DNA of 39,288 bases from Lactobacillus sp. UCMA15818 (lineage in GTDB: Bacteria > Bacillota > Bacilli > Lactobacillales > Lactobacillaceae): the NCBI RefSeq assembly GCF_030400225.1, contig NZ_VJYB01000015.1, positions 1 through 39,288 of the forward strand, in the 5' to 3' direction. Every line of letters starts with the position of its first letter. The first letter of the stretch is position 1. The notes under the pieces were generated by a model, which did no database searches, was not told where the DNA came from, and saw only the letters and a list, made by a program, of their open reading frames with translations. Made by a program: the position numbers and the translations under genes. Positions 1 through 39,288 of the stretch are shown here, one piece after another.

Positions 1-616
1 AACTGGTTTTGGAATCGTAAAGTGTATCACAAAAGAGTTTGGAGGAATACCAGATAATTTGATAGTTGAACAAGTCGGATATGGCTTTGGGACACGAGAA
101 ACTGGTAGCTTGAATGCATTGCGGGGACTACTATTAGAATCTGAACAAAGTAAAAAAAGAGTAAATACCGAAAGCGATAGTGTTATTGAAGTGCATGCAA
201 ATATTGATGATCAGTCGGGGGAACAATTATCTTTTACCATGAAAAAATTATTTGATTTTGGTGTATACGATACATTTTTTACACCGATTTTTTCAAAAAA
301 GAATAGGCCGGCGTATCAATTAACGGTTCTTGCTAAAGAAAGTGCACTAGAAGATATTATTTTAATAATTATAAAAAATAGTTCAACTTTTGGAGTTCGT
401 TGGAATGTAATGCAGCGCAAAATAATGCAACGCAAATTTGAAGTAGTCAAGACAAAATACGGACAGGTGAAAATTAAGATTGGAATATATGGAAATTTAA
501 AAAAAATATCTGTTGAATATACAAGTGCAGAAAAGATTGCTGAAGAAAAAAATTTGTCAATAAGTATTGTTATGGAAGAAGCAAAGAGAGAATACTATAA
601 AAATTTAGAGGTGTAA
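1..616 (+). CDS. larC: LarC, nickel-pincer cofactor biosynthesis protein (C-terminal part, cut by the window edge)
   Basis: The frame is open from the first bases (phase: first full codon at position 2) to the stop at 614-616, so the gene begins outside the window; the internal TTG at 59 is not the real start. Visible residues include TGFGIVK and VEQVGYGFGTRE, typical of the last half of LarC, the enzyme that inserts nickel into the pyridinium bis-thiocarboxylate mononucleotide cofactor of lactate racemase LarA (family knowledge). About 204 codons are visible. In Lactiplantibacillus plantarum LarC is made from two overlapping ORFs by ribosomal frameshifting; here no frame break is visible over the stretch that should contain that junction. 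It sits directly upstream of larD and larE, which supports the call strongly. What is upstream (larA, larB) cannot be seen. Confidence 0.9.
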   Translation, partial: TGFGIVKCITKEFGGIPDNLIVEQVGYGFGTRETGSLNALRGLLLESEQSKKRVNTESDSVIEVHANIDDQSGEQLSFTMKKLFDFGVYDTFFTPIFSKKNRPAYQLTVLAKESALEDIILIIIKNSSTFGVRWNVMQRKIMQRKFEVVKTKYGQVKIKIGIYGNLKKISVEYTSAEKIAEEKNLSISIVMEEAKREYYKNLEV

Positions 617-618
617 AA

Positions 619-1332
619 ATGATTCATCAGTTGTTAGCAGAATTTATGGGTACAGCATTAATGATTATTTTTGGGGTAGGTGTTCACGCAGATACAGTCT
701 TAAATGATACAAAATATCATGGTTCTGGACACCTGTTTGCGATCACAACATGGGCATTTGGCATTAGTGTTTCATTGTTTATTTTTGGTAATGTTACGAT
801 TAATCCTGCGATGGCACTTACACAAGTTTTATTAGGCAATATGACATGGATAGTTTTCTTTTTTACTGCAATTGTTCAAGTAATGGGAGGAGTCATTGGA
901 TCGCTAATTGTATATATTATGTATGCTGATTCCTTTAAACATTCGTATGGAAAGATTGATAATGCGACTATTCGTAATATTTTTTCCACTGCTCCAGCTA
1001 TAAGGAATCTACCAAGAAACTTTTTTGTTGAATTTTTTGCAACATTTGTTTTTTTAACATCAATTTTAGCTATTTCGCAATATAAAACACCAGGAATTGT
1101 TCCAATTGGTGTTGGGTTACTTGTATGGGCGATAGGTATGGGTATGGGTGGACCTACTGGTTTTGCGATGAATTTAGCAAGAGATATGGGGCCAAGAATT
1201 GCACATGCAGTGTTACCTATTAAAAATAAAGCTGATAGTGATTGGCAATATGGTATTTTAGTACCTGGAATTGCACCGTTTATTGGTGCAATTGCAGCAG
1301 CATTATTTGCCAAATATTATTTGGGCATATAA
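619..1332 (+). CDS. larD: LarD-like lactic acid/glycerol facilitator (MIP family)
   Basis: A 237-residue integral membrane protein of the aquaporin/GlpF family, starting two bases after larC stops, with a GAGGTG site ahead of the ATG. In lar operons the MIP member LarD lets lactate cross the membrane so that the racemase can equilibrate D- and L-lactate (family knowledge). The first half-helix carries the usual NPA (TINPAMAL, about residue 60). In the second half-helix the expected NPA is NLA (AMNLARDMGPR), which is seen directly and differs from the second MIP gene at 3355-4089, which has NPARDLGPR. Hydrophobic segments run through the whole length, and no signal peptide is needed. Lactate rather than glycerol as substrate is inferred from the operon. 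Confidence 0.88.
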   Translation: MIHQLLAEFMGTALMIIFGVGVHADTVLNDTKYHGSGHLFAITTWAFGISVSLFIFGNVTINPAMALTQVLLGNMTWIVFFFTAIVQVMGGVIGSLIVYIMYADSFKHSYGKIDNATIRNIFSTAPAIRNLPRNFFVEFFATFVFLTSILAISQYKTPGIVPIGVGLLVWAIGMGMGGPTGFAMNLARDMGPRIAHAVLPIKNKADSDWQYGILVPGIAPFIGAIAAALFAKYYLGI

Positions 1333-1350
1333 AAAAGAAAGGTGAAAAAA

Positions 1351-2184
1351 ATGGAAAATATAATAAGAAAAGAAAATAAATTGAATAGTTTAATGGGAAA
1401 GTATGGCAAAGTTATCATTGCTTTTTCAGGTGGAATTGACTCAACGCTTGTTTTAGATACGGCTGTTAAGGTATTAGGAAAAGAAAATGTCATTGCTGCT
1501 GTAGCAAATTCAGAATTATTTACAGATACTGAATTTAATAGTGCTGTTAAATTGGCAAAAAAGGCTGGAATAGAAGTTGCGGAGGTTAAGCTGAACTATT
1601 TATTTAATGAGGAAATTCGTAATAATCGGCCATCATCTTGGTATTGGATGAAGAAGATTTTTTATAAAAAGATGAATGAGTTAAAAGAAAAATTTAGTGC
1701 AGACATTGTTTTAGATGGAATGATAATGGATGATAACAATGACTTCAGACCAGGTCTAAAGGCACGTGACGAGGAGGGGATAGTTTCAATATTACAATTG
1801 GCTCAAATATATAAAGTTGAGGTTAGGAAGCTTGCTGAGAGGCGAGGCCTTGAAAATTGGAATAAAGTTGCTAGTTGTTCTGTATCCTCAAGATTCCCGT
1901 ATAATACAGAATTAACTAATGAACTGATTAATCGTGTGATGAAATCCGAAGCATATTTAAAAGTACTGGGATATAAAACGGTTAGAGTTCGTGTACAGGG
2001 TAATACAGCTAGAATCGAAGTACCTATTAGAGAAACAGTATCGTTAATAAATAGTATGAAAGAAATAAACAGACAGTTAAAATTATATGGTTTTGAATAT
2101 ATCACACTTGATTTAGAGGGGTTTAAGTCAGGGAGAATGAACGATGAGTTGTCTTCTGGAGAAAAAAGTAAACTGGTAAATTAA
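1351..2184 (+). CDS. larE: LarE, ATP-dependent sacrificial sulfur transferase
   Basis: LarE adenylates the carboxylates of the pincer-cofactor precursor and gives up the sulfur of one of its own cysteines (known for the L. plantarum enzyme, Cys176). The PP-loop AFSGGIDST lies at about residues 24-32. I take ATG at 1351, preceded by AAAGAAAGGTG, rather than the GTG at 1342 that lies inside this ribosome site. With this start the cysteine in KVASCSVSSRFPY falls exactly at residue 176, agreeing with the catalytic residue of the characterised enzyme, which supports both start and function. The protein is 277 residues long. It is 18 bases after larD and 21 before the nickel permease, in one operon. 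Confidence 0.93.
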   Translation: MENIIRKENKLNSLMGKYGKVIIAFSGGIDSTLVLDTAVKVLGKENVIAAVANSELFTDTEFNSAVKLAKKAGIEVAEVKLNYLFNEEIRNNRPSSWYWMKKIFYKKMNELKEKFSADIVLDGMIMDDNNDFRPGLKARDEEGIVSILQLAQIYKVEVRKLAERRGLENWNKVASCSVSSRFPYNTELTNELINRVMKSEAYLKVLGYKTVRVRVQGNTARIEVPIRETVSLINSMKEINRQLKLYGFEYITLDLEGFKSGRMNDELSSGEKSKLVN

Positions 2185-2205
2185 AGAAATTTTAGGAGGA
2201 GTATC

Positions 2206-3210
2206 TTGCTAAGTCAGTCAGTTAAAAAAGTATTCCCATATTATGAAGCTGTCCTGCTCAGTCACATAATTGGCATTGTATTGTTGAGTTGTGGGGCAAG
2301 ACATTTTCCCGAATTTTGGGGTCTGGGCCTACTCGCCTATTTATTCGGATTAAGGCATGCTTTTGATGCTGATCATATCGCCGCTATCGATAATACTGTT
2401 AGAAAATTGATTCAGCAGAAGTCAAAAGCTGAGGGAGTTGGATATTTCTTTTCATTAGGACATTCTACAATTGTTTTTGTGATGGTGATTGCTGTCTGCA
2501 TTTCATTAAAATGGATCAAAATCAAGTTACCTCTTTTTGAGACAATTGGTGGGACAATTGGGTCTGCAGTTTCTGGTATTTTTTTAGTAAGCATAGCTGT
2601 TATTAATTTAATTATTTTTATTGATTTGTGGAGAGCATTAAAATTAACTAATAAAAATGATTATGATGAATACTCGTTGGATAATTTACTTTTGTCACGC
2701 GGGATTCTAATTAGAATAGTAGCTCCAATTTTTAGAGTAGTCAGCAAACAGTCGCAAATGTATTTGGTTGGGTTGCTATTTGGTCTTGGATTTGATACAG
2801 CTAGTGAGATTTCGGTTATTGCGATTTCAGCTACGGCGGCAAAATCGAATATATCTTATCTAGGAATAATTTCTTTACCTATTATCTTTGCCAGTGGAAT
2901 GAGTTTGATGGATACAACAGATTCGATTATGATGGCAAGTGCATATAAATGGGCGTTAGATACACCATTCAAAAAAATTAAGTACAATTTAACTGTCACA
3001 TCTATTTCAATATTAGCTGCTTTTACGATAGGCATGTTTGAATTACTACAAGTAACAGCACAATCTTTTAGTTTAAAAAATGGGGTCATTAAATTAATCC
3101 AAGAAGTAAATATTGATTGGTTAGGGTACGGATTATGGATAATCTTAACTACAATTTGGATAATTTCATATATAATTTGGATGAGAATTAAAAAAGAAGC
3201 AAAGATATAA
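2206..3210 (+). CDS. Nickel/cobalt permease of the NiCoT (HoxN/NixA) family
   Basis: A 334-residue polytopic membrane protein with the NiCoT signatures: LRHAFDADHIAAIDN at about residues 49-63, LGHSTIVF at about 84-91, LGFDTASEISV and GMSLMDTTDS further on. These His/Asp motifs bind Ni2+ or Co2+ during uptake (family knowledge). Start is TTG at 2206 after a strong AGGAGG. As the last gene of a lar operon, it most likely brings in the nickel that LarC puts into the racemase cofactor. In L. plantarum the nickel transporter of the lar locus is of a different type, so this single-gene permease is a functional substitute by inference. Cobalt as an alternative substrate cannot be excluded from sequence. 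Confidence 0.9.
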   Translation: MLSQSVKKVFPYYEAVLLSHIIGIVLLSCGARHFPEFWGLGLLAYLFGLRHAFDADHIAAIDNTVRKLIQQKSKAEGVGYFFSLGHSTIVFVMVIAVCISLKWIKIKLPLFETIGGTIGSAVSGIFLVSIAVINLIIFIDLWRALKLTNKNDYDEYSLDNLLLSRGILIRIVAPIFRVVSKQSQMYLVGLLFGLGFDTASEISVIAISATAAKSNISYLGIISLPIIFASGMSLMDTTDSIMMASAYKWALDTPFKKIKYNLTVTSISILAAFTIGMFELLQVTAQSFSLKNGVIKLIQEVNIDWLGYGLWIILTTIWIISYIIWMRIKKEAKI

Positions 3211-3273
3211 AGGAATACTATGGATAATTTGAATGAAACGGTAGTTTTAATAATAAACTAACTTCAATATTAA

Positions 3274-3325
3274 AAATCTCACAAAGTATGAACCAATTCA
3301 TCATGTGAGATTTGTTTGTATTATT
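3274..3325 (+). terminator. Hairpin terminator after the lar operon, probably bidirectional
   Basis: AAATCTCACA (3274-3283) is a perfect inverted repeat of TGTGAGATTT (3304-3313), with a smaller TGAA/TTCA pairing inside the loop, then a T-rich tract. It lies between the convergent nickel permease and the glycerol facilitator gene and probably ends transcription from both sides. Confidence 0.6.
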
Positions 3326-3354
3326 TGATTAATTGAATTTGAGTTATTAAAGGC

Positions 3355-4089
3355 TTATAAAAAAATCATTTTGTATAATGCAACAGCACAAATACCTGCT
3401 AGAATTGGAGCGACTACTGGGACCCAGCTGTATTTCCAATTGGAAGGTCCTTTGTACTTGAGGGGAAGAATTTGGTGCACAATTCTTGGCCCAAGATCAC
3501 GAGCTGGATTTAATGCTGGGCCTGTAGGACCACCAAAAGAAGCAACGATAACCATAACTAAAAGTCCTATTCCAATAAAGCCAGACATTTGATTACCATG
3601 GCTAAAGCTTGGTGAATTAGTAATACCTAGGGCTCCAAATACAAGAATAAAAGTCCCAAAAAATTCGTTCACAAAACCGTTGAATCTGCTTGAAGTTGCA
3701 TCTGAAGTTGAAAAAGTACCAAGAACAAGGGTGGTATTTTTGGTCAAATCATAATGTGGCTTGAAACATAAATAAACGATAAATTGTCCAATAATTGCTC
3801 CTAAAAGTTGAACTGTAATGTATGGTAAAACATCATTCCAGGGAAAAAGTCCAGAAAGTGCAAGGCCAATTGTAAATGCTGGATTGATATGATTACCTGA
3901 AATAGTACCAAACATGAGGGCTGGGATCATAACCGCAAAGCCGTATCCGACAGCGATTACAATCCAGCCACTATGGCTACCCTTGGTCTTTTCGAGATCA
4001 ACTGTAGCGACTGAACCATTACCAAGAATTACCATGATAGCAGTTCCAAAAAATTCAGCAAAAAGCCGAATTGTTAGAGAATATTCCAT
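3355..4089 (-). CDS. glpF: Aquaglyceroporin (GlpF-type MIP channel)
   Basis: A 244-residue channel with both intact half-helix motifs, HINPAFTIGLA and ALNPARDLGPR; the aspartate after the second NPA is the mark of glycerol-permeable members. ATG at 4089 is preceded by AAGGAGG (complement of 4095-4101); a longer frame opening at 4104 would start inside that site and is rejected. It probably lets glycerol, small polyols, water or lactate across the membrane. It is a paralog of larD, less than 2.8 kb away and in the opposite orientation, but has its own promoter region and is not part of the lar operon. The exact solute cannot be told from sequence, so glpF is a family-level name. Confidence 0.85.
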   Translation of the reverse strand: MEYSLTIRLFAEFFGTAIMVILGNGSVATVDLEKTKGSHSGWIVIAVGYGFAVMIPALMFGTISGNHINPAFTIGLALSGLFPWNDVLPYITVQLLGAIIGQFIVYLCFKPHYDLTKNTTLVLGTFSTSDATSSRFNGFVNEFFGTFILVFGALGITNSPSFSHGNQMSGFIGIGLLVMVIVASFGGPTGPALNPARDLGPRIVHQILPLKYKGPSNWKYSWVPVVAPILAGICAVALYKMIFL

Positions 4090-4178
4090 GATTACCTCCT
4101 TCAAATAATACTTTCTAATAGTAGCATAAAAAAAATATAAGTAAATATTATATTTTGCTTTATTTTAAAGGATTTTTG

Positions 4179-4207
4179 TTGGCTTTTTGTCTAAAATATC
4201 TTAAAAT
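4179..4207 (+). promoter_or_regulatory. Sigma-A promoter of the CBS protein/dapH operon
   Basis: TTGGCT (4179-4184), a 17-base spacer and TAAAAT (4202-4207), followed 15 bases later by the Shine-Dalgarno site of the CBS gene. Confidence 0.6.
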
Positions 4208-4237
4208 AGATATATTGGCTAGAGGAGGTTACTTGTC

Positions 4238-4723
4238 GTGATTACTAAGCAGATGGAACAAATGCTAATCTCTAAACAAGATGGTTTTTTGATTCCAGCA
4301 GAAATAGTTGCAAATGTACAAGAAAATAACCATTTGGATCATGCATTTCTTGTCCTGACCAAAGTCAAATATTCATCAATCCCTGTTCTTGACAAGGAGC
4401 AGCACTTTAAGGGAATATTGACATTGCCTATGTTGACAGAGACGATGCTTGGATTAAATGGAATTGATCCTACTCGTTTAGGCAGGAAGAAGGTATCTGA
4501 GGTAATGCAAAAAGATTTTCCAACTATTAAGTTGCCATATGATATGGAAGAAATTTTGCATCTGATGATAAATCATCCATTCTTAATTGTTGTCAATGAT
4601 GATGGAATTTTTACTGGAATTGTTACTAGACGCGAAGTTCTAAAGGCAGTCAACTATATGACGCATGATTTTGATAAGCATTATACAATCACAGAAAAAG
4701 AATCAAGTCCGATACAAGACTGA
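4238..4723 (+). CDS. cbpB: CbpB/DarB-like two-CBS-domain protein, probable c-di-AMP receptor
   Basis: A 161-residue soluble protein made almost wholly of two CBS motifs (about residues 20-80 and 85-145, the second ending LIVVNDDGIFTGIVTRREVL). Start is GTG at 4238, nine bases after AGGAGG. Stand-alone CBS proteins of this size in Firmicutes (B. subtilis YkuL/DarB, listerial CbpB) bind c-di-AMP and, when free of it, act on Rel and pyruvate carboxylase (established for those proteins; inferred here). It is 27 bases ahead of dapH, and the nearby dapL and mscS genes also have counterparts in the B. subtilis yku region, which supports orthology. Ligand binding by AMP/ATP instead of c-di-AMP is the main alternative. 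Confidence 0.8.
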   Translation: MITKQMEQMLISKQDGFLIPAEIVANVQENNHLDHAFLVLTKVKYSSIPVLDKEQHFKGILTLPMLTETMLGLNGIDPTRLGRKKVSEVMQKDFPTIKLPYDMEEILHLMINHPFLIVVNDDGIFTGIVTRREVLKAVNYMTHDFDKHYTITEKESSPIQD

Positions 4724-4750
4724 TTTTTTAAGAATGAGGGAGGAATTGCT

Positions 4751-5461
4751 GTGCCTAAGCTCAACACTGAAGAAATTATTAAAACAATTGCAAATTCAAA
4801 GAAAAAAACACCTGTAAAAGTATACGTAAAAGGAAAATTAGGTGAAATTACAGTACCTGATACACTTGATTCATACTTCGAAGATAGAACGGGTATTCTT
4901 TTTGGCGACTGGAAAGATGTATCAGTTTTTTTGGATAATAATAAAGAAAAGATTACCAAATATCGTGTAGAAAATGATGGTAGAAATACCGGGGTACCAA
5001 TGATTGATAAGAAGCGCTTTAATGCACGGATTGAACCGGGTGCGATTATTCGTGATCAGGTAGAAATTGGTGACAATGCTGTTATTATGATGGGTGCTGT
5101 TATAAATATTGGTGCTGAAATTGGTGCTGGATCAATGATTGACATGGGTGCTGTTTTAGGTGGACGTGCATGGGTCGGTCAAAATTGTCATATTGGTGCA
5201 GGAACGGTGTTAGCTGGCGTGGTTGAACCTGCCTCAGCACAACCAGTTATTGTGGAAGATGACGTACTTATTGGAGCTAATGCAGTTGTCTTGGAAGGTG
5301 TGCGTGTTGGTAAAGGTGCTGTAGTTGGTGCTGGTGCGGTGGTAACTCGAGATGTAGAACCTGGGACTGTTGTAGTTGGAATGCCAGCTAAAAAGGTTAA
5401 AAATGTCTCAGAAATTAAAGATGGCAAAACTGATTTGGTGGAAGATTTACGTAATATTTAG
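4751..5461 (+). CDS. dapH: Tetrahydrodipicolinate N-acetyltransferase
   Basis: DapH acetylates 2,3,4,5-tetrahydrodipicolinate with acetyl-CoA, the first step of the acetylated branch to meso-diaminopimelate and lysine, in the cytosol. The 236-residue protein has an N-terminal DapH-specific part and a left-handed beta-helix built from hexapeptide repeats (about residues 90-215), seen in runs such as [20 protein letters not shown] and [19 protein letters not shown]. Start is GTG at 4751 after GGGAGGAA. The catalytic partner dapL is downstream; the interval of 192 bases contains a GC-rich hairpin but no gene. Length and domain order fit the family well. Confidence 0.94.
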
Positions 5462-5480
5462 AATAATCCAAGTAATTGGA

Positions 5481-5514
5481 GAAGGGGCTGGGGTGTGTTG
5501 ACTCAAGCCCCTTC
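5481..5514 (+). other. GC-rich hairpin between dapH and dapL
   Basis: GAAGGGGCT (5481-5489) pairs perfectly with AGCCCCTTC (5506-5514) around a 16-base loop. No T-run follows, so it is a poor intrinsic terminator; it may instead be an RNA-processing or stability element, or mark partial attenuation between the two dap genes. Confidence 0.5.
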
Positions 5515-5653
5515 GTTAGTATGTGCAAACAAGTTCCGCAAGTTAAGAAGTGCTGTGTGGTTTTTCTTAGCAACTGTCTTATACTGTTCGCTCTTTTTAC
5601 ATGTTCGTAATGTGTTAATGGCGTACAATTATTGAATAAAAGGAATGATTCTG

Positions 5654-6829
5654 ATGATTTTAACTGAGAAAGAACTAATTGGAATAAGACGTGAATTACA
5701 TAGAATTCCTGAAATTGGAATGGAAGAATTTGAAACACACAAAAAATTAATTTCGATTATTAAAAGTATGAACGATGGCTGGCTGGATTATAAGACTTGG
5801 AAGACAGCAATTATCGTCCATTTAAAAGGAATTGATAACACGCATACAATTGGTTATCGTACGGATATTGATGGTTTGCCGGTAACTGAAGAGACAGGCT
5901 TACTCTTTTCCTCAATAAACGAGGGGAGGATGCATGCCTGTGGACACGATATCCATATGACTGTTGCTCTTGGAATATTGAGCTTTTTTGCAGAAAAACA
6001 GCCCAATATAAATATGACATTTATTTTTCAACCTGCAGAAGAAAATGCTAGTGGCGGCAAGCAATTGTATGAAAGCGGTGCACTGGATCAGTGGATGCCT
6101 GATGAAATCTATGCTTTCCATGATAATCCTGAATTAAAAGCAGGGGTAATCGGATGTCGACAAGGAACTTTATTTGCAGGAACATGTGAGATTCATGCAA
6201 CTTTTACGGGTAAAAGTGGGCATGCAGCTTTTCCTCATAACGCAAATGATATGGTGGTAGCTGGATCTTATTTTGTAACGCAGATTCAGTCAATTGTAAG
6301 TCGAAATGTTGATCCAATTCAATCAGGTGTTGTAACACTGGGTCATTTTAATGCAGGTACAACTGGAAATGTGATTGCTGGGAAAGCTCAAATAGATGGA
6401 ACAATCAGAGCACTAACACAAGAAATGAATCTATTGATTCAAAAGAGGGTTAGAAGAATTGCTAAGTCGATTGCAGAATCATTCGAGTGTGAAGTTGAAC
6501 TTGATTTGCATCAAGGCGGATATTATCCAGTAGAGAATAACTATAAAACAACAAAAGAGTTCATTAGTTATATGTCTAACAATAAAAATGTTGTGTTTGA
6601 AAAAACAGAACCTGCAATGACCGGAGAAGATTTTGGCTTTTTATTGTCAAAGATACCTGGAACGATGTTTTGGTTAGGGGTAGACAGTCCGTATTCACTA
6701 CATTCAGAGCATCTTGCACCAAAAGAGGAAGCAATTAAAAAGGGTGTGGATGCAATGACTGGTTATTTACAAGACAGAATGGAAACAATTAGTTCAAAAG
6801 GGGCAGGATCAAAGCATACTGAATCATAA
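5654..6829 (+). CDS. dapL: N-acetyldiaminopimelate deacetylase
   Basis: An M20 metallopeptidase-family enzyme of 391 residues that removes acetate from N-acetyl-LL-diaminopimelate, completing the branch opened by dapH. Metal-binding features are visible: HACGHDIHM at about 94-102, the PAEE pair at about 127-130, and HSEHLAP near the C-terminus. The ATG at 5654 is nine bases after AAAAGGA; the ATG at 5645 overlaps that site and is less likely. Context (dapH just upstream) is what separates this from other M20 amidohydrolases, such as the paralog at 32197. Its terminator begins inside the last codons of the gene. Confidence 0.9.
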   Translation: MILTEKELIGIRRELHRIPEIGMEEFETHKKLISIIKSMNDGWLDYKTWKTAIIVHLKGIDNTHTIGYRTDIDGLPVTEETGLLFSSINEGRMHACGHDIHMTVALGILSFFAEKQPNINMTFIFQPAEENASGGKQLYESGALDQWMPDEIYAFHDNPELKAGVIGCRQGTLFAGTCEIHATFTGKSGHAAFPHNANDMVVAGSYFVTQIQSIVSRNVDPIQSGVVTLGHFNAGTTGNVIAGKAQIDGTIRALTQEMNLLIQKRVRRIAKSIAESFECEVELDLHQGGYYPVENNYKTTKEFISYMSNNKNVVFEKTEPAMTGEDFGFLLSKIPGTMFWLGVDSPYSLHSEHLAPKEEAIKKGVDAMTGYLQDRMETISSKGAGSKHTES

Positions 6830-6857
6830 AAAGGTATAACGTGATTCAGCTTTTTTT
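6819..6857 (+). terminator. Rho-independent terminator of dapL
   Basis: CTGAATCA (6819-6826, overlapping the dapL stop) pairs with TGATTCAG (6842-6849), followed by C and seven T. Confidence 0.75.
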
Positions 6858-6868
6858 CAGCTCCAAGC

Positions 6869-6884
6869 CGGACAAATATGTCCG
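6869..6884. repeat. Perfect 6+4+6 palindrome between convergent genes
   Basis: CGGACA AATA TGTCCG. It could be a weak terminator stem for mscS (minus strand) or a protein-binding site; no T-run follows on either strand, so its role is open. Confidence 0.4.
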
Positions 6885-6936
6885 ATGAGTCAAAATATTC
6901 ATTTTTCTTTTTCTTAAATTATGTTTCAAGATTTCA

Positions 6937-7851
6937 CTATTTAGATACAGCAGTTAGATTAATAGGTGAATTATTTATTTTAAATCCCTTTTGAGTTAGA
7001 ACCTCAAGATATTCAGTTAAAAAGGCCCTTTGTATGGCATATTGCGCACCATTTTTGGTATAAACTATTACACGGAAAGATAGAATTCCATTACCATTAG
7101 CAACGGTACCGAGAATTGTAGGCCCTTGTGTGATTTCCTCATATTTTGGTGCCAGTTTTTGATTTATATCTTTTATTATTGCAGTCATCTTTTGAATATC
7201 AGATGACGGATCAAAATAAATGTCGATCAGAGCACGCATATCATTGCGTGACAAGTTGCTGACAACCGTTATGTTTCTGTTTGGGATAAAGTGTAAGGTA
7301 CCGTCATAATCAATGATTTGAGTTGTTCTAAGCCCAACTGCATGAATTGTGCCACTAATGGTATCAATTTTAACTTCATCCCCAACATCAAATTGCTGTT
7401 CTAGGAGGATGAAAAAGCCAGTAACAATATCCTTAACAAATCCTTGTGCACCAAGGCCTAAAGCTACACTAAAGATTCCAGCTCCAGCAATTAATGTGCC
7501 TACTGGAACACCAATTACGGACAAAATAGCATAAAAATAAAAGAAAAGAATGCAATAATGGAAGATATTCAAAGATAAAGTATAGATTGTACTTATCCGG
7601 TTTGTTGAGAGATGCTCATTTATTTTAGCTCTTTTAAAACTATGGCTAATAATTTTTTTCCCAAGCCAATGTAAAATAAGAAAAAAAATAGATAAAAGAA
7701 TAAGTGAGAGTGTAATAGTAATCATGGTGCTAAAAATTTTATCCCAATCAATTTTGATAATAAAATGTGTAAGGATGTTTGTTTGTTTGGAAACTTGGGT
7801 TGAAACACCACTTGTAACTGAGTCAGAGCTCTTTAAATAAAATAATTGCAT
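6937..7851 (-). CDS. mscS: MscS-family mechanosensitive ion channel (YkuT-like)
   Basis: A 304-residue small-conductance mechanosensitive channel that opens when membrane tension rises and vents ions and solutes after hypo-osmotic shock. Three hydrophobic segments occupy roughly residues 35-155; the third, pore-lining one reads GTLIAGAGIFSVALGLGAQG, with the Gly/Ala packing pattern of MscS TM3, followed by the beta domain (FDVGDEVKIDTISGTIHAVG) and a mixed C-terminal vestibule domain. Start ATG at 7851 follows AAAGGAGA. It lies convergent to dapL; B. subtilis has ykuT near ykuQ and ykuR, so the neighbourhood is conserved. Its end is not followed by a good T-run terminator, only by the small palindrome at 6869. 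Confidence 0.9.
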   Translation of the reverse strand: MQLFYLKSSDSVTSGVSTQVSKQTNILTHFIIKIDWDKIFSTMITITLSLILLSIFFLILHWLGKKIISHSFKRAKINEHLSTNRISTIYTLSLNIFHYCILFFYFYAILSVIGVPVGTLIAGAGIFSVALGLGAQGFVKDIVTGFFILLEQQFDVGDEVKIDTISGTIHAVGLRTTQIIDYDGTLHFIPNRNITVVSNLSRNDMRALIDIYFDPSSDIQKMTAIIKDINQKLAPKYEEITQGPTILGTVANGNGILSFRVIVYTKNGAQYAIQRAFLTEYLEVLTQKGFKINNSPINLTAVSK

Positions 7852-7921
7852 ATAACTGTTCTCCTTTAATACTTCTATAATAACAAAAAATTGGTAAGAA
7901 TAGCGCTAAATTTTCTTTTAA

Positions 7922-7950
7922 TTGCAGTTTTTTGGTTGCAATGCTATTCT
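7922..7950 (+). promoter_or_regulatory. Sigma-A promoter of the DUF948/YtxH operon
   Basis: TTGCAG (7922-7927), spacer of 17, TATTCT (7945-7950); the start codon follows at 7982. Confidence 0.6.
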
Positions 7951-7981
7951 ATAAGCAAGTAGAAAATGAGGAGGCACAACT

Positions 7982-8383
7982 ATGGAATTAACATTGGGAC
8001 AGCTTGCGGGATTGATTGCAGCAATTGCATTCTTATTGCTTGTCATATTTTTATGTATTGTCCTAGCAAAGGTCGGGAAAATCATGAATGAAGTAAATGA
8101 AAGTGTAAAATCGATGCGTACAGATATTAATGGTCTTTCAAAAGAGGCAGAGTCTATTTTGGCGAAATCGAATACACTACTTACGGATATTGGGGACAAG
8201 TCAAAAACAATCGATCCACTTTTTCAAGCAGTTGCAGATGTGAGCGAGAGTGTCTCTGATTTGAACAATGCAAGTCGAGGACTGGCTACAAAAGTCTCAA
8301 CATCGACGAAGAATGTTGGGAAAACTTCAGTTGTCTTTGGAATAGCAAGAAAATTGTATAATCTAAGAAAAAAGAATAAATAG
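7982..8383 (+). CDS. DUF948 (YtxG-like) membrane-anchored protein
   Basis: A 133-residue protein with one N-terminal membrane segment (about residues 9-30, LIAAIAFLLLVIFLCIVLAK) and a soluble part rich in heptad-like Lys/Asp/Ser/Leu, as in DUF948 proteins, whose biochemical role is not known. ATG at 7982 follows GAGGAGG. Next comes a YtxH-like gene, as in the ytxGH pair of B. subtilis, where ccpA is also nearby; here pepQ and ccpA are the next genes. A link to general or envelope stress is inferred from that synteny only. Confidence 0.8.
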   Translation: MELTLGQLAGLIAAIAFLLLVIFLCIVLAKVGKIMNEVNESVKSMRTDINGLSKEAESILAKSNTLLTDIGDKSKTIDPLFQAVADVSESVSDLNNASRGLATKVSTSTKNVGKTSVVFGIARKLYNLRKKNK

Positions 8384-8399
8384 TTGTCTGGAGGATAGA

Positions 8400-8867
8400 A
8401 TGATGGGAAGAAAATTATCAGTTTTTACAACTTTAGCAGTTGGTGCAGCAGCATATTTTATAACAAAAAAGGTACTATCTGATCATCAAGAGCAAATAAA
8501 GGAAAAAATTGCACAGATGGCTGATGAAGGACGTGAAAATGCAGTACGTTATTACAACCATGCGCGTGACTATGTAAATGAAGGCTACGATTTTCAAGAC
8601 ACTCTGAGTGGTTTGAAACAGAAGGTTGCTGACACAGCTGAAGACCTTAAAAATGGTGATAATGTGGGACAGGCTCTTTCTTCCTTAAAGGAAGCAACTT
8701 TAGAATTGAAGAAGCAATTTGATAAGGGAAAAGATAATAGAGATGATGACGTTGTCGAAGATGATATCGTGATTGATGGTAGATCAGCTTTCGGTGAAGC
8801 AAAAGATGCCGCAGAATTTGAAAAAGATCACCCAACTGAAGTTTTTTATCCTAAAGAAGAACAATAA
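8400..8867 (+). CDS. YtxH-domain protein
   Basis: A 155-residue protein with a short hydrophobic N-terminus (about residues 6-22, SVFTTLAVGAAAYFITKK) and a long helical charged part, ending with an acidic stretch (DDDVVEDDIVID). This fits the YtxH general-stress family; no enzymatic motif is seen. Two adjacent ATGs (8400, 8403) follow GGAGG at 8390-8394; spacing allows either. It is 16 bases downstream of the DUF948 gene, so they are cotranscribed, and a hairpin element follows at 8886. Confidence 0.78.
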   Translation: MMGRKLSVFTTLAVGAAAYFITKKVLSDHQEQIKEKIAQMADEGRENAVRYYNHARDYVNEGYDFQDTLSGLKQKVADTAEDLKNGDNVGQALSSLKEATLELKKQFDKGKDNRDDDVVEDDIVIDGRSAFGEAKDAAEFEKDHPTEVFYPKEEQ

Positions 8868-8885
8868 GAAAATATACAATATAAA

Positions 8886-8926
8886 AGGGGGGCTAATCAA
8901 AAGTCAAATTTTGATTCAGTCCCTCT
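8886..8926 (-). repeat. Dispersed hairpin repeat, copy B; probable terminator
   Basis: AATCAAAA (8895-8902) pairs with TTTTGATT (8909-8916), extended by AGGGGGGCT and AGTCCCTCT arms. Read on the minus strand, its core (ATCAAAATTTGACTTTTGAT) matches copy A at 36113 (ATCAAAATTTAACTTTTGAC). It follows the ytxH gene and likely ends its transcript. Confidence 0.65.
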
Positions 8927-9063
8927 ATTTCTTATTCTATATAAAAATGTGCATAAGTTAAATTTTTACTGATGTATCCAAACTTCGTTGTCCGACGTTC
9001 AACTTAAATTGCTTTCTCATTCAATCTATTGAGTAAGAGAACATAATATTTAGAAAATTTAAA

Positions 9064-10170
9064 TCAATTATTTGGAATAAACTGAAGTTCCTTGGAAGTA
9101 TGAGTGAACGGTTCAGCTCCTCTTTCTGTCACATGGATACAGTCTTCAATTCTCACACCAGCTACTCCTGGAATATAGATTCCGGGTTCAATTGAGAAAC
9201 ACATACCTGGTTCAAGCTGTAATTCGTTTCCTTCCATGATTGAAGGAAATTCGTGTTCGCTTTGGCCCATGCCATGACCAAGGCGATGAATGAAATATTC
9301 CCCATATCCTGCTTTTACAATAATATCACGTGCAATCTTATCAAGTTCAGCGGCAGTCATCCCTGGTTTGACAGCAGCTTGTGCTGTCAACTGTGCATCT
9401 AAGCAGACGGCATAAATATCACGTGCTTTATCACTTAATGTATCTCCAAAGGCAACTGTACGACTGGCATCAGAGATATAACCATCAAAGACGACCCCAA
9501 GGTCAAATAAAACTAGTTCGTTAGCTTTGATAAAGTCTTTTTTTGGTACACCATGGGGTTCTGCCGCATTTGTTCCACTTTGAATTATTGTATCAAAACT
9601 GGTGTGCATGATACCCTTTTTCTTTAATGCGTATTCAATTTCTGCAACTACATCTTGTTCTGTTTTTGCTGTGCTAAGGGCTTTAAAGCCTGTTTCAAAG
9701 GCGAAATCGGCCCATTTTCCGGCAACTTCTAACTTTTTGATTTCATCGGGTGTCTTAATGAGTTGTAGTTTTTCAATGAAGGGTGTCAAATCACCAGTAA
9801 AAGTTGCATCAGAAAATTTTTGCTTAATAGTCTCAAAACGACTTACAACAAGATTTCCTTTTTCAATGGCCCATTTTTTGGGACTATTAACACGATGCAA
9901 GATCTGGTTTTTAATTATTTCGTAAGGATCTTCATGATCTAAGTAGCCATAAACGGGATATTTCCAACCCGTGTCCTTAACTGCTTCTACTTCTAAAGCT
10001 GGTGCAAAGATGAATGGATCCTGATCTGGGAAAATGAGTAATGCTAAGACGCGTTCAATAGGATCACTTTCAAATCCTGTCAAATACTGAATATTTTTGA
10101 AATTACTAATATAACCTAATTGGTAGTTATTTTCCCCTAACCAGTTTTGAATAGATTCAATGTGTGACAT
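9064..10170 (-). CDS. pepQ: Xaa-Pro dipeptidase
   Basis: PepQ cleaves dipeptides with C-terminal proline, completing casein- or peptide-derived amino acid supply in the cytosol. The 368-residue protein has an N-terminal creatinase-like domain and a C-terminal M24 'pita-bread' domain with the metal ligands visible: DLGVVFDGYISDASRT (two Asp), HRLGHGMG (His), SIEPGIY (Glu) and VRIEDC (Glu). ATG at 10170 follows AAAGGAGCG. The divergent arrangement with ccpA is classic in lactobacilli, where CcpA is known to affect pepQ. Promoter: an extended -10 at 10201-10208. Confidence 0.95.
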   Translation of the reverse strand: MSHIESIQNWLGENNYQLGYISNFKNIQYLTGFESDPIERVLALLIFPDQDPFIFAPALEVEAVKDTGWKYPVYGYLDHEDPYEIIKNQILHRVNSPKKWAIEKGNLVVSRFETIKQKFSDATFTGDLTPFIEKLQLIKTPDEIKKLEVAGKWADFAFETGFKALSTAKTEQDVVAEIEYALKKKGIMHTSFDTIIQSGTNAAEPHGVPKKDFIKANELVLFDLGVVFDGYISDASRTVAFGDTLSDKARDIYAVCLDAQLTAQAAVKPGMTAAELDKIARDIIVKAGYGEYFIHRLGHGMGQSEHEFPSIMEGNELQLEPGMCFSIEPGIYIPGVAGVRIEDCIHVTERGAEPFTHTSKELQFIPNN

Positions 10171-10200
10171 TTTATCGCTCCTTTAGAATTTAATAAATTT

Positions 10201-10208
10201 ATTATAGC
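10201..10208 (-). promoter_or_regulatory. Extended -10 promoter of pepQ
   Basis: On the minus strand TGCTATAAT is a consensus TATAAT (complement of 10201-10206) with an upstream TGn; no convincing -35 is seen, as expected for extended -10 promoters. Confidence 0.5.
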
Positions 10209-10278
10209 ATATTGGGAAAATAAAAATAATAGAGTTTTCATAAGTTGAAAATGTAATGAAAAGGTAATAAAATAGACT

Positions 10279-10316
10279 ATGAAACGCTTGCAAAAGTTTT
10301 TTTTTTTTGCTAAATT
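10279..10316 (+). promoter_or_regulatory. ccpA promoter with an overlapping cre-like site
   Basis: TTGCAA (10288-10293), spacer of 17 bases that is mostly a run of 12 T, and TAAATT (10311-10316). TGAAACGCTTGCAA (10280-10293) resembles a catabolite responsive element but is one base short of the usual spacing between half sites; its right half CGCTTGCA fits well. It overlaps the -35, which would suit negative autoregulation by CcpA (inference). Confidence 0.5.
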
Positions 10317-10371
10317 ATAGAGTGTTATGAAAATGATTTGAAAAGGGAATTTTTAAAAAGGAGAATTAGTT

Positions 10372-11373
10372 ATGGACAAACAAGCAATTACAATTTATGA
10401 TGTAGCGCGCGAAGCTGCTGTATCTATGGCAACAGTTTCACGAGTTGTTAATGGAAATCCTAATGTTAAACCTGCAACACGGAAGAAAGTTCTAGAAGTA
10501 ATTGACCGACTTGATTATCGGCCAAATGCCGTGGCAAGAGGTTTGGCAAGTAAGAAAACAACAACTGTGGGTGTTATAATTCCGGATGTTTCTAATGTGT
10601 ACTTTTCTTCTTTAGCACGGGGAATTGATGATGTTGCAACAATGTACAAGTACAATATTATCCTTGCGAACTCAGATAATAATAGTCAAAAAGAAATTCA
10701 AGTTCTGAATACGCTGCTTGCAAAGCAAGTTGATGGGATTATCTATATGGGCAACAAGATCAGTGATGAGTTAAGAACACAGTTTGATAGGAGCAAGACA
10801 CCGATTATTTTGGCAGGTTCTGTCGATTCAAAAAATGAGATTGGCAGCGTGCATATTGATTATGTTGCGGCAGTTGAAGAAGCTGTTTCGGATTTAATTA
10901 CTCATAATAATAAGAAAATTGCATTTGTTTCTGGTCCCTTGGATGAAGCTATTAACTCTAAATATCGTTTAAAGGGGTATAAGAATGCCCTCGCAAAGCA
11001 CAATATAAGTTTTGATGAAGACTTAGTTTTTGAAACGGATTATAGCTATCGAGCTGGTGAAGTTTTGTGGCCGGCAATTATTTCTGCTGGAGCAACTGCT
11101 GCTTTTGTTGGGGATGATGAATTGGCGGCAGGTGTTATGAACGGTGCGCAGGATGCGGGAGTCAATGTTCCTGGTGAATTTGAGGTTATTACAAGTAATA
11201 ATTCAAAGATAACAGAAATTGTTCGTCCAAAATTATCGTCAATAACACAACCATTATATGATATAGGGGCTGTTTCAATGAGATTTTTAACAAAATTGAT
11301 GAACAAAGAAGAAGTTACAGAAAAAGTTGTTGAGTTGCCATATGGTCTCATTAAACGCTCATCGACTAAGTAA
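10372..11373 (+). CDS. ccpA: Catabolite control protein A (LacI family)
   Basis: CcpA, together with HPr-Ser-P, binds cre sites and governs carbon catabolite repression and activation. The 333-residue protein begins with the LacI helix-turn-helix (ITIYDVAREAAVSMATVSRV, residues 6-25) and hinge helix (RPNAVARGLA), then the periplasmic-binding-like effector core (TTTVGVIIPDVSNVYFSSLA onward). ATG at 10372 follows AAAAGGAGA. Divergent pepQ is the expected neighbour. ackA, a classic CcpA target, is in the same window at 21004 but no cre is evident there. Other LacI regulators are similar, but length and context make CcpA by far the best call. Confidence 0.94.
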   Translation: MDKQAITIYDVAREAAVSMATVSRVVNGNPNVKPATRKKVLEVIDRLDYRPNAVARGLASKKTTTVGVIIPDVSNVYFSSLARGIDDVATMYKYNIILANSDNNSQKEIQVLNTLLAKQVDGIIYMGNKISDELRTQFDRSKTPIILAGSVDSKNEIGSVHIDYVAAVEEAVSDLITHNNKKIAFVSGPLDEAINSKYRLKGYKNALAKHNISFDEDLVFETDYSYRAGEVLWPAIISAGATAAFVGDDELAAGVMNGAQDAGVNVPGEFEVITSNNSKITEIVRPKLSSITQPLYDIGAVSMRFLTKLMNKEEVTEKVVELPYGLIKRSSTK

Positions 11374-11391
11374 AATTCGGGGGCACATTGA

Positions 11392-11892
11392 TTGAAACAT
11401 AATTTTAAAATAGGTGCTAATACATTCTTATTATTAGCATTGCTCGTGATGTTGATTCTATTTATTAGTTCTTCCATGACATATAAACAGCAAACCTCCG
11501 TTCCATTTTTAGAGAAATATTTGCGTGCAGAACCCTTTAAGAATAATTTGAGCGGAATTTCATTCAACTATGCTACCGAAAAAATTAGTATAGCCAAGGT
11601 TGGCTATTTTAAATTTGTAGAGTTTTTTTTGAGAAAGGGTGCTCATTTCTTCTTTTATTTTTTAATGGGTACATTCTTTTATCTTGGTTTAAAAAAGCGT
11701 TTAAAGAGTATTTGGCTGACAATTGGAATTGCATTTCTTTCTACGGTTGGCTATGCTGCACTCGATGAGTTCCATGAGATGATTACGGGAGGACGGACAC
11801 CATTGTTTCAAGATGTTATGCTGGATGGTGTTGGTGCCATTGTTGGATTTTTGTGTGTTGGTCTCTTTTTTGGAAAAAGATTAAGTAGTTAA
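11392..11892 (+). CDS. VanZ-like membrane protein
   Basis: A 166-residue protein with about four membrane segments. Typical VanZ-like marks are RKGAHFFFYFLMG (about residues 80-92) and DEFHEMITGGRTPLFQDVMLD (about 123-143). In the vanA cluster VanZ gives low-level teicoplanin resistance, but most chromosomal family members have no known job. Start TTG at 11392 follows CGGGGG; the gene lies 18 bases after ccpA and is probably cotranscribed. The call of a resistance function would go beyond the evidence. Confidence 0.82.
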   Translation: MKHNFKIGANTFLLLALLVMLILFISSSMTYKQQTSVPFLEKYLRAEPFKNNLSGISFNYATEKISIAKVGYFKFVEFFLRKGAHFFFYFLMGTFFYLGLKKRLKSIWLTIGIAFLSTVGYAALDEFHEMITGGRTPLFQDVMLDGVGAIVGFLCVGLFFGKRLSS

Positions 11893-11960
11893 CTTTTTGA
11901 AGACAGCTCCTCGTGTAGTTTGATTGAACCTTTTGTTAAGCGTTTGTGAATAAGTTGGGG

Positions 11961-11984
11961 AAATTTAACTTTTGACCAAGTCCT
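11961..11984 (+). repeat. Dispersed repeat, copy C (half element)
   Basis: AAATTTAACTTTTGAC (11961-11976) is identical to 36131-36146 in copy A, and the following CAAGTCCT resembles ACAGTCCC there. The left hairpin arm is absent or too decayed to pair. Confidence 0.6.
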
Positions 11985-12000
11985 ATAAAACATTTTTAAA

Positions 12001-12054
12001 TGCCTCACATTAGTTAGACAAATTGAAGTCTAACTAATGTGAGGCACTTTTTTT
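12001..12054 (+). terminator. Strong Rho-independent terminator after ccpA-vanZ
   Basis: A perfect 19-bp stem (12001-12019 with 12028-12046, starting TGCCTCACATT), an 8-base loop and a run of seven T. The gene-free interval 11893-12228 holds this, the half repeat at 11961 and the minus-strand terminator at 12146; nothing else is evident. Confidence 0.92.
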
Positions 12055-12145
12055 GCTCAATATGATTCAGAAGTAAAGAGATAGATTGATAGCGAATATC
12101 CAAACAAAGTATTATGGTAATTAATTTAATGTGAAATTCATTAAT

Positions 12146-12181
12146 AAAAAAGTATGTCCTCTTATGAATGAAGAAAACATA
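12146..12181 (-). terminator. Terminator of the ABC-F gene
   Basis: On the minus strand TATGTTTTCTT (complement of 12171-12181) pairs over 11 bp, with two G-U pairs, with AAGAGGACATA (complement of 12153-12163), followed by CTTTTTT. Confidence 0.75.
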
Positions 12182-12228
12182 TCTTGGTAGTTAAAAAAAT
12201 TACTTTTGGTTAACTTTTGTATTGTAAT

Positions 12229-13740
12229 TCATTTACTTTTATCCTTTACAATGTTGATAACTTTTGTAGCGACAGACTCTAGAAAAACCAAATCGTGTTC
12301 AACGATTATCATTGTTGGTTGAATTTGTTGAATAACTTCTTCTAATTGTTCTTGGTTAAAAACATCTAAATAATTAAGTGGTTCATCCCAAATAAATAAT
12401 TCGGCAGGTGTTGTGAGTGATTTTGCTAGTTCTACACGTTTTCTTTGTCCCATACTCATGTCTTCAATTCTATTTTGAAACACTTTGCGTTCTACGCCTA
12501 ATTTGAACAAATTATTCAGTAATTCTTGATAAGATAAATGGTGTTGTTTTGCAAACTCTTCCAAGGTTCCGTGATTGTCTTCATAGTTTTGACGTACATA
12601 GCTAATAGTCATTTCTTTTGGTTTTATCACTTTTCCTGCGGAGTCTCCTTGAAATACATCTAGAAGGTAATAAATAATGGAGGATTTTCCTGAACCATTC
12701 GCTCCTTGAATTGCAACTCGCTCACCTTTTTGAATTTCAAAAGAAAGTGGTTCAAATAACGGTTGATTATCGTCGTAAAACAAAGAAAGTCTTTTTACTG
12801 TTAACAGCTGTTTGCGATAGGTAGGTTGATAATTCATACTCAATGGATCAATGTATTCAATATCTTTTAAAAACTTTTTTTGCTCAGATACTTGGTCGCC
12901 TATCCGTCTCACGATAGCTTTTGAACGTTTCATGGACCTTTTGGCTCTGGCACTGGTAAATCCATCGTGTCCTGTTCCGCCGCTGCCTTTGATATGAGAA
13001 TTTCCATGATTATCACTTTCTCTGGATAATGACCAGCCAGATTTTTCCTTAGCAGAATGTTTTAGTCGTCCAATTTCCTTTTTTAATTTCACATTTTGTT
13101 CCTGTTCAAACTGATCGCGGCGCTTTTTTTGTTCTTCATAAACAGAGAAATCTCCTTGATACAACATTAGTTGACTTTTTTCAATAGACAGAACATGATT
13201 TACTACTTGATTGATAAAATTTCGATCGTGACTAACAACAATAAAGCCTTGTTTTTTGTCATTTAAATATTCGGCAACCTGTTTTCGTGCAGTCAGATCT
13301 AAATGATTGGTAGGTTCGTCAATTAGGGGGTAATGAACATCATCTACAAATAACAATGCCAATAAGACCTTTGTCTGTTCTCCACCAGAAAGGTTAGCGT
13401 AAGGACGCCATAAAATATCAGTGTCTACTTTCAAAAGAGTCAACTCACGCTCAATTTTCCATTGCTCAAATATAGATAACTCTTGCAAGATATAATAAGT
13501 GAGCTGTTTTTTATCAGCTACTGTTTGAGGAAAATAAATAAAATCCAATTGATGCTCAATGGAGCCACTATAAGGATATTCCTTCATTAATAATTTCAAT
13601 AAAGTGGTTTTTCCCCGTCCATTTCGACCAATTAGTCCAAGTTTCCACTCGGATTGAATAGTTAAATCTGCATGTTTAAATAAATTGGTTGTTTGAACAT
13701 CAAACCCAAATGTTAAATTTTTAATTTCAATTGTTGACAT
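12229..13740 (-). CDS. lsa: Lsa-family ABC-F ribosome-protection ATPase
   Basis: A 503-residue protein of two ABC domains in one chain without membrane segments. Domain 1: Walker A GRNGRGKT (38-45), LSGGEQ (117-122), Walker B with LIDEPTNHLD. A basic, charged interdomain linker follows (about 215-320), then domain 2 with GANGSGKS and the degenerate signature SMGQRKR. Order and wording (for example WKLGLIGRNGRGKTTLL, LIDEPTNHLDL, SMGQRKRVELAKSL) closely recall Lsa(A) of Enterococcus faecalis, which displaces lincosamides, streptogramin A and pleuromutilins from the ribosome. Resistance in this host is inference. ATG at 13740 is taken: CGGGG lies ahead of it, whereas the longer frame from a GTG at 13815 runs through leader RNA. 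The gene has its own promoter, leader ORF and terminator and interrupts the ccpA-vanZ / yebC-comG layout, suggesting an accessory insertion. Confidence 0.88.
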   Translation of the reverse strand: MSTIEIKNLTFGFDVQTTNLFKHADLTIQSEWKLGLIGRNGRGKTTLLKLLMKEYPYSGSIEHQLDFIYFPQTVADKKQLTYYILQELSIFEQWKIERELTLLKVDTDILWRPYANLSGGEQTKVLLALLFVDDVHYPLIDEPTNHLDLTARKQVAEYLNDKKQGFIVVSHDRNFINQVVNHVLSIEKSQLMLYQGDFSVYEEQKKRRDQFEQEQNVKLKKEIGRLKHSAKEKSGWSLSRESDNHGNSHIKGSGGTGHDGFTSARAKRSMKRSKAIVRRIGDQVSEQKKFLKDIEYIDPLSMNYQPTYRKQLLTVKRLSLFYDDNQPLFEPLSFEIQKGERVAIQGANGSGKSSIIYYLLDVFQGDSAGKVIKPKEMTISYVRQNYEDNHGTLEEFAKQHHLSYQELLNNLFKLGVERKVFQNRIEDMSMGQRKRVELAKSLTTPAELFIWDEPLNYLDVFNQEQLEEVIQQIQPTMIIVEHDLVFLESVATKVINIVKDKSK

Positions 13741-13836
13741 ATTATTTACCCCGACTTGCTTTAAAAGCAAGAAATATTCGCAGTTATTTTCGGGATAAGG
13801 ATATTTAGGGTACACAAAAAGGATCCCTAAAAAACG
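13741..13836 (-). promoter_or_regulatory. Structured leader sequestering the lsa ribosome site (candidate translational attenuator)
   Basis: On the minus strand: TTTAGGG and CCCTAAA form a stem around 13807-13833; then TTATCCCG can pair with CGGGGTAA, the Shine-Dalgarno region of lsa, over 8 bp with one G-U pair, enclosing a small CTTGCTT/AAGCAAG hairpin. The AGGGAT next to the upstream ORF stop could instead pair with ATCCC, freeing the ribosome site. This arrangement is seen in sequence; the switching is inferred. Confidence 0.55.
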
Positions 13837-13895
13837 TCACCAATCCAGAAAATCTGCACACTACTCCCTTTAGTTAACAAGAAAATAGTCTTCAT
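13827..13895 (-). CDS. Upstream ORF (22-residue leader peptide) of the ABC-F gene
   Basis: ATG (complement of 13893-13895) opens a 22-codon frame beginning MKTIFLL and ending FWIGDVF, with its TAG inside the first leader stem. It lies between the promoter and the ABC-F gene. The preceding TTGAAG is a modest ribosome site. Short hydrophobic leader ORFs precede many ABC-F, erm and msr genes, where drug-stalled ribosomes on the leader induce the resistance gene; that is the likely role here, by analogy. Confidence 0.55.
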   Translation of the reverse strand: MKTIFLLTKGSSVQIFWIGDVF

Positions 13896-13959
13896 GCAGC
13901 TTCAATAAATTGGCTTAATTTTTCAATATTAGATCCCTCACTTTATTTTTATTAAATTA

Positions 13960-13988
13960 AGAATAGCACGCGCAAAAAACTTTGGCAA
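13960..13988 (-). promoter_or_regulatory. Sigma-A promoter of the ABC-F gene
   Basis: Minus strand TTGCCA (complement of 13983-13988), 17-base spacer, TATTCT (complement of 13960-13965). It gives an untranslated leader of roughly 210 bases. The gene-free stretch 13741-14253 holds this promoter, the leader and, in the other direction, the yebC promoter. Confidence 0.65.
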
Positions 13989-14171
13989 TAAAAATTATTT
14001 ATGCTCTTAATCGTGTTAAATTCATAAAGAAAGCTTAAACCGAATAATGAATGCAGCTTTTGTGTTTGAGGCAGTTGTTTTATTGTAACAAGATTTGGAT
14101 TTTTTAGAAGTTTTCGCTGTCGATAGCTTATTCCAATATTTTTAGGAGAAAATTAAATGATTCAAAAATTC

Positions 14172-14200
14172 TTGCTTTAATCAATTTTTTTTGATATGCT
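14172..14200 (+). promoter_or_regulatory. Sigma-A promoter of yebC
   Basis: TTGCTT (14172-14177), spacer of 17, TATGCT (14195-14200), 53 bases ahead of the start codon. Confidence 0.55.
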
Positions 14201-14253
14201 TTATCACGATTGTATTATTACTTTTATAATAATTTTGGAAAGAGGTATTAGAA

Positions 14254-14982
14254 ATGTCAGGACATTCTAAATGGAATAACATTCAAGGTCGAAAAAACGC
14301 CCAAGATGCTAAACGTGGAAAAGTTTTTCAAAAGCTATCACTAGAAATCTATATGGCGGCAAAGAGTGGTGGTCCTGACCCAGATTCTAATCCACAGTTA
14401 CGATTAATGGTTGATAAGGCCCGCGCTGCAAATATGCCAAAAGACAATATCAAGCGTGCGATTGATAAATCGACGGGTGCAGATGGTGCAAATTATGAAG
14501 AGATTACCTATGAGGGATACGGCCCAGCTGGAATTGCTATTTTGGTTCATACGTTAACTGATAATCGTAACAGAACAGCTTCGGCAGTTCGTGCTGATTT
14601 TACAAGAAACGGTGGAAATTTAGGTGAATCTGGATCAGTAAGTTTTATGTTTGATCGTCGAGGTTATATTGCTATTGCTCGTGAGGATTTAGATGTTGAT
14701 GAAGATCAGATGTTTGAAGACGTAATTAATGCGGGTGGAGAAGATTTACAAACTTCAGATGATGTTTTTGAGATTTATACAGATGTAAAAGATTTTGCAG
14801 AAGTTAAAGACGAACTTCAAAAGAAGTATGAATTGGATACCACAGAGCTAACGATGGTACCGCAAAATTATGTTCCTGTTCCGGAAGACAAGGTTGAGCA
14901 GTTGGAGCGCTTGATTGACCGACTTGAGAATGAAGACGATGTTTCAGATGTTTATCATTCAGGTGAATTTCCAGAAGCTTAA
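14254..14982 (+). CDS. yebC: YebC/TACO1-family protein
   Basis: A 242-residue protein with the invariant family start [11 protein letters not shown] and the three-domain YebC/PmpR fold; [13 protein letters not shown] and [13 protein letters not shown] are family blocks, and the C-terminus is acidic. Members were first described as transcriptional regulators; more recent work on YebC and mitochondrial TACO1 points to a role on the ribosome, relieving stalls at proline-rich stretches. ATG at 14254 follows GAAAGAGG. A terminator closes the gene, so it is monocistronic; comG lies further down, a common order in lactobacilli. Confidence 0.95.
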
Positions 14983-15007
14983 GTTATTAATTAAATAGAA
15001 TTTAGGG

Positions 15008-15044
15008 TCTCTTGTTAGCTGTTGGCTAGCGGGAGATTTTTTTT
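15008..15044 (+). terminator. Rho-independent terminator of yebC
   Basis: TCTCTTGTTAGC pairs with GCTAGCGGGAGA over 12 bp (three G-U pairs) around a 5-base loop, followed by eight T. Confidence 0.85.
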
Positions 15045-15049
15045 AGAAA

Positions 15050-15058
15050 TGATATAAT
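15050..15058 (+). promoter_or_regulatory. Extended -10 promoter of the ribokinase gene
   Basis: TGATATAAT contains consensus TATAAT (15053-15058) with an upstream TG; no clear -35 because the preceding bases are the yebC terminator. Confidence 0.45.
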
Positions 15059-15083
15059 TTATTTTAAAAAGGAGTGCAAAATA

Positions 15084-15989
15084 ATGAAGAAAATTACAAT
15101 TCTTGGAAGTATTAACATGGATGTTATTTTGGAGATAGTTCGGTTACCTAAACCAGGGGAAACAATGGAAATGAAGTCTCTTACAACAGCAGGAGGTGGA
15201 AAGGGTGCTAATCAAGCGATTGCAGCAGTGAGAAGCGGTGCAGATACGGCATTTATTGGTAAAGTCGGGGATGACGCATATGGGGAGAAAATGCTTGGAA
15301 TATTAAAGAAAAATAATATTGATACGGCAGAAATAACGATAAAAAAAGGTGGACAAACGGGTCAAGCATATATTTTACTGCAAGAATCTGGTCAGAACAG
15401 TATAATTATAAGCGGTGGCACTAACCTTGAAATAACTACTGAAGACGTAATAAAAGCACAAAATAGTATCAAAAATGCTGATTTTTTAATTGCCCAATTC
15501 GAAGTCAATCTTGATCGAATAGCAGAGGCTTTCACAATTGCTCATGAGAATAAAGTGAAAACGATTTTGAATCCAGCACCAGCTAAAAATATTACAAATG
15601 ACTTATTGAAAATTACAGATTTGATTACACCCAATGAAATTGAAGCACAGATGTTAACTGGGATCAAAATTATAGATGAAAATACAGCTGCAGCAGCTGC
15701 TAGAATTTTACGTGAAAAAGGTGTGGAAAATGTCATTATCACACTTGGAAGTCAGGGAGCTTATTATTTAACGGAACAAGAAGAAGGGCTTATTCCTGCG
15801 TTAAGAGTGAATGCAATTGATACAACTGCAGCTGGGGATACATTTATTGGGGCGTTATGTTCTCAATTGGAAAATAAATTAACAAATATAAAAGAGGCAA
15901 TTAACTATGCTACCAAAGCTTCATCTATTACAGTTCAGACACTTGGAGCAATTCCTTCAATTCCAACAAGAAAACAAATTAATAAATAA
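15084..15989 (+). CDS. rbsK: Ribokinase
   Basis: A 301-residue PfkB-family sugar kinase that phosphorylates D-ribose at O5 using ATP. Family blocks: GSINMDVILEIVRLPKPGET near the N-terminus, the di-glycine substrate block TAGGGKGANQAIAA (about residues 35-48), and the anion-hole/catalytic-base motif DTTAAGDTFIGA, where the aspartate of GDTF is the base (the usual GAGDTF is AAGDTF here). ATG at 15084 follows AAAAGGAGTG. There is no adjacent transporter or rbsD, so ribose supply or nucleoside salvage must come from elsewhere. A related specificity such as deoxyribose cannot be fully ruled out. Confidence 0.9.
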   Translation: MKKITILGSINMDVILEIVRLPKPGETMEMKSLTTAGGGKGANQAIAAVRSGADTAFIGKVGDDAYGEKMLGILKKNNIDTAEITIKKGGQTGQAYILLQESGQNSIIISGGTNLEITTEDVIKAQNSIKNADFLIAQFEVNLDRIAEAFTIAHENKVKTILNPAPAKNITNDLLKITDLITPNEIEAQMLTGIKIIDENTAAAAARILREKGVENVIITLGSQGAYYLTEQEEGLIPALRVNAIDTTAAGDTFIGALCSQLENKLTNIKEAINYATKASSITVQTLGAIPSIPTRKQINK

Positions 15990-16059
15990 CGCAAATTAAA
16001 TTTTAATAATATAAAAGGAAACAGTACAGAGTTGGGAAAATCTAGTGCTAACACAAAAT

Positions 16060-16067
16060 TACGAATA
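16060..16067 (+). promoter_or_regulatory. TACGAATA, candidate competence sigma (ComX/SigX) box upstream of comG
   Basis: An exact match to the streptococcal cin-box core, 170 bases ahead of comGA. It lies upstream of the ribokinase terminator hairpin, so a transcript from it would have to pass that hairpin. An 8-base match may be chance. Confidence 0.3.
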
Positions 16068-16087
16068 TTATCTGTATTTCTAAAACT

Positions 16088-16133
16088 AGTTCTGATGTTA
16101 ATTGATGAAAATCAATTAATATCAGAACTTTTT
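16088..16133 (+). terminator. Rho-independent terminator between rbsK and comG
   Basis: AGTTCTGAT-g-TTAATTGAT (16088-16106) pairs with ATCAATTAA-t-ATCAGAACT (16111-16129) around GAAA, followed by TTTTT. Confidence 0.88.
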
Positions 16134-16236
16134 GTTTGGTACGGAATGATTAAAATAAAATTTAATTTTTGAGTTAGTCTTTTTTGTATTGAAAGAGATT
16201 ATTTGCGTACTTAAGATACATGGGAGGTGAAGTAAT

Positions 16237-17199
16237 TTGAATGAAATAATTCAAGAAATATTTGAAGCTGCAATTAAAAAGCATGCGAGTGATATTTCTT
16301 TGTATCCATATGGTGATGTATACGAAATTAGATTAACAATAATGGCAGAGAGTCAGTTTTATCAAGTAATTGATTTTGAAAAAGGCCAGCAAATAATTAA
16401 TAATCTTAAATTTCGGTCTAGTATGTCTTTGAGTGAACACAGAAGACCACAAACAGGAGCGATGACAATTCGTGATGGCATTTATAGTCGCATGGCAAGT
16501 GTTGGTGATTTTTTAGGGCGAGAAGCAATTGTTATTAGACTAATATACCAAAGGATAAGTGATTTGAATGAGTATTTTTTTGAAAAACAGTTGAATTTGA
16601 TTTTGAGCAAAGCACAAAATAAAGGATTGATTTTATTCTCTGGACCGGTCGGATCAGGGAAGACGTCAACGATGTACCAGATTGCTCGTAAAATTGGTCA
16701 GCATGTTATGACAATTGAAGATCCAGTTGAGATTTTTGAACCAAAATTTCTTCAATTACAGGTCAATAATATGGCGCAGATGGATTATCCAGCACTAATA
16801 AAGGCAACACTGAGACATCGCTTTGATGTACTAATAGTGGGAGAAATTCGCGATGAAGAAACAGCCCAAAATACTATAAAAGCAGCATTAAGTGGTCATC
16901 TGGTTCTAAGTACTGTACATGCTTTGAATGCCAGAGGAGTCATCAATAGAATGTTATCTTTCGGAATTAAAAATGCAGATTTGAAACAAACACTGAGACT
17001 GATCAACTATCAAAGATTGATCCCAACTATCCAAAAAGGAAGAAGCAAAGTTTTATTTGAACAACTAATACACAAACAATTAGTAGATATAGAAACTGCT
17101 AATGCCAAAATATCATGTGAATGGGGTGAAAATCTTGAAGAGTGTCTGCAGAATAAAAGGATTACAAAGGATATTTTTGAAAGATTTAAAGAAGGGTAA
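16237..17199 (+). CDS. comGA: ComGA, competence pseudopilus assembly ATPase
   Basis: ComGA powers assembly of the type IV-like pilus that takes DNA to the cell surface. The 320-residue protein is a GspE/PilB-family secretion ATPase: Walker A GPVGSGKTS (136-144), Asp box TIEDPVE (about 156-162), Walker B area LIVGEIRDEETA, and His box ALSGHLVLSTVHA. TTG at 16237 follows a strong GGGAGGTGA. It is the first of seven com genes that overlap or nearly touch. No strong sigma-A promoter is visible in front; a candidate competence box is noted at 16060. Length is that of the short Gram-positive form. Confidence 0.95.
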   Translation: MNEIIQEIFEAAIKKHASDISLYPYGDVYEIRLTIMAESQFYQVIDFEKGQQIINNLKFRSSMSLSEHRRPQTGAMTIRDGIYSRMASVGDFLGREAIVIRLIYQRISDLNEYFFEKQLNLILSKAQNKGLILFSGPVGSGKTSTMYQIARKIGQHVMTIEDPVEIFEPKFLQLQVNNMAQMDYPALIKATLRHRFDVLIVGEIRDEETAQNTIKAALSGHLVLSTVHALNARGVINRMLSFGIKNADLKQTLRLINYQRLIPTIQKGRSKVLFEQLIHKQLVDIETANAKISCEWGENLEECLQNKRITKDIFERFKEG

Positions 17200-18184
17200 T
17201 AAAATTAGTTGGTCAGTCAAACAACAAACTTTATTTTTTAAAACATTGGGTGACTTGATTTATTCTGGTTTTTCATTGAAACAGGCGCTTAATGATATAA
17301 TGATTTTCTTTCCGAAACAAAGCAAAATTTGTAAAGTAATCCAGAAAGAAATAGAAATGGGAAATACTTTTTGTTCAGGATTAGAAGGATTGGTCAATCA
17401 AGACACATATAACCAACTTTTTATTGCAGAAAAATTTGGTTTTCTTCCAAGGAGCTTAAAACAAATTGGTTCATTATGGGAAAAAAGAGAAGAACAAAGA
17501 AGAAAATTAGTAGGAGTACTATTATATCCAGTTATGTTGTTAGTAATGCTAGGTGGAGTGAGTATTGGCATGCATTTTCTATGGCAGCCACAAATGTCAG
17601 ATTTAGGAATAAAGACTGCGGAAAATCATCAGGCCGGTATATGGGGAATACTTGCAATAATTACAAGTTTTAGCTGTATTTTCTATGGAACATGGAGATA
17701 TAACAGATTAACTGCTCTGGGAAAAAAGCAGAGGTTATGCAGGTTACCGGTGATTGGTAATTTATTTAAGGAGTACTATGCATATTACATTACTTTCAAT
17801 CTAGCAATTTTGCTAAAAGAAGGAATGAATATTAAAGAGATTTATTCATTTTTGAAAAAATTCGAGAGAAATACATTTTTATATGAAATTGGTGCAGAGT
17901 TAGGAAATAATTTAGAAGATGGAAAAGACATTCATAAAATGATTGCTAAATATTATTTTTTACCATCAGAAATTAGTTTATTTTTACAAAAAGGCAAGAT
18001 ACTTAGTCAAATTGGGGAAGAATTTTTTTTCTTCTCTGAAATGATTCATAAGAGACTAACAATTCAAATTAATCGTCTGATAGAAATGGTGCAACCAATT
18101 TTATTCATTGTCATTGCAATATTGATAGTTATTACGTATTTAAAAATGTTAACACCAATTTATAATAATTTAGGAGGCGCATAG
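17177..18184 (+). CDS. comGB: ComGB, pseudopilus inner-membrane platform protein
   Basis: A GspF-type polytopic protein on which the pseudopilus is built. Three main membrane segments can be seen: LVGVLLYPVMLLVMLGGVSI, a segment about 40 residues later (GIWGILAIITSFSCIFYGTW) and one near the C-terminus (PILFIVIAILIVITYLKML). The start is taken as TTG at 17177, five bases after AAAGGAT and overlapping comGA by 23 bases; a longer frame open from 17102 has no ribosome site and would overlap much more. With this start the protein has 335 residues, near the usual length. Confidence 0.9.
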   Translation: MKDLKKGNKISWSVKQQTLFFKTLGDLIYSGFSLKQALNDIMIFFPKQSKICKVIQKEIEMGNTFCSGLEGLVNQDTYNQLFIAEKFGFLPRSLKQIGSLWEKREEQRRKLVGVLLYPVMLLVMLGGVSIGMHFLWQPQMSDLGIKTAENHQAGIWGILAIITSFSCIFYGTWRYNRLTALGKKQRLCRLPVIGNLFKEYYAYYITFNLAILLKEGMNIKEIYSFLKKFERNTFLYEIGAELGNNLEDGKDIHKMIAKYYFLPSEISLFLQKGKILSQIGEEFFFFSEMIHKRLTIQINRLIEMVQPILFIVIAILIVITYLKMLTPIYNNLGGA

Positions 18185-18186
18185 CT

Positions 18187-18495
18187 ATGATAAAAAAAGA
18201 AAAAAGATTATCTGGGTTTACGTTAATTGAAATGTCAGTCGTAATTTTTATCATCGGGATTTTACTGTTATTGATAATGCCAAAAATTGGTGCACAAAAA
18301 AATAGTGCACGAAGAATTGGTGGCGAAGCATTTTCAGAAGTTGTTCAAACGCAAGCTGACTTATACAAAAGTGATACTGGTGACTCAGTAGTTTCGCTTG
18401 ACCAATTATATGAAAAAAATTATTTAAACAAGAAACAATATGAAAAAGCAAAAGCTGAAAAAATTGTCATTGATTCTGATGAAGAAACAAAATAA
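18187..18495 (+). CDS. comGC: ComGC, major competence pseudopilin
   Basis: A 102-residue prepilin with a short basic leader ending in the prepilin peptidase site, G at residue 10 followed by FTLIEMSVV; the glutamate at +5 is present. The following 20 or so residues form the hydrophobic pilin helix. ATG at 18187 follows TAGGAGG, two bases after comGB stops. This is the main subunit of the DNA-uptake pilus. No cysteine pair is present, unlike the B. subtilis protein, so a stabilising disulfide is absent. Confidence 0.93.
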   Translation: MIKKEKRLSGFTLIEMSVVIFIIGILLLLIMPKIGAQKNSARRIGGEAFSEVVQTQADLYKSDTGDSVVSLDQLYEKNYLNKKQYEKAKAEKIVIDSDEETK

Positions 18496-18910
18496 AGAGG
18501 GCTTTACGTTAGTAGAAGTTATGGCAGTTCTAAGTATTTCAGTTTTCATGCTGTTAATTTCAATTCATCCTATTCAAAATAAGTATAACGAAATTGCTGA
18601 GGGAATTTTTTGGAAAAAGTTTGATGAGTCATGGATGAGATTAGTTACGATTGTTCCCAAAAACGGACAAAAAGGAAATGTATGCTTTTATAACGATAAA
18701 GCGATTTTTGTAATTAGTAATCAAGAAAAAAAGTATCTTTATTATCCGCAAGGATTGCATTTATACAAGTATCAAAATATTCAAATTTCAGCAAGTGGTC
18801 GAGTAAAAGCAGACACAGTTGTTTTTAATTCTGAGGTGACTAAGTTGAAATATATTATTACTTTCCAACTTGCATGGGGGGATTATCGTATTAAAAAAGA
18901 GAAGAACTAG
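18479..18910 (+). CDS. comGD: ComGD, minor pseudopilin
   Basis: A 143-residue prepilin-like protein: MKKQNKEG followed by FTLVEVMAVLSIS gives a prepilin cleavage site after residue 8 and the N-terminal helix. ATG at 18479 overlaps the end of comGC by 17 bases, as usual in comG operons; the frame is open from an earlier ATG at 18440 but that would leave an abnormally long leader. The rest is a poorly conserved pilin head. Confidence 0.85.
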   Translation: MKKQNKEGFTLVEVMAVLSISVFMLLISIHPIQNKYNEIAEGIFWKKFDESWMRLVTIVPKNGQKGNVCFYNDKAIFVISNQEKKYLYYPQGLHLYKYQNIQISASGRVKADTVVFNSEVTKLKYIITFQLAWGDYRIKKEKN

Positions 18911-19139
18911 CGGTTATTTGCTTGCAGAAGTTGTAATTGAGATGGTCTTATTTTGTGGTTTGATTAGCTTATTTTTTAATGAACAGCGTGTACTTATTGA
19001 ACATGAAAGACAGCAAATAGGTGAGTTGAAAAAAATAGACAAAAATCTAAATATCAGTAAGAAGATGATGATTGTAGGGTATGATGAATTATCGATGACT
19101 GAAAGGCAAAAAATTGATAAATATAAGATTTACAGGTGA
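18870..19139 (+). CDS. comGE: ComGE-like minor pseudopilin
   Basis: An 89-residue (maximum) protein with a basic leader KKRRTSG followed by YLLAEVVIEMVLFCGLISLF, a degenerate prepilin signature with E at +5. The start is uncertain: TTG at 18870 is the only common start codon upstream of the leader, but a GGGGGG ribosome site at 18876-18881 lies after it and would better serve a non-standard start about nine bases downstream. Overlap with comGD is 41 bases if TTG is used. Assignment rests mainly on position in the operon. Confidence 0.7.
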   Translation: MHGGIIVLKKRRTSGYLLAEVVIEMVLFCGLISLFFNEQRVLIEHERQQIGELKKIDKNLNISKKMMIVGYDELSMTERQKIDKYKIYR

Positions 19140-19143
19140 AATA

Positions 19144-19584
19144 ATGAGAAGAAATAATTATGGATTTACATTGTTGGAATCGCTTTTAGCACTTCTGTTG
19201 ACAATTATGATGTTAATAACATTTAGTTTCGCAGTGAGTACAAGCAACAAAATAAGTAAGGAAACAAATGAGCAAGCTTTTTTTAAATGGGAGCAGGCAA
19301 TGGATGTACTATCATATGATTCAATGAGATTGAAATTTGTTAGTCAGAGTGGTAATGTCACAAAATTATATAATGAATCAACAAATAAGGAGTATCTTCT
19401 GTACTTAAAAGATGGCGTCCTCAAGCTGACAGGTGATGAAAGTGGATATCAGCCACTTTTGGATGATGTCAGCTTTTTCAATGCTTCATATGATCAAGAA
19501 GAATACATGTTGAAAATCAGAGTTAAGTTTCACGACAGGGAATATTATAAGGAATTGGTCTTGGCTATTAAAAAAGGAGACTGA
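19144..19584 (+). CDS. comGF: ComGF, minor pseudopilin
   Basis: A 146-residue protein beginning MRRNNYG then FTLLESLLALLLTIMML: prepilin cleavage site after residue 7 and pilin helix. ATG at 19144 follows AGGTGA; the earlier in-frame opening at 19114 lies inside comGE and is rejected. The C-terminal half has the ComGF-type pattern (YYKELVLAIKKGD). It is needed for the pseudopilus in relatives. Confidence 0.87.
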   Translation: MRRNNYGFTLLESLLALLLTIMMLITFSFAVSTSNKISKETNEQAFFKWEQAMDVLSYDSMRLKFVSQSGNVTKLYNESTNKEYLLYLKDGVLKLTGDESGYQPLLDDVSFFNASYDQEEYMLKIRVKFHDREYYKELVLAIKKGD

Positions 19585-19589
19585 AATTT

Positions 19590-19883
19590 TTGAAGAAATC
19601 AAGTGGCTATGTTATTTTATCGGCGCTAACTCTGCTTTTAATCATAGGATTGATTTTTAGTGCACAAATGTATTACTATTATGTGCGTTCATCAGCTTTA
19701 AAGAAAACAATTGATTTTAAAACAGCTGAAATTCTAGTTAATATAGCAAAAACTAATAATATAGCAAACAATGAAGTTATAGAATTTTATGATGGTACTG
19801 TAAAAAAAGATTCAAATAGTTTTAAAATAAATTTGAAATCTGGGGGGAAAATAACAATTATGTTTGATCAACAAGAGGAGTAA
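19590..19883 (+). CDS. comGG: ComGG-like minor pseudopilin
   Basis: A 97-residue protein with leader MKKSSG, then a hydrophobic helix YVILSALTLLLIIGLIFSA, like ComGG proteins, which lack a strict prepilin signature. TTG at 19590 follows AAGGAGAC. It is the last gene of the comG cluster; sequence conservation in this family is low, so the call leans on position. Confidence 0.75.
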   Translation: MKKSSGYVILSALTLLLIIGLIFSAQMYYYYVRSSALKKTIDFKTAEILVNIAKTNNIANNEVIEFYDGTVKKDSNSFKINLKSGGKITIMFDQQEE

Positions 19884-19957
19884 GGATAGTTTGTGGATTG
19901 AAATTATCTTTTTTTTTCGTTAAACTGGTATAGGTTATTATAAATGGAGTGAGAAAA

Positions 19958-20965
19958 ATGAATTTAAAGAAAATAAGTAGTGCCTATAATTTATTTAATA
20001 AAGCGATAAATTTGTTAAAAGAAGATCTAGGTTCTTCATATATGGATGCTCTAGTTGAAACGGGAGACAATTTACTCGAAAAGGGAAAAATAATGGTTGA
20101 GGATGGTAAACCAACAGAAAAAAGCATTAAAGAACTGAAGCTTGTTTATGCAGAATTCTTAACCATCAGTCTTTCGTCAGAGGAAATGAGACAAGTTATT
20201 CAATTTGCATTAGTTAATGCAGGGAAGGTTGACAAGATTCAACCAAATCATCAAATGACACCCGATTCAATTGGATTGTTAATTGCATATTTGCTTGAAC
20301 GGATACTAGGTTCAAGAGAAGAAATTAAGATTTTAGACATTGCAGTCGGCACAGGGAACTTATTGAGTACTTTAGCCAATCATTTGAAGCAAAGTAAAAT
20401 AAAAAAGATTGAATTGTTTGGTGTTGATAATGATGATACAATGCTGGCAGTCGCTGGGATGAGTTTCAAGATGCAACAAATTGAGACTCAGCTATATCAT
20501 CAGGATGCGATTGACAATTTGATAACACCGAAAGTTGATATTGTTTTAAGTGATTTGCCAATAGGATATTATCCAATTGACGAGCGTGTAGTTAATTTTG
20601 AAACCAAGTCGAAGAAAGGACATTCTTTTGTGCATCATTTATTGATTGAACAATCTATGCTGCAGTTGCTTCCAGGCGGATGGGGGATGTTTCTTGTACC
20701 TAAGAAGTTATTTGAGTCAGTTGAAGCAAAAAGCTTGCTTGAAGTAATTCAAAAGCAGGCACACTTTCAAGGAATATTGAATTTACCAGCTGATTTATTT
20801 GCGACACAAGATAGTGCGAAGTCGCTTTTGTTACTACAAAAACGAGGAAATGGAGCAAAACAGGCAAATCCGGTTCTTTTAGGCGGTTTTCCGGCTATCA
20901 AAGATAGAGAGGAATTTACAAAATTTTTACAACAAGTTGATAGCTGGATAAATAAAAATAAGTAA
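19958..20965 (+). CDS. YtxK-like class I SAM-dependent methyltransferase
   Basis: A 335-residue protein with an N-terminal helical domain and a Rossmann methyltransferase domain: SAM motif I ILDIAVGTGNLL (about 127-138) and, in the place of the NPPY motif of N6-adenine methyltransferases, SDLPIGYYP. It resembles the YtxK group found between comG and ackA throughout Firmicutes. The substrate is not established; the motif suggests DNA, RNA or a protein amide nitrogen. ATG at 19958 follows GGAGTGAG; the GTG at 19949 overlaps that site. No restriction enzyme is nearby, arguing against a restriction-modification role. Confidence 0.85.
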   Translation: MNLKKISSAYNLFNKAINLLKEDLGSSYMDALVETGDNLLEKGKIMVEDGKPTEKSIKELKLVYAEFLTISLSSEEMRQVIQFALVNAGKVDKIQPNHQMTPDSIGLLIAYLLERILGSREEIKILDIAVGTGNLLSTLANHLKQSKIKKIELFGVDNDDTMLAVAGMSFKMQQIETQLYHQDAIDNLITPKVDIVLSDLPIGYYPIDERVVNFETKSKKGHSFVHHLLIEQSMLQLLPGGWGMFLVPKKLFESVEAKSLLEVIQKQAHFQGILNLPADLFATQDSAKSLLLLQKRGNGAKQANPVLLGGFPAIKDREEFTKFLQQVDSWINKNK

Positions 20966-21003
20966 ATGTATAAGATTGTTTATTTTAGGAGAAAGAGAAT
21001 AGT

Positions 21004-22197
21004 ATGAAAATATTAGCAGTAAATGCAGGTAGTTCAACCCTAAAGTGGAAATTGTTTAATATGCCTAGTGCAAAAGTAATTGCTCAAGGGCAGATTGAGC
21101 GGATAGGACTTGACAGTGCAGTAGAAACTACTGAATTTGCAGGAAAAAAAATAATTGAACAAATTCAGTCTGATAATCATCAAGAGGCAGTTACTAGACT
21201 TCTTGAGTTGCTTAAAGAATATCAAATTGTCGAGCGACTTGATGAAATTAAGGGTGTTGGACATCGTTTTGTCAATGGAGGGACTGTTTTCAGTAAGTCT
21301 GTGGCCGTAAATGCTGAGGTTTTAGTCAAAATGGAGAAATTGAAAGTTTTAGCTCCTTTGCATAATCCTGCTAATATTATGGCAATCAGAGCATTTAAAA
21401 AAGTCCTCCCGGAAGCACTCAGTGTGGCGGTTTTTGATACCGGATTCCACCAAACGATGCCGGAAGAAAATGTCATATACAGCATTCCTTATGAATTTTA
21501 TAAGAAATATCATGTACAGAAATTTGGAGCCCATGGGATAAGTTATCGGTTTGTGTTTAATAAGTTGTTAGAACTGACAAATAATGTAAACCAGAAAGCT
21601 AAAACAAATACTATTTTAATGCATTTAGGATCAGGTGCTTCGATTTGTGCGGTTAAGCATGGCAAGTCAATAGATACTAGTATGGGCTTCTCTCCCGTTT
21701 CAGGGATTACGATGCAAACTCGATCAGGCGATGTTGATCCATCTTTATTGATATACCTAGAGAATCAATTGGGAGTTAGTTCTACGAGAGTACTTGATAT
21801 TCTAAATAAAGAATCGGGTATTTTAGGAATTTCCGGAATATCTTCAGATATGAGAGAGGTCTTCGCGCAAAAAGATACTAATCATCGTGCTGATCTGGCG
21901 GTTAAGGTATTTATCAATCGAATTGTTAAATATATTGGTTCTTATGCTGCAGAGTTGGGGAGAGTCGATTCACTTGTTTTTACAGGTGGAATTGGTGAAA
22001 ATGTACCATTTATCCGCAGAATGATTTGCGAACAATTAGGTATTTTTGATATTAAACTTGATAATCAGTGTAACGAGGCTGCAATATCTGTGGAACAGAA
22101 GATAAGTAGTACTGATTCTGCAGTTGAGGTGTGGACGATTCCGACAAATGAAGAGTTAATGATTGCCGAAGATGTCTATGAACTGGAGAATAATTAA
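21004..22197 (+). CDS. ackA: Acetate kinase
   Basis: AckA interconverts acetyl phosphate plus ADP with acetate plus ATP, a main ATP-yielding step in lactic acid bacteria. The 397-residue protein shows the family's N-terminal phosphate block VNAGSSTLKWKLF (residues 5-17), VAVFDTGFHQTMP (catalytic Asp region), HLGSGASICA and FTGGIGEN. ATG at 21004 follows TTAGGAGA. It follows the methyltransferase by 38 bases, a conserved order with comG. No cre site is apparent just upstream. Confidence 0.97.
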   Translation: MKILAVNAGSSTLKWKLFNMPSAKVIAQGQIERIGLDSAVETTEFAGKKIIEQIQSDNHQEAVTRLLELLKEYQIVERLDEIKGVGHRFVNGGTVFSKSVAVNAEVLVKMEKLKVLAPLHNPANIMAIRAFKKVLPEALSVAVFDTGFHQTMPEENVIYSIPYEFYKKYHVQKFGAHGISYRFVFNKLLELTNNVNQKAKTNTILMHLGSGASICAVKHGKSIDTSMGFSPVSGITMQTRSGDVDPSLLIYLENQLGVSSTRVLDILNKESGILGISGISSDMREVFAQKDTNHRADLAVKVFINRIVKYIGSYAAELGRVDSLVFTGGIGENVPFIRRMICEQLGIFDIKLDNQCNEAAISVEQKISSTDSAVEVWTIPTNEELMIAEDVYELENN

Positions 22198-22217
22198 AAA
22201 GATCATAATGTATTATT

Positions 22218-22249
22218 AAAAAAACAATCTATGGGTAGATTGTTTTTTT
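22218..22249 (+). terminator. Rho-independent terminator of ackA
   Basis: AAAAAAACAATCTA and TAGATTGTTTTTTT form a 14-bp stem around TGGG; the 3' arm supplies the T-run, so it can also act in reverse. Confidence 0.85.
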
Positions 22250-22329
22250 AATGCAAAATAAGTTGTAAAATATGGAGTAGATATCAGAGACCGGAAAGAA
22301 AATATTTAAATAATTTGAGGGAGGCTGTT

Positions 22330-23709
22330 ATGACTGAAAAGATTACAATTTTACACACAAATGATGTGCATTCACATTTAGAAAATTGGCCTAAAATTAG
22401 AAGATATTTAATAGAAAAAAGGAAAAATTTACAGCTTGAGGGTAATCATGTTTTAATTTTTGACTTAGGAGATGCAATGGATCGCGTACATCCCTTGACC
22501 GAAGCAACTAATGGAAAAGCAAATGTTGAACTCATGAACACGATTAATTATGATGCTGTTACAATCGGAAATAATGAAGGAATTGGTAATTCACATGAAC
22601 AATTAGATAATTTATATCGAAATGCTAACTTCCCGGTTATCCTGGACAATATAAAAAATCAAGATAGTGGGTGTCTTCCTTCATGGGTAAAGACCAGTAA
22701 AATTTTTGAGACTTCATTTGGTACTAAAATTGGTGTTTTGGCGTGCACTGCACCGTTTCCAGCAACATATGAGATGAATAGGTGGTATGCAGAAAAAGTT
22801 GAAAGTGTCCTTCCAAAATTATTGGCAGATTTAAGGGACAAAGCTGATGTAATTATTTTGCTTTCACATCTTGGAATTGATGTTGACCGAGCACTGGCAA
22901 AAAGGTTTAAAGAAATTAATATCATTTTGGGAAGCCACACCCACCATCTTTTGGTCAATGGCGAGGTTGTGAATAAGACGCTAATTTGTGCGGCTGGCAA
23001 ATGGGGACAATATGTTGGAAGAGTTGACTTGGAATGCAATAATAATGAATTGCTTAAAAGCAGTGCAAGTGTAACTGAGGTTGCAAAGTTACCAGAATTC
23101 AATGGTGATTTAAGAGAAATTAACAATTATCAGCAAAAGGGTGAAAAAATGCTGGATAGTAAAAAAGTTGCCTTGTTACCAAAAGATTACCTAGGAATTC
23201 AAAAAGAATGGTCTCCACTCATGCAGGCAAGTCTAAAAGCTGTCGAGGGTGCTACAGGAACAAAAATTGCAATCTTGAATGGTGGTCTTTTTTTAGGTGA
23301 CTTACATCAAGGAATAATATCGAAAAAAGATCTACATCGGATTTTGCCTCATCCAATGCGGGTAATTAATGTTAGATTAAACGGCTATAATTTATGGCGC
23401 TTAATTAGGGAAATGGAAAAAAATCGAAATCATCTGCGAAATACAATTGTAAAGGGAAATGGTTTCAGAGGTAAAGTCTTTGGGGAAATAGTGTATGATG
23501 GAATAAAATATGATTCTCTATCAAAGAATGCTCTAATTCACGAAAGAATGATTGATCCAGGTGCAGATTATGAAATAGCAACGGTGGATAATTTTGTATA
23601 TTGTCCTTTCTTCCCAACATTAGAAATTGCGGGTCATGTGGATTATTTGGGTGATCGTTTTCTGAGAGATATTGTTGGGGATTACTTTGGAGAAAAATTT
23701 CCTGTATAA
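22330..23709 (+). CDS. yunD: YunD-like cytoplasmic metallophosphatase/5'-nucleotidase
   Basis: A 459-residue two-domain enzyme: calcineurin-like metallophosphoesterase domain (HTNDVHSHLE, LGDAMD, IGNNE, LLSHLG, GSHTHH carry the metal ligands) and a C-terminal 5'-nucleotidase domain (IAILNGGLFLGDL). No signal peptide, so it acts in the cytosol, unlike secreted UshA types. ATG at 22330 follows GGGAGG; an earlier opening at 22315 lies ahead of this site. It heads a run yunD, yutD, HAD phosphatase, TIGR01906 gene, whose order is conserved in lactobacilli. Exact nucleotide or sugar-phosphate substrate unknown. Confidence 0.88.
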   Translation: MTEKITILHTNDVHSHLENWPKIRRYLIEKRKNLQLEGNHVLIFDLGDAMDRVHPLTEATNGKANVELMNTINYDAVTIGNNEGIGNSHEQLDNLYRNANFPVILDNIKNQDSGCLPSWVKTSKIFETSFGTKIGVLACTAPFPATYEMNRWYAEKVESVLPKLLADLRDKADVIILLSHLGIDVDRALAKRFKEINIILGSHTHHLLVNGEVVNKTLICAAGKWGQYVGRVDLECNNNELLKSSASVTEVAKLPEFNGDLREINNYQQKGEKMLDSKKVALLPKDYLGIQKEWSPLMQASLKAVEGATGTKIAILNGGLFLGDLHQGIISKKDLHRILPHPMRVINVRLNGYNLWRLIREMEKNRNHLRNTIVKGNGFRGKVFGEIVYDGIKYDSLSKNALIHERMIDPGADYEIATVDNFVYCPFFPTLEIAGHVDYLGDRFLRDIVGDYFGEKFPV

Positions 23710-23736
23710 TAATTTTAGGATTGAGGAGCGTGAAGT

Positions 23737-24372
23737 ATGAACAGTGAGAAGAAAGAACGTCGTGAAGCGCAGTTAGCGAAGAAAGCCGAAACCATTAAGG
23801 CATATGCTAGCGATGTTCAAATGGAAAGTGAGACACAATTATTAATTGATGGTCATCCTTATGCGATTGAAAAAAATTTTCGTGAGGGATTTGATGTTGA
23901 AAAACTTAAGGAACGATTTAGCCAAATACTTGCCAAATATGATTATATCTTAGGCGACTGGGGATATGATCAATTAAGGCTCCATGGCTTTTATGCAACA
24001 AATAGCAAAAAGGGTTTTCCTTCACAAAGCATAGATCATTTACAAGACTATCTTTTAGAATACTGTAATTTTGGTTGTGCATATTTTATATTGCATAATT
24101 TGGATGTTGCTAAACCTGCTAAGAATACTAAAAAGCGACAGAATCGAAATAACAAAAAGAAAAAGATTGATTCCGATTCAAGGGCAGTAAACAAAAAGCC
24201 AAAAGAAGCAGAGCGCAAAAAGAAACCATATATTTCTGAGAAAAAATTTGAAATGCATGAGCGGAAAAATAAAAAAGAAAACATTGCTGTGGCAACTATT
24301 AAGAGAAGCAATGTAAGAAAACGGCACTTTGTTATCAGACAAAAAAATGAGCAAAAAGATTCAAAGGTGTAA
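23737..24372 (+). CDS. yutD: YutD-family protein with a basic C-terminal extension
   Basis: Residues about 30-120 form the conserved YutD (DUF1027) domain: HPYAIEKNFREGFDVEKL, YDYILGDWGYDQLRLHGFY, and the DYLLEYCNFGCAYFILHN end. Its function is unknown. From about residue 125 to the end (211) the protein is extremely rich in Lys, Arg, Asn and Glu with no predicted fold, about double the length of the core domain alone; such tails often bind RNA or DNA, which is only a guess. ATG at 23737 follows GAGGAG. It is 27 bases after yunD and 11 before the HAD gene. Confidence 0.85.
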   Translation: MNSEKKERREAQLAKKAETIKAYASDVQMESETQLLIDGHPYAIEKNFREGFDVEKLKERFSQILAKYDYILGDWGYDQLRLHGFYATNSKKGFPSQSIDHLQDYLLEYCNFGCAYFILHNLDVAKPAKNTKKRQNRNNKKKKIDSDSRAVNKKPKEAERKKKPYISEKKFEMHERKNKKENIAVATIKRSNVRKRHFVIRQKNEQKDSKV

Positions 24373-24383
24373 GAGGAGAGTAA

Positions 24384-25157
24384 ATGATGAAAAGTTACAA
24401 GGGCTATCTTATTGATTTAGATGGAACAATCTATCGTGGAAAAGAACCAATTCCAGCAGCAAAAAGATTTATTGATAAGTTGCAAAAGAAGAGTATTCCT
24501 TTTTTATTTGTGACAAATAATAGTACGCAGACCCCAGAAAAAGTTGTTAAAAACTTGAGGATGAATTTCGACATTCATGTGGACATTAATAATGTGTATA
24601 CTTCGGGTTTAGCAACTGCGGACTATGTTGCTGATCTAGACGAGCAAAAAAGGAGTGCATATGTAATTGGCGAAAGCGGATTAAAAAAGGCACTCTTTGA
24701 TAGAGGATTTACATTTGAAGAAGAGCAACCAGACTACACAATTGTTGGGTTGGACTATGATGTTACCTATCATAAATTTGAATTGGCAACTCTTGCAATT
24801 AGGAATGGTTCTAGGTTCATTGGAACTAACGCTGATACTAATTTACCTAATGAAAGAGGACTTGTTCCTGGGGCAGGATCTGTTATTTCTTTGGTAGAAT
24901 GTGCAACACAGCAAAAGGCTACATATATCGGCAAACCAGAACCTATTATTATGAAGAAAGCATTGAAGAAAATTGGTCTATCTAGCAATGAGGTTATAAT
25001 GGTTGGCGATAATTATATGACAGATATTTTAGCAGGAATCAGAAGTGAGATTGATACATTGCTTGTTTATACAGGTGTGTCAACACATGAGCTTATTAAG
25101 CAAAAAGAAATTAAGCCAACGTATGAAATCGAGTCGCTTGATGAATGGAAATTCTAA
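24384..25157 (+). CDS. TIGR01457-type HAD phosphatase (NagD/YutF-like)
   Basis: A 257-residue haloacid-dehalogenase phosphatase of subclass IIA. Motifs: YLIDLDGTIYRG (nucleophile Asp near residue 12), VTNNST (motif II), GKPEPIIMKKAL with the lysine of motif III, and MVGDNYMTDILAG (motif IV). ATG at 24384 (or 24387) follows GAGGAGAG. Relatives act on small sugar or nucleotide phosphates; the physiological substrate is not known. The stop codon directly abuts the start of the next gene, so the two are translationally linked. Confidence 0.88.
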   Translation: MMKSYKGYLIDLDGTIYRGKEPIPAAKRFIDKLQKKSIPFLFVTNNSTQTPEKVVKNLRMNFDIHVDINNVYTSGLATADYVADLDEQKRSAYVIGESGLKKALFDRGFTFEEEQPDYTIVGLDYDVTYHKFELATLAIRNGSRFIGTNADTNLPNERGLVPGAGSVISLVECATQQKATYIGKPEPIIMKKALKKIGLSSNEVIMVGDNYMTDILAGIRSEIDTLLVYTGVSTHELIKQKEIKPTYEIESLDEWKF

Positions 25158-25784
25158 ATGGTAAAAGACAGAGGAAGAAGTTTTATAGATGGTCTTATTC
25201 TTTTTTTGTTTATTTTATCCTTGAGCATTACAATCACAATTAATTTTACGCCACTTTACCATTTTTTTGTTCTTAAGGATAACCTTGGCAGTCTAGTTGG
25301 CTTGAACAGCTCGGAGCTAATGAAAGAATATTATCGGTTACTTTCTTTTTTGAACTATCCTTGGATTAACAAGTTAAATTTATCTTTACCGTCTTCGACT
25401 AATGGGATGCATCATTTCTTTGATGTCAAACATTTATTTCTTGTTAATTATTGTGTGTTGGTATTAACTAGTGTGCTTGCGTATTTGGTTATAAAAAAAA
25501 TGAAGATTGAAAAAAGTCAATGGAAATTAATTGTTCCTGCGAAGGTTATGATGTTAGTTTTATTTGTTTTAGTCATGATAATGGCACTCAATTTTAATAA
25601 ATTCTTTATTGGATTTCACGAAGTTTTATTTAGAAATAGCGACTGGCTTTTTGATCCAAAACTAGATCCGATAATTAATACGTTACCAGATACTTTCTTT
25701 ATGGCATGTTTTGTCTTCTTTTTTTGTCTGATAGAGTTTTTTTTGTGGATTGGTGTTATCTATGGAAAGAAAAGCTTACGCTGA
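25158..25784 (+). CDS. TIGR01906-family integral membrane protein
   Basis: A 208-residue protein with four likely membrane segments (FIDGLILFLFILSLSITITI near the N-terminus, then about residues 88-110, 125-145 and 178-202) and a large loop with LDPIINTLP. It matches the uncharacterised TIGR01906 family, which follows YutD and the HAD gene in lactobacilli. ATG at 25158 starts right after the HAD stop. No function can be proposed. Confidence 0.8.
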   Translation: MVKDRGRSFIDGLILFLFILSLSITITINFTPLYHFFVLKDNLGSLVGLNSSELMKEYYRLLSFLNYPWINKLNLSLPSSTNGMHHFFDVKHLFLVNYCVLVLTSVLAYLVIKKMKIEKSQWKLIVPAKVMMLVLFVLVMIMALNFNKFFIGFHEVLFRNSDWLFDPKLDPIINTLPDTFFMACFVFFFCLIEFFLWIGVIYGKKSLR

Positions 25785-25789
25785 TATAA

Positions 25790-25818
25790 AATTTCTTAGG
25801 AGAAATTGCTTAGTTTTT
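25790..25818 (+). terminator. Probable weak terminator of the yunD operon
   Basis: AATTTCT (25790-25796) and AGAAATT (25801-25807) around TAGG, followed by a T-rich tract. Short stem, hence modest confidence. Confidence 0.45.
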
Positions 25819-25854
25819 ATTTTAAAATCGAAAGAATTATAATTAAAAAAATTC

Positions 25855-25883
25855 TTGACAAAGAAGACTGGTGAGATTAGAAT
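25855..25883 (+). promoter_or_regulatory. Strong sigma-A promoter of the methionine T-box operon
   Basis: Consensus TTGACA (25855-25860), spacer of 17, TAGAAT (25878-25883). Confidence 0.8.
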
Positions 25884-25889
25884 TCACTG

Positions 25890-26178
25890 TAATGAATTAA
25901 TACTTTTTAATTATTATATCTTTTGAAAAGAAGAGTAGCTATATTGAATTGAATACAGAGAACTTATGTTAGCTGAGAGTAAGTATCGATTAGGATAGTG
26001 AAGATGAACTTGGATATAGAAGTATTCGGTGAAAGCCGCGTACTCGGTAGGAACCGTTATTTTTCCGGATATCGTTTTTATAAGTATCGTTGAGACACGG
26101 TTTTAGTGTGAAAAAAGGGTGGTACCGCAATTGATTTTGCCCCTTGTTTGTTGATGACAATAGACAGGGGTTTTTTTT
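25890..26178 (+). promoter_or_regulatory. T-box riboswitch 1 (tRNA-Met responsive by specifier)
   Basis: Stem I is closed by CTATAT (25939-25944) and ATATAG (26014-26019), with AUG at 26004-26006 in a GAAGAUGAAC context at the specifier position. The T-box bulge UGGUACC lies at 26120-26126; AAGGG and GCAA on one side pair with UUGC and CCCUU on the other to form the antiterminator. The competing terminator is CCCC (26140-26143) to GGGG (26167-26170) followed by eight T. UGGU pairs with an acceptor end whose discriminator base is A, as in tRNA-Met and unlike tRNA-Cys (U). Confidence 0.88.
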
Positions 26179-26299
26179 GTACAATAATATAATAAGATTG
26201 AGTGGTGGGCATAGAAAAAATAGATTGATGAATAGATGTGAAATGAGTTTTTCTTATAATTTAATATAAAAATTAGCAAAAGATGAGTAATTCCTTTGA

Positions 26300-26555
26300 A
26301 AAATTTACAGAGAGGCTATATTGATGAGAGTAGTCATTGAAGCAAACGAATGAAGATGGTCTGTTGAATCTAATTCCAGTGTGAGCCCTTTTGGGGTAAG
26401 CAGTGGACGGGAATGCCTGTTATAGCATCACAGTTATGAATAGCATCATTTTTATGACTTGGTAAGGATCTTCAAAGAAATTTGATTATTAAATAACGAG
26501 TGGTAACGCGAAAGAATCGCCTCGTAGTCGAAAATGACTATGGGGTGTTTTTTTT
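26300..26555 (+). promoter_or_regulatory. T-box riboswitch 2, in series with the first
   Basis: Stem I base ACAGA (26307-26311) with TCTGT (26360-26364); specifier AUG at 26356-26358 again in a GAAGAUG context. Antiterminator: ACGAG plus GCG pair with CGC plus CUCGU (26496-26525), leaving the 7-base bulge UGGUAAC, one base different from the canonical UGGNACC. Terminator: CGCCTCGTAGTC (26518-26529) pairs over 12 bp with GACTATGGGGTG (26536-26547), followed by eight T. A TATAAT at 26255-26260 could be a second promoter but lacks a good -35. The gene-free stretch 25785-26610 is filled by these two leaders. Confidence 0.82.
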
Positions 26556-26610
26556 ATAGAATCAAGGTTTATTTCAATAAAAAATAATAGGGAAAGTGTG
26601 GAGATATATA

Positions 26611-27765
26611 ATGTCTGAATTTGATACAAAATTAGTTCATGGAAAAATACAAAATGATAATAATACTGGAGCAGTAAATGTTCCCATTTATAATTCGTCA
26701 ACTTATATTTTTCCAAAGGTTGATGCTAAAATTCGTTGGGATTATGCACGTTCGGGGAATCCGACCCGAAGTTATTTAGAAGATCAAGTTGCAGAATTAG
26801 AAGGGGGATATCAGGGATTCGCATTTTCATCAGGGTTAGCAGCAATTCATTCAGTATTCTCAATTTTTTCACCAGGAGATCATATCATAATTGGAGATAC
26901 TGTTTATGGTGGAACTTTTAGATTGATAAACCAAATATTCAAAAAATGGAACTTAGAGTTCACAGCAGTTAATACACAGGACGTAGCAATTGTAAGAAAT
27001 GCTATTAAAGAAAACACCAAGGCTATTTATTTTGAAACGTTCTCCAATCCTTTACTGCGTGTGACGAGTGTCAAGGAGACTGCAAAGATTGCAAAAGAAA
27101 ATAATTTATTAACGATTGTCGATAATACTTTTTTAACTCCATATCTGCAAAAGCCACTCAAATTAGGCGCAGACATAGTTATCCATTCTGCAACAAAATA
27201 TTTAGGTGGACATTCTGATGTGATTGCCGGTGTTGTAGTTGCTAAAAATAAAGAATTGGCTGAACAAATCTATTTCAATCAAAATGGAATTGGTGCGGTT
27301 TTATCTCCAGAGTCTTCTAACCTAATTAGAAGAGGGGTTCAGACATTAGCAGTTAGAATGGACAGGCATCTTAGCAATACTACAAAAATTGTAGAGTTTT
27401 TACAAACTCGTGAAGAAATCAAACAGATATATTTTCCGGGTTTATCAGGAACAAAGGATTACGAAATTGCTAGTCAAGAGGTTAATGGCTGCGGTGGACT
27501 TGTTTCTTTTGAGCTACAAGAAGGTCTTGATGCAATCAAATTTGTTGAAAGCCTAAAACTGATTCAGCTTGCGGTCAGCTTAGGGGCAGTTGAAAGCTTA
27601 ATAGAATTACCATATAAAATGACTCATGCAGAACTTTCAAAAGAACAACAAGAAGAGATTGGAATAACCTCGCAGTTAGTTAGATTATCGGTTGGAATTG
27701 AATCACCAAATGATTTAATTACGGATATTCAACAAGGACTTGATTTATTACATTATCACTGTTGA
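26611..27765 (+). CDS. Cys/Met-metabolism PLP enzyme (cystathionine lyase or gamma-synthase type)
   Basis: A 384-residue fold-type I PLP enzyme of the transsulfuration family: YARSGNPTRSYLE (phosphate-binding Tyr/Arg block, about 45-57), SSGLAAIHS (about 73-81), VDNTFLTPYLQ (cofactor Asp 171) and the Schiff-base lysine K196 in SATKYLGGHSD. It could act as cystathionine beta- or gamma-lyase or cystathionine gamma-synthase; sequence inspection does not decide. The double Met T-box just upstream argues for methionine synthesis. ATG at 26611 follows GTGGAGA. It is the first gene of the operon. Confidence 0.88.
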   Translation: MSEFDTKLVHGKIQNDNNTGAVNVPIYNSSTYIFPKVDAKIRWDYARSGNPTRSYLEDQVAELEGGYQGFAFSSGLAAIHSVFSIFSPGDHIIIGDTVYGGTFRLINQIFKKWNLEFTAVNTQDVAIVRNAIKENTKAIYFETFSNPLLRVTSVKETAKIAKENNLLTIVDNTFLTPYLQKPLKLGADIVIHSATKYLGGHSDVIAGVVVAKNKELAEQIYFNQNGIGAVLSPESSNLIRRGVQTLAVRMDRHLSNTTKIVEFLQTREEIKQIYFPGLSGTKDYEIASQEVNGCGGLVSFELQEGLDAIKFVESLKLIQLAVSLGAVESLIELPYKMTHAELSKEQQEEIGITSQLVRLSVGIESPNDLITDIQQGLDLLHYHC

Positions 27766-27799
27766 AGTGCGATTTTACATGTGAGAAAGTGGGTTTTTT

Positions 27800-28783
27800 A
27801 TGGGAAATAGTAAACAGGCAATTCTTAATAGAAAATATTGGAAGAGGTGGTCGCTCAACTGGAACGTACTCAGTATTTTAGCTGTTGTTGTTGCATTGGT
27901 CGAAAATCTGTTAGTTACTTCAAGTGAAAGTGTAGATAATGGACCCTATCGAATATTTCTGTTAGTTTTTATGTTTTATCTTTTGTTTGTATATTTAGTA
28001 GGCTCTTTTTTTAATCTAAGAGTGAAGTTTTATAGTGGACATTTTGCGCAGCTAAATCTTTCTTTGGGAATTTTACTATGTATTCAAGATTTATTGACAG
28101 AGAAGTTTGGAACTTTAGCTTTACCGTACTTTGTCAGTTTTGCGCAAATTTTAGAACAAATCAGATACGATGCAGTACTGTTGTTGGAATCAATGATATC
28201 GTCGCTGATTTTATGGCTTATTAGTTTTGTAATAGGGACATTGATTGGAGTTGTTCTAGGAATATTACTAGGAAGGTATCGCCAATTCAATTATTGGTCA
28301 TTCCCTTATTTGAAAGTAATTGGCATAATTCCTGCAGCAGCTTGGATGCCATTGACTATGGTAGTATTTCCAAATAGTTTTTTAGCAGAAGTTTTTTTAA
28401 TTGTCTTATCAGTTTGGTTTCCTGTAGCTTTTATGACTATTGGAGGCGTACAAAGTATTTTGCCGACATATTTTGAAGCAGCATATACCCTTGGATTCAA
28501 TGAACACAAAATTATTCAGAAGGTTGTAATTCCAGGTGCACTGCCCAACATTTTTACTGGTATTTTTACGTCTCTAGGATTGTCTTTTACGATGCTAGTA
28601 ATCTCGGAAATGATTGGGGCAAAAGTTGGATTAGGATGGTACATCAACTGGGCAAAGAGTACCGGAAATTACAGTCAATTGTATGCTGCAATCGTAATCA
28701 TGGCACTACTTTTTTCAATTATCTTTGCACTGATTAACAAAATTCAAGAGAAAGCACTTCGTTGGCGGAGAACGGCAAGTTAG
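27800..28783 (+). CDS. ABC importer permease, SsuC/TauC-like, with N-terminal extension
   Basis: A 327-residue membrane protein. The C-terminal about 220 residues are a normal BPD-type permease with the cytoplasmic EAA loop EAAYTLGFNEHKIIQKVVIPG, as in sulfonate, taurine and related importers. The first about 100 residues add two or three extra hydrophobic segments (for example YRIFLLVFMFYLLFVYLVG) not usual in 250-270 residue SsuC proteins. ATG at 27800 has only a weak ribosome site (GAAAGTGGG). With the following two genes it makes a complete importer; substrate inferred to be a methionine-related sulfur compound. Confidence 0.85.
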   Translation: MGNSKQAILNRKYWKRWSLNWNVLSILAVVVALVENLLVTSSESVDNGPYRIFLLVFMFYLLFVYLVGSFFNLRVKFYSGHFAQLNLSLGILLCIQDLLTEKFGTLALPYFVSFAQILEQIRYDAVLLLESMISSLILWLISFVIGTLIGVVLGILLGRYRQFNYWSFPYLKVIGIIPAAAWMPLTMVVFPNSFLAEVFLIVLSVWFPVAFMTIGGVQSILPTYFEAAYTLGFNEHKIIQKVVIPGALPNIFTGIFTSLGLSFTMLVISEMIGAKVGLGWYINWAKSTGNYSQLYAAIVIMALLFSIIFALINKIQEKALRWRRTAS

Positions 28784-28793
28784 GGGGACGGTT

Positions 28794-29540
28794 ATGGCTT
28801 TTCTAAAAGTAAAGAATGTTACTCGAGAGATTTTTAATAATAACGGTCAGTATTTGAAAATTATTGATGATATTAATTTTTCTGTTGTAGATGGAGAATT
28901 CTTATCATTAATCGGTCCTTCAGGTTGTGGCAAGACAACCTTGTTACGCGTTATTTCTGGACTTGATAATCCTGAAAAAGGTGAAGTGACACTTGCAGGA
29001 GAAAAAATTGTTAAACCATCAGTTTCAAGAGGATATGTCTTTCAGCATGGAAGCTTGTATCCATGGGAAACGATTAGGCAAAATATAAGTTCTGGGATAC
29101 AGGTTGTGCAGGGTAAGAACTTTAATCAGAAGTTGGTGGATTACTTCATAGAAGTTATGGGGTTACAAGGATTTGAAGATGCATATCCAAATCAAGTGTC
29201 AGGTGGGATGGCACAAAGGGCTGCACTGGCAAGATCATTAGTTTTAAATCCACAGCTGTTGCTCTTGGATGAACCAATGGGGGCACTGGATGCATTTACG
29301 CGAGTCGATGTCCAAAATATTATTTACAAAATTTGGCAGGAAAAGAAAACAACGATGATTTTAGTCACACACGATATTGATGAGGCTATTTATTTAAGTC
29401 AAAGGATTTTAGTGATGACTCCACATCCGGGTCGAGTCAAAGAAATCGTTAAGAATGATTTACCATTTCCGCGAAAACGCGATAGTTCTGAATTCTTGGA
29501 TACAAGAAAAAAGCTACAACAAATACTAAATTTTAAATAA
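28794..29540 (+). CDS. ABC importer ATP-binding protein, SsuB/TauB-like
   Basis: A 248-residue ATPase: Walker A GPSGCGKTT (about 42-50), Q-loop in VFQHGSLYPWETI, signature VSGGMAQRAALARSL, Walker B LLLLDEPMGALD, and switch His in LVTHDIDEAI. This wording is typical of the nitrate/sulfonate/taurine family (the DEPMGALDAFTR block). ATG at 28794 follows GGGGGACGG, 10 bases after the permease gene. It energises the permease at 27800. Confidence 0.93.
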   Translation: MAFLKVKNVTREIFNNNGQYLKIIDDINFSVVDGEFLSLIGPSGCGKTTLLRVISGLDNPEKGEVTLAGEKIVKPSVSRGYVFQHGSLYPWETIRQNISSGIQVVQGKNFNQKLVDYFIEVMGLQGFEDAYPNQVSGGMAQRAALARSLVLNPQLLLLDEPMGALDAFTRVDVQNIIYKIWQEKKTTMILVTHDIDEAIYLSQRILVMTPHPGRVKEIVKNDLPFPRKRDSSEFLDTRKKLQQILNFK

Positions 29541-29557
29541 GGTGAGGAGATAATCGG

Positions 29558-30601
29558 ATGAGTAATCAAAAAGGATTTATGGGGAATGCATTAAAGTTCG
29601 CAGCAATATTTCTAGCAACAATTGGGATTTTTTTTGTTTTCAATAATCATTTAATTTATGCTAGCTCAGGCTATAAATACGGTTCAATAACTATCCCAGC
29701 AAAGAATGGAACGATTTGCGGGGCTCCCAATTATATTGCATATGAAAAAGGATTTTTCAAAAAAAATGGGCTTAAAGCGGATTTAGTTGCTAAACCAACA
29801 AACATTGGAGATCTTGAAGCTGGGTTCTCAAGTGGTAAATATGATGCTCTAAATGGTGATTTTCAGTATTTGCCAGCTATTCAAAATGGAGCACAAATTC
29901 TTGCTGCTGGTGGATTACACCAGGGATGTATCGAAGTCTTGGTTCCTAAGAATTCGAGCATACATAGTGTCAAGGATTTAAAAGGCAAGACAATTGGTAC
30001 ACCTGGCGAAGGTTCTACTGGTCAATATGTTGCAACAATCGCTTTGCAGCATGCGGGGATTGATGTTAAAAGTGGGGTGACTTGGAAAACCTTTGATTAT
30101 GATTTGTTAACTAAGGCAGCGGAAAAAGGCGAAGTGGATGCAATCGCCACCGTGGATCCTTATGCTTATCAAGCACAAAAACAAAATCATTTCAGGGTAA
30201 TTGTTAATAATAATAACAGTTCTAACAGTACTAAAATGGCAAAGATGGGTATGAAGAAGAGTGGTTCTTGTTGCTATTTGTATTTGCCACAAAAACTGGT
30301 TAAGGAAAATCCAGCAAAAGCCGCAGCAATTGTGAAATCATATAAAGAAGCGACAGCATGGATTGATAAACATCCTTCAGAAACTGCCAGCATTCTTCTA
30401 GACAAAAAATATGTAGCAGAGACAAAATTTGTTAACCATAAAAATGTTACGAGTTTGATTAAGAGCTATCATTTCTCATTGAAGGGTAAAGCTGGTAAAG
30501 CAGACTTGAAGTATTACGCAGAACAATTGAAAAAGGCTGGATTTTTAAAGAGTAATACCAATGTGAACAAATTGATAAAGAATGCATACTATAAAAATTA
30601 A
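29558..30601 (+). CDS. ABC importer substrate-binding protein (NMT1/SsuA-like)
   Basis: A 347-residue binding protein. Residues about 10-33 are hydrophobic (ALKFAAIFLATIGIFFVFN) and followed by LIYASSG, a possible signal-peptidase I site, but there is no lipobox cysteine, unusual for a Gram-positive binding protein, so it may stay anchored by the N-terminus. The mature part has the SsuA/NMT1 pattern: ICGAPNYIAYEKGFFKKNGL, LKGKTIGTPGEGSTGQYVA and DAIATVDPYAYQAQ. Several cysteines occur (one in TICGAP, a pair in GSCCYLYLP). ATG at 29558 follows GGTGAGGAG. Ligand unknown; methionine-related by context. Confidence 0.85.
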   Translation: MSNQKGFMGNALKFAAIFLATIGIFFVFNNHLIYASSGYKYGSITIPAKNGTICGAPNYIAYEKGFFKKNGLKADLVAKPTNIGDLEAGFSSGKYDALNGDFQYLPAIQNGAQILAAGGLHQGCIEVLVPKNSSIHSVKDLKGKTIGTPGEGSTGQYVATIALQHAGIDVKSGVTWKTFDYDLLTKAAEKGEVDAIATVDPYAYQAQKQNHFRVIVNNNNSSNSTKMAKMGMKKSGSCCYLYLPQKLVKENPAKAAAIVKSYKEATAWIDKHPSETASILLDKKYVAETKFVNHKNVTSLIKSYHFSLKGKAGKADLKYYAEQLKKAGFLKSNTNVNKLIKNAYYKN

Positions 30602-30887
30602 AGATAGATATGAATGAATTTAAAAAGGGTAAAAATTACTAGTTCTTATCAGTATTTATGTGACAAGTTAGCTGATTTTGAAGAATAACTTTCGGAATAT
30701 GCCGGGATGAATTAAAACGCTAAAAGTCGGTAAAAGCAGTTAGATTACTTTACCAATCGAAAAAAGGAAAATGAAATGCTTAAGAAAAATAAACAAAAAT
30801 GAATTGCAGGTAATGCTGTAATATTGCAACAACTAAGAAAAATTTGTAAGAAACTAATGTTTGAGTTTGATAAAGGAGCTGAGTTTA
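30602..30887 (+). other. Unexplained 286-base spacer inside the methionine operon
   Basis: The rest of the operon is tightly packed, so this gap stands out. It holds a hairpin (GGTAAA about 30730 with TTTACC about 30750), a weak possible promoter TTGCAA (30824-30829), 17 bases, TAAGAA (30847-30852), and a frame that reads like protein with scattered TAA/TGA stops (possible decayed ORF, or chance). No T-box or terminator is seen. Confidence 0.4.
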
Positions 30888-32189
30888 ATGAGTAATGAAT
30901 TCGATACAAAAAAGATTCATAGTGGATATGAACCGAAGAATTTTGATTATTCCGCAACTGTTCCGATTTTTCAAAGCGTTGCTTTTGACTTAGGGAACAC
31001 TGGACGTGCAGATCAAATAGTTCGCGGCGAATTACCAGGAGCTTTTATGTACTCAAGAGTAGCCAATCCAACTGTTGATATCTTTGAAAAAAGAATTAAT
31101 GCTCTTGATGGCGGTGTAGGGGCAGTTGCGGTCGCTTCTGGTATGGCAGCTATCACCTATGCGATTTTAAATGTCGCCGAAGGAGGAGGAAGAATTATTG
31201 CTCCGTTAGATATCTATGGAGCTTCATTGGATGAGTTTAGGACGCTTTTACCTAAGTATAATATTAATTTTGATTTTGTTGAAAATATTAATGATTTCGA
31301 TAAGATTCAAGAACTTATAAGGCCTGATACGAAGGCTATCTATGTTGAGAGTGTTTCTAATCCGATTACAAATATTGCTGATATATCACAGCTAGCTAAA
31401 TTAGCACATAAAAATAAAATTCCATTGATTGTTGATAATACTTTTCCTACTCCTTATCTGTTCAATCCGATTAAGTTTGGAGCTGATATTATTGTCTATT
31501 CTTCAACTAAAGGTATTAGCGGGCATGGTAATGTTGTGTCTGGAATAATTGTGGATGGAGGGAAGTTCGAATGGACTAAGGAGAAATTTCCCCAATTTTT
31601 TGAACCTGAATTAACCTTAGATAAAGAGGGAAGAGAAGATAATAGTTTTGTAGGAGTATTTGGCAAAAGGGCTTTTAGTGCACATCTGCGGACAAAATAT
31701 TTGAGACTGATGGGAGCGGTATTAAATCCGTTTGCAGCTTATCTTGGATTGCTAGGGCTTGAAACATTGTCAGAAAGAGTTAACAAAGAAGTTTTGACTG
31801 CCTTAAAGATTGCTCGATATTTAGAAAAAAATGAACACATCGAAAAAATTTTTCATAGTGGACTCTTAAATACACCGCAAAGAGACTTGGTTGAGAAATA
31901 TTATCCCAATGGAATAGGAACCGTATTCTCATTTAAATTAAGGGGAACGGTGGAAAATATCAAAAAGCTATTAAATGGTGTTAAGCTTTTTACTTACTTA
32001 CCCAATGTTGGTGACAACCGCTCACTCATTGTTAATCCGAGTGGAACAACTCATCGTGAGGTACCCGAAGATGAAAGAAAAAGGCAAAATATTTCAGATA
32101 ACCTTATTAGGCTTTCTATTGGGTTAGAAGATGCGTCTGATTTAATTCGAGATTTAGAACAAGCGATTAAACAAGCTTTTAAGGAGTGA
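30888..32189 (+). CDS. metY: O-acetylhomoserine sulfhydrylase-like enzyme (MetY type)
   Basis: A 433-residue PLP enzyme of the transsulfuration family, about 50 residues longer than its paralog at 26611. The extra length lies after the Schiff-base lysine (K208 in SSTKGISGHG) and includes GGKFEWTKEKFPQFFEP, an insertion typical of O-acetylhomoserine/O-acetylserine sulfhydrylases. Such enzymes combine O-acetylhomoserine with sulfide or methanethiol to give homocysteine or methionine directly. Further blocks: YSRVANPTVDIFE, VASGMAAITYA and VDNTFPTPYL. ATG at 30888 follows AAAGGAGC. Specificity (acetyl vs succinyl, sulfide vs methanethiol) is not settled by sequence. Confidence 0.87.
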   Translation: MSNEFDTKKIHSGYEPKNFDYSATVPIFQSVAFDLGNTGRADQIVRGELPGAFMYSRVANPTVDIFEKRINALDGGVGAVAVASGMAAITYAILNVAEGGGRIIAPLDIYGASLDEFRTLLPKYNINFDFVENINDFDKIQELIRPDTKAIYVESVSNPITNIADISQLAKLAHKNKIPLIVDNTFPTPYLFNPIKFGADIIVYSSTKGISGHGNVVSGIIVDGGKFEWTKEKFPQFFEPELTLDKEGREDNSFVGVFGKRAFSAHLRTKYLRLMGAVLNPFAAYLGLLGLETLSERVNKEVLTALKIARYLEKNEHIEKIFHSGLLNTPQRDLVEKYYPNGIGTVFSFKLRGTVENIKKLLNGVKLFTYLPNVGDNRSLIVNPSGTTHREVPEDERKRQNISDNLIRLSIGLEDASDLIRDLEQAIKQAFKE

Positions 32190-32196
32190 GAGTAAA

Positions 32197-33357
32197 TTGA
32201 CTAAAAAAAAGATTGTAATTGATTTAAAAGAAATAATCGAGTTGCGTCATTATTTTCATCAACATCCTGAGTTGTCCAATAATGAATTCAATACTACAAA
32301 GAAGATTAAAGCAGTTTTGACTGCTTGGGAAGTTTCAATTTTACCAACTGGTTTAGATACTGGTATTTTGGCAGAAATCAAGGGCAAACAAACGGGTTCA
32401 ATTATTGCTTTGAGGGCAGATATTGATGCTTTGCCTGTTCAAGAAGAAACAAGCCTAGCTTTTAAATCACTCAATTCAGGAATAATGCACGCTTGTGGTC
32501 ATGATTTGCATTTAACTAGTCTACTAGGAGCAATAAAGTACTTTAAAGATAATCGAGATCAGATTAAGGGGACAATCAGATTTTTGTTTCAACCAGCTGA
32601 AGAAGCTGGCGGCGGAGCAGAACAAGTTATTAAAAAAAATGTGCTTAAAGATGTGAAAGCTATTCTAGGTTTTCATAATAATCCTAATTTACCAGTTGGT
32701 ACCATTGCAGTGCAATCGGGTCCGATGATGGCAGGCTGCTATAAATTCGAGATTACAATAAAGGGTCAAGGATCACACGGAGCAAAGCCAGAAAAGGGGC
32801 ATGATCCAATAATTGCCGTAACTGAAATAGTTGGTGCTTTGCAGACAATTGTAAGTAGAAATATTAATCCGCAAGATGCAGTAGTTATAAGCGTCACTAA
32901 TATTAACGCAGGAAATGTTTGGAATGTTATACCTAGTGAGGCTTATCTTCAAGGAACCGTGCGCCTTTTTGACGAAAAAAATGCCAAATTGGTGAGACAG
33001 AGACTTTTTGAACTAACAGAAGGAATTGCTAAAGCATTTGGACAGTCGGTTGAAATAGGTTGGAGCGAGCGGGCACTTCCAATAAATAACGATTCAAATT
33101 TGACACAGGCAGTAATCAATAATTTATCAAGTACAGTTCATAAGCCTCTTCTTTCAATGGCAGGAGAAGATTTTGCTACCTATCAAAAAAAAATTCCTGG
33201 TGTCTTCGCTTTTGTTGGTTCTAACGGTGCACCAGATGTGGCAGACTGGCATGAACCAAATTTTGTTGGCCTCGATGAAACTTTGACAACGGGGGTTGAT
33301 TATTTTATTGAAGGTGCAAAAGGATTGTTAGCATATCTGAATGAGGAGATGAAATAA
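32197..33357 (+). CDS. M20-family amidohydrolase (N-acyl amino acid deacylase)
   Basis: A 386-residue metallo-amidohydrolase: LRADIDALPVQEE, HACGHDLHL (about 98-106), PAEEAGGGAEQV and a dimerisation domain starting SHGAKPEKGHDP. It is a paralog of dapL at 5654 but without dap context. Here, between a MetY-like enzyme and an aminotransferase under Met control, it likely releases an amino acid from an N-acyl form, as M20 enzymes do for N-acetyl-S-alkylcysteines in Bacillus sulfur salvage operons (analogy). TTG at 32197 follows AAGGAGTGAG. Hippurate or peptide-like substrates are alternatives. Confidence 0.87.
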   Translation: MTKKKIVIDLKEIIELRHYFHQHPELSNNEFNTTKKIKAVLTAWEVSILPTGLDTGILAEIKGKQTGSIIALRADIDALPVQEETSLAFKSLNSGIMHACGHDLHLTSLLGAIKYFKDNRDQIKGTIRFLFQPAEEAGGGAEQVIKKNVLKDVKAILGFHNNPNLPVGTIAVQSGPMMAGCYKFEITIKGQGSHGAKPEKGHDPIIAVTEIVGALQTIVSRNINPQDAVVISVTNINAGNVWNVIPSEAYLQGTVRLFDEKNAKLVRQRLFELTEGIAKAFGQSVEIGWSERALPINNDSNLTQAVINNLSSTVHKPLLSMAGEDFATYQKKIPGVFAFVGSNGAPDVADWHEPNFVGLDETLTTGVDYFIEGAKGLLAYLNEEMK

Positions 33358-33359
33358 AG

Positions 33360-34538
33360 TTGAAAGATGAACTCATTTCTTTACTGAATAAGAATTTATT
33401 GGAAGTTGAACCATCATTAATTAGAAAGTTTGATGAGGAAATTAGTGAGATACCTAATATAGTAAAACTAACATTGGGTGAACCTTATTTTAACACTCCC
33501 GACCATATCAAAATAGCAGGAATAAAAGCAATTATTGACAATCAGACACACTATGCTCCTAATCGTGGAATAGCTGAACTTAGAGGAGCGATAAGTAATT
33601 ATTTAAAGCGTCATTACGGAGTATCATATGATCCGCAGGAACAAATTATAGTCACTAATGGTGCCAGTGAAGCAATCAGCACGGTCATGAACTCTTTTTC
33701 GGGACAAGGTGATGTAGTTTTGTGTCCTTCACCAGCCTTTGGACTGTATCGGAATTTAGCAAAAATAAACGGAGCTAAGTATATAGAAATTGATACGGAA
33801 AACGATAAATATAAATTAACTCCAGAAAAGTTAAAGGAATACTTAAATAAATATCAAACATCCGTTAAGATGCTAATTTTCAACTATCCCAACAATCCAA
33901 CAGGAGTTAGTTATTCTGAAATTGAAATAAAAAAACTTGCAGAGGTCTTGAGAGAATACTTGGTAGTTGTTTTGAGTGACGAAATTTACAGTGAACTTAT
34001 TTATAAGGAAAAACATGTATCAATTGCATCTTATTTACCAGAAAAGACACTGCTAGTTAATGGAGTATCTAAGTCGTATGCCATGACTGGTTGGCGTGTG
34101 GGATATCTATGCGGACCAAAGAAACTAATTAGAAATTTGGCAAAACTTCATCAGGCTAATGTTGCGACGATTGGAACTATAAATATGATTGCTGCTGCAG
34201 AAGGATTAATTAATGGTGACGAAGATATAAAAAAGATGCGTGCAGAATATGAAAAAAAGAGAGACTTTGTTTGCAAACGGCTAAGGGACATTGGTTATTC
34301 TTTTATACCGGCTGATGGAGCATTCTACATCTATGTCAAATTACCACATGATTTTCAGGGCTCTAGCATTGATTATGCAAGAATACTTGCTCAAAGGGCA
34401 CATGTCGCGGTTATTCCTGGAGCAGCATTTGCAATCCAAGATCAAAAATATTTTCGCATTAGTTACGCTGTCTCAGATGATAAATTGGCTAGTGCGCTGA
34501 AACGTTTAGAAAAATTTGTAAAGGGCAGGCGAAGATAA
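33360..34538 (+). CDS. Class I/II PLP aminotransferase
   Basis: A 392-residue fold-type I aminotransferase: TLGEPYFNTPDHI near the N-terminus, YAPNRGIAELRGAI (about 65-78), NYPNNPTG (175-182), Schiff-base lysine K238 in NGVSKSYAMTGWRVGY and the substrate-carboxylate Arg in YFRISYA. It belongs to the broad PatA/AspC/aromatic group; it would interconvert an amino acid and its 2-oxo acid. With a 2-hydroxyacid dehydrogenase next to it, under Met control, 4-methylthio-2-oxobutanoate/methionine is a plausible pair (inference). TTG at 33360 follows GAGGAGATGAAATAAAG, two bases after the M20 gene. Confidence 0.88.
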   Translation: MKDELISLLNKNLLEVEPSLIRKFDEEISEIPNIVKLTLGEPYFNTPDHIKIAGIKAIIDNQTHYAPNRGIAELRGAISNYLKRHYGVSYDPQEQIIVTNGASEAISTVMNSFSGQGDVVLCPSPAFGLYRNLAKINGAKYIEIDTENDKYKLTPEKLKEYLNKYQTSVKMLIFNYPNNPTGVSYSEIEIKKLAEVLREYLVVVLSDEIYSELIYKEKHVSIASYLPEKTLLVNGVSKSYAMTGWRVGYLCGPKKLIRNLAKLHQANVATIGTINMIAAAEGLINGDEDIKKMRAEYEKKRDFVCKRLRDIGYSFIPADGAFYIYVKLPHDFQGSSIDYARILAQRAHVAVIPGAAFAIQDQKYFRISYAVSDDKLASALKRLEKFVKGRRR

Positions 34539-34539
34539 A

Positions 34540-35550
34540 TTGACAAAAATAATTGCTTATCATGTTCGACAAGATGAAGACCCATTTATTGCACAATGGA
34601 GCAAGAAAAATGAAATTGAGGTTAAAAGCGTTCCATTCGAACTTCACCCTGATACTGTGGAATATGCAAAAGGGTATGATGGAATTATTTTTAAACAACG
34701 TAGTAAATTAGATGAAGATGGTTTGATTTATCAAGTCTTAAAGAGTTATGGAATTCGTCAGTTATCTTGTCGTTCGGCGGGGATAGATACAGTTAATCTT
34801 AGTGCGGCTAAATTAAATGGTATCAAAGTGACGAATGTTCCTTCATATTCTCCGCATGCGGTTGCAGAATTAGTTTTGATGCAGGCAATGCAACTGATTA
34901 GACATTATCCAGAATTCAAAGCACGCTTGGATAATAACGATTATGTTGTTGATGGATTGCGTTCACGTGAACTTTCGGAATATGTCATTGGGATTATCGG
35001 AGTTGGCAGAATTGGGAGAACAGTTGCTCAGATATTTCACAGTTTAGGGGCAAAGGTTCTTGGGAATGATTTGATAAGAAATCCAGAGTTAGAGCAAGCT
35101 GGGACTTTGAAGTATGTTGAAAAAGATGAGATTTATCGAAAAGCAGATATTGTGACCTCACATGTTTATTTGAGTGAGCAAAATATTCACTTAATCGGTC
35201 AAAATGCTTTTTCTAAGATGAAATCAACCGCTTTTTTAATAAATGATTCTCGAGGATCGATTGTGAACACTGCTGATTTGTTAGTTGCTTTGGAGAAAAA
35301 ACAGATTGCTGGAGCAGCATTAGATGTAGTTGAAGAAGAAACTAAGATTTTTAATTTGAAATTTGATAGGCAAACTCCAGTGGTCAATTACAATCTGCTT
35401 AAAGAATTGCCGAATGTGATTTTGACACCACATATTGCTTTTTACACAGATATTGCAGTTGAACGAATGGTAAAACAAGCTCTAGATGATGCATTAAACA
35501 TTATTCAAGGAAAGCACAGTGTGCATGAAATAAGTTTCAAGGGAGAATAA
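34540..35550 (+). CDS. D-2-hydroxyacid dehydrogenase
   Basis: A 336-residue NAD-dependent enzyme of the D-lactate/D-hydroxyisocaproate dehydrogenase group: nucleotide-binding GVGRIG (154-159) with an acidic residue after strand 2 (Asp177), catalytic Arg238 in NDSRGSIVNT, Glu in LDVVEEE (about 265-267) and His298 in LTPHIAFYT. It interconverts a 2-oxo acid and the D-2-hydroxy acid. TTG at 34540 comes one base after the aminotransferase stop, so the two are coupled. A methionine hydroxy-analogue or 2-oxo-analogue is a reasonable substrate guess; D-LDH activity in central metabolism is less likely given the operon. Confidence 0.9.
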   Translation: MTKIIAYHVRQDEDPFIAQWSKKNEIEVKSVPFELHPDTVEYAKGYDGIIFKQRSKLDEDGLIYQVLKSYGIRQLSCRSAGIDTVNLSAAKLNGIKVTNVPSYSPHAVAELVLMQAMQLIRHYPEFKARLDNNDYVVDGLRSRELSEYVIGIIGVGRIGRTVAQIFHSLGAKVLGNDLIRNPELEQAGTLKYVEKDEIYRKADIVTSHVYLSEQNIHLIGQNAFSKMKSTAFLINDSRGSIVNTADLLVALEKKQIAGAALDVVEEETKIFNLKFDRQTPVVNYNLLKELPNVILTPHIAFYTDIAVERMVKQALDDALNIIQGKHSVHEISFKGE

Positions 35551-35552
35551 AG

Positions 35553-35972
35553 ATGGTTAAATTCAGAAGAATGACGATTAATGATTATGAACAGGCATAT
35601 ACTTTATGGGAGAGAACACCAGGAATGAATCTTCAATCCTTGGACAATACACGAGCTGGAATTATGCGTGTAATTGACTGCAATTCTAACCTGTGTTTTG
35701 TTGCTGAAGACCAAGAAATAGTAATTGCAACAATCTTAGGAGCAACTGATGGTAGAAAGGGTTATTTTTACCACGTTGCAGTTGCTAAAAATTTTCAACA
35801 TCAGCAGATTGGAAAAAAATTGATTTCAAAGGTTCTAGAAGAATTTAAGTTGGAAAATATTGAAAAAGTTGGTTTGTTTACGGTTATGGATAATAGTGAA
35901 GGACAGAAATTCTGGGAGCATCTAGGATTTAAGGAGCGGCCTGATATAAAATATTTGGATTTAGATTTGTAA
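35553..35972 (+). CDS. GNAT-family N-acetyltransferase
   Basis: A 139-residue acetyl-CoA-dependent acetyltransferase: the core strand-helix reads YFYHVAVAKNFQHQQIGKKL, with QQIGK as a variant of the acetyl-CoA pyrophosphate loop, and FWEHLGFKERPDIKYL near the C-terminus. ATG at 35553 follows GGGAGAA, two bases after the dehydrogenase gene, so it is the last gene of the methionine operon. Pairing with an M20 deacylase in the same operon recalls the acetylation/deacetylation pairs of Bacillus S-alkylcysteine salvage. Substrate unknown. Confidence 0.83.
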   Translation: MVKFRRMTINDYEQAYTLWERTPGMNLQSLDNTRAGIMRVIDCNSNLCFVAEDQEIVIATILGATDGRKGYFYHVAVAKNFQHQQIGKKLISKVLEEFKLENIEKVGLFTVMDNSEGQKFWEHLGFKERPDIKYLDLDL

Positions 35973-36112
35973 TTACATTGGAATATTTTTTGTCAAACCA
36001 GAAGTTTACTTTTAGCTGAAGAAAAGGGAATATGGTGTTGGAAAAGGTTGAATACTAAGTTAGACAGAGCGTTTTGACTTATGAAACACATTTATACATT
36101 TATGCACAATAA

Positions 36113-36160
36113 AGAGGTGAGACTAGATCAAAATTTAACTTTTGACACAGTCCCACCTCT
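36113..36160 (+). repeat. Dispersed hairpin repeat, copy A; probable bidirectional terminator
   Basis: AGAGGTG (36113-36119) pairs with CACCTCT (36154-36160), then GAC/GTC and TCAAAA (36128-36133)/TTTTGA (36140-36145). It lies between the convergent GNAT and DedA genes. The core is shared with 8886 and 11961. Confidence 0.7.
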
Positions 36161-36201
36161 GTATAGTAATGTTTATTTATAAAACTCAAAATGATTCTTG
36201 A

Positions 36202-36834
36202 TCAGTGTCTTTTTTTGAGAGCGCCTATTATTGCTGGAATTAATGAAACAGCAATGATTCCAATGACCACCAGTGAAAAGTGCTCTTTTACAAATGGAAT
36301 ATTTCCAAAGAAATAGCCGGAACCACAGCATAAGGTCATCCATGCTGTTGCACCAATTATATTATAGCGGAAGAATTTGCTATAGGGCATGTGACTGCTG
36401 CCAGCAACAAAAGGAGACATTGTTCTGATAATTGGCATGAAGCGAGCCAACGAAATTGCAACGCCACCATGTTTTTCAAAAAAAGCACGAGTATGCTCGA
36501 GATTTTCTTCTTTTATGAATTTCCCTAAGAAGGAATTCTTGTGTATAGAATCGCCTATTTTGTGACCAATAAAGAAATTAAGAGAATCCCCAAGAATAGG
36601 TGCAATCCAGAATAACAGGACAAATATCCAAATATTTAAATGATAGGTAGAATTTGCTGCGAGTGCACATGCAGCAAAGAGCAAGGAATCACCAGGTAAA
36701 AATGGCATTATTACAGCACCAGTCTCAACAAAAATGATTGTGAATAAAATGAGGTATGTCCAATCTCCAAATGTATTGACAATTGTTATTAGATGGGTAT
36801 CAATATGTAAAATAAAATCAATTAAAAAGTTCAT
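36202..36834 (-). CDS. DedA-family membrane protein
   Basis: A 210-residue polytopic protein with the DedA/SNARE-associated domain: ETGAVIMPFLPGDSLLFAA, GDSLNFFIGHKIGD, FFEKHGGVAISLARFMPIIR with its conserved Arg, and FRYNIIGATAWM. DedA proteins are now linked to flipping of lipids such as undecaprenyl phosphate or phosphatidylethanolamine across the membrane; which applies here is open. ATG at 36834 follows AAGGAGC, 18 bases downstream of the reductase gene, so the two form an operon. Confidence 0.9.
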   Translation of the reverse strand: MNFLIDFILHIDTHLITIVNTFGDWTYLILFTIIFVETGAVIMPFLPGDSLLFAACALAANSTYHLNIWIFVLLFWIAPILGDSLNFFIGHKIGDSIHKNSFLGKFIKEENLEHTRAFFEKHGGVAISLARFMPIIRTMSPFVAGSSHMPYSKFFRYNIIGATAWMTLCCGSGYFFGNIPFVKEHFSLVVIGIIAVSLIPAIIGALKKRH

Positions 36835-36852
36835 CTGTTGCTCCTTGTTTTG

Positions 36853-37854
36853 TTAGTTTAATTCTGGAAAATTTTTAATGAGTTGTGTGCTGTGAGCAGC
36901 TTGCCGGATATCGGGATGAATGTACCTCATTGCACTATTAATGGCAATAGGAGCTTCACCAAAGCCCGTTGCAATCAGATTAACTCGGCCAGAGTAGTTG
37001 ATTATATCGCCAATAGCAAAAATTCCTGGAATAGATGTTTCCATGTCGGTTTTTACTGTAATTAAATTATGTTCGGTTTCAAGCTGCCATGATTTAAGTG
37101 TTTTGTTGTTAGATACAAAGCCATAGTTTACTAGAAGAAAGTCAGCTAAAATTTCTTTTGTTTCCGCAGTTTTTACTTTTTTAAGAGTAATTCTTATTTT
37201 ATCATCATCAGAATCTAAATTACTGATAAGATAAGGCGTTTCAAAAATTGTTTTTGTTTTTTTCAGTTGTTCAATACTGCTTTCTAAAGCTCTGAACTTA
37301 TCTCTTCTATGGATTATGCTAACAGATTTAGCAATCTTCCGCATTTCAAGTGCCCAATCAACAGCCGAGTCGCCACCTCCAGCAATTGCAACATCTTTAT
37401 CACGAAATTCCTGAGGATTTTTTACGAAATAGCGAAGCTGCTTATTTTCAAATCTCTCTGCATTTTCGATAGCAAGTCTTCGTGGTTGAAAAGCACCAAC
37501 ACCTGTTGCAATAATAATAGTACGTGAATAAGTTTTCTTTTTTGTAGTTGTAATTGCAAAACCCAAATCAGTTTTAGCAATAGTTTGAACGGTTTCGTTT
37601 AAAAAAATATCAGGTTTAAATTGGTCATTTTGGATTAAAAGATTATTAATAAGCTGGGTGCCCTTAATGGAATTGAATCCTGGAATGTCGTATAAGTTTT
37701 TCGCTGGAAATAGTGTGCTGACTTGACCACCAAGTTGATCCAAACTTTCAATTAACTGTGTTTTGGCTTGGCGCATGCGAGCATATGTTGCTGCAAAAAT
37801 ACCGATAGGACCACCGCCAATGATGGTGATGTCATAGTAATTTTCGTTTTTCAT
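36853..37854 (-). CDS. fnr: Thioredoxin-reductase-like ferredoxin-NADP reductase (YumC type)
   Basis: A 333-residue flavoprotein: FAD-binding IIGGGPIGIFAATYARMRQA near the N-terminus, NADPH-binding AIAGGGDSAVDWALEM, and the second FAD block IFAIGDIINYSG. The redox CxxC of thioredoxin reductase is absent, which with the sequence ATYARMRQAKTQLIESLDQLGGQ points to the type 2 FNR that moves electrons between NADPH and ferredoxin or flavodoxin. ATG at 37854 follows AAAGGAG; the longer frame from 37881 lies ahead of that site. Its promoter is at 37883-37911. Confidence 0.92.
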   Translation of the reverse strand: MKNENYYDITIIGGGPIGIFAATYARMRQAKTQLIESLDQLGGQVSTLFPAKNLYDIPGFNSIKGTQLINNLLIQNDQFKPDIFLNETVQTIAKTDLGFAITTTKKKTYSRTIIIATGVGAFQPRRLAIENAERFENKQLRYFVKNPQEFRDKDVAIAGGGDSAVDWALEMRKIAKSVSIIHRRDKFRALESSIEQLKKTKTIFETPYLISNLDSDDDKIRITLKKVKTAETKEILADFLLVNYGFVSNNKTLKSWQLETEHNLITVKTDMETSIPGIFAIGDIINYSGRVNLIATGFGEAPIAINSAMRYIHPDIRQAAHSTQLIKNFPELN

Positions 37855-37882
37855 TGTAATGCTCCTTTCAATTATGTACACT

Positions 37883-37911
37883 TAGATACATTAGCATAAT
37901 TAGTTTGTAAA
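37883..37911 (-). promoter_or_regulatory. Sigma-A promoter of the fnr-dedA operon
   Basis: Minus strand TTTACA (complement of 37906-37911), spacer of 17, TATCTA (complement of 37883-37888). Confidence 0.55.
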
Positions 37912-37932
37912 ATAAATTAAATTGGAAAAATG

Positions 37933-37961
37933 TTTACTATTTCGATAGAATAAACTATATA
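37933..37961 (+). promoter_or_regulatory. Sigma-A promoter of the cyclophilin gene
   Basis: TTTACT (37933-37938), spacer of 17, TATATA (37956-37961). The start codon at 37980 is only 18 bases beyond, so the leader must be very short. Confidence 0.5.
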
Positions 37962-37979
37962 AAAAAGGAGGAATTAGAA

Positions 37980-38552
37980 ATGTTTCCACAATTAGAAGAA
38001 AATCAGACAAATCCCAAGGTGACATTACAGACGAACCTTGGTGAAATCGTAATTGAACTTTTTCCAGAGAAAGCTCCCAAAACGGTGGATAATTTTCTCA
38101 AGCTTGCGCAAGAAGGTTACTATGAAGGTGTTATTTTTCACCGAGTAATAAAAGACTTTATGATTCAAGGTGGAGATCCCACAGGTACAGGTATGGGCGG
38201 GCAAAGCATTTGGAATCAGGCTTTTGAAGATGAATTTTCAAACGAACTTTTTAATTTAAGAGGAGCGTTATCAATGGCAAATGCTGGGCCAAATACTAAC
38301 GGAAGCCAGTTTTTCATTGTTCAAAATAAGAATTTTCCTAGTCAGATGATTGAACAGATGCAACAAGCAGGGTATCCTACTGAAATTGTCGAAGAGTATC
38401 AAAAAGGTGGTACGCCATGGTTGGATCATCACCATACTGTTTTTGGACAGGTTCGTTCTGGACTAGATGTTGTTGATGCAATTGCTGAGGTTGAGAGTGT
38501 ACAGGATAAACCAGTTGATGACGTAATAATCAATAAAGTTATTACTGAATAG
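37980..38552 (+). CDS. ppiB: Peptidyl-prolyl cis-trans isomerase, cyclophilin type
   Basis: A 190-residue cytoplasmic cyclophilin that speeds proline isomerisation during protein folding. Active-site blocks are visible: [19 protein letters not shown] (catalytic Arg in FHRV, about residue 57), [20 protein letters not shown] and HTVFGQV. It has no signal peptide or lipobox. Compared with minimal cyclophilins there is an insertion (about residues 120-145, [20 protein letters not shown]) common in lactobacilli. ATG at 37980 follows AAAGGAGGA. The S1-domain gene follows 22 bases on. Confidence 0.95.
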
Positions 38553-38574
38553 TTTTTGGTAAGAGGCGACAGCA

Positions 38575-38955
38575 ATGAAATATAAAATTGGATCAATTGT
38601 TGAGGGAAAGATAACAGGGATACAGGCGTACGGAGCTTTTGTTGCGCTTGATACTCATACGCAGGGTTTAATACACATTTCAGAATGTCATCCAGGTTTT
38701 GTCTCGGATATCCATCATTATCTAAAAATTGCGCAAACTGTTAGGGTAATGATTATTGACATTGATGAGTATACTGGAAAAATAAGTTTATCAATAAGAT
38801 GTATAAAAGAACCATCTATCAATGTGACTGAAGAACATATTAGATGTGTACACAAACATTATTGGACAAATTATAAAGTCAATGACGGTTTTGAACCAAT
38901 AAAAATGCGATTAAATAGTTGGACTAATGATGCATTACACGATATAGAGAGTTAA
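38575..38955 (+). CDS. cvfD: S1 RNA-binding domain protein (CvfD/YugI-like)
   Basis: A 126-residue protein whose first about 75 residues form one S1 domain (GSIVEGKITGIQAYGAFVAL, GLIHISE, DEYTGKISLSIR). The short C-terminal part is not conserved enough to read. Single-S1 proteins of this kind (general stress protein 13, CvfD) bind RNA and affect translation and stress responses in Firmicutes. ATG at 38575 follows AAGAGGCGA. It is probably cotranscribed with ppiB. It lies just upstream of the rRNA promoters. Confidence 0.85.
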   Translation: MKYKIGSIVEGKITGIQAYGAFVALDTHTQGLIHISECHPGFVSDIHHYLKIAQTVRVMIIDIDEYTGKISLSIRCIKEPSINVTEEHIRCVHKHYWTNYKVNDGFEPIKMRLNSWTNDALHDIES

Positions 38956-38978
38956 TTGAAAAAATTCTAAAATAATAC

Positions 38979-39007
38979 TTGACTGTGAATGAATAAATTG
39001 ATATTAT
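38979..39007 (+). promoter_or_regulatory. rRNA operon promoter P1
   Basis: TTGACT (38979-38984), spacer of 17, TATTAT (39002-39007). Confidence 0.7.
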
Positions 39008-39023
39008 ATTTCTTGTTGGTCAT

Positions 39024-39060
39024 CAGTAATTGTTGTAAGGTTAGAAAAAATTACTGTTTT
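39024..39060 (+). terminator. Hairpin between rRNA promoters P1 and P2
   Basis: CAGTAATT (39024-39031) pairs with AATTACTG (39049-39056), then TTTT. It may end cvfD transcription, but P1 transcripts must also cross it. Confidence 0.4.
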
Positions 39061-39117
39061 CCAAAATGAATATTGTTGGATATTTATTCTTTTTTTGTTT
39101 TTTATAAACAAAAAAAG

Positions 39118-39146
39118 TTGACAAGCATCTAACAATCAAGTATCAT
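39118..39146 (+). promoter_or_regulatory. rRNA operon promoter P2
   Basis: Consensus TTGACA (39118-39123), spacer of 17, TATCAT (39141-39146), preceded by A/T tracts that could be an UP element. Confidence 0.82.
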
Positions 39147-39152
39147 TAAATA

Positions 39153-39288
39153 GTTGCGTTGAGCAATTATGTAGACCTTTGAAAACTGAACAAAGTTTCG
39201 ACAAATCAAATGTGTAGGGTCTCTTGTTTAGTACAAGAGCAAACATTTGCGAAGTCAATTCGCTAGTAAATAATTAAGTAAAGAGTCA
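39153..39288 (+). promoter_or_regulatory. rrn leader (antitermination/processing region) ahead of 16S rRNA
   Basis: Contains TTTGAAAACTGAACAAAG, typical of lactobacillus rRNA operon leaders, then a CTCTTGT/ACAAGAG hairpin nested inside an AAATGT/ACATTT pairing, and a GCGAA/TTCGC hairpin. The 16S gene itself is not reached in the window. The gene-free stretch 38956-39288 holds only these promoter and leader elements. Confidence 0.8.

Follow-up and report, generated by a model that had tools for sequence, protein, structure and literature searches.

A methionine T-box operon of Liquorilactobacillus that may scavenge derivatives of sulfur amino acids

Organization of the locus

The window, which is the whole stretch of 39,288 nucleotides analyzed here, comes from a Liquorilactobacillus genome and contains nine genes (g1–g9), all encoded on the forward strand, that span positions 26611–35972 downstream of two T-box leaders. 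The original prediction had recognized this same-direction set with its two AUG T-boxes, and the Pfam and NCBIfam families agree with it. The features are listed below.

25855–25883, forward: promoter-like site TTGACA-17-TAGAAT (agrees with the consensus at 11 of 12 positions and ranks first among 38 sites)
25914–26147, forward: T-box leader 1, AUG specifier at 26004–26006 (RF00230, 85.3 bits, E 6.2e-19, full length)
26141–26170, forward: terminator of T-box 1 (13 pairs, then eight T)
26266–26527, forward: T-box leader 2, AUG specifier at 26356–26358 (RF00230, 65.6 bits, E 7.2e-14, full length)
26518–26547, forward: terminator of T-box 2 (13 pairs, then eight T)
26611–27765, forward: g1, cystathionine gamma-synthase/lyase-type PLP enzyme (PF01053, 477.6 bits)
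27800–28783, forward: g2, ABC permease, BPD_transp_1 (PF00528; top NCBIfam match SaoP, 103.6 bits, cut-off 295)
28794–29540, forward: g3, ABC ATPase (PF00005; top NCBIfam match SaoA, 246.9 bits, cut-off 360)
29558–30601, forward: g4, substrate-binding protein of the NMT1/THI5 family (PF09084, 77.5 bits; alignments)
30681–30868, forward: C-terminal part of a decayed Ldh_2 gene (L-2-hydroxyacid dehydrogenase type), inside the g4–g5 gap
30888–32189, forward: g5, diverged O-acetylhomoserine sulfhydrylase-type PLP enzyme (PF01053, 374.6 bits; separate clade)
32197–33357, forward: g6, M20 amidohydrolase/deacylase, YxeP/ScmP-like (TIGR01891, 364.4 bits, cut-off 153.75)
33360–34538, forward: g7, class I/II aminotransferase (PF00155, 225.5 bits; PRK07309, 462.4 bits, cut-off 576)
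34540–35550, forward: g8, D-2-hydroxyacid dehydrogenase with Lys52-Gln53-Arg54 (PF02826 and PF00389)
35553–35972, forward: g9, GNAT acetyltransferase (PF00583, 52.1 bits)

The intergenic gaps from g1 to g9 are 34, 10, 17, 286, 7, 2, 1 and 2 bases. The expectation of gaps mostly of 1–35 bases is thus correct, and the sole exception, the 286 bases between g4 and g5, is itself informative. Promoter-like sites as a class are not enriched, with 38 in the window versus 39.3 in shuffles.

Control by methionine T-boxes

Both leaders score below the Rfam gathering score for RF00230 (93), which is why a default scan of the window shows no T-box. Each has the full-length fold with specifier, antiterminator and terminator and the AUG codon that characterize a methionine-class T-box, and the specifier region of both reads GAAG-AUG. 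Read in the same specifier register, six other leaders of the genome show the expected codon, with the downstream genes recognized by eye: HisZ-like (CAC), pheS (TTC), tyrS (TAC), alaS (GCT), argS (CGT) and hisS of a hisS-aspS pair (GAC). The register is off by one or two bases in the leuS and valS leaders, and some leaders (ileS, serS, glyQ) have no GAA ahead of the codon. Binding of uncharged tRNA-Met to a methionine T-box releases transcription by an established mechanism, and the two leaders strongly predict that methionine shortage controls the nine genes, a putative operon.

A similar arrangement is described for the methionine T-box regulon of lactobacilli (L. paracasei yckJK-metC, metE-metF and metQNP), in which, according to the available parts of the reports, AUG T-boxes also stand before ABC importers and transsulfuration-type PLP enzymes (PMC6004538, PMC2494555). 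In the L. paracasei data given there, most such genes respond to the lack of methionine: 8 of 12 genes behind methionine T-boxes are significantly higher when the medium is deficient in methionine than when it is deficient in cysteine, and four show no significant change (PMC6004538). The importer of the operon described here belongs to a different family, and its M20, aminotransferase, hydroxyacid dehydrogenase and GNAT genes are absent from the L. paracasei gene table in the available part of that report (PMC6004538).

A four-cysteine substrate-binding protein

Alignments of g4 reveal the conserved cysteines C54, C124, C238 and C239 together with H121. All four cysteines are kept in 32 of 39 aligned sequences of the family from several phyla, and members were met in Bacillota, Verrucomicrobiota, Pseudomonadota and Spirochaetota. 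In several cases genes of sulfur metabolism lie next to these importers. A distant four-cysteine importer of Treponema adjoins genes for PLP enzymes and cysteine synthase. Its counterpart in Paraburkholderia sprentiae has neighbors that encode a rhodanese, an LLM flavin enzyme and a cysteine dioxygenase, and that in Lactococcus lies beside a sulfhydrylase gene.

The importer might carry a small thiol or sulfane sulfur (methanethiol, sulfide or polysulfide) on its four cysteines, which g5 would add to activated homoserine. The product would then be methionine or homocysteine directly, and the dehydrogenases and aminotransferase would be passengers. In addition to the conserved cysteines and the Paraburkholderia rhodanese, this explanation is favored by Lactococcus, where the importer adjoins a sulfhydrylase (of the canonical type in Lactococcus nasutitermitis), by Leuconostoc rapi, where metF-like and metE-like genes, named by eye, flank it, and by relatives that carry the importer alone. 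However, it leaves the M20 enzyme, the GNAT protein and a separately T-box-controlled Ldh_2 unexplained, and membranes usually let sulfide and small thiols through without a carrier. We regard it as unlikely.

The label "SsuABC-like" given in the original prediction applies at the level of the superfamily, to which all three subunits g2–g4 and the SsuABC/TauABC sulfonate importers belong. The best NCBIfam match of g4 is SsuA_fam (TIGR01728), at 108.4 bits under a cut-off of 163.5, and by this score g4 is not assigned to the SsuA family of aliphatic sulfonate importers. The operon further differs from SsuABC/TauABC in the four cysteines and in having no desulfonating enzyme family.

The nearest named families of g2 and g3 are SaoP and SaoA of the Sec-assisted organometallic (SAO) system (available text of PMC13188914), and the second-best match of g4 is SaoX (66.4 bits, cut-off 300; a reference true SaoX, L086, scores 504.8). 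All three subunits fall below the Sao cut-offs, and Pfam and NCBIfam show none of the other Sao proteins among the nine genes; g4 is a distant relative of SaoX. The NMT1-type proteins in two aligned SaoX-type rows (L086 and L093) have the CC238–239 pair and His121 in common with g4 and a cysteine three residues away from C54. The ligand of the cysteines may therefore be a metal or organometal and not a sulfur compound, and the importer could be an SAO-related carrier that answers to methionine for some purpose other than the scavenging of sulfur. The alignment of CC238–239 with the CCCFC motif of THI5, an iron-binding motif according to the available text of PMC10512395, points the same way. 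Nevertheless, a metal carrier appears improbable: besides the sub-threshold scores, C124 is absent from the SaoX-type rows, and methionine T-boxes and sulfur-related neighbors recur across several genera. The THI5/NMT1 pyrimidine synthase shares the sequence family of g4, but g4, which has a signal or anchor segment, is part of an importer and not a suicide enzyme.

PLP enzymes and hydroxyacid dehydrogenases

The g1 protein is 65% identical to a PLP enzyme in the genome's own metA cluster. By comparison with the other sulfhydrylase copy of the genome (TIGR01326, 608.7 bits), g5 misses the TIGR01326 cut-off (447.9 versus 495.1 bits), and it is a diverged paralogue of a canonical sulfhydrylase encoded elsewhere. 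Residue K208, which we take to be the PLP lysine, and Y55, R57, Y110, D183, S205 and R408, presumably core active-site residues, do not vary among 13 operon copies and two of the canonical type. Canonical methionine enzymes are encoded at other sites of the genome, likewise preceded by AUG T-boxes, so g1 and g5 are extra copies.

The operons of relatives hold a tenth gene, Ldh_2, and its remnant lies in the 286-base gap of the window. Two collinear matches to residues 290–351 of the L. uvarum operon Ldh_2 together score 44.3 bits; none of 300 randomized gaps equals this (maximum 36.2), a control that does not cover the choice of this query as the best of six tried. Outside the operon, the genome encodes an intact Ldh_2 (the C34 copy; PF02615, 334.2 bits, cut-off 38.8) with an AUG T-box of its own, and such a T-box precedes Ldh_2 in six of seven close Liquorilactobacillus orthologues.

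In g8, position 52 is an invariant lysine, compared with Tyr52 in the D-lactate dehydrogenase 1j49, a mild hint that the preferred side chain may be polar and not methylthio. This residue was counted against the scavenging explanation developed below. The lysine would fit an anionic side chain, and the Ldh_2 of relatives comes nearest to L-sulfolactate dehydrogenase (241.6 bits), so that the locus could be read, in line with the top match of g4 to SsuA_fam, as a sulfonate or sulfolactate importer with a degradation set. Such a function is highly improbable, as both matches lie below their cut-offs (500 for sulfolactate dehydrogenase) and neither sulfonate monooxygenases nor sulfo-lyases turn up as Pfam or NCBIfam families in the nine genes.

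Deacylase and acetyltransferase

The nearest solved relative of g6 is YxeP (1ysj, E 3.7e-101; next best, E 2e-58). The original prediction had considered N-acyl methionine for this enzyme. However, N-acetylmethionine is not an obvious substrate, because YxeP/ScmP is an N-acetylcysteine deacetylase with about 1% of that activity on N-acetylmethionine, according to the available text of PMC12757645. The nearest solved structures to g9 are the uncharacterized PA4534 and then YpeA.

In Bacillus, the scm/yxe and ytn loci, which act on S-modified cysteines, likewise combine an importer, an acetyltransferase and a YxeP-type deacetylase, together with a monooxygenase (available parts of PMC9706529 and PMC12757645). 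Salvage of S-alkylcysteines there runs from acetylation through C–S cleavage to deacetylation. One can imagine an oxygen-free counterpart: an S-modified amino acid would receive an acetyl group from the GNAT protein, its thiol would be set free by a dehydrogenase or PLP enzyme, and the YxeP-like M20 enzyme would remove the acetyl group; this would overlap with the scavenging explanation developed below. The similarity of g6 to YxeP/ScmP supports it, as does the presence of Ldh_2 and g9 beside the importer in the same 8 of 16 Lactobacillaceae loci. By contrast, Pfam and NCBIfam find no luciferase-type monooxygenase and no S-(2-succino)-kind lyase among the nine genes, the importer is of another family, and the methionine T-box, hydroxyacid dehydrogenase and aminotransferase set the operon apart from the Bacillus loci. 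The available text of PMC9706529 defines a yxe/scm locus by at least three of YxeK, YxeL, YxeMNO, YxeP and YxeQ, and the nine genes include a YxeP-like protein and a GNAT, the latter assigned by family and not as YxeL-like. Furthermore, PLP enzymes of the g1/g5 family require a free amino group. We give this counterpart little probability.

Conservation in relatives

The original prediction knew of no counterpart to this gene set and pointed to other lactobacilli as the place to look. The set is not unique to the window, and both its genes and its T-boxes recur. Across 16 Lactobacillaceae loci, compared over at most 10 kb on each side of the importer, g1 and g5 are each found beside the importer in 13, g6 in 12, and g7 and g8 in six each, the last two counts being affected by contig ends that conceal some neighbors. 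With g7 and g8 in only six loci each, the hydroxy/oxo branch is accessory. Three loci (L. plantarum L053, Secundilactobacillus L054 and L056) carry the importer without companion enzymes, and the imported compound therefore need not use neighboring g1 or g5–g9. Several relatives have broken copies, so the operon is dispensable.

A cmscan of six of the 16 loci detected 14 T-boxes. Eight precede importer or enzyme genes of the set, all with AUG; the remaining six, of which five have AUG and one AUC, stand before genes outside the set. AUG T-boxes also lie directly upstream of distant importers in Leuconostoc rapi and Lacticaseibacillus porcinae. No T-box was detected ahead of the first importer unit in L. 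sucicola (L047), immediately ahead of the importer genes in Paucilactobacillus (L059), or anywhere at the Lactococcus locus (L061). These loci, the importer-only loci and the broken copies were counted against a scavenging role, as were the scarcity of g7 and g8, the CC pair and His121 that g4 shares with SaoX, and the four unchanged T-box genes of L. paracasei.

A model for scavenging under methionine starvation

We propose, with a probability of about 50%, that during methionine starvation the operon scavenges sulfur amino acids in the form of their hydroxy-, oxo- or N-acyl derivatives. Uncharged tRNA-Met would bind the two tandem T-boxes and release transcription, and the ABC importer would take up a sulfur-bearing compound through g4 with its four cysteines and histidine. 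Inside the cell, g6 may strip an N-acyl group, g8 (D-type) and the Ldh_2 encoded elsewhere (its L-type partner) may oxidize 2-hydroxy to 2-oxo acids, and g7 may put the amino group back, as their families suggest. The PLP enzymes g1 and g5 would make or break the C–S bond and pass the sulfur to homocysteine and methionine. The likeliest substrates are hydroxy-, oxo- and N-acetyl forms of methionine, cysteine or cystathionine, each of the three being a doubtful choice as the main substrate. The proposal draws on the two AUG T-boxes with their terminators and the T-boxes of relatives, on the enzymes that accompany the importer over the 16 loci, on the T-box of Ldh_2, on g1 and g5 as extra copies, on the sulfur genes beside distant four-cysteine importers and on the methionine response in L. 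paracasei.

The original prediction, that an uncommon source of methionine is taken up and converted, is supported in part, through the recurring AUG T-box control and the fitting gene content, and less so in its candidate substrates. Its hydroxy/oxo variant gains from Ldh_2, present in the relatives' operons and T-box-controlled here, and loses by Lys52 of g8. A bolder version, which we consider distinctly unlikely, would be a new oxygen-independent route to methionine from overlooked sulfur compounds, with thiophilic binding proteins of four cysteines and a histidine and, in lactobacilli, with dehydrogenases in place of the Bacillus monooxygenase; the acetyltransferase, D- and L-type dehydrogenases, aminotransferase, deacetylase and two neofunctionalized PLP enzymes would free the sulfur.

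New here are the four-cysteine family, the enzyme–importer linkage over 16 loci, Ldh_2 as a tenth gene with its remnant, the diverged sulfhydrylase and the deacylase closest to YxeP/ScmP. The importer family, for which no known function was found, has a conserved cysteine–histidine signature that several phyla show close to genes of sulfur metabolism; it may give lactic acid bacteria a source of methionine when methionine runs out. The T-boxes foretell the test condition, methionine shortage, and importer-only relatives such as L. plantarum offer an easy host in which the ligand question is directly testable. The g1 and g5 enzymes and Ldh_2 would extend the functional annotation of families now named by default. 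Other AUG T-boxes of the genome precede a GlcD-type FAD dehydrogenase and a carbon-nitrogen hydrolase with an aminotransferase, from which the hydroxy/oxo idea also gains.

Operon organization and T-box control

The genome that carries the window comprises 2,576,500 bases in 46 contigs, and its host genus is most likely Liquorilactobacillus, because the operon-encoded binding protein is 95% identical to its Liquorilactobacillus mali counterpart. Nine genes (g1–g9) occupy positions 26611–35972 of the + strand with intergenic gaps of 34, 10, 17, 286, 7, 2, 1 and 2 bases, which bears out the original prediction of nine same-direction genes with mostly short gaps.

Genes of the operon, in order
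g1, +, first: cystathionine gamma-synthase/lyase-type PLP enzyme
g2, +, second: ABC permease
g3, +, third: ABC ATPase
g4, +, fourth: NMT1-type binding protein
g5, +, fifth: O-acetylhomoserine sulfhydrylase-type PLP enzyme
g6, +, sixth: M20 amidohydrolase
g7, +, seventh: class I/II aminotransferase
g8, +, eighth: D-2-hydroxyacid dehydrogenase
g9, +, ninth and last: GNAT acetyltransferase

Two full-length T-boxes precede g1 at 25914–26147 (85.3 bits) and 26266–26527 (65.6 bits), each reading GAAG-AUG at the specifier, the AUG having been anticipated from the sequence, and each leader ends in a 13-pair terminator with eight T. Both score below the Rfam gathering score of 93 and are missed by a default scan; genome-wide, only 12 of the 33 RF00230 matches at E ≤ 0.001 exceed this cut-off. 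An AUG specifier was read by eye in 11 of the 31 other T-boxes (13 of 33 including the window pair), a count that excludes two leaders of contig C46 readable as AUG or UGG, one of which precedes a TrpD-like gene. For L. paracasei, a published table lists 12 genes behind methionine T-boxes; when methionine-deficient medium was compared with cysteine-deficient medium, eight of them were significantly higher in the former and four were not (PMC6004538).

Directly upstream of the T-boxes lies a gene for a Lit/TIGR01906 family membrane protein (25158–25784), found likewise at the loci of L. mali (L016/L045) and genome G011 (L019). A 2-dehydropantoate-reductase-like gene, named by eye, stands behind an AUC (isoleucine) T-box both at L049:17236–17474 and at L122 on contig C2 of the window's own genome.

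Recurrence of the gene set in Lactobacillaceae

A binding-protein match at E ≤ 1e-15 is present in 49 of 397 genomes of the family, the window's genome counted, and 20 of these 49 have a copy at at least 56% identity (in one of them in pieces only). A scan of named genomes yielded 56 loci, including 16 in 15 Lactobacillaceae species at 63–95% identity. Within at most 10 kb on each side of these 16, and at identity thresholds of 35% for Ldh_2 (an L-2-hydroxyacid dehydrogenase-type gene, the tenth gene of the relatives' operons) and 50–55% otherwise, permease and ATPase occur at 15 loci, g1 at 13, g5 at 13, g6 at 12, Ldh_2 at eight, g9 at the same eight, and g7 and g8 at six each; the counts for the last genes are minima, as contig ends cut some loci (e.g. 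L045). The importer stands alone at three loci, in L. plantarum (L053) and Secundilactobacillus (L054 and L056). The core common to most loci is the importer with g1, g5 and g6, and the dehydrogenases, aminotransferase and GNAT are accessory. The search for the same set in other lactobacilli, which the original prediction had proposed as a check, finds the importer together with enzymes of the set at most of the 16 loci.

In our motif scan, most of these loci showed candidate T-boxes with AUG. A cmscan of six (L047, L048, L049, L053, L059 and L060) found 14 T-boxes, eight of them before genes of the operon set and all with AUG; the remaining six (five AUG, one AUC) precede other genes. This cmscan found no T-box before the first importer unit of L047 or just before the importer genes of L059.

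AUG T-boxes before genes of the set (cmscan; locus and position)
L047: 16179
L048: 4873
L049: 4393 and 5886
L053: 9600
L059: 12824
L060: 8326 and 16393

Several operon genes of relatives are in pieces, and some of the breaks may be assembly errors: the binding protein in G011 (L019) and at L058, both binding proteins at L060, the second binding protein of L. sucicola (L047), the sulfhydrylase of L. mali (L045), the permease of L049, and the sulfhydrylase and aminotransferase of L055. No close plasmid-borne copies were found, the nine plasmid records matched at E ≤ 1e-30 all being below 32% identity.

A four-cysteine binding protein

The binding protein g4 (347 residues) contains four cysteines, at positions 54, 124, 238 and 239. 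All four are present in 32 of 39 aligned sequences, which comprise the window's own and 38 others representing 37 of the 56 loci; the 19 loci not aligned had split, incomplete or near-duplicate copies or were among those matching more weakly. The seven sequences without the full set are all at most 31% identical. His121 is found in all 32 four-cysteine sequences and in two of the seven others, L086 and L093, the former being a true SaoX, the binding protein of the Sec-assisted organometallic (SAO) importer (504.8 bits, cut-off 300). In a full-length alignment of 12 proteins, these two share the CC pair and His121 with g4 and have a cysteine three residues before C54, but lack C124, and L079 and L082 show none of the cysteine or histidine features. 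By this alignment, the four-cysteine family is probably related to SaoX and has an additional cysteine at the site. In the libraries scanned, we found no function assigned to it.

Since exported Bacillota proteins rarely carry conserved cysteines, those of g4 likely form a ligand or metal site. The CCCFC of THI5, described as an iron-binding motif (PMC10512395), aligns with CC238–239, and this alignment underlies our idea that the four cysteines might line one ligand cleft. The importer could be a metal carrier, an alternative that gains weight, at the expense of the best explanation, from the CC pair and histidine common to SaoX-type proteins; we regard it as improbable. Membership in the SAO family itself was rejected, as permease, ATPase and binding protein all score under the family cut-offs. 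The explanation we favour, with a probability of about one half, is that of a methionine-starvation scavenging operon.

In this genome and in its close relatives, the binding protein is without the lipobox-like cysteine (window 29558–29670) that many other Lactobacillaceae copies possess (LAGCG-type), and seems to be anchored by an N-terminal helix.

Enzymes of the operon

Both PLP enzymes have paralogues in the same genome. g5 shares 55–65% identity with three operon sulfhydrylases from other genera and 38% with the genome's canonical sulfhydrylase, to which the Lactococcus copy is 58% identical. The core catalytic residues are kept in 13 operon copies, and these differ from both canonical-type copies at 32 positions, one of them a gap, where each of the two groups is invariant, including one adjoining the PLP lysine (Gly209 in the operon copies versus Phe). 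g1 is 65% identical to one PLP enzyme of the genome's own metA cluster.

The nearest solved relative of g6 is YxeP (E 3.7e-101; next 2e-58), now ScmP, described as N-acetylcysteine-specific with 1% activity on N-acetylmethionine (PMC12757645). A second M20 amidohydrolase in the window (5657–6754), which may be of the N-acetyl-diaminopimelate type, is 34% identical to g6; at E 1e-10, nothing else in the genome matches g6.

The best alignments of g8 are to D-lactate dehydrogenases, and Lys52-Gln53-Arg54 is invariant in eight operon copies. Lys52 corresponds to Tyr52 of 1j49 and to Gln in the best match, 4xkj; because the residue varies among solved enzymes, with Lys also in 2yq4 and 4prk, it gives only a hint, towards a polar side chain rather than a methylthio one.

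A remnant of the tenth gene

Ldh_2 accompanies the operon at L046, L047, L048, L049, L050, L052, L055 and L060, and at L046, L048, L049 and L050 it sits between a binding protein and g5. The best NCBIfam match of the L046 protein is L-sulfolactate dehydrogenase, at 241.6 bits against a cut-off of 500, so that only the Ldh_2 family assignment is safe.

In the window, the corresponding position is the 286-base gap, in which two collinear matches (30681–30773 and 30761–30868) to residues 290–351 of the L. uvarum Ldh_2, the best of six query proteins tried, together reach 44.3 bits. In 300 first-order Markov randomisations of the gap, neither this value (maximum 36.2) nor that of the best single match (23.5; maximum 22.7) was reached. 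The L064 protein, another of the six queries, gave a weaker match in the gap, on the wrong strand (E 0.009). We take it that the Ldh_2 gene was lost from the window's operon.

An intact Ldh_2 lies on another contig of the same genome, behind an AUG T-box. Close orthologues (at least 72% identity) occur in seven of 14 genomes of the genus searched, and six are preceded by a T-box with AUG (61.6–76.6 bits); none was found in front of the seventh (L145). G003 and G009, the two genomes with Ldh_2 inside the operon, contain no other Ldh_2 match at E 1e-30. A second copy in G013 (L150; 49% identical) has an internal stop and, by motif scan only, a T-box-like core with AUG in front.

Other AUG T-box genes and the proposed function

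Elsewhere in the genome, AUG T-boxes precede a MetA-family gene followed by two Cys_Met_Meta_PP enzymes, and a YxjH-like gene (named by eye) with the canonical sulfhydrylase, which passes TIGR01326 (608.7 bits, cut-off 495.1); the window's operon is therefore not needed for these canonical methionine enzymes. A role of the GNAT as stand-in for a missing homoserine acyltransferase was rejected, MetA-family genes being present in 19 of 19 genomes tested (two copies in the window's). The AUG set also includes several 2-hydroxy/2-oxo acid enzymes: besides Ldh_2, a GlcD-type FAD-linked (2-hydroxyacid) dehydrogenase (L116:444–1925; 349.6 bits against a cut-off of 567.9), and a carbon-nitrogen hydrolase followed by an aminotransferase (L111:1–1976), a pair that resembles the omega-amidase and aminotransferase acting in methionine salvage.

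In the scavenging operon we favour, the importer would carry a sulfur compound, and the enzymes would produce methionine from hydroxy-, oxo- or N-acyl forms. The original prediction, import and conversion of an unusual methionine source, was right as to the kind of answer but too narrow in its substrates: N-acetylcysteine-like and cystathionine-like derivatives, we think, suit g6 and g1 no less well than derivatives of methionine do. Cystathionine derivatives, which are human urinary metabolites, are a guess as ligand candidates. The readings proposed for the operon overlap with one another, so that their probabilities do not have to add up to one. A sulfonate or sulfolactate pathway was rejected, as the family matches fall under cut-off and the operon holds no desulfonating enzyme family.

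The gene combination is probably new, and the kind of regulon is already known. No paper on the set was among the literature matches listed, which did not extend to the Rodionov 2004 survey. The matches listed for 2-hydroxy-4-methylthiobutanoate dealt with feed and food safety, and those for cystathionine derivatives contained nothing on point. For L. plantarum, Wels 2008 gives five ABC systems under methionine T-boxes, and the text covered does not name an importer of the window's type among them; its additional file may already include the L. plantarum importer as such a system.

Distant four-cysteine importers

AUG T-boxes lie directly before the permease in Leuconostoc rapi (L090) and Lacticaseibacillus porcinae (L064). 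No T-box was found at the importer locus of Lactococcus nasutitermitis (L061), and the Lactococcus importer has a sulfhydrylase as neighbour. At gathering thresholds, Rfam models matched neither a riboswitch nor a T-box in eight distant loci; the hits were one tmRNA and one tRNA.

Three plasmid-encoded relatives, from Treponema and two Paraburkholderia, keep the histidine and all four cysteines. The Treponema neighbours are a cysteine synthase, a PLP enzyme and MalY; those of Paraburkholderia sprentiae are rhodanese, cysteine dioxygenase, LLM flavin oxidoreductase and acyl-CoA dehydrogenase-like genes; in P. largidicola there is just an acyl-CoA dehydrogenase-like gene, along with additional binding proteins, of which one carries an aliphatic-sulfonate-type annotation. 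In an Afipia MAG, the neighbours are luciferase-like and acyl-CoA dehydrogenase-like genes. Inspected by eye on the initial residues of their ORFs, the Verrucomicrobia, Burkholderia, Zoogloeaceae and Clostridiaceae loci showed no clear sulfur genes except a metK-like one in L065.

In a deltaproteobacterial MAG (L082:1042–8556), whose binding protein is without the four cysteines, three lipoprotein-like genes, a nitrogenase-like subunit and a cysteine-synthase-like gene stand in a row (most named by eye). In Leuconostoc rapi (L090:13498–18327), a gene of the adenylosuccinate-lyase family lies alongside ABC genes of the polar amino acid type and adjoins a metE-like gene, an arrangement resembling the S-(2-succino)cysteine lyase loci described in PMC9706529.
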